Origin: an uncultured Pelagibacteraceae bacterium
GTDB taxonomy: Bacteria > Pseudomonadota > Alphaproteobacteria > Pelagibacterales > Pelagibacteraceae
DNA: 64,000 nt
Direction: 5' to 3'
Assembly (NCBI GenBank): GCA_902525625.1
Contig: CABZHM010000004.1
Location: 1 to 64,000 of the forward strand
Shown here: positions 1 to 64,000 of the stretch, in pieces
Numbering within the stretch: the first letter of the stretch is position 1
Layout: each line of letters starts with the position of its first letter
Notes under the pieces: model-generated
Databases searched by the model: none
What the model saw: the letters and a program-made list of their open reading frames with translations, nothing else
What the model was told of the DNA's origin: nothing
Position numbers and translations under genes: made by a program

Positions 1-2
1 CT

Positions 3-843
<841 letters not shown>

Positions 844-888
844 GTTGTGAATCTTCTAACAACAAAGTTTTAATTAATCAATAGAACT

Positions 889-2430
889 TTACAACATTGG
901 GAAAATGACTTCCATTCTTGCACCCCTTTTATCAGTACGATTTGATGCTTTGATGGAACCATTATGTAGATCTACTAAATTTTTAACAATATTTAGTCCT
1001 AAACCAGAATGTTGGCCAAATTTATCTGGCCTATTACTGTAAAATCTATTGAAAATTTTGTTAGTGTCTTTCTCCTTAAATCCATTTCCTTCATCTAAAA
1101 TATCAATATAAATTTTTTTGTCCTCCGATTGTGAAACTTTTACAATTATATTTTTATTATCCTCACTAAAAGATATTGCATTATCTAAAAGATTTGCAAT
1201 TATTTGTTCTATTCTATTTTCAATACCGTTAATGAAATAATTTTTCTTTCCGTCGTTTTCATAAGAAATTTCTATTCCTCTTTTTACTTTGTAAATGTTG
1301 TTAAAATCATCAACAACAGACTTTATAATAAGTTCAATATCTAGTTTTTTTATCTTTTCTTTACTTAAGGCCACCTCATCTTTTAGCATTTGAGAATAAT
1401 CCGTGATAAGTCTTTCTATTCTCTGAACATCATGACTCAAGATATTTATCAATTTTAATCTTTGATCTATATCATTTGTATCTTGGAGAATTTCTGATGC
1501 ACTTTTAAGAGAGGCTAATGGATTTCTGATCTCGTGTACAAGATCTGTTGAAAAATTTTCAGCTTGTGAAATTCTTTTCTGTAGTTCTAAGGTCATATCA
1601 TCTAGAGAACTGGAGAGTAATCCAAGTTCATCATTCCTAAGTTTTAAATTCTCAATGTTTGTTATCTTTGAATTTTTTTCTTTAATTGTTTTTGTATAAG
1701 TAACTAAATTTTTTATCGGTTTCAAAAAATATCTATTTAAAACAAATGAAAAAATAAAGATTACTATTCCAACAGCAATAGCTGTTCTGATAATAAAAGT
1801 TTTTCTTTCGTCAATGGCAGTTTTAATATCGTTTGCATTTTCGCTAATTGCTAGATATCCAATATTTTTATCGTTATTCATTACATTTTTAATAGTAGTT
1901 AGTTTAAATTTGTTAAATTCATCTTCGGTAAATGTAAAAGGTATCCCATAATTTTTAGAGTCAACATAATTAGACAGGATATCTCCTAGTGATACATTAT
2001 TTTCATTACCCATATTTATATTCTTATCCTCAGTTATTTCTTTTATTTTATTCTCGTTTAATATATCTAATTCTACTATATCTAATCTTGTTGAAAATGA
2101 TCTTGGGTCAAGGTCTAAGGTATCTGTATCCCCAATTAAGTTTAATTCATTATCAAAAAAAATAACTCTATCTAAATTTTGAAAAAGAAATCTTGTAGAA
2201 AATAAAAATTTTCTTATATCTCCCTCAGTAAATTTAACATTTAACCTATTGAGATTATCAATAGTGTTATTAATAATTTCGATATGATTGGATGATTTTT
2301 TCTTTATTAAGTTTGGCTGGACGTTTTCTAAATATATAAATGTAAACAATCCAATTACTGTAAAAAAAATTAAATTTATGAATAAAAATTTTTTTAATAT
2401 AGAGAAATTTTTAAGAAGGTTGCTTATCAT
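889..2430 (-). CDS. chvG: Sensor histidine kinase, ChvG-like
   Basis: Two TM segments around a large periplasmic region, HAMP, H-box STDLVHEIRNPLASLKSASEIL and an ATPase domain (DEGNGF, GLGLNIVKNLV). Directly downstream of a ChvI-like regulator. Confidence 0.8.
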   Translation of the reverse strand: MISNLLKNFSILKKFLFINLIFFTVIGLFTFIYLENVQPNLIKKKSSNHIEIINNTIDNLNRLNVKFTEGDIRKFLFSTRFLFQNLDRVIFFDNELNLIGDTDTLDLDPRSFSTRLDIVELDILNENKIKEITEDKNINMGNENNVSLGDILSNYVDSKNYGIPFTFTEDEFNKFKLTTIKNVMNNDKNIGYLAISENANDIKTAIDERKTFIIRTAIAVGIVIFIFSFVLNRYFLKPIKNLVTYTKTIKEKNSKITNIENLKLRNDELGLLSSSLDDMTLELQKRISQAENFSTDLVHEIRNPLASLKSASEILQDTNDIDQRLKLINILSHDVQRIERLITDYSQMLKDEVALSKEKIKKLDIELIIKSVVDDFNNIYKVKRGIEISYENDGKKNYFINGIENRIEQIIANLLDNAISFSEDNKNIIVKVSQSEDKKIYIDILDEGNGFKEKDTNKIFNRFYSNRPDKFGQHSGLGLNIVKNLVDLHNGSIKASNRTDKRGARMEVIFPML

Positions 2431-3137
2431 TAGCTAACATTCCATCTGTACCCACTTCCATATCTAGTCTCAATAGCTGAAAAATCTGGATCAACCTTTT
2501 TAAATTTTTTTCTTATTCTCTTTACATGACTGTCAATAGTGCGATCTTCAATATCTGTATCCTCTCTGTAAGCAATATCCATCAATTGTGCTCTTTCTTT
2601 TATAATACCAGGCCTTTTTGCTAATTCTTTAACAAGTAAGAATTCTGTAGTAGTTAATTTATCAGGTAATTGTTTGCCATTCCATTCACATTCCAATTGT
2701 GAGGGATCTAGTTTTAATTTTCCATGAGAGATAATACTCTTATTTTCCTCAATAGTATCTTTTGTATCTTTTTTTCTCAGTTGAACTCTAATTCTCTCAA
2801 TTAATACTTTTATTGAGAAACCCCCAGATTTTTTGACAAAATCATCTGCCCCTAATTTCAGCCCAAGCAATTCATCTATCTCGTCATCTTTGGAAGTTAA
2901 AAATATCACTGGCAATGAAGTTTTTTTTCTCAATTTTTTTAATAATTCTTCTCCATCCATTTTTGGCATTTTTATATCGATAATCGCTAAATCTGGCGGA
3001 GTTCTTGTTAATCCAATTAATGCGCTCTCACCATCTATATATGTTTGAACCTTAAAACCTTCTTTTTCTAAAGCTATACTGAGGCTTGTAAGGATGTTTC
3101 TATCATCATCAATCAAAGCAATTGTTTGTTTATGCAT
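2430..3137 (-). CDS. chvI: OmpR/PhoB-family response regulator, ChvI-like
   Basis: IALIDDDRNILTSLSIALEKEGF...PPDLAIIDIKMPKMDGEELL...PVIFLTSKDDEIDELLGLKLGADDF plus a winged-helix C-terminus (VDSHVKRIRKKF-like, RYGSGYRW). Confidence 0.85.
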   Translation of the reverse strand: MHKQTIALIDDDRNILTSLSIALEKEGFKVQTYIDGESALIGLTRTPPDLAIIDIKMPKMDGEELLKKLRKKTSLPVIFLTSKDDEIDELLGLKLGADDFVKKSGGFSIKVLIERIRVQLRKKDTKDTIEENKSIISHGKLKLDPSQLECEWNGKQLPDKLTTTEFLLVKELAKRPGIIKERAQLMDIAYREDTDIEDRTIDSHVKRIRKKFKKVDPDFSAIETRYGSGYRWNVS

Positions 3138-3187
3138 ACTACAATATAAAAATACTAAATTGTTCTAATTTGGGCAATCAAATTAAA

Positions 3188-5962
3188 TTAATGAAGTGAA
3201 CCCCAATTATCGCCAGTATTTAAATCTACGGTTAAAGGTATCGAAAATGAATGGTGATCGCTATTAACAACACTGGTCATTTCGTCAATAATTATTTTGC
3301 TTATTCTTTTTACATCTGTTTTTGGAGTTTCAAAAATTAACTCATCATGAATTTGTAAAAGTATTTTTGTTTTTTTATTCTTTTCCTCTAATAGTTTTTT
3401 TTGCAATCTTATCATTGCTAATCTCATAATTTCAGACGCAGATCCCTGTATTGGAGCATTTATCGCTGCTCTTTCTTGAAAATTTCTTACATTGTAATTT
3501 TTATCATTAATGCTAACGAAATGTGATTTTCTTCCAAAAATATTATTTACGAAACCACTTTTTCTGCAAAATTTAATAGTACTCTCCATATAAAATTTAA
3601 TTTCAGGAAATTTTGCAAAGTATGAATTCAAAAATTCTTCTGCTTCGTGGTTGGAAACGTTAATTTGTTTTGCTAATCCATATTGTGAAATTCCATAAAT
3701 TATACCAAAGTTAATTGCTTTTGCTTTTCTTCTCTGATCATCATTAACTTTTCTGATATCAATATTGAAAATCTGACTTGCCGTTAAAGAGTGTATATCC
3801 TCATTATTTTTAAAAGCTTTTTTAAGTTCTTTTACATCAGCAATATCTGCTAAAATTCTCATTTCAATTTGATTGTAATCTGCAGAAATCAAAGAATGTC
3901 CTTTCTCTGCTATAAATGCTTTTCTGATATCTTTTCCATCCTCAGACTTTATTGGAATATTTTGTAGATTTGGTTCACTGGAGGCTAATCTACCTGTAGT
4001 AGTAGCAGCAAGTAAAAAAGAGGTGTGTACTCTTTTTGTTTTAGGATTAATGTGCTCTGGTAGAGTATCTGAATAAGTATTTTTTAATTTTGATATTTGT
4101 CTCCAATCCAAAACTAATTGTGGAAATTTATGACCTTTAAAAGCTAAATCTTCTAAAACTGCTGCACTAGTAGCGAAACTACCTTTTTTAGTTTTTTTTA
4201 GATCAGCAATTTTGAGCTCATTATACAAAACTTCACCAAGTTGTTTTGGCGATGCAATATTAAATTCCTTTTTTGATATTTTAAAAACTTCTTTTTGAAT
4301 TTTTAAAATTTTTTTTTGAAAATTTGAGGATAAAATTTTAAGGAACTTATTATCTATTTTAATTCCTTCAATCTCCATATTTGCAAGAATTGTTATCATT
4401 GGTTTTTCAAAAAGTTCGTAAACATTTATCATTTTTTCATCTTTAAGACTTTTATAAAATTTTTTATAAAGTCTATAAGTAATATCGGCGTCTTCAGCAG
4501 CGTAATTTGTTGCTTTTTCAAGATCCACTTCACTAAAATTTATTTCTTTTTTTCCAGTTCCCACCAAATCTTTAAAAGCTATTGTTTTATGACCTAAATG
4601 GATTTCAGATAGTGTATCCATATTATGCCTATTTTTCCCTGCATCGAGAACATATGACATAAGCATCGTATCCTCCATTGAGGTAAGTTTTATACCTTGC
4701 TTAAGTAAAACTATAAAATCAAACTTTATATTTTGACCAATTTTTTTAATACTAGGATCTTCAAGTAAAGGTTTTAATTTTTTTAAAACAAGGTCCTTAT
4801 TAATATTTTTTTCAGTATTATGTTTAATAGGTATATAACAAGCTTTACTAATTTTTGAACTTAATGAAATTCCTATCAAATCTGCTTGATGAGGATCTAA
4901 CGAACTTGTTTCAGTATCAACAGCAAGCTCTCCAACCTCCTCGGCTTCTTTAATGAAATCGTCTATTTCTTTTATATCATTAATTAAAATATAATTCTTA
5001 TTTGAAATTTTTCCTTGAGTTTCAATAATTTTAGTATCTTTTTTTTTATCCTCAAAATTTGGCTCACCATAAGTTGAAATAGCTGAGCTAAGCAATCTAT
5101 TGAATTCCATTTCCCGTAAAAATTTATAAAGCTTTTCTTTATTTATTTGTTTTAATTGAAATTCCTCTGGATTTTTTTCAATTGGAGCATCATTTTTCAA
5201 TGTTACTAATTTTTTGCTGATTATGGCTTTGTCTTGATTTTCGAGTAAAGTTTCTCTTCTTTTGTTTTGTTTAATCTCACTTGCAGATTTTAGGAGAGTT
5301 TCCAAATCTCCATATTTATTTATCAACTCAGCTGCAGTTTTTACACCAATTCCTGGGACACCGGGTACATTATCACTACTGTCTCCGGCTAGTGCCTGAA
5401 CATCTATCACCTTATTAGCTGTAACACCAAATTTTTTTTGAATATCTTCATCGTTAATAAATTTATTTTTCATTGGATCATAAATTCGAACACCTTTTTT
5501 ATATAATTGCATTAAATCTTTGTCTGAAGAAACTATTGTCACCTTAGCCCCAACTTTTAAAATCATATCTGTATAGGTTGCTATTAAATCATCTGCTTCA
5601 TAGTTAGTTAGCTCAACTGATGGTAAATTAAATGCTAATACAGACTTTCTAATATAATCGAATTGAGGTGCTAAATCATCAGGTGCTTCTGCTCTATTGG
5701 CTTTATAATCTTTATAAATTTCATTCCGAAATGTCTTTCTTGCTGAGTCAAAAATAACTGCAAAGTGAGATGGTTTTTGTAAATTTTCTTTTGATTTAGA
5801 ATCTTCAAGAAGTTTAAAGAGCATACTACAAAAGCCACTTACAGCTCCGGTTGGCAAACCATCACTTTTTCTTGTTAAAGGCGGAAGCGCATAGTAAGCT
5901 CTAAATATATAGCCTGATCCATCAATCAAGTAAAAGTGATCTGTTTTTTGAATCTTACTCAT
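3188..5962 (-). CDS. polA: DNA polymerase I (5'-3' exo, 3'-5' exo and polymerase domains)
   Basis: FYLIDGSGYIFRAYYALPPL N-terminus, exonuclease motif AVDTETSSLD, polymerase motifs TGRLASSEPNLQNIPI, SADYNQIEMRILA and QIHDELIFE. Confidence 0.97.
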   Translation of the reverse strand: MSKIQKTDHFYLIDGSGYIFRAYYALPPLTRKSDGLPTGAVSGFCSMLFKLLEDSKSKENLQKPSHFAVIFDSARKTFRNEIYKDYKANRAEAPDDLAPQFDYIRKSVLAFNLPSVELTNYEADDLIATYTDMILKVGAKVTIVSSDKDLMQLYKKGVRIYDPMKNKFINDEDIQKKFGVTANKVIDVQALAGDSSDNVPGVPGIGVKTAAELINKYGDLETLLKSASEIKQNKRRETLLENQDKAIISKKLVTLKNDAPIEKNPEEFQLKQINKEKLYKFLREMEFNRLLSSAISTYGEPNFEDKKKDTKIIETQGKISNKNYILINDIKEIDDFIKEAEEVGELAVDTETSSLDPHQADLIGISLSSKISKACYIPIKHNTEKNINKDLVLKKLKPLLEDPSIKKIGQNIKFDFIVLLKQGIKLTSMEDTMLMSYVLDAGKNRHNMDTLSEIHLGHKTIAFKDLVGTGKKEINFSEVDLEKATNYAAEDADITYRLYKKFYKSLKDEKMINVYELFEKPMITILANMEIEGIKIDNKFLKILSSNFQKKILKIQKEVFKISKKEFNIASPKQLGEVLYNELKIADLKKTKKGSFATSAAVLEDLAFKGHKFPQLVLDWRQISKLKNTYSDTLPEHINPKTKRVHTSFLLAATTTGRLASSEPNLQNIPIKSEDGKDIRKAFIAEKGHSLISADYNQIEMRILADIADVKELKKAFKNNEDIHSLTASQIFNIDIRKVNDDQRRKAKAINFGIIYGISQYGLAKQINVSNHEAEEFLNSYFAKFPEIKFYMESTIKFCRKSGFVNNIFGRKSHFVSINDKNYNVRNFQERAAINAPIQGSASEIMRLAMIRLQKKLLEEKNKKTKILLQIHDELIFETPKTDVKRISKIIIDEMTSVVNSDHHSFSIPLTVDLNTGDNWGSLH

Positions 5963-6008
5963 TATAAATTAATATAGATTATTAAAAAAATAAGAGTATT
6001 ATTATTTT

Positions 6009-6560
6009 ATGGAACTTACTAAAAACATTATCAACAATTCGAAAATAATCAAATCAGCTATTTTGGTGATATTTGGGACAGCTTTACTGGCTATATCATC
6101 TAAGATACAAACTCCATTTACTTTAGTGCCCGCAACTATGCAAACTTTTGTAGTTATGTTTCTTGGAATTATATTGGGATATAAATTAGCAACACTAACT
6201 GTTATTTTATATTTGATTGAGGGATCTTTTGGACTACCAGTTTTTGCTAAAGGTGGTGGCATTGGATATCTTTTAGGTCCAACCGGAGGTTACTTAGTTG
6301 GTTTTATTTTTACTGCATTTTTTGCAGGTCATATAAATGAAAATAAAGACCCAATAATTGTGTTTTTATATTTATTATTTTCGGTAAGTTTAATTTATAT
6401 TCTTGGATTAGGAGGTCTGTGGAATTATATGGGGTTCGATAAGACTTTTAATGATGTTTTCTCAGTTGGTGCAAAACCGTTTTTACTAATAGAAATCTAT
6501 AAAATTTTGATTCTCACAGTGCTATCAAAACAATTACTAAAAATTAGGAAATTTACTTAG
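6009..6560 (+). CDS. bioY: BioY-family biotin ECF transporter substrate-binding component
   Basis: PFTLVPATMQTFVVMFLG...GSFGLPVFAKGGGIGYLLGPTGGYLVGF is characteristic of BioY. Confidence 0.9.
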   Translation: MELTKNIINNSKIIKSAILVIFGTALLAISSKIQTPFTLVPATMQTFVVMFLGIILGYKLATLTVILYLIEGSFGLPVFAKGGGIGYLLGPTGGYLVGFIFTAFFAGHINENKDPIIVFLYLLFSVSLIYILGLGGLWNYMGFDKTFNDVFSVGAKPFLLIEIYKILILTVLSKQLLKIRKFT

Positions 6561-7116
6561 GAGATCTTTTAGATAAAATTCGTTGTAAAGTTCTTCTATG
6601 CATTTTTAGTCTTCTTGCAGTTTCAGAAACGTTTCTGTTGCATAATTCAAAAACTCTGTGAATATGTTCCCATTTTACTCTATCTGCAGACATGGGGTTT
6701 TCTGGTGGAGCGGCTTTTTTATTAGGGTCGGCCAAAAGAGCCTTTTCAACATCATCTGCATCTGCAGGTTTGGCTAGATAGTCTATGGCACCTTCTTTTA
6801 TTGCAGCTACAGCCGTTGGAATATTTCCATAACCAGTGAGCATAATTATCCTGCTCGCTGAATTTTTAGACTGTATTTCTTTTACAACCTCTAGTCCATT
6901 ACCATCATTCAACCTAAGATCGACAACTGCAAATCCAGGTTTTTTTGCTTTGACAAACTCTACTCCTTTTTGCACACTCTCAGCTTGAAATACCTCAAAA
7001 CCTTTTTTTTCCATTGCTCTTGCTAATCTCTCTCTAAAAGGATTGTCATCATCAACAATTAGTAGTGATTTATTCTCAAAATCATTCAAATTTTGCAATT
7101 TAGCTTCAACTTTCAT
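6553..7116 (-). CDS. regA: RegA/PrrA/ActR-type response regulator (start re-placed at MKVEAK)
   Basis: Receiver domain LLIVDDDNPFRERLARAMEKKGFEV...VVDLRLNDGNGLEVV plus Fis-type HTH NVSETARRLKMHRRTLQRILSKRSPK. Confidence 0.88.
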   Translation of the reverse strand: MKVEAKLQNLNDFENKSLLIVDDDNPFRERLARAMEKKGFEVFQAESVQKGVEFVKAKKPGFAVVDLRLNDGNGLEVVKEIQSKNSASRIIMLTGYGNIPTAVAAIKEGAIDYLAKPADADDVEKALLADPNKKAAPPENPMSADRVKWEHIHRVFELCNRNVSETARRLKMHRRTLQRILSKRSPK

Positions 7117-7262
7117 GATCCTAATATGGTGTTTTTTCTCCACAATTCAATAGGGTATTATTTTCTTTACATTGCGCTACTATTGAATTAATTGCTCGAA
7201 TTATTAAAGTTTTTTAAATAAAAAGCTTTTTTTTTGTAAAATTTTTTTTAGGGGGCATTTTA

Positions 7263-8447
7263 ATGCAAAAATTTACATCAGTTGAAAACTTAATAAATCA
7301 ACTGAAACCAGATAAACCGGTCTATTGTATAAGAAAGAAATCAATTCTTTCTGCATCAAAATTTTTTCAAAAAAAATTTCCTGGAAAAATTTTATATGCC
7401 GTTAAAACAAACCCCCATCCAGAAGTAATTAAAACTCTTGTAAAAAGTGGTATAAGTGAATTTGATGTCGCTTCAATATCAGAAATTAAATCTGTTAGAA
7501 AATTTAGTCAGAGCGCAAAGTGTTCTTTTATGCACACAGTCAAAAGCAGAGAAGATGTGCAAGAGGCTTATTTTAAGTATGGCGTAAAAACATTCGCGCT
7601 AGATACTAAAGATGAATTAATAAAAATAATTGAAAGTACTAACAATGCTAAAGATCTTAAAATCTTTGTTAGAGTTGCGGTGTCAAATGAACACGCAGAA
7701 ATAGACTTATCAAAAAAATTTGGAGCAATAAACAGTGAGGCTAGCGGGTTATTAAGGTTAACAAAGCAATATGCAAATAAAATTGGCTTAAGTTTTCATG
7801 TTGGGTCACAATGTATGCATCCAATTTCTTATACGAAAGGAATTGCTGAGATAGGTAATATAATCAAGAAAACAAAAATTATACCAGATTATATAAATGT
7901 TGGCGGTGGATTTCCGACTATATACCCAGATTTAGTTCCACAATCATTAGATAATTATTTTGAAGAAATCAAGTTAAGTTTATTAAATTTAAAATTAAAT
8001 ATTTTACCTGAAATCTTATGTGAACCAGGAAGAGCATTAGTTGCTGAAAGTGGATCGACAATTGTTAGAGTAAACTTAAGAAAAAAACAAAAACTTTATA
8101 TCAACGATGGTACTTATGGCACTCTTTTTGATGCTGGGACACCGAATATAGTTTTCCCATCAAAATTAATTAAAGAAAGTTCAAATAAAATAATCTCTAA
8201 AAAGTTAACAGCTTTTGATTTTTATGGTCCAACCTGTGACAGCATGGATTACATGAAAGGTCCTTTTATTTTACCCAATAATATAAAAGAGAATGATTAT
8301 ATCGAGCTTGGTCAGCTTGGTGCATATGGTCTTACATTTAGGACTGAATTTAATGGTTTCTTCTCCAATGAAATTTATGAGGTTGAAGATAATCCAATAA
8401 TGAGTCTGTATGAGAAAGAAGCTAATAAAGCTATATTAGTTGCTTAA
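7263..8447 (+). CDS. Ornithine (or lysine/ornithine) decarboxylase, fold-III PLP enzyme
   Basis: YAVKTNPHPEVIKTL (PLP lysine region), HVGSQC, INVGGGFP, CEPGRALVA, FYGPTCDSMDYM. SD-like AGGGGG upstream at 7250-7255. Confidence 0.85.
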   Translation: MQKFTSVENLINQLKPDKPVYCIRKKSILSASKFFQKKFPGKILYAVKTNPHPEVIKTLVKSGISEFDVASISEIKSVRKFSQSAKCSFMHTVKSREDVQEAYFKYGVKTFALDTKDELIKIIESTNNAKDLKIFVRVAVSNEHAEIDLSKKFGAINSEASGLLRLTKQYANKIGLSFHVGSQCMHPISYTKGIAEIGNIIKKTKIIPDYINVGGGFPTIYPDLVPQSLDNYFEEIKLSLLNLKLNILPEILCEPGRALVAESGSTIVRVNLRKKQKLYINDGTYGTLFDAGTPNIVFPSKLIKESSNKIISKKLTAFDFYGPTCDSMDYMKGPFILPNNIKENDYIELGQLGAYGLTFRTEFNGFFSNEIYEVEDNPIMSLYEKEANKAILVA

Positions 8448-9487
8448 TGTCTAAAAAAAAAAATCTAGGCCATAATAGTAAAAAAGATTTTCTAAAAAGC
8501 CCAGTTGAACATATAGATATCACCTCATTTGACTCTAGAAAAATTATTTCTTCTATGAAAAAAATGTCTTTTGTTTCAAGAGAGACAGCAAATGCATCTG
8601 CGATATATAATGAGATGTTGAAAGATAAGGATTGTACAATATTTTTAACCTTAGCTGGATCTACATCTGCAGCTGGATGTATGCATATTTACCGAGATAT
8701 GGTGAAGTATAATATGGTTGACGCAATTGTTGCAACTGGTGCATCAATAATTGATATGGATTTTTTCGAGGCACTTGGATTTAAACATTATCAGGGTTCT
8801 CAGCACCAGGATGATAATGAATTAAGAAATAACTACATAGATAGGATTTATGATACTTATATTGATGAGGAAGAACTTCAAATGTGTGATAAAATAATAG
8901 GTGAAATAGCTGACAAGTTGCAACCTAAAGCTTACACATCAAGAGAATTCATAAAAGAAATTGGAAAATATTTAAAATCAAATGCAAAGAAGAAGGGATC
9001 TTTAATAGAAATAGCGTATGACAATAATGTTCCAATATTCTGTCCAGCATTTACAGACTCCAGTGCAGGTTTTGGCCTAGTAATGCATCAGGAAAGAAAT
9101 CCTAATAACCATATTACAATAGACTCTATAAGAGAATTTAGAGAATTAACTGAAATAAAGATTAAATCTAAAGGCTCAGGACTATTTATGATTGGTGGTG
9201 GGGTTCCTAAAAATTTCATACAAGATACTGTTATTTGTGCAGAACTTTTAGACAAAAAAGTTGATATGCATAAATATGCTGTGCAAATTACAGTTGCAGA
9301 TACAAGAGATGGTGCATGTAGCAGCTCAACACTTAAAGAGGCAAGTTCATGGGGTAAAGTCAATACAACTAAAGAACAAATGGTTTTTGCAGAAGCAACA
9401 ACTGTTTTGCCATTAATTGCAAGTGATGCTTATCATACTGGGGAATGGAAAAATAGGGATAGAAAAAACTTTTCCAAAATATTTTGA
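8447..9487 (+). CDS. Deoxyhypusine-synthase-family protein (bacterial DHS-like, possible homospermidine/polyamine synthase)
   Basis: DHS-type motifs IFLTLAGSTSAAG, VDAIVATGASIIDMDFFEALGF, PIFCPAFTDSSAGFGL, and the active-site lysine region EASSWGK. ATG overlaps the stop of the preceding decarboxylase (TAATG). Confidence 0.85.
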   Translation: MSKKKNLGHNSKKDFLKSPVEHIDITSFDSRKIISSMKKMSFVSRETANASAIYNEMLKDKDCTIFLTLAGSTSAAGCMHIYRDMVKYNMVDAIVATGASIIDMDFFEALGFKHYQGSQHQDDNELRNNYIDRIYDTYIDEEELQMCDKIIGEIADKLQPKAYTSREFIKEIGKYLKSNAKKKGSLIEIAYDNNVPIFCPAFTDSSAGFGLVMHQERNPNNHITIDSIREFRELTEIKIKSKGSGLFMIGGGVPKNFIQDTVICAELLDKKVDMHKYAVQITVADTRDGACSSSTLKEASSWGKVNTTKEQMVFAEATTVLPLIASDAYHTGEWKNRDRKNFSKIF

Positions 9488-9490
9488 TTG

Positions 9491-10372
9491 ATGATCAAAA
9501 AAGTAAAAATTGGGATTATTCAAAATAAAATTTCAGATAATTTTCAAAAAAATTTAATTTCAGCTATAAAAAGTATAAAGAAAGCAGCGTCAAAAAAAGC
9601 CAAGATAATTTGTATGCCAGAACTGTTTTTATCAAATTATTTTTGTCAAACGGAAAGTCATTCTAATTTTAAGCTAGCAGAAAAAATACCAGGTAAAACT
9701 ACAAAAATATTTTGTGAATTAGCAAAAGAATTACAAATAGTATTAATGATTTCATTATTTGAAAAAAAAACGCACGGTTTTTATCATAACACTAGTATAA
9801 TTATTAGTGAAAAAGGTAAAATTTTATCTAAATATAGAAAAATGCATATTCCAGATGATCCTGGTTATTATGAAAAATTTTATTTCACTCCTGGCGACTT
9901 AGGTTTTAAATCTATAAAAACTAAGTTTGGTAAAATTGGACCTTTGATATGTTGGGATCAGTGGTTTCCTGAGGCTGCAAGGTTGACTGCACTAAAAGGT
10001 GCACAAATAATTTTTTACCCTACTGCCATTGGTTGGCATCCTAAAGAAAAAAAGGAATTTGGAAAGACTCAATTAAACTCTTGGATAACAATGCAAAAAT
10101 CGCACGCAATTGCAAACGGCACTTACGTAGTTGCAGTAAACAGAGTTGGTATTGAAAAAAAAGGAAATAAAAAAATAGAGTTTTGGGGAAACTCAATGAT
10201 AATTGATCCAAGTGGAAAAATAATTGGAAAACTAGGCAATAAAAAAGAGGAAATATTAATCCGTGAAATAGATTACAAAAAAATCGATACCACTAGAGAA
10301 CATTGGCCCTTTTTAAGGGATAGAAGAATCGACTTTTACAAAGGTATACTAAAAAATCCTGTAGATGAATGA
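9491..10372 (+). CDS. aguB: N-carbamoylputrescine amidohydrolase (nitrilase superfamily)
   Basis: CMPELFLSNYFCQ, YRKMHIPDDPGYYEKFYFTPGD, ICWDQWFPEAARLTALKGAQIIFYPTAIG (Glu-Lys-Cys triad context). Confidence 0.9.
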   Translation: MIKKVKIGIIQNKISDNFQKNLISAIKSIKKAASKKAKIICMPELFLSNYFCQTESHSNFKLAEKIPGKTTKIFCELAKELQIVLMISLFEKKTHGFYHNTSIIISEKGKILSKYRKMHIPDDPGYYEKFYFTPGDLGFKSIKTKFGKIGPLICWDQWFPEAARLTALKGAQIIFYPTAIGWHPKEKKEFGKTQLNSWITMQKSHAIANGTYVVAVNRVGIEKKGNKKIEFWGNSMIIDPSGKIIGKLGNKKEEILIREIDYKKIDTTREHWPFLRDRRIDFYKGILKNPVDE

Positions 10373-11417
10373 GGAGCTTAAAAAATTCAGAATGCCTGCT
10401 GAATGGGAACCTCAAAAATCAGTTTGGATTGCTTGGCCATATAATAAAAATGATTGGCCAGGTTTATATAAATTTATTCCTAAAGTAATTTTAGAAATTA
10501 TATTTATTATTTCAAAAAGTCTTAAGGTTAATTTGATTGTTAACAAAAAAATAACAAATATTAAAAAGCTAATAAATTCTAATAAAATTACAAATATCAA
10601 ATTTCATAATATTAAAACTGATAGAATATGGTTAAGAGACTCCGGGCCAATATTTATAACAAATAGAAAAGATAATAAAAAAATGATTTTAAATTTTGGT
10701 TTTAATGGATGGTCAAAATACAGTAATTACAAAAATGACAATAAAATCAATAATAAAATCAGTAAAATTTTTAATTTGGAAAAGATTGATCCAATAATTA
10801 AAAAAAATGGAAAAACTAAAAAAATAATAATGGAAGGAGGTGCATTTGATATAAATGGCTCAGGATCAATTCTATTAACTGAGGAGTGTTTACTGAGCAA
10901 AACTCAGGAAAGAAATAAAGATTTTATCAAAAAAGATTACGAGGAACTATTTAGAAAGTATTTGAATATAAAAAACTTTATATGGCTTAAAAAAGGGATC
11001 GCAGGTGATGATACACACGGACATGTTGATGACATAACGAGATTTGTCTCTGGAAATACAATTATGACTGCGATTGAGACTAATAAGAAAGATAAAAATT
11101 ACAAAAACTTAAGTGAAAATTTAAAAATTTTAAAAGAAAGTAAAAATGAGAAAGGGAAAAAATTCAAGATCATAAAGGTACCTATGCCATCACCTATCTA
11201 TATAAAGAACACAAGAGTTCCTGCAAGTTATATGAATTTTTATATTTGTAATAAAAAAGTACTACTTCCAATATTTAAAGTTAAAGAAGACATTATAGCC
11301 ATTAAAATATTTAAAGACTTTTTTAGAAAAAAGAAAGTTCAAACAATTGATTGCAGTAAATTGATATGGGGATTTGGTGCTATTCACTGCATGACCCAAC
11401 AAGAACCTAAAATTTAG
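10365..11417 (+). CDS. aguA: Agmatine deiminase (Porphyromonas-type peptidylarginine deiminase family)
   Basis: MPAEWEPQKSVWIAWPYNKNDWPG, RIWLRDSGPIF, GDDTHGHVDDITRFV, GAIHCMTQQEP. Confidence 0.9.
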   Translation: MNEELKKFRMPAEWEPQKSVWIAWPYNKNDWPGLYKFIPKVILEIIFIISKSLKVNLIVNKKITNIKKLINSNKITNIKFHNIKTDRIWLRDSGPIFITNRKDNKKMILNFGFNGWSKYSNYKNDNKINNKISKIFNLEKIDPIIKKNGKTKKIIMEGGAFDINGSGSILLTEECLLSKTQERNKDFIKKDYEELFRKYLNIKNFIWLKKGIAGDDTHGHVDDITRFVSGNTIMTAIETNKKDKNYKNLSENLKILKESKNEKGKKFKIIKVPMPSPIYIKNTRVPASYMNFYICNKKVLLPIFKVKEDIIAIKIFKDFFRKKKVQTIDCSKLIWGFGAIHCMTQQEPKI

Positions 11418-11966
11418 TTAGGCTGCTTTTAATGTACCTAATAATAGTCTAAAAGGTATAAGCATAACTAAGGCAACGAAAATTTTAACTGTTAAATCTC
11501 CTAATGAAAGAGTGATCCAAGGTATTCCTGTTCCATAAAATGATATCGAGAAGAATAAAAAAGTATCTACTGTTGAGCCAATTAAAGACGATGTTAAAGG
11601 AGCTATGTACCATTTTTTTTTTCTCAACTGATCAAAAATTTGAACATCTAAAAGTTGAGCGATTATAAATGCTGTCCCTGATCCTATTGCAATTCTAATT
11701 GAAATAAAATCAGTAAAATTTGTCGAGAATATTAATGTAAACAAAATTCCTATAGTAAAACCAATATATACAATCTTTCTAGCCACAATTTTTCCAAAAG
11801 ATCTATTGGCCAAGTCTGTGATCAAAAAAGCAATGGGATAACTAAAAGCACCATAAGTTAATAGCTCTTCTAAACCATAATAGTTAATTGGGAACTGAAC
11901 TAAGTAATTTGAGGCTAAAACTACAACCCCCATAATCAATGAGAGTAACAAAAATAATTTATTCAT
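11418..11966 (-). CDS. YhhQ/VUT-family queuosine precursor transporter
   Basis: Multi-TM; SNYLVQFPI...LTYGAFSYPIAFLITDLANRSFGKIVARK...DVQIFDQLRKKKWYIAPLTSSLIGSTVDTFLFFS. Confidence 0.85.
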   Translation of the reverse strand: MNKLFLLLSLIMGVVVLASNYLVQFPINYYGLEELLTYGAFSYPIAFLITDLANRSFGKIVARKIVYIGFTIGILFTLIFSTNFTDFISIRIAIGSGTAFIIAQLLDVQIFDQLRKKKWYIAPLTSSLIGSTVDTFLFFSISFYGTGIPWITLSLGDLTVKIFVALVMLIPFRLLLGTLKAA

Positions 11967-12280
11967 CAGGCGTTTTTAGATTGGATTATTTTTTTTTGAA
12001 ATGGTGATTTAATTAAAATACTTTTCTTTAATTTTTTCAATCTTGGTGATAAATTTTTTTTTTTTACAGTCTTTAAAAATTCGTCAAAGCTACCTCTCTT
12101 GTCAACTGATCTTACTCCAGCATTACTGACTCTTAATTTTAAACTTCTTTTTAGAAGTTCACTAGTGAACTTAACTTTTTTTAAATTTGGTAAAAATCTT
12201 CTTTTTGTCTTATTGTTAGCGTGACTAACATTATGACCTTTCATTGGAATTTTCCCAGTAAGTTCACATTTTTTTGACAT
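11966..12280 (-). CDS. rpmB: 50S ribosomal protein L28 (bL28)
   Basis: [34 protein letters not shown]. Confidence 0.97.
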
Positions 12281-12291
12281 AATAAACTGAC

Positions 12292-12320
12292 TATATAAGA
12301 TTAGAAAATGCTTGCGTCAA
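12292..12320 (-). promoter_or_regulatory. Candidate sigma70-type promoter for rpmB
   Basis: On the minus strand TTGACG (12320-12315), 17-nt spacer, TATATA (12297-12292), followed by the rpmB ATG at 12280. Confidence 0.65.
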
Positions 12321-12338
12321 GTTTATAAAATTTGAAGC

Positions 12339-13385
12339 TTATTTTTTTCCTATAATTTCTGAGAAATTCTTAACACCGTCTTTTATCAGTAATTCCTTAA
12401 GCTCTTTTTTAATTAAATTTACAATATTAGGCCCTCTATAAACCATTCCTGTGTAAAGTTGAACATAATTGGCACCCGCTAAAAATTTTTCATAAGCGCT
12501 TTTTCCTGAATCAACTCCACCAACACCTATAATTTTAATTCTGCCATTGAGAATTTTGTAAAATTTATTAATTAAATTAGTAGATTTTTCCTCAATTGGT
12601 TTTCCAGATAGACCCCCTTTTTGGTGCTTTTGTATATTATTTAAACTATCCCTAGTTGAGTCTGAAGTATTTGAAATAATAACAACCTCAATATTATTAT
12701 TCAATAATACATCTGAAATGTTATTAATTTCTTTATCTTTTATATCAGGAGAAACTTTTACTGCTAATGGAACTGATGAATTTAATTCTTTTTTTTCATT
12801 CTCTATTTCTTTTAACAATTCATTTAATTTCGATTGATCGTGAAAATTTCGCAGATCTTCAGTATTTGGTGAAGAAATATTTATAGTAATATAATCAGCA
12901 ACATCATGGAAGATTTTAAGACACTTTAAGTAGTCCTCAAGTCTATTTTCAGAATCTTTATTTGGTCCAATATTTATACCTAGTAAACCAATTTGTTTAT
13001 TAGATTTAATTCTATGGACTATATTTTCTGCACCAGAGTTATTAAAGCCAAGTCTATTTATTAATGCCTCATCCTCCTCTAATCTAAATACTCTTGGTTT
13101 AGGATTTCCGTATTGCTTTAAAGGAGTTATAGTACCCGCCTCTACAAATCCGAACCCCAATTTAAATAATGAATTATATACTTCAGCATTTTTATCAAAA
13201 CCTGCTGCCATACCAATAGGATTTTCTAATTTTTTATTAAATAATTTTGCTTCAAACAAGGGATTATTTTTTTCACGATCTAAAATATTTGGAATAAAAT
13301 TAAATTTTAATGATTTTATAGCCAAATTATGGGCTGTCTCTGGATCTAATTTAAAAATTAAAGATCTTAAGTTTGAAAACATCAT
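12339..13385 (-). CDS. pyrD: Dihydroorotate dehydrogenase (quinone)
   Basis: NPIGMAAGFDKNAEV, GFGFVEAGTITP, NISSPNTEDLR, GGLSGKPI, IIGVGGVDSG. Confidence 0.95.
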   Translation of the reverse strand: MMFSNLRSLIFKLDPETAHNLAIKSLKFNFIPNILDREKNNPLFEAKLFNKKLENPIGMAAGFDKNAEVYNSLFKLGFGFVEAGTITPLKQYGNPKPRVFRLEEDEALINRLGFNNSGAENIVHRIKSNKQIGLLGINIGPNKDSENRLEDYLKCLKIFHDVADYITINISSPNTEDLRNFHDQSKLNELLKEIENEKKELNSSVPLAVKVSPDIKDKEINNISDVLLNNNIEVVIISNTSDSTRDSLNNIQKHQKGGLSGKPIEEKSTNLINKFYKILNGRIKIIGVGGVDSGKSAYEKFLAGANYVQLYTGMVYRGPNIVNLIKKELKELLIKDGVKNFSEIIGKK

Positions 13386-14944
13386 TTTACTCTTTTTTGT
13401 ATAAGATCTTTTGTTTCTTGGACACCAAAAAAACTTATAAAAAATCCCATTCGTGGTCCATTTTGGTCACCAAAAACAACCTCATAAATCAATTTAAACC
13501 AGTCTCTTAAATTATTTGAGTATCCATTTTCTTTACCAGTTGAATAAATTAATGTTTGGATATCTTCTGGTGACATTTCATCATTACAATTATCTAATGT
13601 ACTAACTAAAGCTTTAAGTGCAATTTTTTCATCATTATTAGGTATTTTATATTTTTTTTGTTTTTTTATGACATCGTTAAAATATTTAATTGCATATCCT
13701 ACTAAATCATTAAAAATTGGATAATCTTTTTCCTCAATATCTTTTTTATATTTCTTTACAAATTTCCATAGAAGCTCTTTACTATCAGCATTACTTGTTT
13801 CAACAAGATTCAAAAGCATTGAAAAGGACATTATCATTTTTTCTTTGGGAACCTTACTATCATGTACATGCCATATAGGATTCATTAACAACTTCAAATC
13901 ATCTTGATTTTTCGCCTTATCCAATAATTCTAGATATTCATCAACAGTTTTTGAAACAATTTCTTTATAAAGTTTTTTAGCTCTTTTGGGATTTTGATAC
14001 ATGTATAAAGAAAGACTTTCTGGTGAAGCATATTTTAGCCATTGATCAATCGTAATTCCATTTCCCTTTGATTTAGAAATTTTCTCTCCTTTTTCATCCA
14101 AAAATAATTCATAAGCGAATCCAGATGGATTTGTTTTTCCTATTAGTTTTATTATTTTTGAGGATAAAATTGCGCTCTCAATAAGATCTTTTCCATACAT
14201 CTCAAAATCTACATCTAAAGCATACCATCTCATCGCCCAATCTACTTTCCATTGAAGCTTGCAATTACCATCTAAAATACTCATCTCTAAATCTTTCCCA
14301 TTATTATCAAAAATTATTATCGATTTTTCTTTATTCATTTCTTTCATTGGAATTTCTAAAACATGACCTGTATCAGGACAAATTGGTAAAAAAGGACAAT
14401 ATGTTTTCTGACGCTCCTTTCCCAATGTTGGCAATATAATATTCATAATTCCATCATAATTTTTAAAAATTTCTTGAAGTGATGAATTAAAATAACCTGA
14501 CTTGTAGAGTTTTGTTGAACTTTTAAAACTATATTTAAAGTTAAAATTATCTAAAAAACTTTTAAGCATTTGATTATTATGCTCTCCAAAGCTATCAAAC
14601 TTTTTAAACGGGTCTGGAACTTTAGTTAGTGGTTTATGTAAATTTTCTTCAAGCAATTCTTTATTTGGTACATTGTCTGGAACTTTTCTAAGTCCATCCA
14701 TATCATCAGAAAAGGTAATAATTTCAGTAGGAAGATCGATAAGATGTTTCAAGGCATTAACAATCATTGAGGTTCTAGCAACTTCACCAAAAGTTCCTAT
14801 GTGGGGAAGTCCACTTGGGCCGTAACCTGTTTGTAGAGTAATTTTACCCTTTTTTTCTATTATGGACTTTCTTTCTCGAAGCATTTTTTTTGCCTCGACA
14901 AAAGGCCATGAACTTGTTTTCTCTAAATTTTCTTTTTTTATCAT
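13382..14944 (-). CDS. lysS: Class I lysyl-tRNA synthetase
   Basis: HIGH-like PSGLPHIGTFGEVART, KMSKS-like GEKISKSKGNGITIDQW, YELFLDEKGE. Confidence 0.93.
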   Translation of the reverse strand: MIKKENLEKTSSWPFVEAKKMLRERKSIIEKKGKITLQTGYGPSGLPHIGTFGEVARTSMIVNALKHLIDLPTEIITFSDDMDGLRKVPDNVPNKELLEENLHKPLTKVPDPFKKFDSFGEHNNQMLKSFLDNFNFKYSFKSSTKLYKSGYFNSSLQEIFKNYDGIMNIILPTLGKERQKTYCPFLPICPDTGHVLEIPMKEMNKEKSIIIFDNNGKDLEMSILDGNCKLQWKVDWAMRWYALDVDFEMYGKDLIESAILSSKIIKLIGKTNPSGFAYELFLDEKGEKISKSKGNGITIDQWLKYASPESLSLYMYQNPKRAKKLYKEIVSKTVDEYLELLDKAKNQDDLKLLMNPIWHVHDSKVPKEKMIMSFSMLLNLVETSNADSKELLWKFVKKYKKDIEEKDYPIFNDLVGYAIKYFNDVIKKQKKYKIPNNDEKIALKALVSTLDNCNDEMSPEDIQTLIYSTGKENGYSNNLRDWFKLIYEVVFGDQNGPRMGFFISFFGVQETKDLIQKRVK

Positions 14945-15032
14945 TAGTAAACTTAATAAATTCTCTAAATTCCGAACAACTTAATTCTTATAGAGTTGAA
15001 ATTTATTTACCATAAAATAATGTTCTTTCAAA

Positions 15033-16472
15033 ATGTCTAATTATAAAACTGTTTTTTTCACACTTGGAATTCTGCAAATAATACTCGGAATTTTTATGTT
15101 CATTCCAGTCGGTGTACAATTTTTATATAATGAAATTGATTCCTCCTTTTTTGGTTCTTCAATAGTAACTATCGTTTTTGGAACTTTATTTTTTCTATCA
15201 AACCTAGATCACAATAAAAAATTAAATCTTCAGCAGGCCTTTTTATTAACTGCTTTATCTTGGTTAAGTATTGCTATATTTGGTTCACTTCCATTTTTGT
15301 TCTCAAGTATTAATTTTTCATTTACGAATGCATTTTTTGAGAGCATGTCTGGTATTACTACTACAGGCTCTACTATTATTTCTAACCTTGAGAATATGCC
15401 AAGAAGTATTTTATTATGGAGAGCATTACTTCAGTGGTTGGGTGGCATTGGTATCATTGTAATGGCAATCACATTGATGCCAATTATGAATGTTGGTGGT
15501 ATGCAACTATTTAAAATTTCAAATAATGACTCATCTGAAAAAATTCTACCAAAATCAAAAGAAATAGCATTAAGATTAATACTTGTTTACACAGCACTAA
15601 CAATATTTTGTGCAACGTCTTACAAAATCTTTGGAATGAATTTCTTCGATAGTATAACTCACTCTATGACTACAATAGCTACCGGGGGATTTTCGAACTA
15701 CAATGAGTCGTTAGGTTTCTTTGATAGTAGATTTATTGAAAGTTCAGCAATAATTTTCATATTATTAGGGAGTATTCCTTTTATTTCCTACATAAAATTT
15801 TTAAATGGAGATAGAGAAATTTTTTTTAAAGATATACAAATCAAAACATTTTTAAAAATAATCTTTTTTTCAATAGTAATTTTATCGATTTATCTGAATT
15901 TTAATGAGTCAATTAAATTTGATTTTATTGCAGTTTTATTTAACGTAATTTCAATATTAACTGGTACAGGTTATGTCAACGCTCAATTTGATAGTTGGGG
16001 AAGTTTTTCACTCGTATTATTCTTAATATTAATGTTTATAGGTGGTTGTGCAGGTTCGACAACATGTGGTGTTAAAATATTTAGAATCCAAATTTTATAC
16101 TCTTTTGTGATTAATAATTTAAAGAAAATTATTTATCCAAAGGGGGTTTTTATTCTTAAGTATGATCAAAACCCAATCGATAATAAATTTATTTCGTCAA
16201 TAATTTCTTTTATTTATTTGTATCTAATTCTATTTTTTCTTCTGGCTGTTATGCTATCTTTAACTGGACTCGATTTTGTAACTTCAATTTCTGGAGCAGC
16301 TACATCAATATCCAACGTTGGACCAGGTTTAGGTTCGACTATAGGTCCCAATGGGGATTTTTCTTCAATACCAAACATATCAAAATGGATATTATGTTTA
16401 GGAATGATTTTAGGAAGACTAGAATTATTTGCAATATTGGTTTTATTTTTACCCTCATTCTGGAGAAATTAA
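15033..16472 (+). CDS. trkH: TrkH-family potassium uptake membrane subunit
   Basis: SGITTTGSTIISNLENMPRSILLWRALLQWLGGIGIIVMAI, TIATGGFSNYNESLG, GGCAGSTTCGVKI. Confidence 0.93.
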   Translation: MSNYKTVFFTLGILQIILGIFMFIPVGVQFLYNEIDSSFFGSSIVTIVFGTLFFLSNLDHNKKLNLQQAFLLTALSWLSIAIFGSLPFLFSSINFSFTNAFFESMSGITTTGSTIISNLENMPRSILLWRALLQWLGGIGIIVMAITLMPIMNVGGMQLFKISNNDSSEKILPKSKEIALRLILVYTALTIFCATSYKIFGMNFFDSITHSMTTIATGGFSNYNESLGFFDSRFIESSAIIFILLGSIPFISYIKFLNGDREIFFKDIQIKTFLKIIFFSIVILSIYLNFNESIKFDFIAVLFNVISILTGTGYVNAQFDSWGSFSLVLFLILMFIGGCAGSTTCGVKIFRIQILYSFVINNLKKIIYPKGVFILKYDQNPIDNKFISSIISFIYLYLILFFLLAVMLSLTGLDFVTSISGAATSISNVGPGLGSTIGPNGDFSSIPNISKWILCLGMILGRLELFAILVLFLPSFWRN

Positions 16473-16475
16473 ATT

Positions 16476-17936
16476 ATGAAAAGTATTAATATTTTTTTTG
16501 AGAAAAAACCTTTAAAAATGATTTGTTTAGGATTCTCATCTGGGCTTCCAATATTACTGGTTTTTTCAACTCTTTCGGTTTGGCTCGTTAAGGCAGGAAT
16601 AAGTAGAAGCACTGTAACATTATTCAGCTGGGCAGGATTTGCGTATGCATTTAAATATCTATGGTCACCACTTGTAGATAATTACAAATTACCAATCTTT
16701 AAAAAATTTGGTCATAGAAGAAGCTGGCTCTTATTTTCTCAATTTTTAATTATTATTGCATTAATATTAACTGCATTTACAGATCCCAAAGAAAGTCTAT
16801 TTTTTACTGCTTTATTCATTACAATTCTAGCCTTTTTTAGTGCAACTCAAGATATTCTGATTGATGCTTTTAGAATTGAGTCTGCTCCACAATCCTTGCA
16901 AGGTCCATTATCTTCTATGTACATAGCTGGTTATAGAATTGCGATGCTTGTTGCAGGTGCTGGAAGCTTATGGTTGGCATCCTTTTTTGGGACAGAAATC
17001 TATGACCAAAATGTATGGAAAAAAGTTTATCTAATTATGTCTTTGTTCATGTTTGTTGGAGTTTTTGCAACATTCATATCAGATGAGCCAAAATTAAAAA
17101 GAAATTTAAATTCTTACAATCATGTAAAATTTCTGATAACCATCTTCATTGCTGTAATAGGTTTTATTTATTTGTACTCAGTTATAGATAGCCCTTTTGA
17201 AAAAAAAGATGTTTTAATAAATTTTTTATTTTCATTATCAAGATTGATAATTTGTTTTGTTTTTTCGTATTTGATAATTTCTTTACTTATATTGATACAA
17301 TTTGCTCCCAAAAATAAAATTTCAAAGAGTTATATGGGTCCAATTTTAAATTTTATTCAAAGATATGGAAAATTTGCATTTTTAATACTTATTTTAATTT
17401 CGCTATATAGAATTGCTGATATCGTAATGGGTGTAATGGCGAATATATTCTATTTAGAAAAAGGTTATAAAATTTCAGACATTGCAACTTATTCAAAATT
17501 TTTTGGGGTTTTTGCTACAATATTTGGTGGATTTATTGGGGGTTATTGCTCATATAAATTTGGCACAATGAAATGCTTATTCTTTGGTGCCTTGATTGCT
17601 GCTTTAAGTAATTTGTTGTTTGCATGGTTAGCAGTATCTCCAATCAGCATTAACTTTTTAATTGCGGTGATAACAGCTGATAATATATCTAGTGGATTTG
17701 CTGGAGCTGCCTTCGTAATCTATTTATCAGGCTTAACCTCAATTAAGTTTACTGCAACGCAATATGCTTTATTCAGCTCCATAATGTTATTTTTACCCAA
17801 ATTGATTGCAGGATATGCTGGTAGCTGGGTCGACATTATGGGATATCCATATTTTTTTTCTTTAACTGCACTTTTAGGATTGCCTGTTCTCATTTTAATA
17901 TTTTGGATCAGTAAAGTGGCCCCAATAAAAAAATAA
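16476..17936 (+). CDS. AmpG-like MFS transporter
   Basis: GFSSGLPILLVFSTLSVWL, WSPLVDNYKLP, GHRRSWLL, ATQDILIDAFRIE, about 12 TM segments. Confidence 0.85.
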   Translation: MKSINIFFEKKPLKMICLGFSSGLPILLVFSTLSVWLVKAGISRSTVTLFSWAGFAYAFKYLWSPLVDNYKLPIFKKFGHRRSWLLFSQFLIIIALILTAFTDPKESLFFTALFITILAFFSATQDILIDAFRIESAPQSLQGPLSSMYIAGYRIAMLVAGAGSLWLASFFGTEIYDQNVWKKVYLIMSLFMFVGVFATFISDEPKLKRNLNSYNHVKFLITIFIAVIGFIYLYSVIDSPFEKKDVLINFLFSLSRLIICFVFSYLIISLLILIQFAPKNKISKSYMGPILNFIQRYGKFAFLILILISLYRIADIVMGVMANIFYLEKGYKISDIATYSKFFGVFATIFGGFIGGYCSYKFGTMKCLFFGALIAALSNLLFAWLAVSPISINFLIAVITADNISSGFAGAAFVIYLSGLTSIKFTATQYALFSSIMLFLPKLIAGYAGSWVDIMGYPYFFSLTALLGLPVLILIFWISKVAPIKK

Positions 17937-18689
17937 ATGAAATACAATTTCTTAAATACATCTATATCTAATTTATACACTAGACCATCTAGTAAAGCAG
18001 AGGTTAGTTCACAAATAATATACGGAGAAAAGTTTAGAATATTATCAAAGCAAAAAAGTTGGATAAAAATCAAAACTAGTTATGATAATTATGTTGGTTT
18101 TATAAAAAATAGTAATTTCAAAAAAAAATTTAAACCAGTTAAAAAGGTATGTAAGTTAAAAGCCAAAATTTATAAAAAAGTAAAAAAAAATTTTTTACCT
18201 ACAAATCAGTTCTTATATTTTGCATCAGGAATAACTGTAATAAGTAAAAATAAAGCTTTTGTTCAATTTGAAGATAACAAATGGTTAAGAAATAAGGATT
18301 TAAGAGAAATTACACATTTTGAAAAAGATTATAAAAAAATTTTAAAATTATTTCTCAATTCTAAATATAAATGGGGTGGTAAGACAGCTGACGGTATTGA
18401 TTGTTCTGCATTAATACAAATATACTATTATTACAATAGAATTTTTTTTCCTAGAGATTCAAAAGATCAAGCAAAATATTGTAAAAAAAAAATAAGTAAA
18501 AATTTGTCAGAGGGAGATATCATCTTTTGGAGAGGACATGTAGGAATGTGTCTTAATAAACATCAATTTATTCATGCTTATGGTCCCAGAAAAAAAGTTG
18601 TAATAATGACAACGAAATTTACTATTATGTTGATTGATAAAACAGCTAAATTAAATATTATAAAAATTAGTAATATTAAAAAATATTAA
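17937..18689 (+). CDS. NlpC/P60-family peptidase with N-terminal SH3-like domain
   Basis: SH3-like SNLYTRPSSKAEVSSQIIYGEKFRIL; catalytic motifs KWGGKTADGIDCSALIQ and GDIIFWRGHVGMCL...FIHAYG. Confidence 0.85.
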   Translation: MKYNFLNTSISNLYTRPSSKAEVSSQIIYGEKFRILSKQKSWIKIKTSYDNYVGFIKNSNFKKKFKPVKKVCKLKAKIYKKVKKNFLPTNQFLYFASGITVISKNKAFVQFEDNKWLRNKDLREITHFEKDYKKILKLFLNSKYKWGGKTADGIDCSALIQIYYYYNRIFFPRDSKDQAKYCKKKISKNLSEGDIIFWRGHVGMCLNKHQFIHAYGPRKKVVIMTTKFTIMLIDKTAKLNIIKISNIKKY

Positions 18690-19582
18690 TTTCTTCCAAA
18701 ATCAGGTTTGTTAGTATCTTGTTTTAATTTAACGATTTTAGATCTTACTTTCTTAGTTTGAGTTAATTTTTTAATAACTGATTTACTATTACCTGAGATA
18801 ATGTCTCTCTTAAAAGAATGAAGATTTTTCACAAAAACATCAATTGCTTTTGATACATTTGTTTTATTGTTAAAAAAAATATCTCTCCACATTATTTCAT
18901 TTGATGCTGCTATTCTTGAAAAATCTCGCAAACCACCTGCGCTATATTTAATTAAATTGTATCTTTGTTTTTTTTCAAAATCTTGTGCAGATTTTACGAG
19001 ATTATAAGCAATTAAATGCGGCAAATGACTTGTCATTGAAAAAATCTTATCATGTTTTTCAGAATTCATTACAACAGTTTTAGAGCCTACCTTTTTCCAA
19101 AAAGATCTTAAAAAATTTAAATGTTTAATATTAGTTTTTTTATCTTTTATTAAAACACACCATTTATTTTCGAATAAATCTTCTTTCCCATTTTCAGGCC
19201 CACTAACCTCAGACCCGGCAATAGGGTGACTTGAAGTCCAGCATATTTTTTTTTTTAAATTTTTTCTAATTATTTCATTAGATTTTAGTTTTGCTGAACC
19301 AATGTCCGTAATTATATGATCAGATGAAAGATAATCATTTATTTTTAAAATTATTTTTTTATATTCACTCATTGGTGTACAAAAAATAATAAAACCTGTA
19401 TGTGGTATTACATCCTTTAATTTTTTTACAATGGTACCTTTTAATTTAAGTTTTTTTATTTTTTCAATGTTTTTTTTTGATTTTTCATAAATGAAAATTT
19501 TTTTTGAAATTTTTTTTTTGGAAATTTTTCTGACTAAAGATGAACCTAGCAGACCGCAGCCAATAATCAATATATTTTTCAT
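18686..19582 (-). CDS. tyrA: Prephenate (cyclohexadienyl) dehydrogenase
   Basis: NAD-binding GCGLLGSSLVRK, SSHPIAGSEVSGPENGKEDLFENKWCVL, MTSHLPHLIAY, GLRDFSRIAAS. Confidence 0.9.
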   Translation of the reverse strand: MKNILIIGCGLLGSSLVRKISKKKISKKIFIYEKSKKNIEKIKKLKLKGTIVKKLKDVIPHTGFIIFCTPMSEYKKIILKINDYLSSDHIITDIGSAKLKSNEIIRKNLKKKICWTSSHPIAGSEVSGPENGKEDLFENKWCVLIKDKKTNIKHLNFLRSFWKKVGSKTVVMNSEKHDKIFSMTSHLPHLIAYNLVKSAQDFEKKQRYNLIKYSAGGLRDFSRIAASNEIMWRDIFFNNKTNVSKAIDVFVKNLHSFKRDIISGNSKSVIKKLTQTKKVRSKIVKLKQDTNKPDFGRN

Positions 19583-20655
19583 CTTTTAAATATACTTTCA
19601 ACTGCTTTCATAAATTTTATATTATCAGTTTTTGAACCCACTGTTAATCTCAACATATTTTTTATCTTATACCCATCCTCTGTTGATCTTAAAATTATTC
19701 CTTTATTCCTCAGTTTTTCATAAAAATATTTAGCTTTAATTCTACATTTTGAAAAATCCAAAAGTAAAAAATTAGCTGAAATTTTATTAGAATTAATTTC
19801 ATAGTTTTTCAAAAAATTTTTTATTTTTTTTGCATAAAAAATGTTATGGCTAACTGAACGAGATATAAATTCATTATCTTTAAGAGACTCTACCGCTGCT
19901 TTTTGGGCTACCTCGTTAACATTAAATGGAGGTTTGATGATATTGAGGGACTTTATAATTTTTTTTGACCCGTATCCCCATCCTATTCTTAATGACGATA
20001 ATCCATAAATTTTTGAGAATGTCCTTAAAATAAAAACATTCTCTTTTTTCTTAAATAAATCTAAACCTGATTTGTAATCGAGATTTTTCATATATTCTGC
20101 ATAAGCATCATCTACTACAAGTAAAATATCTTTTCTAAGTTTTTTTCTTAATTCAATAAGTTCAATTTCAGTCAAATAAGTTCCTGTCGGATTATTTGGA
20201 TTTGCTAAGAAAACAATTTTAGTTTTTTTTGTAACTTTTTTAATTATTTCTGAAATTGAGATTTTATAATTTTTTTCTTTAGCAAATATTACTTTTGCAC
20301 CTACTATTTTTGAATAAATTCTGTACATTAAAAAACTAAATTGGGGAACAATTACTTCATCTTTTGGTCTTAAAAATAATTGACATAACATCTGAATAAC
20401 CTCATCAGATCCAGCCCCACAAATAACTTTTTCTTTATCACATTTAAATTTTTTTGAGATTTGAGACCTGAGCACCTTAGATTTTCCATCCGGGTATCTA
20501 AAAAAATTAAGGTTTTTATTTGATATTATTTTCTTTACTTTAGAGCTCATACCAAGAGCAGATTCATTAGCTGATAATTTAATAACCTTTTTTAAATTAT
20601 TGACACTAGATTTACCTGGCTCATAGGCATCAATATTGAATTTTTTAAATCTCAT
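19579..20655 (-). CDS. hisC: Histidinol-phosphate/aromatic aminotransferase
   Basis: KLSANESALGMS, GAGSDEVIQMLCQ, NPNNPTGTYL, DDAYAEY, RTFSKIYGLSSLRIGWGYG. Confidence 0.93.
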   Translation of the reverse strand: MRFKKFNIDAYEPGKSSVNNLKKVIKLSANESALGMSSKVKKIISNKNLNFFRYPDGKSKVLRSQISKKFKCDKEKVICGAGSDEVIQMLCQLFLRPKDEVIVPQFSFLMYRIYSKIVGAKVIFAKEKNYKISISEIIKKVTKKTKIVFLANPNNPTGTYLTEIELIELRKKLRKDILLVVDDAYAEYMKNLDYKSGLDLFKKKENVFILRTFSKIYGLSSLRIGWGYGSKKIIKSLNIIKPPFNVNEVAQKAAVESLKDNEFISRSVSHNIFYAKKIKNFLKNYEINSNKISANFLLLDFSKCRIKAKYFYEKLRNKGIILRSTEDGYKIKNMLRLTVGSKTDNIKFMKAVESIFKR

Positions 20656-20738
20656 AATATTTTCTTTTTTTTAATTTTTATGCTCTTTATAGATAAATTA
20701 AGATTTTTTTATATAGTTTAAGTTAAAATATATTAAAA

Positions 20739-20767
20739 TTGACATAGCTCAAAACTTCTTGTACAAA
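20739..20767 (+). promoter_or_regulatory. Candidate promoter for metX (TTGACA, 17 nt, TACAAA)
   Basis: Consensus -35 TTGACA at 20739-20744, 17-nt spacer, TACAAA at 20762-20767. Predicted +1 falls at about 20773, at the 5' end of the riboswitch. Confidence 0.65.
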
Positions 20768-20771
20768 ATTT

Positions 20772-20823
20772 CTGCGCTGATTTATCTGAATTGCGAGCGC
20801 TATAAAAAAACCGCTAAAAAAGT
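20772..20823 (+). promoter_or_regulatory. SAM-II-type riboswitch
   Basis: TGCGCTGATTTATCTGAATTGCGAGCGCTATAAAAAAACCGCTAAAAAAG fits the SAM-II layout as I recall it: GCGCUGAUUUA....AUUGC.AGCGC..UAAA....GCUAAAAA, with P1 GCGCU/AGCGC and 3' pseudoknot strand GCUAAAAA. It precedes a methionine gene. Confidence 0.88.
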
Positions 20824-20856
20824 TTTTTTCTCACAATTCAATTTTCAGCAATAATT

Positions 20857-21987
20857 ATGAATATAAGAGAAAATATAAAAACATTGATAATTGAAAAACC
20901 ACTTAAGTTAGACTGTGGTCGAACCATTAGTAAATTTCCTCTAGCATACGAGACCTATGGCAAATTAAATGAAAATAAGGATAATGCAATTTTAGTCTTT
21001 CACGCCTTAACAGGTGATCAATTTGTAACAGGTGTAAATCCAATAACTAAAAAAGATGGATGGTGGTCTTATGCGGTAGGCCCGAAGAAATCTATCGACA
21101 CAGATAAATATTTTGTAATTTGTTCTAATGTGATTGGTGGTTGCATGGGGTCTTTTGGTCCAAGTCACGAAAATCCTGAAACTAAAAAAATATATGGAAC
21201 AGATTTTCCAGTTATTACGATCAATGATATGGTAAACGCCCAAGTAAATTTATTAGATTTTTTTAATATTAAAAAGCTTTTTTCTGTAGTTGGTGGGTCA
21301 ATGGGAGGAATGCAGGTCTTACAATTTGTGAGTAATTTTCCAGACAAAGCTAAAACGGCTGTCCCTATTGCTTGTACATCTAGCCATTCAGCGCAAAATA
21401 TTGCATTCAATGAGCTTGGTAGACAGGCAATAACTGCTGATCATAATTGGATGGATGGAAAATATAATTCTAAAAGGACGTTACCAGATAAAGGGTTAGC
21501 TGTAGCAAGAATGGCTGCACATATTACCTATTTATCTAAAAAGAGTCTTCAAGAAAAATTTGGTAGGAATCTCCAGGAAAGAGATGATCTTAAATTTGGA
21601 TTTGATGCTGATTTTCAAATAGAAAGTTATTTACGTTATCAAGGTTCAGTATTTGTAGATAGATTTGATGCTAACAGTTATCTTTATATAACTAGAGCAA
21701 TGGATTATTTTGATTTGGTTAAACAATTTGATGGTAATCTATCAAATGCCTTCAAAAAAACCAAAACTAAATTTTTTATTATGTCTTTTACCTCAGATTG
21801 GCTTTATCCAACTCAAGAGAATAAAGATATAGTTATTGCTTTAAACGCAATTGGTGCGAATGTAGGTTTTGTTGAAATAGATTCTGATAAAGGGCATGAC
21901 TCCTTTTTACTAGAAGTTCCAGATTTTTTAAATGCACTCAAAAATTTTCTAGATAAATCTTACATAGAAAGTAATGATGAAAACTGA
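20857..21987 (+). CDS. metX: Homoserine O-acetyl/succinyltransferase (alpha/beta hydrolase)
   Basis: LAYETYGKLN, HALTGDQFVTG, VGPKKSIDTDKYFVICSNVIGGCMGSFGP, VVGGSMGGMQVLQF, GHDSFL. Confidence 0.95.
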   Translation: MNIRENIKTLIIEKPLKLDCGRTISKFPLAYETYGKLNENKDNAILVFHALTGDQFVTGVNPITKKDGWWSYAVGPKKSIDTDKYFVICSNVIGGCMGSFGPSHENPETKKIYGTDFPVITINDMVNAQVNLLDFFNIKKLFSVVGGSMGGMQVLQFVSNFPDKAKTAVPIACTSSHSAQNIAFNELGRQAITADHNWMDGKYNSKRTLPDKGLAVARMAAHITYLSKKSLQEKFGRNLQERDDLKFGFDADFQIESYLRYQGSVFVDRFDANSYLYITRAMDYFDLVKQFDGNLSNAFKKTKTKFFIMSFTSDWLYPTQENKDIVIALNAIGANVGFVEIDSDKGHDSFLLEVPDFLNALKNFLDKSYIESNDEN

Positions 21988-22573
21988 ATATAATTTTATT
22001 ACAAATATAATTGAAAAAAACTCAACTGTATTAGATGTTGGTTGTGATGATGGAATTTTGATGGAATTTTTGAGAAAAAACAAAAATGTGAATATAAGAG
22101 GAATTGAAATTTCTAAGAAAAAAGTTCAAATATGTATAGCTAAAGGCTTGACGGTTATTGAGGGCAATGCAGAGTTTGACTTAAAGCAATTTCCAAAAAA
22201 TTCTTTTGATTACGTTGTTTTAGGTCAGACACTGCAAGCTTTTATAAATCCAGAAATTGTCATTAAAGAACTTTTGAGAGTTGGCAAAAAAGCTATAGTA
22301 ACTATTCCAAATTTTGGAAATTGGAAGGTAAGGTTAGACTTACTTTTTAAAGGAACTATGCCAATTACAAGTTCACTACCTCATGAATGGTACAACACCC
22401 CAAATATTCATATGTGTACTATTAAAGATTTTGTAAAATTTTCAGAGACTATGAACTTTAAAATTGTTAAATCTTTAGCCCTAATAAATAAAAATATTTC
22501 AAATATAAGTAAATCAAATATTTTTTTGAAAAATTTATTAGGCGAGCTTGGAATATTTTTAATTGAAAAATAA
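21974..22573 (+). CDS. metW: MetW methyltransferase-like protein
   Basis: STVLDVGCDDGILMEFLR, VIEGNAEFDLKQFP, FDYVVLGQTLQAF, ITSSLPHEWYNTPNIHMCTIKDF. Adjacent to metX. Confidence 0.92.
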   Translation: MMKTEYNFITNIIEKNSTVLDVGCDDGILMEFLRKNKNVNIRGIEISKKKVQICIAKGLTVIEGNAEFDLKQFPKNSFDYVVLGQTLQAFINPEIVIKELLRVGKKAIVTIPNFGNWKVRLDLLFKGTMPITSSLPHEWYNTPNIHMCTIKDFVKFSETMNFKIVKSLALINKNISNISKSNIFLKNLLGELGIFLIEK

Positions 22574-23293
22574 ATGAAAATACAAATTATTAAATGTCTT
22601 CAAGATAATTATAGTTACTTGATAATTGATGAAGATAATCGATCGGCTTGTATAGTTGACCCAAGTGAATCTGGACCGATAATTAATTTTATTGATAACA
22701 ATAAGATAAATCTAAAATATATTTTAAATACCCATCACCATCATGATCATATCGGTGGCAATCTTGAACTAAAAAAAAAATATAATTGCGAGGTAATTGG
22801 ATTTAAAGATGATAGAGATCGAATTCCAGGAATAGATGTTCTTGTAGAAAGTAATCAAATCTGGCAAAAAGATAACTTTGAAGCAAAAATTTACCATACC
22901 CCAGGTCATACATCAGGCCATATTGCTTTTCATTTTTTTAAAGAAAAAATAATTTTTACAGGTGATACCTTATTTTCTTTAGGTTGTGGTAGAATCTTCG
23001 AGGGAACTTATGAGCAGATGTTTAACTCTTTAAAAATATTAAAAAAATTACCTAAAGATACTCTAATTTATTGTGGTCATGAATATACACTAAAAAATTC
23101 GGAATTTTGTTTACTAAATGATCCAGACAACTTAAAACTAAAAGAGAAAGTTATAAAGATAAAAAATAATCTAAAAATTAATTCACCAACTATTCCTTCT
23201 GTTTTAGATGATGAATTAGAGTGTAATATTTTTTTAAAAGCTGAGGATATTGAGAGTTTTTCAAAACTGAGAGATTTAAAGGATAATTTTTGA
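22574..23293 (+). CDS. gloB: Hydroxyacylglutathione hydrolase (glyoxalase II)
   Basis: LNTHHHHDHIGGN, TPGHTSGHIAFHF, FTGDTLFSLGCGRIFEGTYEQM, YCGHEYTLKNSEF. Confidence 0.93.
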   Translation: MKIQIIKCLQDNYSYLIIDEDNRSACIVDPSESGPIINFIDNNKINLKYILNTHHHHDHIGGNLELKKKYNCEVIGFKDDRDRIPGIDVLVESNQIWQKDNFEAKIYHTPGHTSGHIAFHFFKEKIIFTGDTLFSLGCGRIFEGTYEQMFNSLKILKKLPKDTLIYCGHEYTLKNSEFCLLNDPDNLKLKEKVIKIKNNLKINSPTIPSVLDDELECNIFLKAEDIESFSKLRDLKDNF

Positions 23294-23303
23294 TTTATTG
23301 AGC

Positions 23304-23331
23304 TTGACTAAAGTTTCGCTCAGATTATATT
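23304..23331 (+). promoter_or_regulatory. Candidate promoter for rplU-rpmA (TTGACT, 16 nt, TATATT)
   Basis: TTGACT at 23304-23309, 16-nt spacer, TATATT at 23326-23331; rplU ATG at 23357. Confidence 0.65.
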
Positions 23332-23356
23332 GCGATTATTAAAAATTGAGATCCTT

Positions 23357-23758
23357 ATGTCTTATGCAGTAATACAAACTGGTGGAAAACAATACAAAGT
23401 AGTGTCAGGTGAAATCCTAAAAATCGAGAGACTACCAAATTCAAAACCAGATACTAAAATAGAATTTAAAGAAATTTTAGCTTACGGAAATGAAAAAGAG
23501 ATCGAAATCGGGTCTCCTGTAGTACAAGGTGCAAGAGTTGAAGCAAATCTGATAAAAAATAGCAAAAATAGAACCATTTTAATTTTTAAAAAAAGACGAA
23601 GACAAAATTCGAGAAGAAAGAATGGCCACAGACAACAATATTCTATGATCAGAATAAATAAGATTTTTTCAAAAGATGGTAAGATTTTATCTGAAGCTAA
23701 AGAAGTTTCTAAAGCAACAAAAACAGTAGCAAAGGATACAAAGGAAAATAAAAAGTAA
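23357..23758 (+). CDS. rplU: 50S ribosomal protein L21 (bL21), with C-terminal K/E/A/T-rich tail
   Basis: MSYAVIQTGGKQYKVVSGEILKIERL; KKRRRQNSRRKNGHRQ; tail SEAKEVSKATKTVAKDTKENKK. Start re-placed from the ORF track. Confidence 0.95.
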   Translation: MSYAVIQTGGKQYKVVSGEILKIERLPNSKPDTKIEFKEILAYGNEKEIEIGSPVVQGARVEANLIKNSKNRTILIFKKRRRQNSRRKNGHRQQYSMIRINKIFSKDGKILSEAKEVSKATKTVAKDTKENKK

Positions 23759-23767
23759 GGTAAAGTT

Positions 23768-24022
23768 ATGGCAACAAAAAAAGCAGGTGGATCATCAAGA
23801 AACGGGCGTGACAGTGCTGGACGAAGACTTGGTGTGAAAAAATATGGTGGAGAAACCGTAGTGCCAGGAAACATAATCGTAAGACAAAGAGGAACAAAAA
23901 TTTTTCCCGGTGAAAACGTTGGTATGGGTAAAGACCATTCAATTTTTTCTGTAATTAAAGGCAAAGTTGTTTTTAAAAAAACTAAATCAGATAGAACTTT
24001 TGTTTCTGTAAAACCCAATTAA
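23768..24022 (+). CDS. rpmA: 50S ribosomal protein L27 (bL27)
   Basis: [60 protein letters not shown]. Confidence 0.98.
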
Positions 24023-24049
24023 TAGTACAACTTAAAATAGCGTTGTATT

Positions 24050-25033
24050 ATGAAATTCTTAGATCAAGTAAAAATTTATATAAAAGCAGGGAACGGTGGA
24101 GATGGTTCTCCTAGTTTCAGAAGAGAAAAATTTATTGAATTCGGTGGACCAGATGGCGGTGACGGTGGAAAAGGAGGTTCTGTTATTTTAAAAGCTGAGC
24201 AAAATTTAAATACATTGATTGACTTTAGATATCAGCAACATCACAAAGCTGCAAGAGGTGAAAATGGTTCAGGTCAAAATCGTACTGGAAGAGGTGGAGA
24301 AGATTTAATTCTCAAAGTTCCTCTGGGAACACAAGTCTTCGAAGAAGACAACAAAACACTCTTATATGATTTTACCAAAATTGGAGAGAAGTTTATTGTT
24401 GCCTCTGGAGGAAAAGGAGGTTTAGGTAATACAAGATTTAAAAGTTCAACAAATAGAGCGCCACGAAAATATACTAAAGGTATGGTAGGTGAAGAGTTTA
24501 CAATTTGGCTTCAATTAAAAACTATTGCTGACATAGGCATTATCGGATTACCAAATGCAGGAAAATCAAGTTTATTGGCGGCTATAACTAATGCTAATCC
24601 AAAGATTGCTAATTATCAATTTACTACTTTAAATCCAAATCTTGGTGTTGCAAGTTATGATGATAAAGAAGTTACACTAGCAGACATACCTGGTTTAATA
24701 GAAGGAGCACATGAGGGAACTGGCCTTGGTACGAAATTTTTAAAACATATCGAGAGATGTAAATCTCTTTTGCATTTGATAGATATTACAAACGATGATT
24801 TAAAAAAATCTTACAATCAAGTCAAAAAAGAACTCCGAAATTATAGTAAAGATCTTATTAAAAAAAAGGAATTGATTGTTTTAAATAAGATAGATTTATT
24901 AGATAAAGATATTGTTAAAAAAACAGTAAAAAATTTTTCAAAGGATAAAAATTGTGAAGTTTTAACTTTGTCAACATTAGAAAAAGACTCAATATCTAAA
25001 ATTAAAGCTAAACTTATTTCATATGTCTCTTAA
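24050..25033 (+). CDS. obg: Obg/CgtA GTPase
   Basis: Glycine-rich Obg domain [13 protein letters not shown]...GGKGGLGN; G1 [42 protein letters not shown]. Confidence 0.97.
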
Positions 25034-26129
25034 AAATTCGAAAATAATTATAGTTAAAATTGGATCTTCTTTGATAGTTGATAATAACAAAAAAATAAGA
25101 AAAAAATGGTTACTGAGTTTTGCTAAAGATATAAAAAATTTAAAATCAAATAATCAACAGGTTGTAATAGTAAGTTCTGGAGCTATTGCTCTTGGTTGTA
25201 AAAAAATGAATTATAGTAAATCAGTTTTAAAACTAGATAAAAGTCAAGCAATAGCCTCCATTGGACAAATAGAATTGATGAATTTATTTTCAGAAACTTT
25301 TTCAAAGTATAAATTAAATATTTCTCAAATTTTGCTTACATTAGAAGATACTGAAGAGCGAAGAAGATCAATAAATGCGAAAAGAACTTTTGAAAATTTA
25401 TTTCAACTTAATTATATTCCTATAGTAAATGAAAACGACACTATTGCTACATCAGAAATAAAATTTGGAGATAATGACAGATTAGCCTCTAGAGTAGCTC
25501 AAATTACTAATGCAGATACATTAATTTTATTATCAGATGTGGACGGCCTTTATACTAAAAATCCCAAAAATTTTAAAAACGCCAAGTTAATTAGAAATAT
25601 TTCTAACATCAAAAAGGATTTAAAAAATGTTGATATTAGAGGAAGAACAGAATTTGGGAGCGGAGGTATGGATACTAAAATTGAAGCCGCAAGAATATGT
25701 AATTTAGCTGGTTGTAATATGGTAATAGCAAATGGATTATATTTAAATCCTATTAATCAAATAGAAAAGAAAAAAAATTCTACATGGTTCATTTCTAAAG
25801 TTCCTAAATTAGATGCTAGAAAAAAATGGATTATAAGCTCTGTTTCACCAAAAGGAGAGCTGATCATTGATGATGGCGCCAAGAAAGCATTAATAAATGG
25901 AAAAAGTCTATTGGCTGCTGGTATCAAGAGGGTTAATGGTGATTTTAAAAAAGGTGATCATATAAAGATTTTAGACAATAAACGTAAAGAATTTGCTAGA
26001 GGCTTAAGTTCATTCTCGTCAAATGAGATAAATAAAATTTTAGGATGCCACTCTAACGAGATAAATAAAATTCTTGGCTATATATCAAAATCTGAAGTAG
26101 TCCATAAAGATGATATGGTAAAAATATGA
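25023..26129 (+). CDS. proB: Glutamate 5-kinase with PUA domain
   Basis: [81 protein letters not shown]. Confidence 0.95.
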
Positions 26130-27379
26130 TAAAAAAAATGTTAACTAGTATTGGAAAAAAATCGAAAAGTGCATTAGCAAATGAGGTGGGTACTAAAAAG
26201 AAAAATAAAGTATTAATTGACTACTGTACACTCATTAGAAAAAACCAAAAATCAATCCTCAATGCTAATAAGAGAGATGTTAATAGATCAATTAGTAAGG
26301 GAGTTAAGAAAAACTTAATTCATCGTCTTATCTTAAATGAAAACAAAATAGCTAATATTATTAGTTCAATAAAATCTATAATAAAACTTAAAGACCCAAC
26401 AAATAGAATTTTAGAAAAATGGAGGAGACCTAATGGGTTAAGTATTTCAAAAGTTTCAATTCCAATAGGAATAATTGCTATTATTTATGAGAGTAGGCCT
26501 AATGTTACCTCAGATATAGCATCGTTATGCTTTAAATCTGGAAACCCAGTAATTTTGAGAGGTGGATCAGAGGCTTTTTTTTCAAATAAAATTCTGTCAA
26601 AACTATTTAGAGATTCATTAAAAAAAAATAATATTAATGCAAATTTTGTTCAATTTATTAGTTCCACTAATCGAAATATTGTAGATTTTTTATTAAGTAA
26701 AATGAATAAATATGTTGATGTGGTTATTCCCAGAGGAGGAAAAAATTTAGTAAAAAAAGTTCAAAAATTATCCAACTTACCAGTAATTGGTCATTTGGAA
26801 GGAATATGTCATACTTATGTTGATAAAAATGCAAACTTAAATATAGCAAAAAAGATTATTTTTAACGCAAAATTAAGGAATACAGCGATTTGTGGTGCTA
26901 CTGAAACGATTTTAGTTCATCAAAAAATTTTAAAAAGATCGTGTAACATAATCTTAAAACATTTAGAGGATCATGGATGCAAAATTATTGGAGATAATAA
27001 AATTAAAAAAAATTATAAAGGGAAGATTATTAGAGCTACTAATAAAGATTGGTCAAAAGAATATTTGTCAGCTACAGTTTCTGTAAAATGTGTAACTGAT
27101 ATAAATGATGCAATCAATCATATAAATAAATACGGTACAATGCACACTGACTCAATTATCACTATGAATAAAAAATCAGCAAAAAAATTTTTGAGTGAAG
27201 TTAAAAGCTCAATTGTCATGCATAATACATCAACCCAATTTGCAGATGGTGGAGAATTTGGTTTTGGTGGTGAAGTTGGTATTTCAACTAATAAGCTTCC
27301 TCCTAGAGGTCCTGTTGGACTTAATCAACTAGTTTCTTATAAGTATTTAATAACAAGTGATGGAAGAATAAGGAAATAA
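26126..27379 (+). CDS. proA: Gamma-glutamyl phosphate reductase
   Basis: PIGIIAIIYESRPNVTSDIASLCFKSGNPVILRGGSEAF, VIPRGGKNLVK, GICHTYVD, FADGGEFGFGGEVGISTNKLPPRGPVGL. Confidence 0.96.
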   Translation: MIKKMLTSIGKKSKSALANEVGTKKKNKVLIDYCTLIRKNQKSILNANKRDVNRSISKGVKKNLIHRLILNENKIANIISSIKSIIKLKDPTNRILEKWRRPNGLSISKVSIPIGIIAIIYESRPNVTSDIASLCFKSGNPVILRGGSEAFFSNKILSKLFRDSLKKNNINANFVQFISSTNRNIVDFLLSKMNKYVDVVIPRGGKNLVKKVQKLSNLPVIGHLEGICHTYVDKNANLNIAKKIIFNAKLRNTAICGATETILVHQKILKRSCNIILKHLEDHGCKIIGDNKIKKNYKGKIIRATNKDWSKEYLSATVSVKCVTDINDAINHINKYGTMHTDSIITMNKKSAKKFLSEVKSSIVMHNTSTQFADGGEFGFGGEVGISTNKLPPRGPVGLNQLVSYKYLITSDGRIRK

Positions 27380-27380
27380 T

Positions 27381-27899
27381 TTGGGATTTAAAAATAAAAT
27401 TGGGGTTCTTGGTGGATCATTTGATCCTGCTCATATAGGCCATCTAGCAATATCAAAAAAAGCTGTAAAAGAATACAGATTAAAAAAATTAATTTGGGCA
27501 ATTACTTTAAAAAACCCTTTAAAGAAAAAAAATAATACAAGCCTCTCAGAAAGAATTGAAAGTTGCAAAAAGGTTATAAAGTTAAATAATTTTATAAAGA
27601 TAAAATTTTATGAAAAGGTAATAAAATCTAATAAAACTATTGACTTAATAAATTTTTTAAAAAAAACCACCAAAGCTGAAATTTATTTTTTGATGGGGGC
27701 AGATAATCTTGTTAATTTTCATAAGTGGCATAAATGGGAAACCATTTCAAAAAAATGTAAAATTATAGTTTTTGACCGTCATGGCTACAAAAAAAGATCA
27801 TTAAATTCAGTATCATATAAAAGATTAAATGGAAAAAGTTTAAAGTTTATTGAATTTAATAAAGTCAATATTTCATCTTCTAAATTAAGGAAAATTTGA
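27381..27899 (+). CDS. nadD: Nicotinate-nucleotide adenylyltransferase (TTG start)
   Basis: GVLGGSFDPAHIGHLAIS, LIWAITLKNPLK, FLMGADNLVNFHKWHKWE, VNISSSKLRK. Confidence 0.92.
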   Translation: MGFKNKIGVLGGSFDPAHIGHLAISKKAVKEYRLKKLIWAITLKNPLKKKNNTSLSERIESCKKVIKLNNFIKIKFYEKVIKSNKTIDLINFLKKTTKAEIYFLMGADNLVNFHKWHKWETISKKCKIIVFDRHGYKKRSLNSVSYKRLNGKSLKFIEFNKVNISSSKLRKI

Positions 27900-27916
27900 T
27901 AAAGTTAAAATAATTA

Positions 27917-28267
27917 ATGGATAAAATCTTAAGCTTAAAAAAAATTATCATTGAAACTCTAGACATAAATAAAGCTCAAGACATTGTGAGTATAGACTTA
28001 AAAGATAAAAGTTCTATGGCTGATTATATGATTATAGCTAGCGGAACTTCTTCTAGACATATTCAAGCCTTATCTGAACAAGTTTTAGAAAAACTTAAAG
28101 ATAGTGGAATAAGAGACTCCAAAATCGAAGGCAAAGATAGTTCTGAGTGGAAACTGGTCGATGGTATTGATCTAATAATACATATTTTCCATCCAGAAAA
28201 AAGAAAGTTTTATGAACTAGAAAAAATATGGTCAGAACTAATACCAAAGGAAAAACTAATTATATAA
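27917..28267 (+). CDS. rsfS: Ribosome silencing factor RsfS
   Basis: DMIIASGTSSRHIQAL-like segment (MADYMIIASGTSSRHIQALSEQV), KIEGKDSSEWKLVDGIDLIIHIFHPEKRKFYELEKIW. Confidence 0.93.
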   Translation: MDKILSLKKIIIETLDINKAQDIVSIDLKDKSSMADYMIIASGTSSRHIQALSEQVLEKLKDSGIRDSKIEGKDSSEWKLVDGIDLIIHIFHPEKRKFYELEKIWSELIPKEKLII

Positions 28268-29409
28268 TGATTAAAAAAATACTAAGTTTATTTACTTGCA
28301 CTTTAATTTTATTTTTTCTTAGTCAAAAAGTTTTTTCATCTGAAAGTGAAATTTATAATAAAATTGATGTTTTTGGAGAGGTTTTAGAAAAAATAAATAA
28401 AGAGTATGTAGATGAAATTAATCAATCTGACAGTATGGACTCTGCTATTAACGGTTTACTTCAATCTTTAGATCCATATTCAGGCTACATGTCCCCTGAA
28501 ATTTTTAGTGAGATGCAAACTGAAACTAGTGGAGAATTTGGTGGACTTGGAATAGAAGTCACAATGGAGTCAGGTGTTGTAAAAGTGATATCCCCAATAG
28601 ACGACACACCCGCATCTAGAGCTGGAATAAAGGCTGGAGATTACATTGTAAAGATTAATAACACCCAGGTTCAAGGTAAATCTTTAAGTGAAGCAGTCGA
28701 TTTAATGAGAGGACCTGTTGGTTCAGCTATTGATTTGACAATACGAAGACGTGGAGAAAAAAAGGCTCTAACATTTAATGTAACAAGAGAGATAATCCAA
28801 ATTAAATCTGTAAAAGCGGATCTATTAGAGAAGAATATTGGATATATCAGGTTAACTTCGTTTAATGAAAACAGCGCTAAACAAATAAAAAAAGAAATTA
28901 ATAAATTTGAAAAAAATAAAAATTTAAAAGCTTACATTCTAGACTTGAGAAATAACCCAGGTGGGCTGCTTTCTCAAGCAATAAAGATCTCTGATTTTTT
29001 TTTAGATAATGGTGAAATAGTTTCTACTAAAAGCAGACAACAATCAGAAAATAGAAAATGGTTTGCAAAAAAAGGAGATCTTACAAAAGGAAAAACTCTT
29101 CTTGTTTTGATTAATTATGGTTCAGCATCTGCATCAGAAATTGTAGCTGGGGCTTTAAAAGATCATAAAAGAGCTATTCTAATTGGTGAAAATAGTTATG
29201 GCAAAGGATCTGTTCAATCAATTATTCCTCTCAAAAATAAGGGAGCTATAAGATTAACTGTAGCTAAATATTATTTACCATCGGGTGAGTCCATTTCTGA
29301 AGTGGGTGTGTCACCTGATATTGAGATTAATGAGGAAAATGATGATTTTAAAATTAAGACAGAGACTGACAATCAGTTAGATTACGCTGTTAAATTACTT
29401 AATGGCTGA
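28267..29409 (+). CDS. ctpA: C-terminal processing peptidase (S41, PDZ domain)
   Basis: Signal peptide MIKKILSLFTCTLILFFLSQ, DPYSGYMSPEIF, PDZ VKVISPIDDTPASRAGIKAGDYIVKI, LDLRNNPGGLL, NYGSASASEIVAGALKDHKRA, GKGSVQ. Confidence 0.94.
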   Translation: MIKKILSLFTCTLILFFLSQKVFSSESEIYNKIDVFGEVLEKINKEYVDEINQSDSMDSAINGLLQSLDPYSGYMSPEIFSEMQTETSGEFGGLGIEVTMESGVVKVISPIDDTPASRAGIKAGDYIVKINNTQVQGKSLSEAVDLMRGPVGSAIDLTIRRRGEKKALTFNVTREIIQIKSVKADLLEKNIGYIRLTSFNENSAKQIKKEINKFEKNKNLKAYILDLRNNPGGLLSQAIKISDFFLDNGEIVSTKSRQQSENRKWFAKKGDLTKGKTLLVLINYGSASASEIVAGALKDHKRAILIGENSYGKGSVQSIIPLKNKGAIRLTVAKYYLPSGESISEVGVSPDIEINEENDDFKIKTETDNQLDYAVKLLNG

Positions 29410-29887
29410 AATTCAAGATAGATACAAAAACTTGCCATACAGAGTAGGCGTAGGTATTGTTATTTTAAATAAAGAGAATAAAATTTTTGTAGCGAAAAGA
29501 ATTGATAATCCAAAAAATTTTTGGCAAATGCCGCAAGGTGGAGTTGATGAAGGTGAAGATTTTTTATCTGCTGCTTACAGAGAATTAGAGGAGGAAACTA
29601 GTATTAAAAATGTTGAGTTAATAACCGAGATCGATGAAATAACTACCTATGAATTACCAGATTATCTTTTGGGTAAAATTTGGAAGGGTAAATTTAAGGG
29701 CCAAAAACAAAAATGGTTTATAATGAGATATCTTGGAAATGACGATGAAATTAATATTAATACTCACAAACCTGAATTCTTAGATTGGAAATGGACAGAT
29801 CTAAATTCAATCACTGAAATAGTTGTAAAATTTAAACTCGATGTTTATAAAACACTTCAGCAAAAAATTGGAAAAATTATCAATTAA
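29402..29887 (+). CDS. rppH: RNA pyrophosphohydrolase (Nudix)
   Basis: LPYRVGVGIVILN, WQMPQGGVDEGEDFLSAAYRELEEETSI (Nudix box), GQKQKWFIMRYLG. Confidence 0.93.
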   Translation: MAEIQDRYKNLPYRVGVGIVILNKENKIFVAKRIDNPKNFWQMPQGGVDEGEDFLSAAYRELEEETSIKNVELITEIDEITTYELPDYLLGKIWKGKFKGQKQKWFIMRYLGNDDEININTHKPEFLDWKWTDLNSITEIVVKFKLDVYKTLQQKIGKIIN

Positions 29888-30271
29888 TAGATTTCAAAAC
29901 TTCTATTTTCTGATCACTCAAAAATTTATCCTGATCGTTTACGTTATCTTTGTTCGTTTCTACTTCAGCTTGTCTTAACATTTCATCTATTTGATTCTTT
30001 TCTATATCTTTGATATTCAAAATAGAACTTGTAAGAATTGATAAATTATTATTCTTAAATTCAATTATTCCATCTTCAACATAATATTTTTCCTCACCAG
30101 TTTTTGAGTAAACTTGAATTATACCAGGTTTTAGAAAAGAAATTATGGGTATATGGTCTTTAAGTATTCCCATCTCTCCCTCAAACGCAGGTATTACCAC
30201 TTCAGTAACATCTTCCTTTGAAAGAAAAGATTTTTCTGGGTTTACCACTTCAAGTTTAAATTCCTCACCCA

Positions 30272-30272
<1 letters not shown>
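29880..30272 (-). CDS. atpC: F1F0 ATP synthase epsilon subunit
   Basis: FKLEVVNPEKSFLSKEDVTEVVIPAFEGEMGILKDHIPIISFLKPG. Adjacent to atpD. Confidence 0.93.
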
Positions 30273-32565
<2,293 letters not shown>

Positions 32566-32572
32566 AAATATG

Positions 32573-34108
32573 TTATGAATTAAAAGTTTGTTTTAGCTGT
32601 TTTATTACTTCTATTAATTTTTGTTCTGAATCTTCCTCAAGTTTACCTGAGCTTAAAATAGACTCTATGATTTCTGGCTTCTCAGATTTACATTTATCAA
32701 TTATTTTATTTTCATAATTTGCAATTTCTTTTAGCTCTATGTCATCTAGATAACCTTTAACACCACAAAACACTGAAATTACCTGCTCAGCCACGGTCAT
32801 TGGGGAATATTGTTTCTGTTTAAGTAGCTCTGTAAGCTTTGACCCTCTATTAAGTAATTGTTGAGTTGATGCATCTAAGTCAGAACCAAATTGTGCAAAA
32901 GCTGCCATTTCTCTATATTGTGCCAATTCTAGTTTCATTGAGCCAGAAACTTTTTTCATAGCTTTTGTTTGCGCTGCAGATCCAACTCTCGAAACTGAAA
33001 GCCCTACATTTATAGCTGGTCTTATACCTTGATTAAAAAGTTCGGTTTCTAAAAATATTTGTCCATCCGTTATCGAAATCACATTTGTAGGTATGTAGGC
33101 GGAAACATCCCCACCTTGTGTTTCTATAATTGGTAATGCTGTTAAAGAACCACCGCCATGTTCGTCACTTAGCTTAGCAGCTCTTTCGAGTAATCTGCTA
33201 TGAAGGTAAAATACATCTCCAGGATATGCCTCCCTTCCTGGTGGCCTTCTTAAAATCAAGGACATTTGTCTATAAGCAACAGCTTGCTTTGAAAGATCGT
33301 CATAGATTATTAGTGCATGCATTCCATTATCTCTGAAATATTCACCCATAGCACAACCAGTGTACGGAGCTAAAAATTGCAAAGGAGCTGAATCTGATGC
33401 TGTGGCTGCAACAATTGTAGTGTATTCCATTGCTCCAGCCTCTTCCAAAGTTTTTTGAATTTGTCTAACAGTTGATCTTTTTTGACCTACAGCTACGTAA
33501 ATACAATATAATTTTTGTTTTTCATCATCCGACTCATTAATTTTCTTTTGATTAATTATTGCATCAACAGCAACTGCTGTTTTACCAGTTTGTCTATCTC
33601 CAATAATTAATTCTCTTTGACCTCTTCCAATTGGCACTAAGCTATCGATAGATTTTAGACCAGTCTGCATCGGTTCACTAACAGATTGACGAGGTATTAT
33701 ACCTGGTGCCTTTACCTCCACCCTACTTTTCTTAACACCTTTATCTAAAGCCCCTTTTCCATCGATTGGATTCCCAAGTCCATCTACCACTCGTCCCAAT
33801 AATTCTTTTCCAACTGGAGTATCAACAATACTTCCTGTTCTCTTAACTATATCGCCTTCTTTAATATTTCTGTCATCACCAAAAATAACAACTCCAACAT
33901 TTTCACTTTCTAAATTAAGTGCCATGCCTTTCGACCCGTCAATAAACTCAACCATTTCACCAGCTTGAACGTTATCCAGTCCATAAATTCTAGCAATACC
34001 ATCTCCAACTGATAGAACTTGCCCTACTTCAGATACCTCTGCTTTTTCTCCAAAATTTTTGATTTGTTCTTTTAATATTTTTGTTACTTCTGAGGGATTA
34101 ATTTCCAT
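32573..34108 (-). CDS. atpA: F1F0 ATP synthase alpha subunit
   Basis: [88 protein letters not shown]. Confidence 0.99.
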
Positions 34109-34109
34109 A

Positions 34110-34667
34110 TCATGCCTTCATCATTTTATTTTCTATTTGTTGTAATTTATTTTTAATTGAAGAGTCAATCATTGTGCTGCCTACTTGTACAATTAATCCT
34201 CCAATTAAACTTTCATCATATTTATAATCTAATTTTATCTTTGAGGTGAAATGTTTAGATAACTCATCTTTAATATTATTTATTTCATCATTTGACAGAT
34301 TTTTTGCAGATCTAATTTCTGTTTTTAACTCTCCTCTTTTTTCTGAGCAAATTTCAATAAAATTGTTTAATATTTGCTCTATAAAGAAAAAACGTTTTTT
34401 TATTACCAGGAAAGTTGTGAAATTTTTTAATAGGTTTTTAATTTTCAAGTAATCAAAAATTTTACTAATTGCATTTTTTAAATCGCGCTGACTTACTGTG
34501 GGATCTTTAATTAGTTTATTAAAATCTTGACTGGTTTCAATTAAGTCTAAAACTGATAATACATTTGTCTCAATTTGAGAAAGAAGATTTGATTCCTCTG
34601 CTAACTCGTACAAAGCAAGAGAATATCTATTAGCTGAAGTGATTGAAAAACCTTTATTTTTAGTCAA
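34110..34667 (-). CDS. atpH: F1F0 ATP synthase delta subunit (TTG start)
   Basis: [54 protein letters not shown]. Confidence 0.93.
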
Positions 34668-34713
34668 TTTATTACCTTTTTAATGTACGTGATTAATTTT
34701 AAAAAACAGGATT

Positions 34714-34742
34714 TAATTAACACATGCCATAAAACTCTTCAA
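34714..34742 (-). promoter_or_regulatory. Candidate promoter for the atp operon
   Basis: On the minus strand TTGAAG (34742-34737), 17-nt spacer, TAATTA (34719-34714), about 50 nt before the atpH start. Confidence 0.4.
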
Positions 34743-34777
34743 GTAACACCTTAGCAAAAAAATGTTTTTTTTAGGGG

Positions 34778-36733
34778 TTAATTGAAGCTTATTGGATCAA
34801 CATCAACTGAAAGTTTTATTCCTGGTAAAAATTTATATTTGTTGATTACGGCAGATAGAGATTTCTGTAATTTCAAGTTCTTGGGCCCTCTAATTAACAA
34901 TCTAACTCGATACCTTCCTTTTAATCTAAATATCGGCGCATTTACAGGCCCTAAAACTTTACCAATTAGTTTATTCTTCAAAAATAATTTAAATTTAATA
35001 GCTTCTTTTTCTAATTTATTTTCATTTGGTCCAGTTAAAATGAGAGAGATAAATCTTTGAAAAGGAGGCAAATTATTTTTTTTTCTTATTTCTACTTCTT
35101 TTTCTAAAAAGATGTCTGGATTTTTATTAGTTATGTCATTAATTATTGTTGAATTATAATTATAAGTCTGAAAATACACAGTTGAGGATTGTCCAGTGCG
35201 TCCCGCTCTTCCAGATAATTGATGATAGAGTTGTAAGTTTTTTTCTGCTCCTCTTAAATCGTGACCATGGGATGATAAATCAATGTCAAAAACAACTATA
35301 CAATTAAGATGCGGAAAATGGAATCCTTTCGAAATTAATTGGGTTCCAACCAAAATTTCAATTTCATTATTAATAATTTTTTCTAGTTTTTCTTTTGAGC
35401 CTTTTTTATTCATTGTATCACTAGAAAAAATTTCTATTTTTTTATTCGGAAATTTTTTTTTAACTTCTTCTGTAATTCTTTCTACTCCTGGTCCACTAAA
35501 CATAAAGTCACAATTTCCATCTTGAGAGCAGCTTCTGATTAAAGAGGTTTTGAATCCACAATAATGACATAATAAATTATTTTTAATTTTATGATAAACC
35601 AAATTTATTGAACAATTCGGACATGAAAAACTACTTAAACATTTTTTACATAAAACATTTGGTGAAAAACCCCTCCTGTTTAAAAAAAATAAAACTTGAT
35701 CTTTCTTTTCAAGATGAAAATTGACTTTCTGAATTATTTCTTTTGATAGCCAAGACTGCTTTTGTAATCTAACATGATTTAAGTTTATGATTTCAAAATT
35801 TGGTAAAGAAGCGTTTTGATATCTTTGCTCAAGTCTTGAAAAGTTATATTTTTTTTTTTTAATATTTTCATATGTTTCTACAGATGGAACAGATGTAATT
35901 AAATTTATCGGAATTTTTTCAAATGATGCTCTTGAGATGGCCATATCCCTAGCATGATATATTACCCCTTCATCTTGTTTGTATGATTGATCATGTTCTT
36001 CATCAACGATAATTAATCCCAAATTTTTAAATGGTAGAAATAATGATGATCTTGCTCCGATTACAACACTTATTTTCCCCCTAATGATACCGTTCCATAT
36101 AATTTTTTTATTTTTTTTTGTAATACCTGAATGCCAAATTGCAGGCTTAAACTTAAAAAATTCTATAAATTTCTTCTCAAATTGACTAGTTAGACCAATT
36201 TCTGGTAACAGGATTAAACCTTGGAAACCCTTATTTAAAATATTTTTTAAAGCTTCAAAGTATACGAATGTTTTGCCAGATCCCGTTGTACCCTGTAAAA
36301 CATGTACATTGAATTTCTCATTAGAACTATTTATCTGTTGCAATGACTTATTTTGATCATTCGTTAAATTAATAAGATTGTCATGACGATTAAAAATTAA
36401 ACTATCATAAAATTTTTGATCGGTACTCTTTAGATCTTTGCTGCTTATCAAAACAAGCTTTAGAGCCATACCTTTTGGCACAATATTATATTCTGAAAAC
36501 CAGTTTAAAAAGTCTAATGTACTTTTTTTTAAACTTGGAATATCCAATTTACTGATAATTTTTTTAATTTTAAATTTTTTTGAACTATTTTTTTCAAAGT
36601 CATCCCAAACAACACCTGTAATCTTAGTCTTACCAAAGGGGACTTCAACAAAATCTCCAATTTTTAATTTAATATCACTCTCATAAGTAAATGGGTGATT
36701 AAATATATTTGGTAACAGAATCGGGAATTTCAT
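34778..36733 (-). CDS. priA: Primosomal protein N' (PriA helicase)
   Basis: MKFPILLPNIFNHPFTY start, GTTGSGKTFVYFEAL, VDEEHDQSYKQDEG, zinc-binding cysteines (CKKCLSSFSCPNCS, CHYCG), GAEKNLQLYHQLSGRAGR. Start moved from the ORF track, whose extension overlaps lpd. Confidence 0.95.
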   Translation of the reverse strand: MKFPILLPNIFNHPFTYESDIKLKIGDFVEVPFGKTKITGVVWDDFEKNSSKKFKIKKIISKLDIPSLKKSTLDFLNWFSEYNIVPKGMALKLVLISSKDLKSTDQKFYDSLIFNRHDNLINLTNDQNKSLQQINSSNEKFNVHVLQGTTGSGKTFVYFEALKNILNKGFQGLILLPEIGLTSQFEKKFIEFFKFKPAIWHSGITKKNKKIIWNGIIRGKISVVIGARSSLFLPFKNLGLIIVDEEHDQSYKQDEGVIYHARDMAISRASFEKIPINLITSVPSVETYENIKKKKYNFSRLEQRYQNASLPNFEIINLNHVRLQKQSWLSKEIIQKVNFHLEKKDQVLFFLNRRGFSPNVLCKKCLSSFSCPNCSINLVYHKIKNNLLCHYCGFKTSLIRSCSQDGNCDFMFSGPGVERITEEVKKKFPNKKIEIFSSDTMNKKGSKEKLEKIINNEIEILVGTQLISKGFHFPHLNCIVVFDIDLSSHGHDLRGAEKNLQLYHQLSGRAGRTGQSSTVYFQTYNYNSTIINDITNKNPDIFLEKEVEIRKKNNLPPFQRFISLILTGPNENKLEKEAIKFKLFLKNKLIGKVLGPVNAPIFRLKGRYRVRLLIRGPKNLKLQKSLSAVINKYKFLPGIKLSVDVDPISFN

Positions 36734-36755
36734 TTTTAGATAATATGAAAATTTT

Positions 36756-38156
36756 TTAAGAGTGTATTGCTCTTTTATCAACAGATAAAGCTGCCTCTTT
36801 AACTGCTTCAGAGAATGTAGGATGTGCATGGCATGTTCTTGCAATATCTTCTGAACTAGCTCCAAATTCCATTGCAATTCCTATTTCAGCAATCAATTCA
36901 CCAGCGTGAGGCCCTATTAAATGTGCTCCTAAAACCTTATCTGTTTTTTCATCCGCTAAAATTTTAACAAAGCCTTCGGTATCATCAATAGCCTTTGCTC
37001 TTGAATTCGCCATAAATGAAAATTTTCCAATTTTATATTTAATGTTCAAATCATTTAGTTGTTCTTCAGTTTTACCTATCGATGCAACTTCTGGTGTTGT
37101 ATAAATTACACCTGGAATAGTATCATAATTTACATGTCCTGATTGTCCCGCAATATTTTCAGCAACTGCAATACCCTCATCTTCAGCTTTATGTGCAAGC
37201 ATTGGTCCACTAATAACATCACCTATAGCATAAATATTATTTAAATTTGTTTTAAAATTCTTATCGGTTGATATTCTATTTTTATCATCTAAATTTAGTC
37301 CAATCTTTTCTAAATTAAGTCCTTCGGTATTTGGTTTTCTACCCACCGAAACTAGAACAACTTCACAATCAAAATCTTTTTTATTTCCATCTTTGTCAGT
37401 TGTTGAGATAACTGCACTAGAATTTTTTTTTGTAATTTGATCGACTTTATGTTGCATATGAAACTTTATCCCTTGTTTTTTTAAAATTTTCATAAATTCG
37501 TTAGAGATTTCTTTATCCATTCCTGGGGTAATATGATCTAAAAACTCAACTACATGAACTTCAGCTCCTAACCTTGACCAGACAGATCCCATTTCCAAAC
37601 CTATATACCCACCACCTACTACTACCATTTTTTTTGGGACTTTATCTAATTTTAATACACCGGTTGATGAGACTATTATTTTTTCATCAAAATCAATACC
37701 TGGTAGAGATGTAGGGATTGAACCCGTTGCAATAATAATCTTTTCAGCAAATATTGATATCTCATTTTTATTTACATCTTTGATAGAAATTTCATTTCTG
37801 GATTTAAAACTTCCAATACCTTTAAAATAAGTCACATCATTTTTTTTAAGCAAAAATTCGACACCTTTTGTCAAAACAGTCACTGCCTTTTCTTTACTTT
37901 TCATCATTTTGTTTAAATTTAGTTTTACTTCGCCGACTTCAATACCTTTATTTGATAAATTTTTTACTTTATGAAATTCCTCTGACAAATTTAATAAACT
38001 TTTTGATGGGATACATCCTACATTTAAACAAGTGCCACCAAGAGATCCTCTTGACTCTATACAGGCCGTTTTCATACCCAATTGTGCAAGTCTAATTGCA
38101 CACACATACCCTCCTGGTCCACCTCCAATTACAACTGCTTGAAATTTATCTGCCAT
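36756..38156 (-). CDS. lpdA: Dihydrolipoamide dehydrogenase
   Basis: VIGGGPGGYVCAIRLAQLGMKTACIE, GGTCLNVGCIPSKSLL, AIGDVISGPMLAHKAEDEGIAVAENI, CHAHPTFSEAVKEAAL. Confidence 0.98.
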   Translation of the reverse strand: MADKFQAVVIGGGPGGYVCAIRLAQLGMKTACIESRGSLGGTCLNVGCIPSKSLLNLSEEFHKVKNLSNKGIEVGEVKLNLNKMMKSKEKAVTVLTKGVEFLLKKNDVTYFKGIGSFKSRNEISIKDVNKNEISIFAEKIIIATGSIPTSLPGIDFDEKIIVSSTGVLKLDKVPKKMVVVGGGYIGLEMGSVWSRLGAEVHVVEFLDHITPGMDKEISNEFMKILKKQGIKFHMQHKVDQITKKNSSAVISTTDKDGNKKDFDCEVVLVSVGRKPNTEGLNLEKIGLNLDDKNRISTDKNFKTNLNNIYAIGDVISGPMLAHKAEDEGIAVAENIAGQSGHVNYDTIPGVIYTTPEVASIGKTEEQLNDLNIKYKIGKFSFMANSRAKAIDDTEGFVKILADEKTDKVLGAHLIGPHAGELIAEIGIAMEFGASSEDIARTCHAHPTFSEAVKEAALSVDKRAIHS

Positions 38157-39455
38157 TTAAATATCTAAAAATAGCCTTCTTGGATCTTCTAAATTTTCTT
38201 TTATCATTTTTAAAAAAGAAACTGACTCTTTGCCGTCGATAATTCTATGATCATAAGATAAAGCTAGATACATAACTGGTCTAATCTTAATTTCACCATC
38301 AATTACTACAGGTCTATCAACAATATTGTGCATACCTAAAACACCGGATTGAGGTAAATTCAATATGGGTGTTGATAACATTGAGCCATAAACTCCTCCA
38401 TTACTTATTGTAAAAGTTCCTCCTTGAAGATCTTCAATATTAAGTTTACCACTTTTTGCTTTATCGGATATTGCCTTAATATTTTTTTCAATATCTGCGA
38501 ATGACATTACATCAGCATCTTTTAAAACAGGAACAACAAGCCCTTTTTCTGTACCTACTGCGAAGCTAATATTATAATAGTTTTTATAAATAATTTCGTC
38601 ACCTTCGATCTCAGCATTTACAGCAGGAAAGTTTTTTAATGCCACGATAGAGGCTTTTACAAAAAAAGACATCATTCCTAATTTTATTCCAAATCGATTT
38701 TGAAAATCATCTTGATTATTTTTTCTCATATTAATTATGTTGGTCATGTCTACCTCGTTAAAAGTAGTTAATAATGCAGCGTTTTCTTGAGCTTGTTTTA
38801 ATCTTTTAGCAATCGTTTGTCTTAGTCTTGTCATTTTAATTCGCTCTTCTTGACCATATTTTGCCTTTCTTTCAGAAGGTGGAGGATTTTTGCTCATCAA
38901 ATTAATTAAATCACCTTTTAATAATCGGCCATCTTTTCCTGAACCTTTTACAAAGTCTAAGTTAATATTATTTTCTTTAACAATTTTTCTAACCGCTGGA
39001 GATAGCACTTGCTCATTCGATGTCTGTTTTGAAACTGACTTATCTTTTACTTCTTCAGTCAAAATAAGTGGCTGCTCTTGTTGCTCTAACTCTTCTGTCA
39101 CTTCATTTGTTAACAACTCAAACTCTTTTTCTTGTGTGGTTTCTAAACTTGATATTTTATATTCCTTTGTAGTTGGTTTTATCTTGTTAATTTTTTCTTC
39201 CTCTTGGGAGCTATCTTTAACTTCTTTTATTATTCCTAAATTTGCTCCGACCTCTACAACTGCACCGTCCTTTGAAATAATTTCTGTCAAAATACCTGTG
39301 ATTGGTGATGGAACCTCTAGATTCACTTTATCTGTTTCTAACTCAACGATAGGTTCGTCTGCATCAACCTTATCACCCTCAATTTTGAGCCACTTAGATA
39401 CTGTTGCCTCAGTAATACTCTCACCTAATACAGGAACTAAAATTTTTTCACTCAT
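38157..39455 (-). CDS. sucB: 2-oxoglutarate dehydrogenase E2 (dihydrolipoamide succinyltransferase)
   Basis: Lipoyl motif [16 protein letters not shown]3-binding [16 protein letters not shown], catalytic [16 protein letters not shown]. Confidence 0.97.
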
Positions 39456-39461
39456 TATTTA

Positions 39462-42380
39462 TCAATCAAAAACTTTCTTTATTATTTCTTGTTGTTGAGA
39501 AATATGTCTTTTAACATATCCTGTTGCTGGTGATGCATCAGAATTTCTCCCAATATAATAAACTTTGTTATTATTAGCTTTTATATTATCTAATGTCCAT
39601 TGGATATAGTCTCTAACTGAAAACCAAGCTCCCATATTTTTTGGTTCTTCCTGGCACCAGTAAAAATTAGCATTCTTAGCATAAGGTTTCAGTTCCTCTG
39701 CAAGAGCTTTAACTGGAAATGGATAAAGTTGTTCAATTCTATAAAATATAATATCATCCTTTTTTAATTTTTCTCTAGCCTCAAGTAAATCAAAATAAAT
39801 TTTTCCAGAACAAATGATCACTTTTTTAATTAACTTTTTATTTTTTAATTTAATAAAACCTTTTATTTTTGGATCAACTGCATGATCCCATAAAACTCTG
39901 TGAAATGAGTTGCTTCTACTGAAATCATCTAAATCTGAAACACAATGCTTATGCCTTAAAAGAGACTTTGGTGTCATAATTACTAACGGTTTTCGAAAAT
40001 CTCTGTGCATTTGTCTTCTCAAAGCATGAAAATAGTTAGCTGGGGTTGTACAATTCATAATCTGCAAATTATCATTTGAACATAATTGCAAAAATCTTTC
40101 CAATCTTGCTGATGAATGCTCTGGTCCTTGTCCCTCATATCCATGAGGTAATAACATTACTATACCAGATGCTCTATTCCATTTTCTTTCTCCAGATGCA
40201 ATAAATTGATCGATTACCACTTGAGCTCCATTAGCAAAATCACCAAATTGAGCCTCCCAAAGAGTAAGAGTATTTGGTTCTACAAGACTGTAACCATATT
40301 CAAAACCTAAAACTGCAAGTTCTGATAAAAAGCTGTCTACTACTTCAAATTGTTTTTGATTTTTAGAAATATTATTGAGTGGAACATACCTAGAATTATC
40401 CATTTGATTCCTTAGAACAGAATGTCTTTGACTAAAAGTCCCTCTACCAGAATCTTGCCCTACAAGTCTGACTGGATATCCTTCCTCGAGTAAAGATCCG
40501 AATGCAAGAGCTTCTGCAGAAGACCAATCAATTCTAGTGCCTTTTTCAATACTATCTTTTCTGGCATTAAATATTTTAGAGATAGTTTTGTGAATATTTT
40601 TTTCCTTGGGAATAACATTTATTCTATTTGAAATTATTTTTAATTTATTTTTTTCATAGCCAGTTATGCCTCTTTTATCTTTACCTTTTTCAGGCTTATA
40701 TCTTGACCATGTTCCTTCAAACCATTCTATTTTAGGTTTATAATCTTTTGCACTCTTATATTGTTCATCAAGCAAATCCTTAAATGATTTGATGTTTTGA
40801 TTTAATAATTCCTGTGTTATAGAGTTTTCATTTACAAGTTTACTTCCATAAATTTTATAAACGCTGGGGTGTGATCTAATTTTTTTATACATTAAAGGTT
40901 GGGTAAATGAAGGCTCATCTCCTTCATTATGTCCAAACCTTCTGTAACAAATTAAGTCCACTACTACGTCTCTGTTAAACATTAATCGAAATTCTGTTGC
41001 TATTCTGGTCGCATAAACAACCGCTTCTGGATCGTCTCCATTAACATGAAGGATCGGTGCTTCTACCATTTTTGCAACATCTGATGGATAAGGTGAGGAC
41101 CTAGCAAACCTTGGGCTAGTAGTAAATCCTATTTGATTATTAACAATAATATGAATTGTTCCACCAGTATTATGTCCTGGTAATCCAGACATTGCAAAAC
41201 ATTCAGCTACAACTCCTTGACCAGCAAAAGCTGCATCTCCATGAATAAGAATAGGTATTACTTTATTTCTCTGTTTATCTTTATGGAAAAATTGTTTGGC
41301 TCTTGTCTGTCCTAAAACCACTGGATTAACAGCTTCTAAATGAGAAGGGTTGTCTGTTAAACTTACATGAACCGAATTTCCATCAAATTCTCTATCTGAT
41401 GATGCTCCAAGATGATATTTGACGTCTCCAGCACTATCTTCAGTATCAGAACTAAACTCACCAGCAAATTCATTAAAAATTCTTTTATAAGATTTTTGTA
41501 GAACATTTGCTAAAACATTAAGTCTGCCTCTATGAGACATACCTATCTTAACTTCTTTTATATTATTTTGCCCGCCAATTTTTATTATTTGTTCAAGGGC
41601 AGGTATTAGACTTTCCCCACCATCTAAACCAAATCTTTTTGTCCCTACATATTTAGTAGCTAAAAATTTTTCGAATCCTTCTGCCTGTACTAATTTATTT
41701 AAAATTGCCTCCTTACCATTTTTTGTAAACTGAAGTGCATTTGTATCTTGCTCTATTCTGTCTCTAAACCACTTTCTTTCTACTGGATTTGAAATATGCA
41801 TAAACTCATAACCTATTTTCCCACAATAGGTTTTCTTCATAAATTTAAGTATCTCCCTTATATTTGCATATCTACGATTGATCACTCCATTTAGAAAAAT
41901 TTTCTTTTCATAATTTTCTTTTTTAAAGCCGTAAAATTCTGGGTGAAGTTCATCTAAATATTCTGATTCTCTCATTTCTAAAGGATCAAGATCCGCTAAT
42001 AGATGGCCCCTTAATCTATATGCTCTGATTAATGCTACAGCGCTGATAGAATCCTTGTTTGAGTCAGCAAGTAATTGAAAGTTAAATTTTTCTGAAGAAT
42101 CTAATTTAGTATTTTCAACATAACTTTTATTTTGCTCTTCTATTTTCTTTTGTAATTCATCGATATTTATCTTTTTTTTAACCGGTCCCCAAGATGGACC
42201 ATTAATTTCTTTTGCAATTACATTTAGTTCTTCACCAATACCCTCAAAATAATTTGCCCAACTTTCTGGAAGATCTGTGTCTTTATTAATAAATTTTAAA
42301 TACATCTCTTCTATGAATGCACTATTAGACTTATTTAAAAATGAAGTTTTTTCAAAATCGAGATTTTTTGATGAAGACAT
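39462..42380 (-). CDS. sucA: 2-oxoglutarate dehydrogenase E1
   Basis: IGMSHRGRLNVLANVL, GASSDREFDGNSVHVSLTDNPSHLEAVNPVVLG, FGHNEGDEPSFTQPLMY, RYVPLNNI, LPHGYEGQGPEHSSARLERFLQL. Confidence 0.98.
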   Translation of the reverse strand: MSSSKNLDFEKTSFLNKSNSAFIEEMYLKFINKDTDLPESWANYFEGIGEELNVIAKEINGPSWGPVKKKINIDELQKKIEEQNKSYVENTKLDSSEKFNFQLLADSNKDSISAVALIRAYRLRGHLLADLDPLEMRESEYLDELHPEFYGFKKENYEKKIFLNGVINRRYANIREILKFMKKTYCGKIGYEFMHISNPVERKWFRDRIEQDTNALQFTKNGKEAILNKLVQAEGFEKFLATKYVGTKRFGLDGGESLIPALEQIIKIGGQNNIKEVKIGMSHRGRLNVLANVLQKSYKRIFNEFAGEFSSDTEDSAGDVKYHLGASSDREFDGNSVHVSLTDNPSHLEAVNPVVLGQTRAKQFFHKDKQRNKVIPILIHGDAAFAGQGVVAECFAMSGLPGHNTGGTIHIIVNNQIGFTTSPRFARSSPYPSDVAKMVEAPILHVNGDDPEAVVYATRIATEFRLMFNRDVVVDLICYRRFGHNEGDEPSFTQPLMYKKIRSHPSVYKIYGSKLVNENSITQELLNQNIKSFKDLLDEQYKSAKDYKPKIEWFEGTWSRYKPEKGKDKRGITGYEKNKLKIISNRINVIPKEKNIHKTISKIFNARKDSIEKGTRIDWSSAEALAFGSLLEEGYPVRLVGQDSGRGTFSQRHSVLRNQMDNSRYVPLNNISKNQKQFEVVDSFLSELAVLGFEYGYSLVEPNTLTLWEAQFGDFANGAQVVIDQFIASGERKWNRASGIVMLLPHGYEGQGPEHSSARLERFLQLCSNDNLQIMNCTTPANYFHALRRQMHRDFRKPLVIMTPKSLLRHKHCVSDLDDFSRSNSFHRVLWDHAVDPKIKGFIKLKNKKLIKKVIICSGKIYFDLLEAREKLKKDDIIFYRIEQLYPFPVKALAEELKPYAKNANFYWCQEEPKNMGAWFSVRDYIQWTLDNIKANNNKVYYIGRNSDASPATGYVKRHISQQQEIIKKVFD

Positions 42381-42414
42381 CTTTTAATTTAATATATCTC
42401 TCTAATATTATTTT

Positions 42415-43290
42415 TCAATTAGACAGTTTATTAAATAAAGTTTTTCCAATAATTGATGGTGATTTAGCAACAGTAATACCACATTCTTCCATTTTTTTAA
42501 TTTTATCTTCGGCTCCACCTTTACCGCCTGAAATAATAGCGCCGGCATGCCCCATTCTTCTGCCTGGAGGGGCGGTAATTCCTGCAATAAACCCAACTAT
42601 TGGCTTTTTGATCTTGTGATTTTTTACAAATTCAGCAGCTTCTTCTTCAGCAGTTCCTCCAATTTCACCAATCATTAAAATAGACTCTGTTTCATCATCG
42701 TTTAAAAATAAATCTAAACAATCTATAAAATTTGTTCCGTTTATAGGATCTCCACCAATGCCTATACAAGTTGATTGACCAAGTCCATTCTCAGTTGTTT
42801 GAGCCACTGCTTCATATGTTAATGTACCTGACCTTGATACAATTCCCACACTTCCTCTTTTATGAATATTAGCTGGCATAATTCCTATTTTACATTCATC
42901 TGGTGTAATTATTCCTGGACAATTAGGTCCAATCAATTTGCTATTTGAGCTACTCAACTTTTGTTTCACCTTAAGCATATCTTGGATTGGAATTCCCTCT
43001 GTTATGCAAACAATTAGTGGGATTGATGCATCAATTGCTTCAATAATTGCTTCTGCTGCAAACTTAGCTGGTACATAAATCATAGTTGCATCTGCTCCTA
43101 CTTCATTTTTTGCATCTAATACACTATTAAAAACTGGTTTATCTAAATGTCTTTGCCCACCTTTCTTTGGTGTAACTCCACCAACAAGATTGGTTCCATA
43201 TTTTAAAGCTTGTTCTGAATGGAAAGTTCCATGCGCACCAGTAAATCCCTGACAAATTACTTTAGTATTCTTATTTACTAAAACTGACAT
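42415..43290 (-). CDS. sucD: Succinyl-CoA synthetase alpha subunit
   Basis: [81 protein letters not shown]. Confidence 0.98.
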
Positions 43291-43291
43291 A

Positions 43292-44452
43292 TCATTTTAT
43301 TGCTTCAACAATTTTTTTAGCTGCATCATCTAAATTTTCTGCAGAAATTAATTTTAATCCAGAATTATCAAGAATTTCTTTGCCTTCTTTAAAATTCGTA
43401 CCTGCTAATCGTACAACTAAAGGAACACTTATACTAATTTCCTTAGCTGCATCAACTACCCCTTGAGCAAGAATATCACATCTCATAATTCCTCCAAAAA
43501 TATTTATTAAAATACCTTTAACATTTTTATCCAAGAGTATTATTTTTAATGCGGCTGATACTTTTTCTTTAGATGCTCCACCACCCACATCTAAAAAATT
43601 TGCTGGCTCTTCACCATACAATTTAATAATATCCATAGTTGCCATAGCTAATCCTGCTCCATTAACCATACAACCGATACTTCCATTTAACTTGATATAA
43701 GCTAAATTGTACTTACTAGCCTCTAGCTCGGTAGGATCTTCTTCATTTAAATCTCTTAACTCAATAATTTCTGGATGTCTGAATAAAGCGTTCGAGTCGA
43801 AATTAACTTTGGCATCTAAACAAACCATTTTTTCCTCTTTTGTCAAAATTAATGGATTTACTTCAACCATGCTTGCATCTGTGCTCATAAACATTTTAAA
43901 TATTGATTTAATTAATGAAACTGATTGTTTTTGTGCATCATCTTTTAAATTAAAAATTTTAATTATTTTTTCGCAATCTAAGTCTGAAATTTCATCACCT
44001 ATATCAACTTTTGTAGTTATAATTTTTTCAGGTGAATTACTTGCAACTTCTTCAATATCCATTCCTCCCTGATCGCTTGATATAAAAGCAATTTTAGAGC
44101 TTGCCCTATCAACTAAACACGACAAGTAAAATTCTTTATCAATATTTGAAGATTCCTCTACATATAATCTTTTTACCTCTTTACCTTCAGGACTAGTTTG
44201 ATGGGTAACTAATTTTTTCCCAAGTAATTCTTTAGCTGCTACCGAAAGTTCCTCAATTGAGTTTACAATTTTTACACCACCAGCTTTTCCTCTGCCGCCA
44301 GCATGAATTTGCGCCTTAAGGACATATTTCTCAGTTTTTAGCGCTTTTGCTTTTTCAATGAGTTCATCAACACTAAATGCAAATACCCCTTTTGGTACTA
44401 CAGCTCCATATTTTTTTAAAATTTGTTTGGCTTGATGCTCGTGAATATTCAT
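43292..44452 (-). CDS. sucC: Succinyl-CoA synthetase beta subunit
   Basis: [77 protein letters not shown]. Confidence 0.98.
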
Positions 44453-44455
44453 TTA

Positions 44456-45418
44456 TTATTTAGATAAATCAGGATCTATTTTAGATGCAGCTTCCCATAG
44501 TGCTTTTACAGCATCTATTGAATGCATAAATTCTTTTTTTTCTTTTTCGTCTAAATTAATCTCTTGAATTTTTTCTACACCATCTTTCCCAATAACAACA
44601 GGAACACCAGCGTAAACATTTTGTACACCGTATTCTCCATTTAATTGCACAGCGCAAGGTAACAATTTTTTCTGATCATTTAAATAAGCCTCAGCCATTT
44701 GAACACCCGATGCTGCTGGTGCATAAAAGGCTGATCCTTTTTCCAAATATTTAACTATCTCAGCACCACCATCCCTTGTTCTTTGATTAATTTCCTCAAT
44801 TCTTTCTAAGGAGATCTTTCCCTCCTTTACAAGATCTATCAATGGTTTACCTGAGATTTTTGTAAATCTCGGCATTGGAACCATAGTGTCACCATGACCA
44901 CCCATAACCATTGCCTCAATTTCTCTTACCGGCACATTGAGTTCTAATGATAAAAATAGTTTGAATCTCGAGGTATCTAAAATACCTGCCATACCAACAA
45001 CTTTATTCGATGGTAAACCTGAAAATTTTTGAAATGCCATAACCATGACATCTAGAGGATTAGTAATGCAAATTACAAAAGCGTTAGGAGCATTTTTCTT
45101 TACCCCTTCAGCAACTTGCTTAATAATTTTCAAATTTATTCCAAGAAGATCATCTCGGCTCATTCCAGGTTTTCTTGGAACACCTGCTGTAATTATAATT
45201 ACATCTGAATCTTTTATAACCTCATAATTATCAGTTCCAGAAAATTTAACATTGAAACCATCTACAGATGAAGATTGTGCAATATCTAAAGCCTTTCCAT
45301 TTGCAATACCACTGGCTACATCAAATAAAACCACTTCATTAACTAATTCTTTTGTTCCTATTAAATGTGCAAGAGTTCCACCAATTTGTCCAGCTCCAAT
45401 CAAAGATATTTTACTCAT
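44456..45418 (-). CDS. mdh: Malate dehydrogenase
   Basis: [62 protein letters not shown]. Confidence 0.97.
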
Positions 45419-45422
45419 TTTA

Positions 45423-46916
45423 TTATTTCATTGTTGGCATCACAAATTCGGCATTAGACCGAATACCTGAGGGCCATCTAGATGTTATAGTTTTTAATTT
45501 TGTATAAAATTTAATTCCTTCCATACCATGCATTGCACTGTCACCAAATAAAGATCTTTTCCATCCACCAAAACTGTGAAAAGCCATCGGCACAGGGATA
45601 GGTACATTAATACCAACCATACCAACTTGAATTTTACTTGCAAAAGTTCTTCCAGCATCGCCATCTCTTGTATAAATACTTACTCCATTTCCATATTCAT
45701 GATCATTGATTAATTTTGCTGCTTCTTCGAAAGTTTTAACTCTTACGACAGATAAAACAGGCCCAAAAATTTCCTCTTTATAGATTCTCATATCTTTTTT
45801 AACATGATCAAATAAACAGCCGCCAATATAGAAACCATTCTCATACCCCTGTAGTTTTAAACTCCTTCCATCAACTATTAATTTTGCACCTTCTTTTTCA
45901 CCTAGGTCTACGTAGCTCTTTACCTTTTCAAGATGTTCTTTTGTAACTAATGGGCCCATTTCAGAATCCTTATCCATCCCAGGACCAACCTTTAAAGCCT
46001 CAGCCTTTTTTGATAATCGTGATACTAATTCATCTCCTATATCACCTACTGCAACTGCTACCGATTGAGCCATACATCGTTCTCCTGCAGAACCATATGC
46101 GGCCCCCATCAGACCATTTACTGCGCCATCCAAGTCACAATCAGGCATAACAACTAAATGATTTTTTGCGCCACCAAGTGCTTGAACTCTTTTTTCATTC
46201 TTAGCTGAATTTTCATAAATGTATTTAGCAATAGGAGTAGAACCAACAAAACTCACAGCTTTAATATCTTTGTTTGTTAAAATTGCATCAACTGCCTCTT
46301 TATCACCATTTACAACATTAAAAACTCCATCAGGAAGCCCAGCTTCCTTTAATAATTCAGCTAACTTAATCGAGCACGATGGATCTTTTTCAGATGGCTT
46401 TAAAATAAAAGTATTTCCACAAGCGATTGCTATTGGAAACATCCACATTGGAACCATTGCTGGAAAATTAAATGGTGTAATGCCAGCAACAACTCCTAAA
46501 GGCTGTCTCATTGACCAACTATCAACGTTAGTTCCAACATTTTCTGAAAATTCCCCTTTAAGCAAATGAGGAATACCACACGCAAATTCTACAACTTCTA
46601 AACCTCTGGTAAGAGAACCTCTTGCATCTTCATAAACCTTTCCATGTTCTGAAACTATCATTTTTGTTAACTCATCTGTATTTCTTTCAATAAGCTCCTT
46701 AAATTTGAACATTATTCTGGCTCTTTGTAGCGGGGGTTTTAAAGACCATTCTTCAAAAGCCTCTCTAGCAATTAAAACTGCTTTATCTAGATCATCTTTA
46801 GAGCTTAACCTTACCTCTTTTTCTTGTTCACCTGTAGCCGGATTAAAAACTTTACCTTTTTTATTTGAAGTGCCAGGAATTATTTTTCCACCAACAAAAT
46901 GTTCAATTAATATCAT
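45423..46916 (-). CDS. mmsA: Methylmalonate-semialdehyde dehydrogenase (acylating)
   Basis: [45 protein letters not shown], catalytic [34 protein letters not shown]. Confidence 0.93.
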
Positions 46917-46958
46917 GAATAGGGTCTTTTAGATTAAAAATTGTTATTAGTCTATTGT

Positions 46959-47741
46959 TTAAATATTGGCAGTTGCTAACATCTTTTTTATTTCTGCAAT
47001 AGCTTTTGCAGGATTTAAACCTTTAGGACAAGCGCTAGTACAGTTCATAATCGTATGACATCTATAAAGTTTAAGTTCATCTGCCACTTTTTTTAGTCTG
47101 GCATTTCTTTCCTCATCTCTGCTATCAACTATCCATCTGTATGCCTGTAAAAGAACTGCAGGACCTAAATATTTATCACCATTCCACCAGTAGCTTGGGC
47201 ATGATGTTGAACAACAAGCACACATGATACACTCATATGCACCATCTAGTTTAGCTCTATCTTCTTTAGATTGAATAATTTCATTTGTTTCAGATTTTGA
47301 ATTGTTTTTTAGCCAAGGCTCGATTGACTGATATTGTTTATATAATCCATCTAAATCTCCAATTAAATCTTTTTTAACTTTTAAGTGTGGTAATGGATAA
47401 ATATCTATATCACCATCTATTTCTTCATGTGGTTTTGTGCATGCTAAACCGTTTTTACCACCCATATTCATTGCACATGATCCACAAACTCCGTGGGCAC
47501 AGGATCTCCTATAAGCTAAAGTCGGATCTATCTCATTTTTAATTTTATTTAAAATATCTAACACTTTAGATGCACAATTATTCATATCAACCTCATAACT
47601 ATCAATACGAGGATTTTCGCTAGTTGAAGGGTCCCACCTATAAATATTTACTTTTCTTAAATTTTTTGAGCCAGTTTTATCGTTAAAGTATTTACCCTTT
47701 TTTATCTGTGAGTTTTTAGGTAAACTAATTTGTACCATCAA
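46959..47741 (-). CDS. sdhB: Succinate dehydrogenase iron-sulfur subunit
   Basis: [55 protein letters not shown]. Confidence 0.98.
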
Positions 47742-49513
47742 TATACTCTTTCCTGAGGTGGAAAATATTGAACATCGTTGGTTAAGGTAGACTTGTGAAC
47801 TTCTCTATAACTTATTTTAGTTTCTTTTCCATTGCACCAAGCAAGAGTATGTTGCATAAATTTCTCATCATCTCTTTTTGGATAGTCCTCTCTCGCATGA
47901 GCTCCTCTGCTCTCTTTTCTGTTATATGCTGAGTCTACTGTTACGACTGCCTGTCTTATTAAATTATCAAATTCAAGTGTCTCTACTAAATCTGTATTAA
48001 ATATTAAAGATTTATCTTTAACTGATATAGAACCTAATCCATCATAGGTCTTTCTGATTTCGTTAACACCTTCTTTTAAAGTTTTTTCTGTTCTAAAAAC
48101 TGCGCATTTTGATTGCATTGTCTTTTGCATTGATTGTCTCAATTCTGCTGTACCGATATCTCCTTCTGCATTCCTTAATTTATCAAAACGATCCAAACAT
48201 TTTTGTGTTTCTGTCTCACTAATTTGTTCATGAGGCGTTCCTGGTTTAATTAGCTCTGCTGCTCTTTTTGCTGCTGCTCTTCCAAAAACAACTAAATCGA
48301 TTAATGAATTGGAACCAAGTCTATTAGCTCCATGCACTGATACACATGCAGCTTCTCCAATTGCCATTAATCCAGGTACAGTTTTTTCTGAACCATTAAC
48401 AGTTAATACCTCTGCTTTGTAATTTGTAGGAATACCACCCATATTGTAATGAACAGTTGGAACTACAGGAATTGGATCCTTTGTAACATCTACATTTGCA
48501 AATAATCGAGCAGCATCAGTAATACCTGGCAACCTACTTTCAATAATATCTTTATCTAAGTGGTTTAAATTCAAATGAACATGATCTTGATCTTTACCAA
48601 CGCCTCTTCCCTCATTTATTTCAATTGACATTGATCTGCTTACAACATCTCTTGATGCCAAATCTTTTGCTTTAGGAGCATATCTCTCCATAAACCTTTC
48701 ACCCTTAGAATTTGTTAGGTAACCTCCTTCACCCCTTGCACCTTCAGTTATTAATGTACCATGACCATAAATTCCTGTAGGATGAAATTGAACAAATTCC
48801 ATATCCTGAAGTGGCAAACCTGCTCTTAAAACCATAGCATTACCATCTCCGGTGCAGGTGTGTGCTGAAGTTGCTGAATAATAAACTTTTCCGTAACCAC
48901 CTGTTGCAATAATTACCGTATGGGCTCTGAATCTATGAATAGTTCCATCATTTAAATTCCAAGCAATTAAGCCTTTGCATTCACCATCTTTCATTAACAA
49001 ATCTAATGCAAAATATTCAATAAAAAATTCTGTTTTGTGTTTTAAAGCTTGTCCATACAGAGTATGCAAAATTGCATGTCCAGTTCTATCGGCAGCAGCA
49101 CAAGTTCTTTGGACAATTCCATTTCCATAATCTTTGGTCATACCACCAAATGGTCTCTGATAAATCTTACCGTCCTCCGTTCTGCTAAAAGGTACACCAT
49201 ATTTTTCTAATTCAATTACTGCCTTAGGAGCTTCTTTACATAGGTACTCAATACTGTCTTGATCACCTAACCAATCTGCACCTTTCACTGTGTCATACAT
49301 ATGCCAACGCCAATCGTCCTCTCCCATGTTACCAAGCGCAGCTGATATTCCTCCTTGTGCAGCAGAAGTATGACTTCTAGTAGGAAACACTTTTGAAATA
49401 CAGGCAGTTTTTAATCCAGCTTCACTAAGGCCAACAGCAGCTCTTAAGCCAGATCCTCCAGCTCCCAAAACTATAACGTCATATTCATGATCTATTATTT
49501 TATATGAACTCAT
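47738..49513 (-). CDS. sdhA: Succinate dehydrogenase flavoprotein subunit
   Basis: [82 protein letters not shown]. Confidence 0.99.
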
Positions 49514-49854
49514 AATCTAGAAATTAATATAATTGTAATTAGAGGAATTACCACTGCAGATACATATAAAAGCCTATTTGCGACATTTTTGATTTTATCA
49601 TTCTTTATATAATCCTCAAAAACCTCACTAATACTCAAAGAGGAAAAAAAATATGCATTTATGATAAAGATACTAAATAAAAACTTAGATAATGGTATTG
49701 AAAAAAAGTTAACTACTGTGAGATAATCTTGATCATAAATTTTTATAAAATTTATAATAAACCACAGCATTAATGGAATCAGTATAACTCCGCTGATTTT
49801 TAAAAATATCCATTTTTTAGTTGCATTGATCATTCTAAAAAAAAAATTTTCCAA
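49510..49854 (-). CDS. sdhD: Succinate dehydrogenase membrane anchor, SdhD-like
   Basis: Short three-TM protein between sdhC and sdhA; assigned mainly by position. Confidence 0.75.
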
Positions 49855-50218
49855 TCAAATAAAAAAATACAGTCAAAACTACTGAACCGAATATAACTAT
49901 TAAACCAGTTATATTAGTTGTTTTAATTTCAAATCCATATCCTAAATCCATAATTAAATGTCTTATCTCACTTAAAATTTGAAAAGAGAAAGACCAAGTA
50001 ATTCCAAGAATTACAAATTTACCTAACAGAGAACTCATAAAAAAATTTATCATTTCATAGTTACTTTCTCCAAGGATAAGAAGAGAAGCAATTAGACAAA
50101 TGAAAGTAATTGCAACTATATTAATTATTCCTGTTATTCTGTGAGAGATGGACACTAATGAAGAAATATGCCATTTGTAAATTTGGATATGGGGAGATAG
50201 CGGTTCTTTATTTTGCAT
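49835..50218 (-). CDS. sdhC: Succinate dehydrogenase cytochrome b556 subunit
   Basis: PLSPHIQIYKWHISSLVSISHRITGI and EIRHLIMDLGYGFE are the SdhC signature. Confidence 0.93.
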   Translation of the reverse strand: MQNKEPLSPHIQIYKWHISSLVSISHRITGIINIVAITFICLIASLLILGESNYEMINFFMSSLLGKFVILGITWSFSFQILSEIRHLIMDLGYGFEIKTTNITGLIVIFGSVVLTVFFYLIGKFFF

Positions 50219-51215
50219 TAAAATCATTCTTAATCAATCTTTCGGCTATTTCTACTGCATTCAAAGCCGCGCCTCTTAAAAGATTATCAGAGACAATCCA
50301 AAGATTTAATCCATTTTCTATTGTTTTATCTTCTCTTATTCTTGATATGAATGTTTCATCTTTTCCCTCAGCCTCCAGAGGTGTTACGTATCCACCATCA
50401 GATCTTTCATCTATTACTTTGCAGCCCTCAAAATTATTTAATGCTTCTCTAACTTTTGCTAAAGAAAATGGCTTTTCGAATTCCAAATTTACCGACTCAG
50501 AATGTGAAATAGATATTGGTAATCTTACACATGTCGCTGTTAAATTTATTTTATCATCTAAAATTTTTTTTGTTTCATGACACATTTTTAATTCTTCTTT
50601 TGTGTAACCATCGTCTGTAAAGACATCAATATGTGGAATAGCATTAAAAGCTATTTGTTTTGTGAAGTTTTTTGAGTCAATTTTTTCACCATCCAACGCT
50701 AATTTAGTTTGTTCAATCAGCTCGTCCATAGGCTCTTTGCCACCTCCTGATACTGATTGATAAGTAGAGACAACTACCCTTTTGATTGTAAACAAATCAT
50801 GTAAAGGTTTGAGGGCAATTACTAATTGTGCAGTTGAACAATTAGGATTCGCAATAATGTTTTTTTTCATATTGTTTAAATCCTTAGAATTCACTTGTGG
50901 GACTATTAAGGGAACCTCAGGATCCATTCTGAAAAAACTTGAATTATCTATAACTAATGATTTTTTTGAGGCTTTTTCTGCAAATTCTTTAGAGATTTTT
51001 CCACCAGCTGCGAAAAAAGTAATTCTAACTTTTGAGAAATCAAAATTATCCAGATCAAGTACATCATATTCTTTGTCTCTAAATTTAATTTTTTTTCCTA
51101 AACTTTTTGACGAAGCAACTAAATATAGATTATCAATTTTAAGTTCTTTTTTTTCAAGAACCTCTAAAATTTTTCTTCCAACATTTCCTGTTGCACCTAC
51201 AATTGCTATATTCAT
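50208..51215 (-). CDS. asd: Aspartate-semialdehyde dehydrogenase
   Basis: IAIVGATGNVGRKILEVL, ANPNCSTAQLVIALKPL, STYQSVSGGGKEPMDEL, CVRLPISISHSESV. Confidence 0.96.
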   Translation of the reverse strand: MNIAIVGATGNVGRKILEVLEKKELKIDNLYLVASSKSLGKKIKFRDKEYDVLDLDNFDFSKVRITFFAAGGKISKEFAEKASKKSLVIDNSSFFRMDPEVPLIVPQVNSKDLNNMKKNIIANPNCSTAQLVIALKPLHDLFTIKRVVVSTYQSVSGGGKEPMDELIEQTKLALDGEKIDSKNFTKQIAFNAIPHIDVFTDDGYTKEELKMCHETKKILDDKINLTATCVRLPISISHSESVNLEFEKPFSLAKVREALNNFEGCKVIDERSDGGYVTPLEAEGKDETFISRIREDKTIENGLNLWIVSDNLLRGAALNAVEIAERLIKNDFNAK

Positions 51216-51234
51216 ATTAACGTTTATTTTTATA

Positions 51235-52344
51235 CTAAATGAAAGGTAAATCGCAAATTGTTCCTACAAATATTTTCTCGTTAATATCTATTTTAAATTG
51301 AGTTTTGCCGTCCCAATAAGGTTTGTTAATCATGGCTATACCAATAACTTTTTTAAATGTTGGAGAATATGCTGCTGATCTTACATAGCCCATAACTTTA
51401 TTATTATCGTCTAATAATGTCTTTTCACAATACATATCAATTTTATTATGATCAATTTTTACTCCCATCAGTTTTCTTGAAATGCCCTCGTCTCTTATTT
51501 TTTTTAACTTTTCTTTGCCTATAAAATCAATTCCATTATCTAAATGTATGAACTTATTAAAATTTGCCTCAAAGGGATTATCTCTATTATCAAAATCATT
51601 TCCATAAGAAAATAACGCTGATTCTATTCTCTCGATCAAGTTTGGACACCCTGCCTTCACGTTGTATTCAGATCCATATTCAAAAAGATAATCATATAAA
51701 TCTTGACCTGCTAAATTGTCTTCTACATAAATCTCAAAACCACTTTGTTTTGACCAACCTGACCTAGCAATAAAATATTTATGCTTTTTAAACTCATAAT
51801 ATTTGAAATTAAAAAACTTTAATTGTCTTATTTCATCACCAAATAATTTTGCCATTAAGTCGTCTGAAAGGGGTCCTTGAACAGCTAATATATTTACATT
51901 TGGCTCTTTAATTTCTACCTCAAATTTATTTCCTGCAGCAAGACCTTTGGCAAAAAAAATTACATCAGAATCAGCAATCGATAACCACCATCTGTCATCT
52001 GCCAATTTATTTATTATCGGATCATTAACTAAAAGACCTTGACCATCAACTAGTGGGGCATAATAACATCTCCCAACTTTTGATTTAGATAAATCTCTAC
52101 AAGTCATTAATTGCACTAATTTTGCAGAATCTTTTCCAGAAATTTCTACTTGTCTTTCCGCAGCGACGTCCCAGACTTGAACAAAATTTTTCAAATGATG
52201 ATAGTCGGACTCTAGAGACTTGAATGATGCAGGTAGCAACATATGATTATAAACTGTATAGCTACTTACACCGTGAGATTCGATCCTATCAGTGTAGGGT
52301 GTGCTCCTCAATCTTCTTGATTTTACAATTGGAAAATTTTTCAT
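51235..52344 (-). CDS. dmdA: DMSP demethylase (GcvT-like, tetrahydrofolate-dependent)
   Basis: [99 protein letters not shown], end CDLPFI. Resembles Pelagibacter DmdA as I recall it and sits beside dmdB/dmdC-like genes. Confidence 0.9.
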
Positions 52345-52395
52345 TTTTTTAAATTTTAGATCTTTTCTCTCATTTCAAATGCTTTTTCAATCATA

Positions 52396-52401
52396 ATTAT
52401 A
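52396..52401 (-). promoter_or_regulatory. Candidate -10 element (TATAAT) upstream of dmdA
   Basis: The minus strand reads CTGACGTATAATTATG about 52 nt upstream of the dmdA ATG; no strong -35 seen. Confidence 0.4.
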
Positions 52402-52450
52402 CGTCAGATATTGTCGATTTAATCCATAATTAGAACTATCAATCAGACTT

Positions 52451-54067
52451 TTAAAATTTTTTTCTTAATTCAAATTTTTGTATTTTTCCTGTTGAAGTTT
52501 TGGGTAATTGACAAAAAACTACTTGTTTTGGAACTTTAAATCCAGCAAGGGTTTCTTTACAAAAACTAATCAGCTCTTTTTCAGTTGTAGGCTTGTCTTT
52601 TACTAATTCAATAAATGCGCAAGGGACCTCACCCCATTTTTGGTCAGGTTTAGCTACAACTGCAGCAATTGAAACCGAAGGGTGCTTTGCTAAAGTATTC
52701 TCTATTTCTATTGACGATATATTTTCTCCTCCTGAAATAATTATGTCTTTAGATCTATCTTGAATTTTGACGTAACCATCAGAGTGCGTGACTGCTAAAT
52801 CACCAGAATGAAACCATCCTCCATCCATTGCTTTGTTAGTGGCATCTTTATCTTTAAAATACCCTTTCATCACAACATTACCTTTAATCATAATTTCACC
52901 AATAGTTTTTCCATCTTTTGGTACTTCTTCCATAGTCTTAGGATCCATAACAGCTATTCCCTCGGTGTTTGGATATCTAACTCCTTGCCTTGCTTTAATT
53001 TCATTTTGCTTTTCTTCATCAAATTTATTCCAAGACTCATTCCATGCACATTGAGTAACATGACCATAAGTTTCTGTTAATCCATAAACATGCATAACCT
53101 CAAATCCAAGTTCTCTCATTTTTTTAAATATTATACTAGGCGGAGGGGCCCCAGCAGTTAAAACAAAGACCTTTTGTTTTAATTTTTTTCTATCAGATTC
53201 AGGTGCGCTAGTGATCATGTTTAATACAATCGGTGCTCCACCAAAATGGGTTACATTGTATTTGTCTATTAATTCAAATATTTTCTTCACATCAATATTT
53301 CTTAAACAAATAGTTCTTCCATTTAACATAGGTACGGTCCACGGATAACCCCAACCATTGCAATGAAACATTGGAACGATAGTTAAGAAATTTAATCTAT
53401 TTGGCATATCCCAAGCAACTGCACTTCCAGTAGACATCAAATACGATCCTCGGTGATGGTAAACAACTCCTTTTGGATTCCCGGTAGTTCCAGAGGTATA
53501 ACTTAATGAAATCGCTTGCCACTCATCCTCAGGCATTTTCCAGTCAAAATCTTCCTCCCCAGTATTTAGAAAACTTTCATATTCTAACTCTCCAATTTTC
53601 TCACACTTTGACTGATCAGCAAATTTATCTACAATATCAATAATGATTATTTTTTTATCTAGTGTGTTCAACGCTTTCTTAACTTCACTATGAAGCTGTC
53701 TATCAACAACTAATACTTTTGCATCGCTATGATTTAAAATGTATGCAATAGTCTTAGCATCCAATCTGATATTGATAGTGTTTAAAACTGCACCTGTCAT
53801 TGGTACAGAATAATGACCTTCAAAAATTTCTGGAGTGTTAAAAGCTAAAAATGAGACAGTATCCCCTTTTTTAACACCAATTTTAGTGAGAGCACTTGCA
53901 AATTTTACAGCACGTATATAGACTTCAACCCAAGAGTATTTACGATTTTCATAAATAACCGCATCATAATCTGGATATATATCTTTAGCTCTTTTTAAAA
54001 AAGTTAGCGGTGTTAAGGGAATATAATTAGCTTCGTTTTTATCTAAATTGGTATCGTAATGACTCAT
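52451..54067 (-). CDS. dmdB: Acyl-CoA synthetase, likely 3-methylmercaptopropionate-CoA ligase (DmdB-like)
   Basis: AMP-binding motifs LSYTSGTTGNPKGVVYHHRG, HVYGLTETYGHVTQCAW, GWFHSGDLAV, KIQDRSKDIIISGGENISSIEIE, KTSTGKIQKFELR. dmdB assignment rests on proximity to dmdA. Confidence 0.8.
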   Translation of the reverse strand: MSHYDTNLDKNEANYIPLTPLTFLKRAKDIYPDYDAVIYENRKYSWVEVYIRAVKFASALTKIGVKKGDTVSFLAFNTPEIFEGHYSVPMTGAVLNTINIRLDAKTIAYILNHSDAKVLVVDRQLHSEVKKALNTLDKKIIIIDIVDKFADQSKCEKIGELEYESFLNTGEEDFDWKMPEDEWQAISLSYTSGTTGNPKGVVYHHRGSYLMSTGSAVAWDMPNRLNFLTIVPMFHCNGWGYPWTVPMLNGRTICLRNIDVKKIFELIDKYNVTHFGGAPIVLNMITSAPESDRKKLKQKVFVLTAGAPPPSIIFKKMRELGFEVMHVYGLTETYGHVTQCAWNESWNKFDEEKQNEIKARQGVRYPNTEGIAVMDPKTMEEVPKDGKTIGEIMIKGNVVMKGYFKDKDATNKAMDGGWFHSGDLAVTHSDGYVKIQDRSKDIIISGGENISSIEIENTLAKHPSVSIAAVVAKPDQKWGEVPCAFIELVKDKPTTEKELISFCKETLAGFKVPKQVVFCQLPKTSTGKIQKFELRKKF

Positions 54068-54068
54068 T

Positions 54069-55835
54069 TTAATTAAATTTAAAATTCATGATATTTGAAC
54101 TTCCCGAGATAGCAGATTTATAATGCTGTTCAGCTCTCGGCAGAACTTTTTCAAAATAAAATTTTGCAGTATTTATTTTATCCTCATGAAACTTTTTATT
54201 TTCCTCAAAATCTTTAAAACTTACAGTTAAAACTTTTACCCAAGAAAAAGCTAGGGATATGTAACCAAGTGTCTTCAAATAATCATTGGCAGCTGCACTG
54301 ACATCATCTTTGTTAGTCTTTATTTTATCAATAGTCCAATCACTAAATTTTTTTAAAATGTCTAAATGATAATTTAATGTATCAACAAATGGCTTTATTT
54401 TTTCATTATCCGAATTAGTTTCAGATTTAATTAAATCTATAAATTTATTAATTATGTTACCATTCTTAGTTGACAGTTTTCTAAAAACTAAATCGGCTGC
54501 TTGTACTGAATTAGTTCCTTCATAAATTGGGGTGATTCTGTTATCTCTGTACAATTGCTCTATACCTTGATCTTTCGTGTAACCGTACCCACCAAATATT
54601 TGCATTGCATCACTTGTTATTTCCATTCCTAAATCAGAAAATAAGGATTTTACTACCGGTGTCATTAACGAAACTATATCTAAGGCCTCTTGTTTGATCT
54701 TTTGATCATCATGATTTAAACTAACTTCAGTTTGTTGAGACAACCAGAAACATAATGCTCTTTCTCCCTCGATTATAGACTTCATGTTCAACAAAGTTTT
54801 TCTTATATCAGCATGCTCAATAATTGTATCTGCTATTCCATTTTCAGACTTATTATTATTGCTTTTTCCCTGTTTTCTTTCTTTGGCATAATTAAGAGAA
54901 TTTTGATAAGCAATTTCTGAAATTCCTAAACCCTGAATACCAACAACAATCCTCTCTAGATTCATCATTGTAAACATTTGACTCAATCCCTTGTTTTTAG
55001 GGCCAATCATTATTCCTGTGGCTTCATCAAAATTTAATACACATGTAGCTGAACCCTTAATACCCATTTTTGTCTCTATTGATCCAGTAGATATTCCATT
55101 TCTTGGTCCAACAGTTCCATCTTCTTTTACGATAAATTTTGGAACTAAGAATAAGCTTATACCTTTAGTCCCTTTAGGTGAATCTGTTGCCCTTGCTATT
55201 ACCAAGTGAATAATATTTTCTGTTAAGTCATGATCACCAGAGGTAATAAATATTTTTTGGCCTGTGATTTTATATGTTCCGTCTGGTTGTTCTACTGCCT
55301 TTGTTTTTAATAAACCTAAGTCTGTTCCACAGACTGGTTCGGTTAAACACATTGTGCCACTCCATTTACCTTCAACCATCTTAGGAAGGAATTTGTCTTT
55401 TATTTCATCTGTGGCATGGTGATGAATACAATTATAAGCTCCTAAAGTTAATTCACTGTAAAGTTTGAATGCTAGACTTGCAGATGATATCATTTCATCA
55501 AAAAATGCACTAACAGTTCGTGGCATGCCTTGTCCTCCATATCTTGGATCACAGGATAATGAAGTCCAACCGTCCTCAATATATTTTTGATAAGCCTCTT
55601 TGTATCCTGGTGGAGTTCTTACAACTCCATTTTCTAAAATGGCAGGATTTTCATCTCCAGCTTTTGCAAGTGGCAAAATCAAATTTTGATTGATTTTTGC
55701 AGCTTCCTCTAAAATATCTTTAACTAGCTCTGAACTTACCTCTTTATATTTTTCCAATTCATTATAGTTTTTATTGTCCCTCAATTTCTCAAAAAGAAAC
55801 ATCATATCATTAACTGGTGCTATATAATTTGGCAT
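54069..55835 (-). CDS. dmdC: Acyl-CoA dehydrogenase, likely 3-methylmercaptopropionyl-CoA dehydrogenase (DmdC-like)
   Basis: CLTEPVCGTDLGLLKTKA, GQKIFITSGDHDLTENIIHLVIAR, MGIKGSATCVLNFDEA, IFGGYGYTKDQGIEQLYRDNRITPIYEGTN; long 588-aa form. Confidence 0.82.
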   Translation of the reverse strand: MPNYIAPVNDMMFLFEKLRDNKNYNELEKYKEVSSELVKDILEEAAKINQNLILPLAKAGDENPAILENGVVRTPPGYKEAYQKYIEDGWTSLSCDPRYGGQGMPRTVSAFFDEMISSASLAFKLYSELTLGAYNCIHHHATDEIKDKFLPKMVEGKWSGTMCLTEPVCGTDLGLLKTKAVEQPDGTYKITGQKIFITSGDHDLTENIIHLVIARATDSPKGTKGISLFLVPKFIVKEDGTVGPRNGISTGSIETKMGIKGSATCVLNFDEATGIMIGPKNKGLSQMFTMMNLERIVVGIQGLGISEIAYQNSLNYAKERKQGKSNNNKSENGIADTIIEHADIRKTLLNMKSIIEGERALCFWLSQQTEVSLNHDDQKIKQEALDIVSLMTPVVKSLFSDLGMEITSDAMQIFGGYGYTKDQGIEQLYRDNRITPIYEGTNSVQAADLVFRKLSTKNGNIINKFIDLIKSETNSDNEKIKPFVDTLNYHLDILKKFSDWTIDKIKTNKDDVSAAANDYLKTLGYISLAFSWVKVLTVSFKDFEENKKFHEDKINTAKFYFEKVLPRAEQHYKSAISGSSNIMNFKFN

Positions 55836-55861
55836 ATTTAAAGTTTAAAATAATTAGTTAA

Positions 55862-56968
55862 TTATTGCAATTTTGAAATGATCGCATCACCCATTTTAGA
55901 TGTCGATATTTCTTTCATTCCCTTAGATAGAATATCTTTGGTTCTTAAACCATCATTTAAGACATTCTGAACAGCTTTTTCTAAACCTTCTGCCTCTTTA
56001 TCAAGGTCCAAAGAGTACCTTAAAGCCATTGCAAAGCTCAAAATTGTTGCAATTGGATTTGCTAGACCTTTTCCTGCTATATCAGGTGCAGACCCATGAA
56101 TAGGTTCATACATCGCTCTCATTTCTCCATCCTTATTTTTGGCACCTAATGAGGCTGAGGGTAAAAGTCCTAATGACCCTGTTAACATTGAAGCTTGATC
56201 TGAAAGCATATCCCCAAAAAGATTGTCTGTGACAATGACATCAAATTGTTTTGGGTTTCTGAGTAACTGCATCGCACAATTGTCTGCAAGCATATGACTT
56301 AATTCTACATCTTTATATTCTTTTTCATGAAGTGCTTGGACTTCTTCTTTCCATAATTGTCCAGCCTCCATTACATTAGATTTTTCACAAGAAGTAACTT
56401 TATTTGATCTTTTTTTTGCTAAATCAAAAGCTACTCTTGCTACTCTTGTAATTTCACTGCTTGTGTAAGAGTGAGTATTTATTCCTTTTCTTTCACCATT
56501 TTCAATTGGTTTAATACCTCTAGGTTCACCAAAATAAATTCCACCTGTCAACTCTCTCACAATCATAATGTCTAATCCTGAGACAATCTCAGGTTTTAAT
56601 GTAGATGCTTCAACTAATTGTTTGAAACATATAGCAGGTCTTAAGTTTGCAAATAATTTTAATTCTTTTCTCAATTTTAAAAGTGCTCTCTCTGGTTTTT
56701 TTGAAAATTCAACATTATCCCATTTAGGTCCTCCAACTGCACCAAGCATTACAGCTTCACTTTCCAAAGCTTTATAAAAAACTTCATCAGTAATCGGTGT
56801 TCCATGTTTATCATAAGAACAACCTCCTGCTAAATCCTCATCAATTTGAAAATCTAAAGATTTTTTATCATTAAACCAATTTATTATTTTTTTAACTTCA
56901 CCAATAACTTCTGGACCTATACCATCTCCCGGTAATAAAAGGATTTTTCTTTTTTTAACCTTAATCAT
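55862..56968 (-). CDS. leuB: 3-isopropylmalate dehydrogenase
   Basis: [106 protein letters not shown]. Confidence 0.97.
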
Positions 56969-57566
56969 TAAATATCCAGGGCTTTTTATTTTTTAGATCT
57001 TTTTCGAAATTCTCAATTTTGTCAGATTTCTTCAAAGATAAGGCTATGTCATCTAATCCCTCTAAAAGACATTTTTTCTTAAATGGGTCAATTTTGAATT
57101 TAACTTCATTGTTTCCGTAAACAATCTTCTCCTCATTAAGATCCACAAAAATTTCCTCTTTTCTACTGGTATATTCAGATAACTCTTTTATTTTTTCATC
57201 ATCAAGGGTGATTGGTAAGATTCCATTCTTAAAACAATTATTATGAAAAATATCTGCAAAACTTGTGCTTATAACACAAGTAATACCAAAATCTAATAAT
57301 GCCCATGGTGCGTGCTCTCTTGATGAACCACAGCCAAAATTTTTTCCTGCAATTAAAATTTTTGAATTATTAAATGGATTTTTATTTAAAATGAAATTAT
57401 TTATTTCTTTTCCATTATCATCATATCTCATCTCAAAGAATAAGTTTTTACCCAATCCGGTTCTCTTAATTGTTTTTAGAAATTGTTTTGGAATGATCAT
57501 ATCTGTATCAATATTTACTATTGGTAAATATGCTGGAATACTTCTTAGTGTGCTAAATTTTTGCAT
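56961..57566 (-). CDS. leuD: 3-isopropylmalate dehydratase small subunit
   Basis: [58 protein letters not shown]. Confidence 0.97.
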
Positions 57567-58970
57567 TTAGTTTTGATACTTTCTCACATCATCAAGACTT
57601 CCTGATATAGCTGCGGCTGCAGCCATTCCAGGACTAACTAAATGGGTCCTTCCACCTCTTCCTTGTCTTCCTTCAAAATTCCTATTTGAGGTAGAGGCAC
57701 ATCTTTCTTCAGGTTTCAACTTGTCTGCATTCATGGCTAAACACATTGAGCAACCTGGTTCTCTCCATTCAAATCCTGAATTAACAAAGATTTTATCTAA
57801 TCCTTCTTGTTCCGCTTGTTGCTTCACCAATCCAGATCCTGGAACAACCATTGCATGAACATGGGAAGCTATCTTTTTATCTTTCAAAATCTTTGCCGCT
57901 TCTCTTAAATCCTCAATTCTGCCATTTGTACAACTACCTATAAAAACTTTATCTATCTTAATATCTCTAGCTGACATATCAGGTTGAAGACCCATATATT
58001 TTAAGGATCTCTCTATGGAATTTTTGCGGTCCTCGTCTTTTTCTTTGATCGGATTAGGAACTTTACCATCAATTGTAATTACATCTTGAGGTGAAGTTCC
58101 CCAAGTTACCATTGGTAAAATTTCGTTAGCTTGCAAACTTACTTCTTTATCAAAGCTCGCATCATCATCAGTTTTTAAACTTTGCCAATGTTCTAAAGCT
58201 TTATTCCATTTTTCGCCCTTTGGTGACATTGGTTTTCCCTCTAAATATTTAAATATTTTTTCATCTGGTGCTATTAATCCAGCTCTTGCGCCACCTTCTA
58301 TTGTCATATTACATATTGTCATTCTTTGTTCAACACTTAAGGATCTTATTAAATCACCTGCATATTCAAGAACACAACCTGTCCCACCTGCAGTTCCAAT
58401 TTTTCCAATAATTTGTAGAATAACATCTTTCGAAGTAACACCTAATGGAAGTTTACCATTAACATTTATCCGAAAATTTTTTGCTTTTTTTTGAACAAGT
58501 GTTTGAGTTGCTAAAACATGTTCTACCTCTGAAGTTCCAATTCCAAAAGCTAAAGCACCAAATGCTCCATGGGTTGCGGTATGACTATCCCCACAAACAA
58601 TAACTGTTCCGGGTTGTGTGAAACCTTGCTCTGGACCAGTAACATGAACAATACCTTGTCGCTTATCATTCATTCCAAAAAGTTTAATACCAAATTCTTT
58701 GCAATTGGCATCTAAAGTCTCTACCTGAATTTTAGATTCATGATCTGAAATACCCTTTGATCTATCAGTAGTTGGTACATTATGGTCTGCTACAGCTAAA
58801 GTTAATTTAGGGTGCCTGACTTTTCGTTTAGTATTTCTAAGTCCCTCAAAAGCTTGTGGACTTGTAACCTCATGAACTAAATGTCTATCAACAAATAATA
58901 AAGCTGTTCCATCATCTTGTTGATGTACTAAATGGTCATTCCAAATTTTATCGTAAAGAGTATTAGGCAT
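57567..58970 (-). CDS. leuC: 3-isopropylmalate dehydratase large subunit
   Basis: [93 protein letters not shown]. Confidence 0.98.
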
Positions 58971-58981
58971 TGAGAAAAAAA

Positions 58982-59572
58982 TTATTTTTTTTCTTGTAAA
59001 TTTTCAAGCTTTTTTTCTGTACTAGTTTCGGCCTTAGGAGCGTCTTTTTTAGCTTCATTTCTTGATGTTTCTTCTATTTTTGGCTCAACCGCTGGTGTAG
59101 CCTCTTTTTTAATTTCTGAAATATTTTCTTTTGTGATGGGAGCCAAATTTTCATCAGTTACTGTTTCTGGTTTAACATCAACATCGATACCAATTTTTTT
59201 TCTAATTTTTTCGGCAATTCTTGCTGACTTCCCAGTTCTGTCTCTCAAATAATAAAGTTTTGCTCTTCTCACTTTTCCTGATCGGATTACTTTAATTGAG
59301 TCAATCACAGTTCCAAACAATGGAAATGTTCTCTCAACTCCCTCACCGAATGATATTTTTCTGACAGTAAATGAGGAGTTTAAGTCTCTACTTTTTTTAG
59401 CAATACATACACCTTCAAAATACTGAATTCTTTCTTTTTTACCTTCTGTAATTCTTACTCCAACTTTTACAACGTCTCCTGGGAAAAATTCAGGTATCTT
59501 TTTTTCAGAGAGAATCTTTTTAACGTTGTTTTGGTTAATTTCTTCTATTGTTTTCATTTCAGTATTTATCAA
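58982..59572 (-). CDS. rplS: 50S ribosomal protein L19 (bL19) with long K/E/A/T-rich C-terminal tail
   Basis: [61 protein letters not shown]...[21 protein letters not shown]; tail [44 protein letters not shown]. Confidence 0.96.
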
Positions 59573-59573
59573 T

Positions 59574-60260
59574 TTAATCTTTCTTATATTTTTGCCACAA
59601 ATCTGGTCTTCGGTCGCGTGTTATAGCCTCAGATTGAGATAAACGCCAGTCTTTAATTTTAGTGTGATCTCCAGATAATAACACTTCTGGCACTGCTTTT
59701 TCTTCCCATATTTGAGGTTTTGTGAACTGCGGATACTCTAAAAGGCCATTTTCAAAAGTTTCATCAGCTGGAGATTTATCATTTCCTAAAACTCCAGGTA
59801 AAAGTCTTAAAACGCTATCTAGTATAACAAAAGCTGCCGTTTCTCCTCCAGACAATACATAATCTCCGATGCTTACCTCCTCAATATTTCTAGTGCCTAA
59901 AACTCTTTCATCGACACCTTCAAACTGTCCACAAATCAAAGAAAATGATTTTTCTTTAGATAAATCTTGTGCAAATTTTTGATCAAATCTTTTACCTTTT
60001 GGTGAAAGATAAAAAATTCTATCTCCGTTATTTACATTTTGATCAATAGAATTTGCCAAGACATCTGGTTTAATTAACATACCTGTTCCACCGCCGTAAG
60101 GAGTATCATCAACTGTTTTATGTTTATCTTGAGCAGAGTCTCTAATATTAATTACTTTTAAGCTCCACAACTTTTTAGTCATTGCTTTACTGTATATACC
60201 TTTGTTTAAAGGCCCAGGGAAAATTTCTGGGTATAGAGTAAATACTTGGGCTTGCATCAT
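59574..60260 (-). CDS. trmD: tRNA (guanine37-N1)-methyltransferase
   Basis: [86 protein letters not shown]. Confidence 0.97.
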
Positions 60261-60274
60261 AAATTATCTTTGTA

Positions 60275-60724
60275 TTATTTCTTTTCCTCTTTTTTAGCTT
60301 CTGCTTTTGGAGCTTCTGCTTTTGGAGATTCCTCTTTTTTAGCTTCTGCTTTTGGAGATTCCTCTTTTTTAGCTTCTGCTTTTGGAGATTCCTCTTTTTT
60401 AGCTTCCTCACTACCCTCTTTTTTTCGATCTTTTTTTGGAATAGCTTTCTGAGGATTATTTCCATTTGCCGGCATAGGCATTAATTCATTTTCACCTAAA
60501 ATCCTTGCTACTCTGGTTGTCGGTTGTGCACCTTGACCCAACCAATACTTTATTCGTTCTGTCTCTAATCCAATTCTTTCCTTTTTTTCCTTTGGCAATA
60601 GTGGATTAAAAAATCCCACTTTCTCAATAAATCTACCATCCCTTGCAAAACGACTGTCTGCAACTACTACTTTATAAACGGGTCTTTTCTTAGTCCCACC
60701 TCTTGATAACCTTAACTTTAACAT
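60275..60724 (-). CDS. rpsP: 30S ribosomal protein S16 (bS16) with repetitive K/E/A/P tail
   Basis: [42 protein letters not shown]...[13 protein letters not shown], followed by ([10 protein letters not shown])-type repeats. Confidence 0.96.
60286..60405. repeat. In-frame 30-bp tandem repeat in the 3' part of rpsP
   Basis: 60331-60360 and 60361-60390 are identical (cctcttttttagcttctgcttttggagatt), with partial copies on both sides. Encodes [10 protein letters not shown]-type decapeptides. Confidence 0.92.
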
Positions 60725-60738
60725 TCATTCTCCTTTTT

Positions 60739-62097
60739 TTATTTTAATTGATTGAATAATTCTGGAGGTATTCCTTTGTCAGTCATACCTTTGAGATTAC
60801 CCTTTGACATCTTTTTTGTCAGTTCAGACATCATTTTAAATTGTTTTAACAACTTATTGATAGTGGCTGGATCTGTTCCAGAGCCATTAGCAATTCTTTT
60901 TTTTCTAGAACCATCAATTATCTTTGGATTCTCTCTCTCTTTTTTTGTCATAGACAATATTATAGCTTCATTCTTTGTAATAATACTTTCATCAATTCCA
61001 GCTGCATCCATTTGTGATTTAACTTTTGAAACACCAGGCATAAAAGACATGATGCCTTCTATTCCACCCATTTTTTTCATTTGTCTTAGTTGTGCTAAAT
61101 AATCTTCCATAGAAAATTGTCCCTTTTTTAAATTCTCTTCAGCCTTTTTAATATTTTCTTCTCCAAGATCTTGCACCGCTTTCTCCACTAGGGATACAAT
61201 ATCTCCCATACCTAAAATTCTATTAGCAATTCTATCTGGATGAAAAACTTCAAGATTATTGATTTTTTCTCCTATACCCAAAAATTTAATAGGAACTTGT
61301 GAAACGAATTTCATACTAACTGCGGCTCCGCCTCTTGCATCACCATCAGCTCTGGTTAAAATTATACCAGAGAGATTTACAGTATTTTTAAATTCTTTTG
61401 CTACGCTTGCTGCTACTTGACCAGTCAATGAGTCAGCAACTAAAAAAGTTTCAGCAGGTTTAATTATATTCTCGATTTGTTTAATTTCACTCATCATTTG
61501 CAAATCTATTTGTGTTCTACCTGCTGTATCAAATAAAATGACATCAGCACCATTTAGGTTTGCAGCACTAATTGCTCTTTGGCAAATATCAGCTGGCTGT
61601 TGTCCTTCAATTATTGGCAAAGTTAAAATATTATTTTGTTCACCTAAAGATTTTAATTGCTCTTGGGCTGCTGGCCTATAGATATCTAAACTCACCATCA
61701 TAACTTTCTTTTTTTTGTTATTTTCTAAGTATTTTGCAAGTTTAGCGGTAGTTGTGGTTTTACCAGAACCTTGTAGACCAACTAACATCATGGGCACTGG
61801 TGGTACAGCATTAAGATTTACATCATTATTTTTTTCACCTAATAAAGATACTAATTCGTCATATACAATCTTAACAACCATATCACCAGGAGATGTAGAT
61901 CTGATAATTTCTTGTCCTAAAGCTTTAGGTTTAACTTTTTCAATAAACTCTTTAGCAACATCAAGTGATACGTCAGCTTCTAATAAAGCTTGCCTAATGG
62001 CTCTAAGACCTTCATTAACTTGACGCTCGTCAAGCGAAGGTGCTTTTTTTAGAGAGGTAAAGACTTCCTCAAATTTATTTGTTAAATTTTCGAACAT
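60739..62097 (-). CDS. ffh: Signal recognition particle protein Ffh
   Basis: MFENLTNKFEEVFTSLKK, GLQGSGKTTTTAKLAKYL, SLDIYRPAAQEQL, DTAGRTQIDLQMMSEI, LTRADGDARGGAAVSM, GMGDIVSL. Start re-placed to MFENLT, leaving a structured leader upstream. Confidence 0.97.
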   Translation of the reverse strand: MFENLTNKFEEVFTSLKKAPSLDERQVNEGLRAIRQALLEADVSLDVAKEFIEKVKPKALGQEIIRSTSPGDMVVKIVYDELVSLLGEKNNDVNLNAVPPVPMMLVGLQGSGKTTTTAKLAKYLENNKKKKVMMVSLDIYRPAAQEQLKSLGEQNNILTLPIIEGQQPADICQRAISAANLNGADVILFDTAGRTQIDLQMMSEIKQIENIIKPAETFLVADSLTGQVAASVAKEFKNTVNLSGIILTRADGDARGGAAVSMKFVSQVPIKFLGIGEKINNLEVFHPDRIANRILGMGDIVSLVEKAVQDLGEENIKKAEENLKKGQFSMEDYLAQLRQMKKMGGIEGIMSFMPGVSKVKSQMDAAGIDESIITKNEAIILSMTKKERENPKIIDGSRKKRIANGSGTDPATINKLLKQFKMMSELTKKMSKGNLKGMTDKGIPPELFNQLK

Positions 62098-62110
62098 ATT
62101 TATTCCACAC

Positions 62111-62206
62111 AGCAGTAATCGCACTAGTGGGCGAACCCTCGCTGACTAGTGTCGATCTCTTTGTTTCCAAAGACACCGCAAATTTAACGTTTTTGCGGAA
62201 ACTGCC
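62111..62206 (-). ncRNA. Structured 5' leader RNA (or small RNA) upstream of ffh: four-helix junction
   Basis: Minus-strand helices: P1 GGCAGT/ACTGCT (62201-62206 with 62111-62116); P2 CCGCAAA/TTTGCGG (62192-62198 with 62176-62182); P3 TCTTTG-GAAA-CAAAGA (62158-62173); P4 TCG(a)CACTAGT..GCGA-GGGT-TCGC..ACTAGTGCGA (62119-62155, about 14 bp). Locally GC-rich relative to the surrounding genome. Confidence 0.78.
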
Positions 62207-62213
62207 ACAAACT

Positions 62214-62219
62214 ATAATA
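62214..62219 (-). promoter_or_regulatory. Candidate -10 element (TATTAT) for the ffh leader
   Basis: The minus strand reads CTATTATAGTTTGTGGCAGT; a start 7 nt downstream falls at the 5' strand of P1. No well-spaced -35 seen. Confidence 0.4.
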
Positions 62220-62258
62220 GAGGTTCAAAAAGTCAATAAATAAGTTAAATAACTATAT

Positions 62259-63083
62259 ATGCAGATTAGAGCTTTTAAAATGGATGGATTAGGTAATGAT
62301 TTTGTCATTATTGATAATAGACAAAAAATTACCGATTTGACTAAAGATCAGATTATAAAGATTTGTGATAGAAATTTTATTGGTTGTGATCAATTAATAT
62401 TTATTGAGTCCAGCAAATCAAGTGATGCGAATTTAAAATTTTTTAATTCTGATGGAGGGGAGTCTGGTGCATGTGGAAACGGTACTAGATGTGTTGCAAA
62501 ATTAATCTCTGAAGAAACAAAAGCTGAAAGGATCATTTTATCTACTTTAAATGGAAATTTAGAGTCAAAAATATTAGATAAAAATCTTGTTACAACTGAA
62601 ATTGGTAAAGCTAAATTACAATGGAACGAAATTCCTTTATCGGAAAAATTAGATACTAAAAATTTGAATATTAGGATCACTGATATAAATAATAAAGAAC
62701 ATTTGGGTGGTACTGCTGTTAATGTTGGAAATCCACATATTGTTTTTTTTGTAAATGAAATTGAAAATTTTAATATTGAAAAAATTGGACCCAAAATTGA
62801 AAATCATAAAATTTTTCCAGAAAAATGTAATGTTACAATTGCTAAAATGATTAATAAAAATTTGATTAAAGTGAAAGTGTGGGAAAGAGGAGCTGGGCTA
62901 ACCAAAGCATGTGGAACAGCTGCATGTGCAACTGCATTCGCCGGTAAATTGAATAATCTTAATGAAAATAAAACAGACATAGAATTTCAAACAGGTAAGT
63001 TATCAATTCTTATAGATGATAGAAATTCAATCCACATGAAGGGACCCGTTTCAGAAATAAAAGAAATTGAGATCAAACTATAA
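62259..63083 (+). CDS. dapF: Diaminopimelate epimerase
   Basis: FKMDGLGNDFVIIDNR, NSDGGESGACGNGTRCVA, NVGNPHIVFFV, ERGAGLTKACGTAACATAFA. Confidence 0.97.
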   Translation: MQIRAFKMDGLGNDFVIIDNRQKITDLTKDQIIKICDRNFIGCDQLIFIESSKSSDANLKFFNSDGGESGACGNGTRCVAKLISEETKAERIILSTLNGNLESKILDKNLVTTEIGKAKLQWNEIPLSEKLDTKNLNIRITDINNKEHLGGTAVNVGNPHIVFFVNEIENFNIEKIGPKIENHKIFPEKCNVTIAKMINKNLIKVKVWERGAGLTKACGTAACATAFAGKLNNLNENKTDIEFQTGKLSILIDDRNSIHMKGPVSEIKEIEIKL

Positions 63084-64000
63084 TGGGAATTTTTGATAAA
63101 TTTAAGATAGGTTTTAAAAAAAGTGCATCCGCACTAACATCTGGATTAAAAGAAATAATAATAAAAAAAGAGATTGACGATAAAAATTTAGATAAAATCG
63201 AAGAGTTTTTAATTGAATCTGATGTTGGTGTCGAGGCTGCATCGGAAATTAAAGAAATCATTTCAAATAAAAAAATTGATCCAAACAAAGATCTATCAAC
63301 TGAGATAAATCTTATCTTAAAAGAGTACATTGTTAATTTAATGGAGCCTTTAGAAAATAATTCTTTTTTTGAAAAAAAAGATAAACTAAACGCAACTCTA
63401 ATCTCAGGAGTAAATGGTGTTGGTAAAACAACAACCATTGGTAAAATAGGTAAGATATTAAAGACTAATGGAAACAAAGTTATGTTTGCTGCTTCTGATA
63501 CTTTTCGAGCAGCTGCTATTGAACAATTGGAAAATTGGGCAAATAAAATTGACGTCAAATTAACTAAATCATCCCAAGGTTCTGATCCGGCATCGGTGGC
63601 ATATAAAGCAGTTGAGGAAGCAATCAAAAATAATTTTCACCAAGTTTTAATCGATACTGCTGGAAGACTACAAAATAAAAAAAATTTAATGGAAGAATAT
63701 AAAAAGATAGCCAACGTAACAAAAAAAATTGACCAAGATGCACCTCACAATATTATTTTAGTTTTAGATGCAACATCGGGACAAAATGTGATTAATCAAG
63801 TGGAAGAATTTAACAAAATTATTCCATTAACTGGTCTAATCATGACCAAATTAGATGGAACTGCCAAAGGTGGTATTCTGCTGGCAATAGCAAAAAAATA
63901 TCAACTACCTATTCTTGCTTTAGGCTTAGGTGAAAAAGAGGATGATTTAGAATTATTCAATGCAGAAAAATTTGCCGAGGCTTTTACACAAGTTAGTTAA
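63083..64000 (+). CDS. ftsY: Signal recognition particle receptor FtsY
   Basis: LISGVNGVGKTTTIGKIGKIL, AASDTFRAAAIEQLENWA, IDTAGRLQNKKNLMEE, LDATSGQNVINQVEEF, TKLDGTAKGG; TAA at 63998-64000. Confidence 0.97.
   Translation: MGIFDKFKIGFKKSASALTSGLKEIIIKKEIDDKNLDKIEEFLIESDVGVEAASEIKEIISNKKIDPNKDLSTEINLILKEYIVNLMEPLENNSFFEKKDKLNATLISGVNGVGKTTTIGKIGKILKTNGNKVMFAASDTFRAAAIEQLENWANKIDVKLTKSSQGSDPASVAYKAVEEAIKNNFHQVLIDTAGRLQNKKNLMEEYKKIANVTKKIDQDAPHNIILVLDATSGQNVINQVEEFNKIIPLTGLIMTKLDGTAKGGILLAIAKKYQLPILALGLGEKEDDLELFNAEKFAEAFTQVS

Follow-up and report, generated by a model that had tools for sequence, protein, structure and literature searches.

Within the window (the whole 64,000-nucleotide stretch of DNA analysed), minus strand 62220-62095 is the ffh leader of a SAR11-type genome. 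The ffh gene (60739..62097, minus strand) matches TIGR00959 with 552.6 bits (1.4e-166), and its ATG start codon is placed at 62095..62097 from the sequence and from the Ffh family match beginning at 62094; the ORF list gives the same reading frame from an upstream GTG at 62124. A weak Shine-Dalgarno-like GGAA is found at 62106-62103 on the minus strand. Downstream on that strand lie rpsP, encoding S16 (60275..60724), trmD (59574-60260) and rplS (58982-59572), the last gene of the operon. These three are open reading frames assigned by eye, and for rpsP the PF00886 model was tested in relatives. Divergent from ffh on the plus strand are dapF (62259-63083) and then ftsY (63083-64000), so that the leader lies within about 1 kb of both SRP GTPase genes.

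The sole Rfam match in the window is to RF01793, named "ffh", at 62113-62166 on the minus strand (54.4 bits against a gathering cut-off of 35, E 1.4e-07). The match spans the full length of the model (1-52), which corresponds to a hairpin termed P4 here, and it has the bulged hairpin, the conserved internal-loop C residues and the position upstream of ffh (ATG at 62097) typical of the family; the exception in position is the PS1 family, where the RNA lies upstream of rpsP. The leader RNA is real and is a member of an already known family. An earlier sequence-only reading had proposed a structured RNA oriented with ffh, and this is borne out. Its hesitant claim to novelty falls with the covariance match to a described family, which is the very Pelagibacter motif that it mentioned.

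The ffh motif comes from work on "Cand. Pelagibacter ubique" published in 2009, where it was presented as one bulged hairpin preceding ffh, with further examples from Rhodobacterales, Sphingomonadales and Rhizobiales (Meyer et al. 2009, PMC2704228). The same study speculated on regulation of ffh and noted that the motif is unlike the Ffh-binding part of 4.5S RNA (PMC2704228). A literature search found no functional test of the RF01793 family and no function shown for it. The sequence-only reading had also set the leader apart from SRP RNA, and this is confirmed: a search with E values up to 10 allowed gives no RF00169 match here, and a separate 4.5S candidate lies elsewhere in the same genome (G000 C11:27964-28056, 34.8 bits, below its cut-off). 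The reading of the leader as SRP RNA is rejected on these grounds.

Hairpins, promoter and tail

A fold of -40.4 kcal/mol is computed for the 121-nt minus strand, compared with -27.3 +/- 3.4 for shuffled sequences (z -3.85; 0 of 200 shuffles as low). Folding reproduces four proposed helices, P1 to P4, down to the bulged A and the GAAA loop, and comparison of relatives upholds P2, P3 and P4 and does not support P1. P2 occupies 62176..62198 (CCGCAAA at 62198-62192 with TTTGCGG at 62182-62176), the apical P3 hairpin 62158..62173 (TCTTTG and CAAAGA around a GNRA loop, GAAA) and P4, the published RF01793 hairpin with a CA/CC internal loop, 62122..62151, all on the minus strand. P2 and P3 extend the known motif, as neither the 52-position Rfam structure nor the text of PMC2704228 contains them.

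RF01793 was found in 267 of 297 genomes of the SAR11 order and in 106 of 385 genomes of a class-wide collection. Pairing was counted in a fixed register over 38 distinct SAR11 sequences, where 93.6% (P2), 95.2% (P3) and 95.8% (P4) of cells are paired. For 64 other alphaproteobacteria the corresponding values are 83%, 92% and 100%, from an alignment fitted to the SAR11-only model, which favours the model. The compensatory changes whose absence would have spoken against the structure are found, with P2, P3 and P4 changed on both sides across Alphaproteobacteria: 7/7, 6/6 and 9/11 pairs, respectively. In this model-fitted alignment such changes occur in 22/24 pairs, where shuffles give 16.5 and a slid partner gives 11-15; within SAR11 alone, P3 has them at 6/6 pairs. 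The 58 nt upstream of P4 give a mean folding-energy z of -2.2 in SAR11 and -1.4 class-wide (further upstream, +0.3 and -0.5), and their reverse strand gives -2.0 and -1.0, which leaves the strand undecided by energy.

Details of the hairpins vary among lineages. The P3 loop (62173-62158) is GAAA, GTAA, GCAA or GGAA in the genus of the window (loci L002-L031), GNRA being kept while N varies, and differs in other genera. The P4 internal loop (62144-62143 / 62130-62129; L093-L120) keeps a C-C mismatch, and the position beside it is A-C in SAR11. Many other alphaproteobacteria have U-A, C-G or G-U there; one published "bulge" position thus behaves as a base pair. A lower extension of P4 (AUCG/CGAU) was considered and rejected as unconserved, since three of its four pairs fail to form in 5 to 14 of the 38 SAR11 rows. 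A simple pattern scan of P4 against E. coli 16S and 23S rRNA gave no clear full match and is uninformative on rRNA mimicry, a property of only some ribosomal protein leaders.

The P1 5' strand (62201..62208, minus strand, partner 62109-62116) is unsupported outside close relatives. It pairs in 59% of cells among the 38 SAR11 sequences, and its own 3' strand serves it no better than the strands of relatives. In a cross-pairing permutation test over three SAR11 groups, the 66 distinct sequences of genus g1 gave p = 0.22 and the stratified test over all groups p = 0.61; the reversed-sequence control reached p = 0.0045, so that the test is noisy and small effects in it are meaningless. P1 as a conserved closing helix is rejected on the fixed-register counts and this test, and with it goes the closed four-helix junction of the sequence-only reading. 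On the comparative evidence, the architecture should read as a promoter, three hairpins in series (P2, P3, P4) and a conserved tail.

The promoter of the ffh leader has a -35-like TTGACT (62231..62236, minus strand) that is conserved in relatives. All SAR11 representatives inspected contain TTGAC, and so do 62 of the 64 other alphaproteobacteria, in which 45-110 nt (median 86.5 nt) separate it from P4 downstream. Judged by its 16-nt spacing to TTGACT, TAGTTT (62209..62214) is the probable -10 element, and a TAG[TC]TT-like sequence is found in most aligned relatives; an alternative, TATAGT (62216-62211), would leave a spacer of 14 nt. The TATTAT proposed earlier is doubtful, as its spacer is only 11 nt. 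With TAGTTT as the -10 element, the RNA would start inside the P1 5' strand. After P4 follows a single-stranded tail (62108..62121, minus strand) with the class pattern C..TT....TTKG, in which positions +10 and +11 after P4 are T in 92-94% of class sequences. The start codon may follow P4 by anything from 17 to 188 nt, whereas the spacing between P4 and the tail is constant, so that the tail is part of the RNA and not of the ribosome-binding site.

Competing pairings

The sequence-only reading had placed a switch in the pairing of GTTTCC with GGAAAC. This is rejected: 61% of cells pair, and the covariation score is no better than in shuffles or slid controls. Competition between P2 and P3 is conserved and better supported. 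P3 can be extended at its base (62153..62178, minus strand) by pairing CGGT (62178-62175) with ATCG (62156-62153), which excludes the closing pairs of P2 and carries P3 to 1 nt before P4. The long P3 pairs in 92.8% of SAR11 cells, and in 38/38 SAR11 rows the YGG strand at the 3' end of P2 can alternatively form the base of P3. The positions involved change together in SAR11, as the triple is G31/C52/G78 in 33 rows and A/U/A in 5 rows with no exceptions; the A/U/A rows are mutually related and represent few independent events, of which L045 looks separate. The motif could be placed in 24 class sequences, and in 22 of them the closing pair of the extension is C-G, U-A, A-U or U-G; in local folding the 4 nt before the 1-nt linker to P4 pair upstream in about 77% of 64 class sequences. 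Some lineages, L097 among them, show no obvious overlap of P2 and P3.

For the window sequence, the long-P3 state is computed at -36.0/-33.8 kcal/mol, against -42.3 for the P2 state, and being 6-8 kcal/mol less stable it would need a ligand. A P2/P3 switch is put forward as a hypothesis on these pairing patterns. A further pairing of UUCC with GGAA is speculation; covariation for this helix is absent in the fixed register, with a tiny effect only in the noisy cross-pairing test.

Operon linkage and the PS1 family

The RNA is tied to rpsP. In all 62 class genomes with both on one contig, rpsP lies downstream of the RNA on the same strand, so that a structured RNA precedes an operon carrying ribosomal protein genes, as in ribosomal protein leaders. 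In 58 of these genomes the gap is 1.4-3.7 kb, leaving room for ffh, which is the first downstream gene in nearly all genomes; in the other four, from the PS1 family, it is 53-58 nt. This family appears in public records as the PS1 clade, OCS116 cluster or MED-G09, and its genomes are drafts, 6 of 18 being at least 90% complete.

No protein of PF00448 (Ffh or FtsY) exceeds the cut-off in any of the 18 PS1 genomes, TIGR00959 is absent in 4/4 tested, and a 4.5S match is found in 0/10 tested, compared with 9/10 comparison genomes. The protein search works in PS1, since S16 was detected in the four genomes tested. The family has apparently undergone complete natural loss of the SRP pathway, as judged from these drafts. 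A literature search found no paper joining "PS1 clade" with "signal recognition particle", and Leptospira has been cited as lacking SRP (PMC10066597). RF01793 exceeds the Rfam cut-off in 14 of the 18 genomes and lies directly before rpsP wherever checked (13 genomes, 12 named records). At L254, for instance, the RNA is followed by rpsP, rimM, trmD and rplS. Inspection by eye indicates that PS1 P3 still pairs through C-G/A-U exchanges. The rpsP-rimM-trmD-rplS genes and dapF are kept in place in the family (G345, G469, G564, G640 and 14 more; L254-L269, L275-L288), and ffh and ftsY are both gone from this neighbourhood.

Proposed function and relation to known leaders

The preferred reading, to which about an even chance is given, is that this RF01793 member is a cis leader of ffh-rpsP-(rimM)-trmD-rplS that binds a protein of the operon, most likely S16 or L19, for autogenous control. 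Comparison of genomes provides its basis: a conserved promoter nearby, hairpins P2, P3 and P4 with the tail, and association with rpsP that outlasts ffh and the SRP. An RNA sensing Ffh should have decayed in PS1, and its persistence before rpsP makes a leader controlling the rpsP operon the simplest reading. The operon-encoded protein would bind the P3/P4 module and tail. By analogy with ribosomal protein leaders, among them the putative S16 leader of Flavobacteria (PMC7247131), S16 or L19 is the probable ligand; ligand and direction of control are both inferred. Less firmly, the signal may decide whether YGG joins P2 or the base of P3, and in the latter case the freed 5' UUCC might pair with the GGAA close to the start codon, reducing translation. 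The fuller proposal, that the "ffh motif" is misnamed and is an S16 (or L19) autoregulatory rpsP-operon leader with a P2/P3 shared-strand on/off switch that outlived SRP loss in PS1, is offered tentatively, at somewhat less than an even chance.

Alternatively, processing of the 5' part of the transcript could yield a stable sRNA whose targets lie elsewhere, in which case the position before ffh would reflect only its promoter. Rfam types RF01793 as an sRNA, "ffH leader RNA" is among the sRNAs expressed in Bartonella (PMC7717549), an RF01793 transcript is reported in Mesorhizobium (PMC5596092) and marine metatranscriptomes are cited in PMC2704228; leaders, however, often show up as short reads, no conserved terminator was seen by eye after P4, and linkage to the rpsP operon is near-invariant even after ffh loss, making a trans-acting role unlikely. 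The Mesorhizobium huakuii transcript, MH_s5, is assigned to IGR_Pb, apparently a plasmid region, and would be off the usual ffh locus (PMC5596092). Autoregulation by Ffh, in which Ffh would bind its own leader and repress translation, was suggested in PMC2704228 and raised again by the sequence-only reading, and it suits the place of ffh as first gene; yet the RNA still precedes rpsP in genomes that lack Ffh, FtsY and any detectable 4.5S, and the published dissimilarity to the Ffh-binding part of 4.5S also speaks against it, so this partner is disfavoured and quite improbable. Least probable is a riboswitch sensing a small molecule or temperature to set translation capacity; competing P2/P3 pairing is typical of switches, but few unpaired nucleotides are conserved and the operon is ribosomal, not metabolic.

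The RNA spans one of the most abundant bacterial groups of the ocean and many other alphaproteobacteria. The SRP-less PS1 clade serves as a natural gene knockout, and survival of the RNA there without Ffh shifts attention from the obvious ligand to the operon's ribosomal proteins and opens the ligand question to direct testing. The extended structure also offers better mutation targets than the published single hairpin.

Among known systems, 4.5S SRP RNA (RF00169) shares only a functional tie to Ffh and has its own candidate gene. L19 leaders of Firmicutes and Flavobacteria (named in PMC7247131) are comparable in that rplS (L19) is part of the operon, and none has an Rfam match in the window at the gathering threshold. 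The S16 leader proposed before rpsP-rimM in Flavobacteria is likewise a structured leader with suggested S16 autoregulation (PMC7247131); it belongs to another lineage, the comparison is one of function, and the ligand is putative in both. Closest is the published ffh motif, with which the leader shares the type of locus and the P4 hairpin with its internal loop, and which was first described in Pelagibacter itself. RF01793 as published is one 52-nt hairpin upstream of ffh; the conserved unit is shown here to include the promoter, P2, an extended P3 and the tail as well, and in the PS1 branch the downstream gene is rpsP instead.
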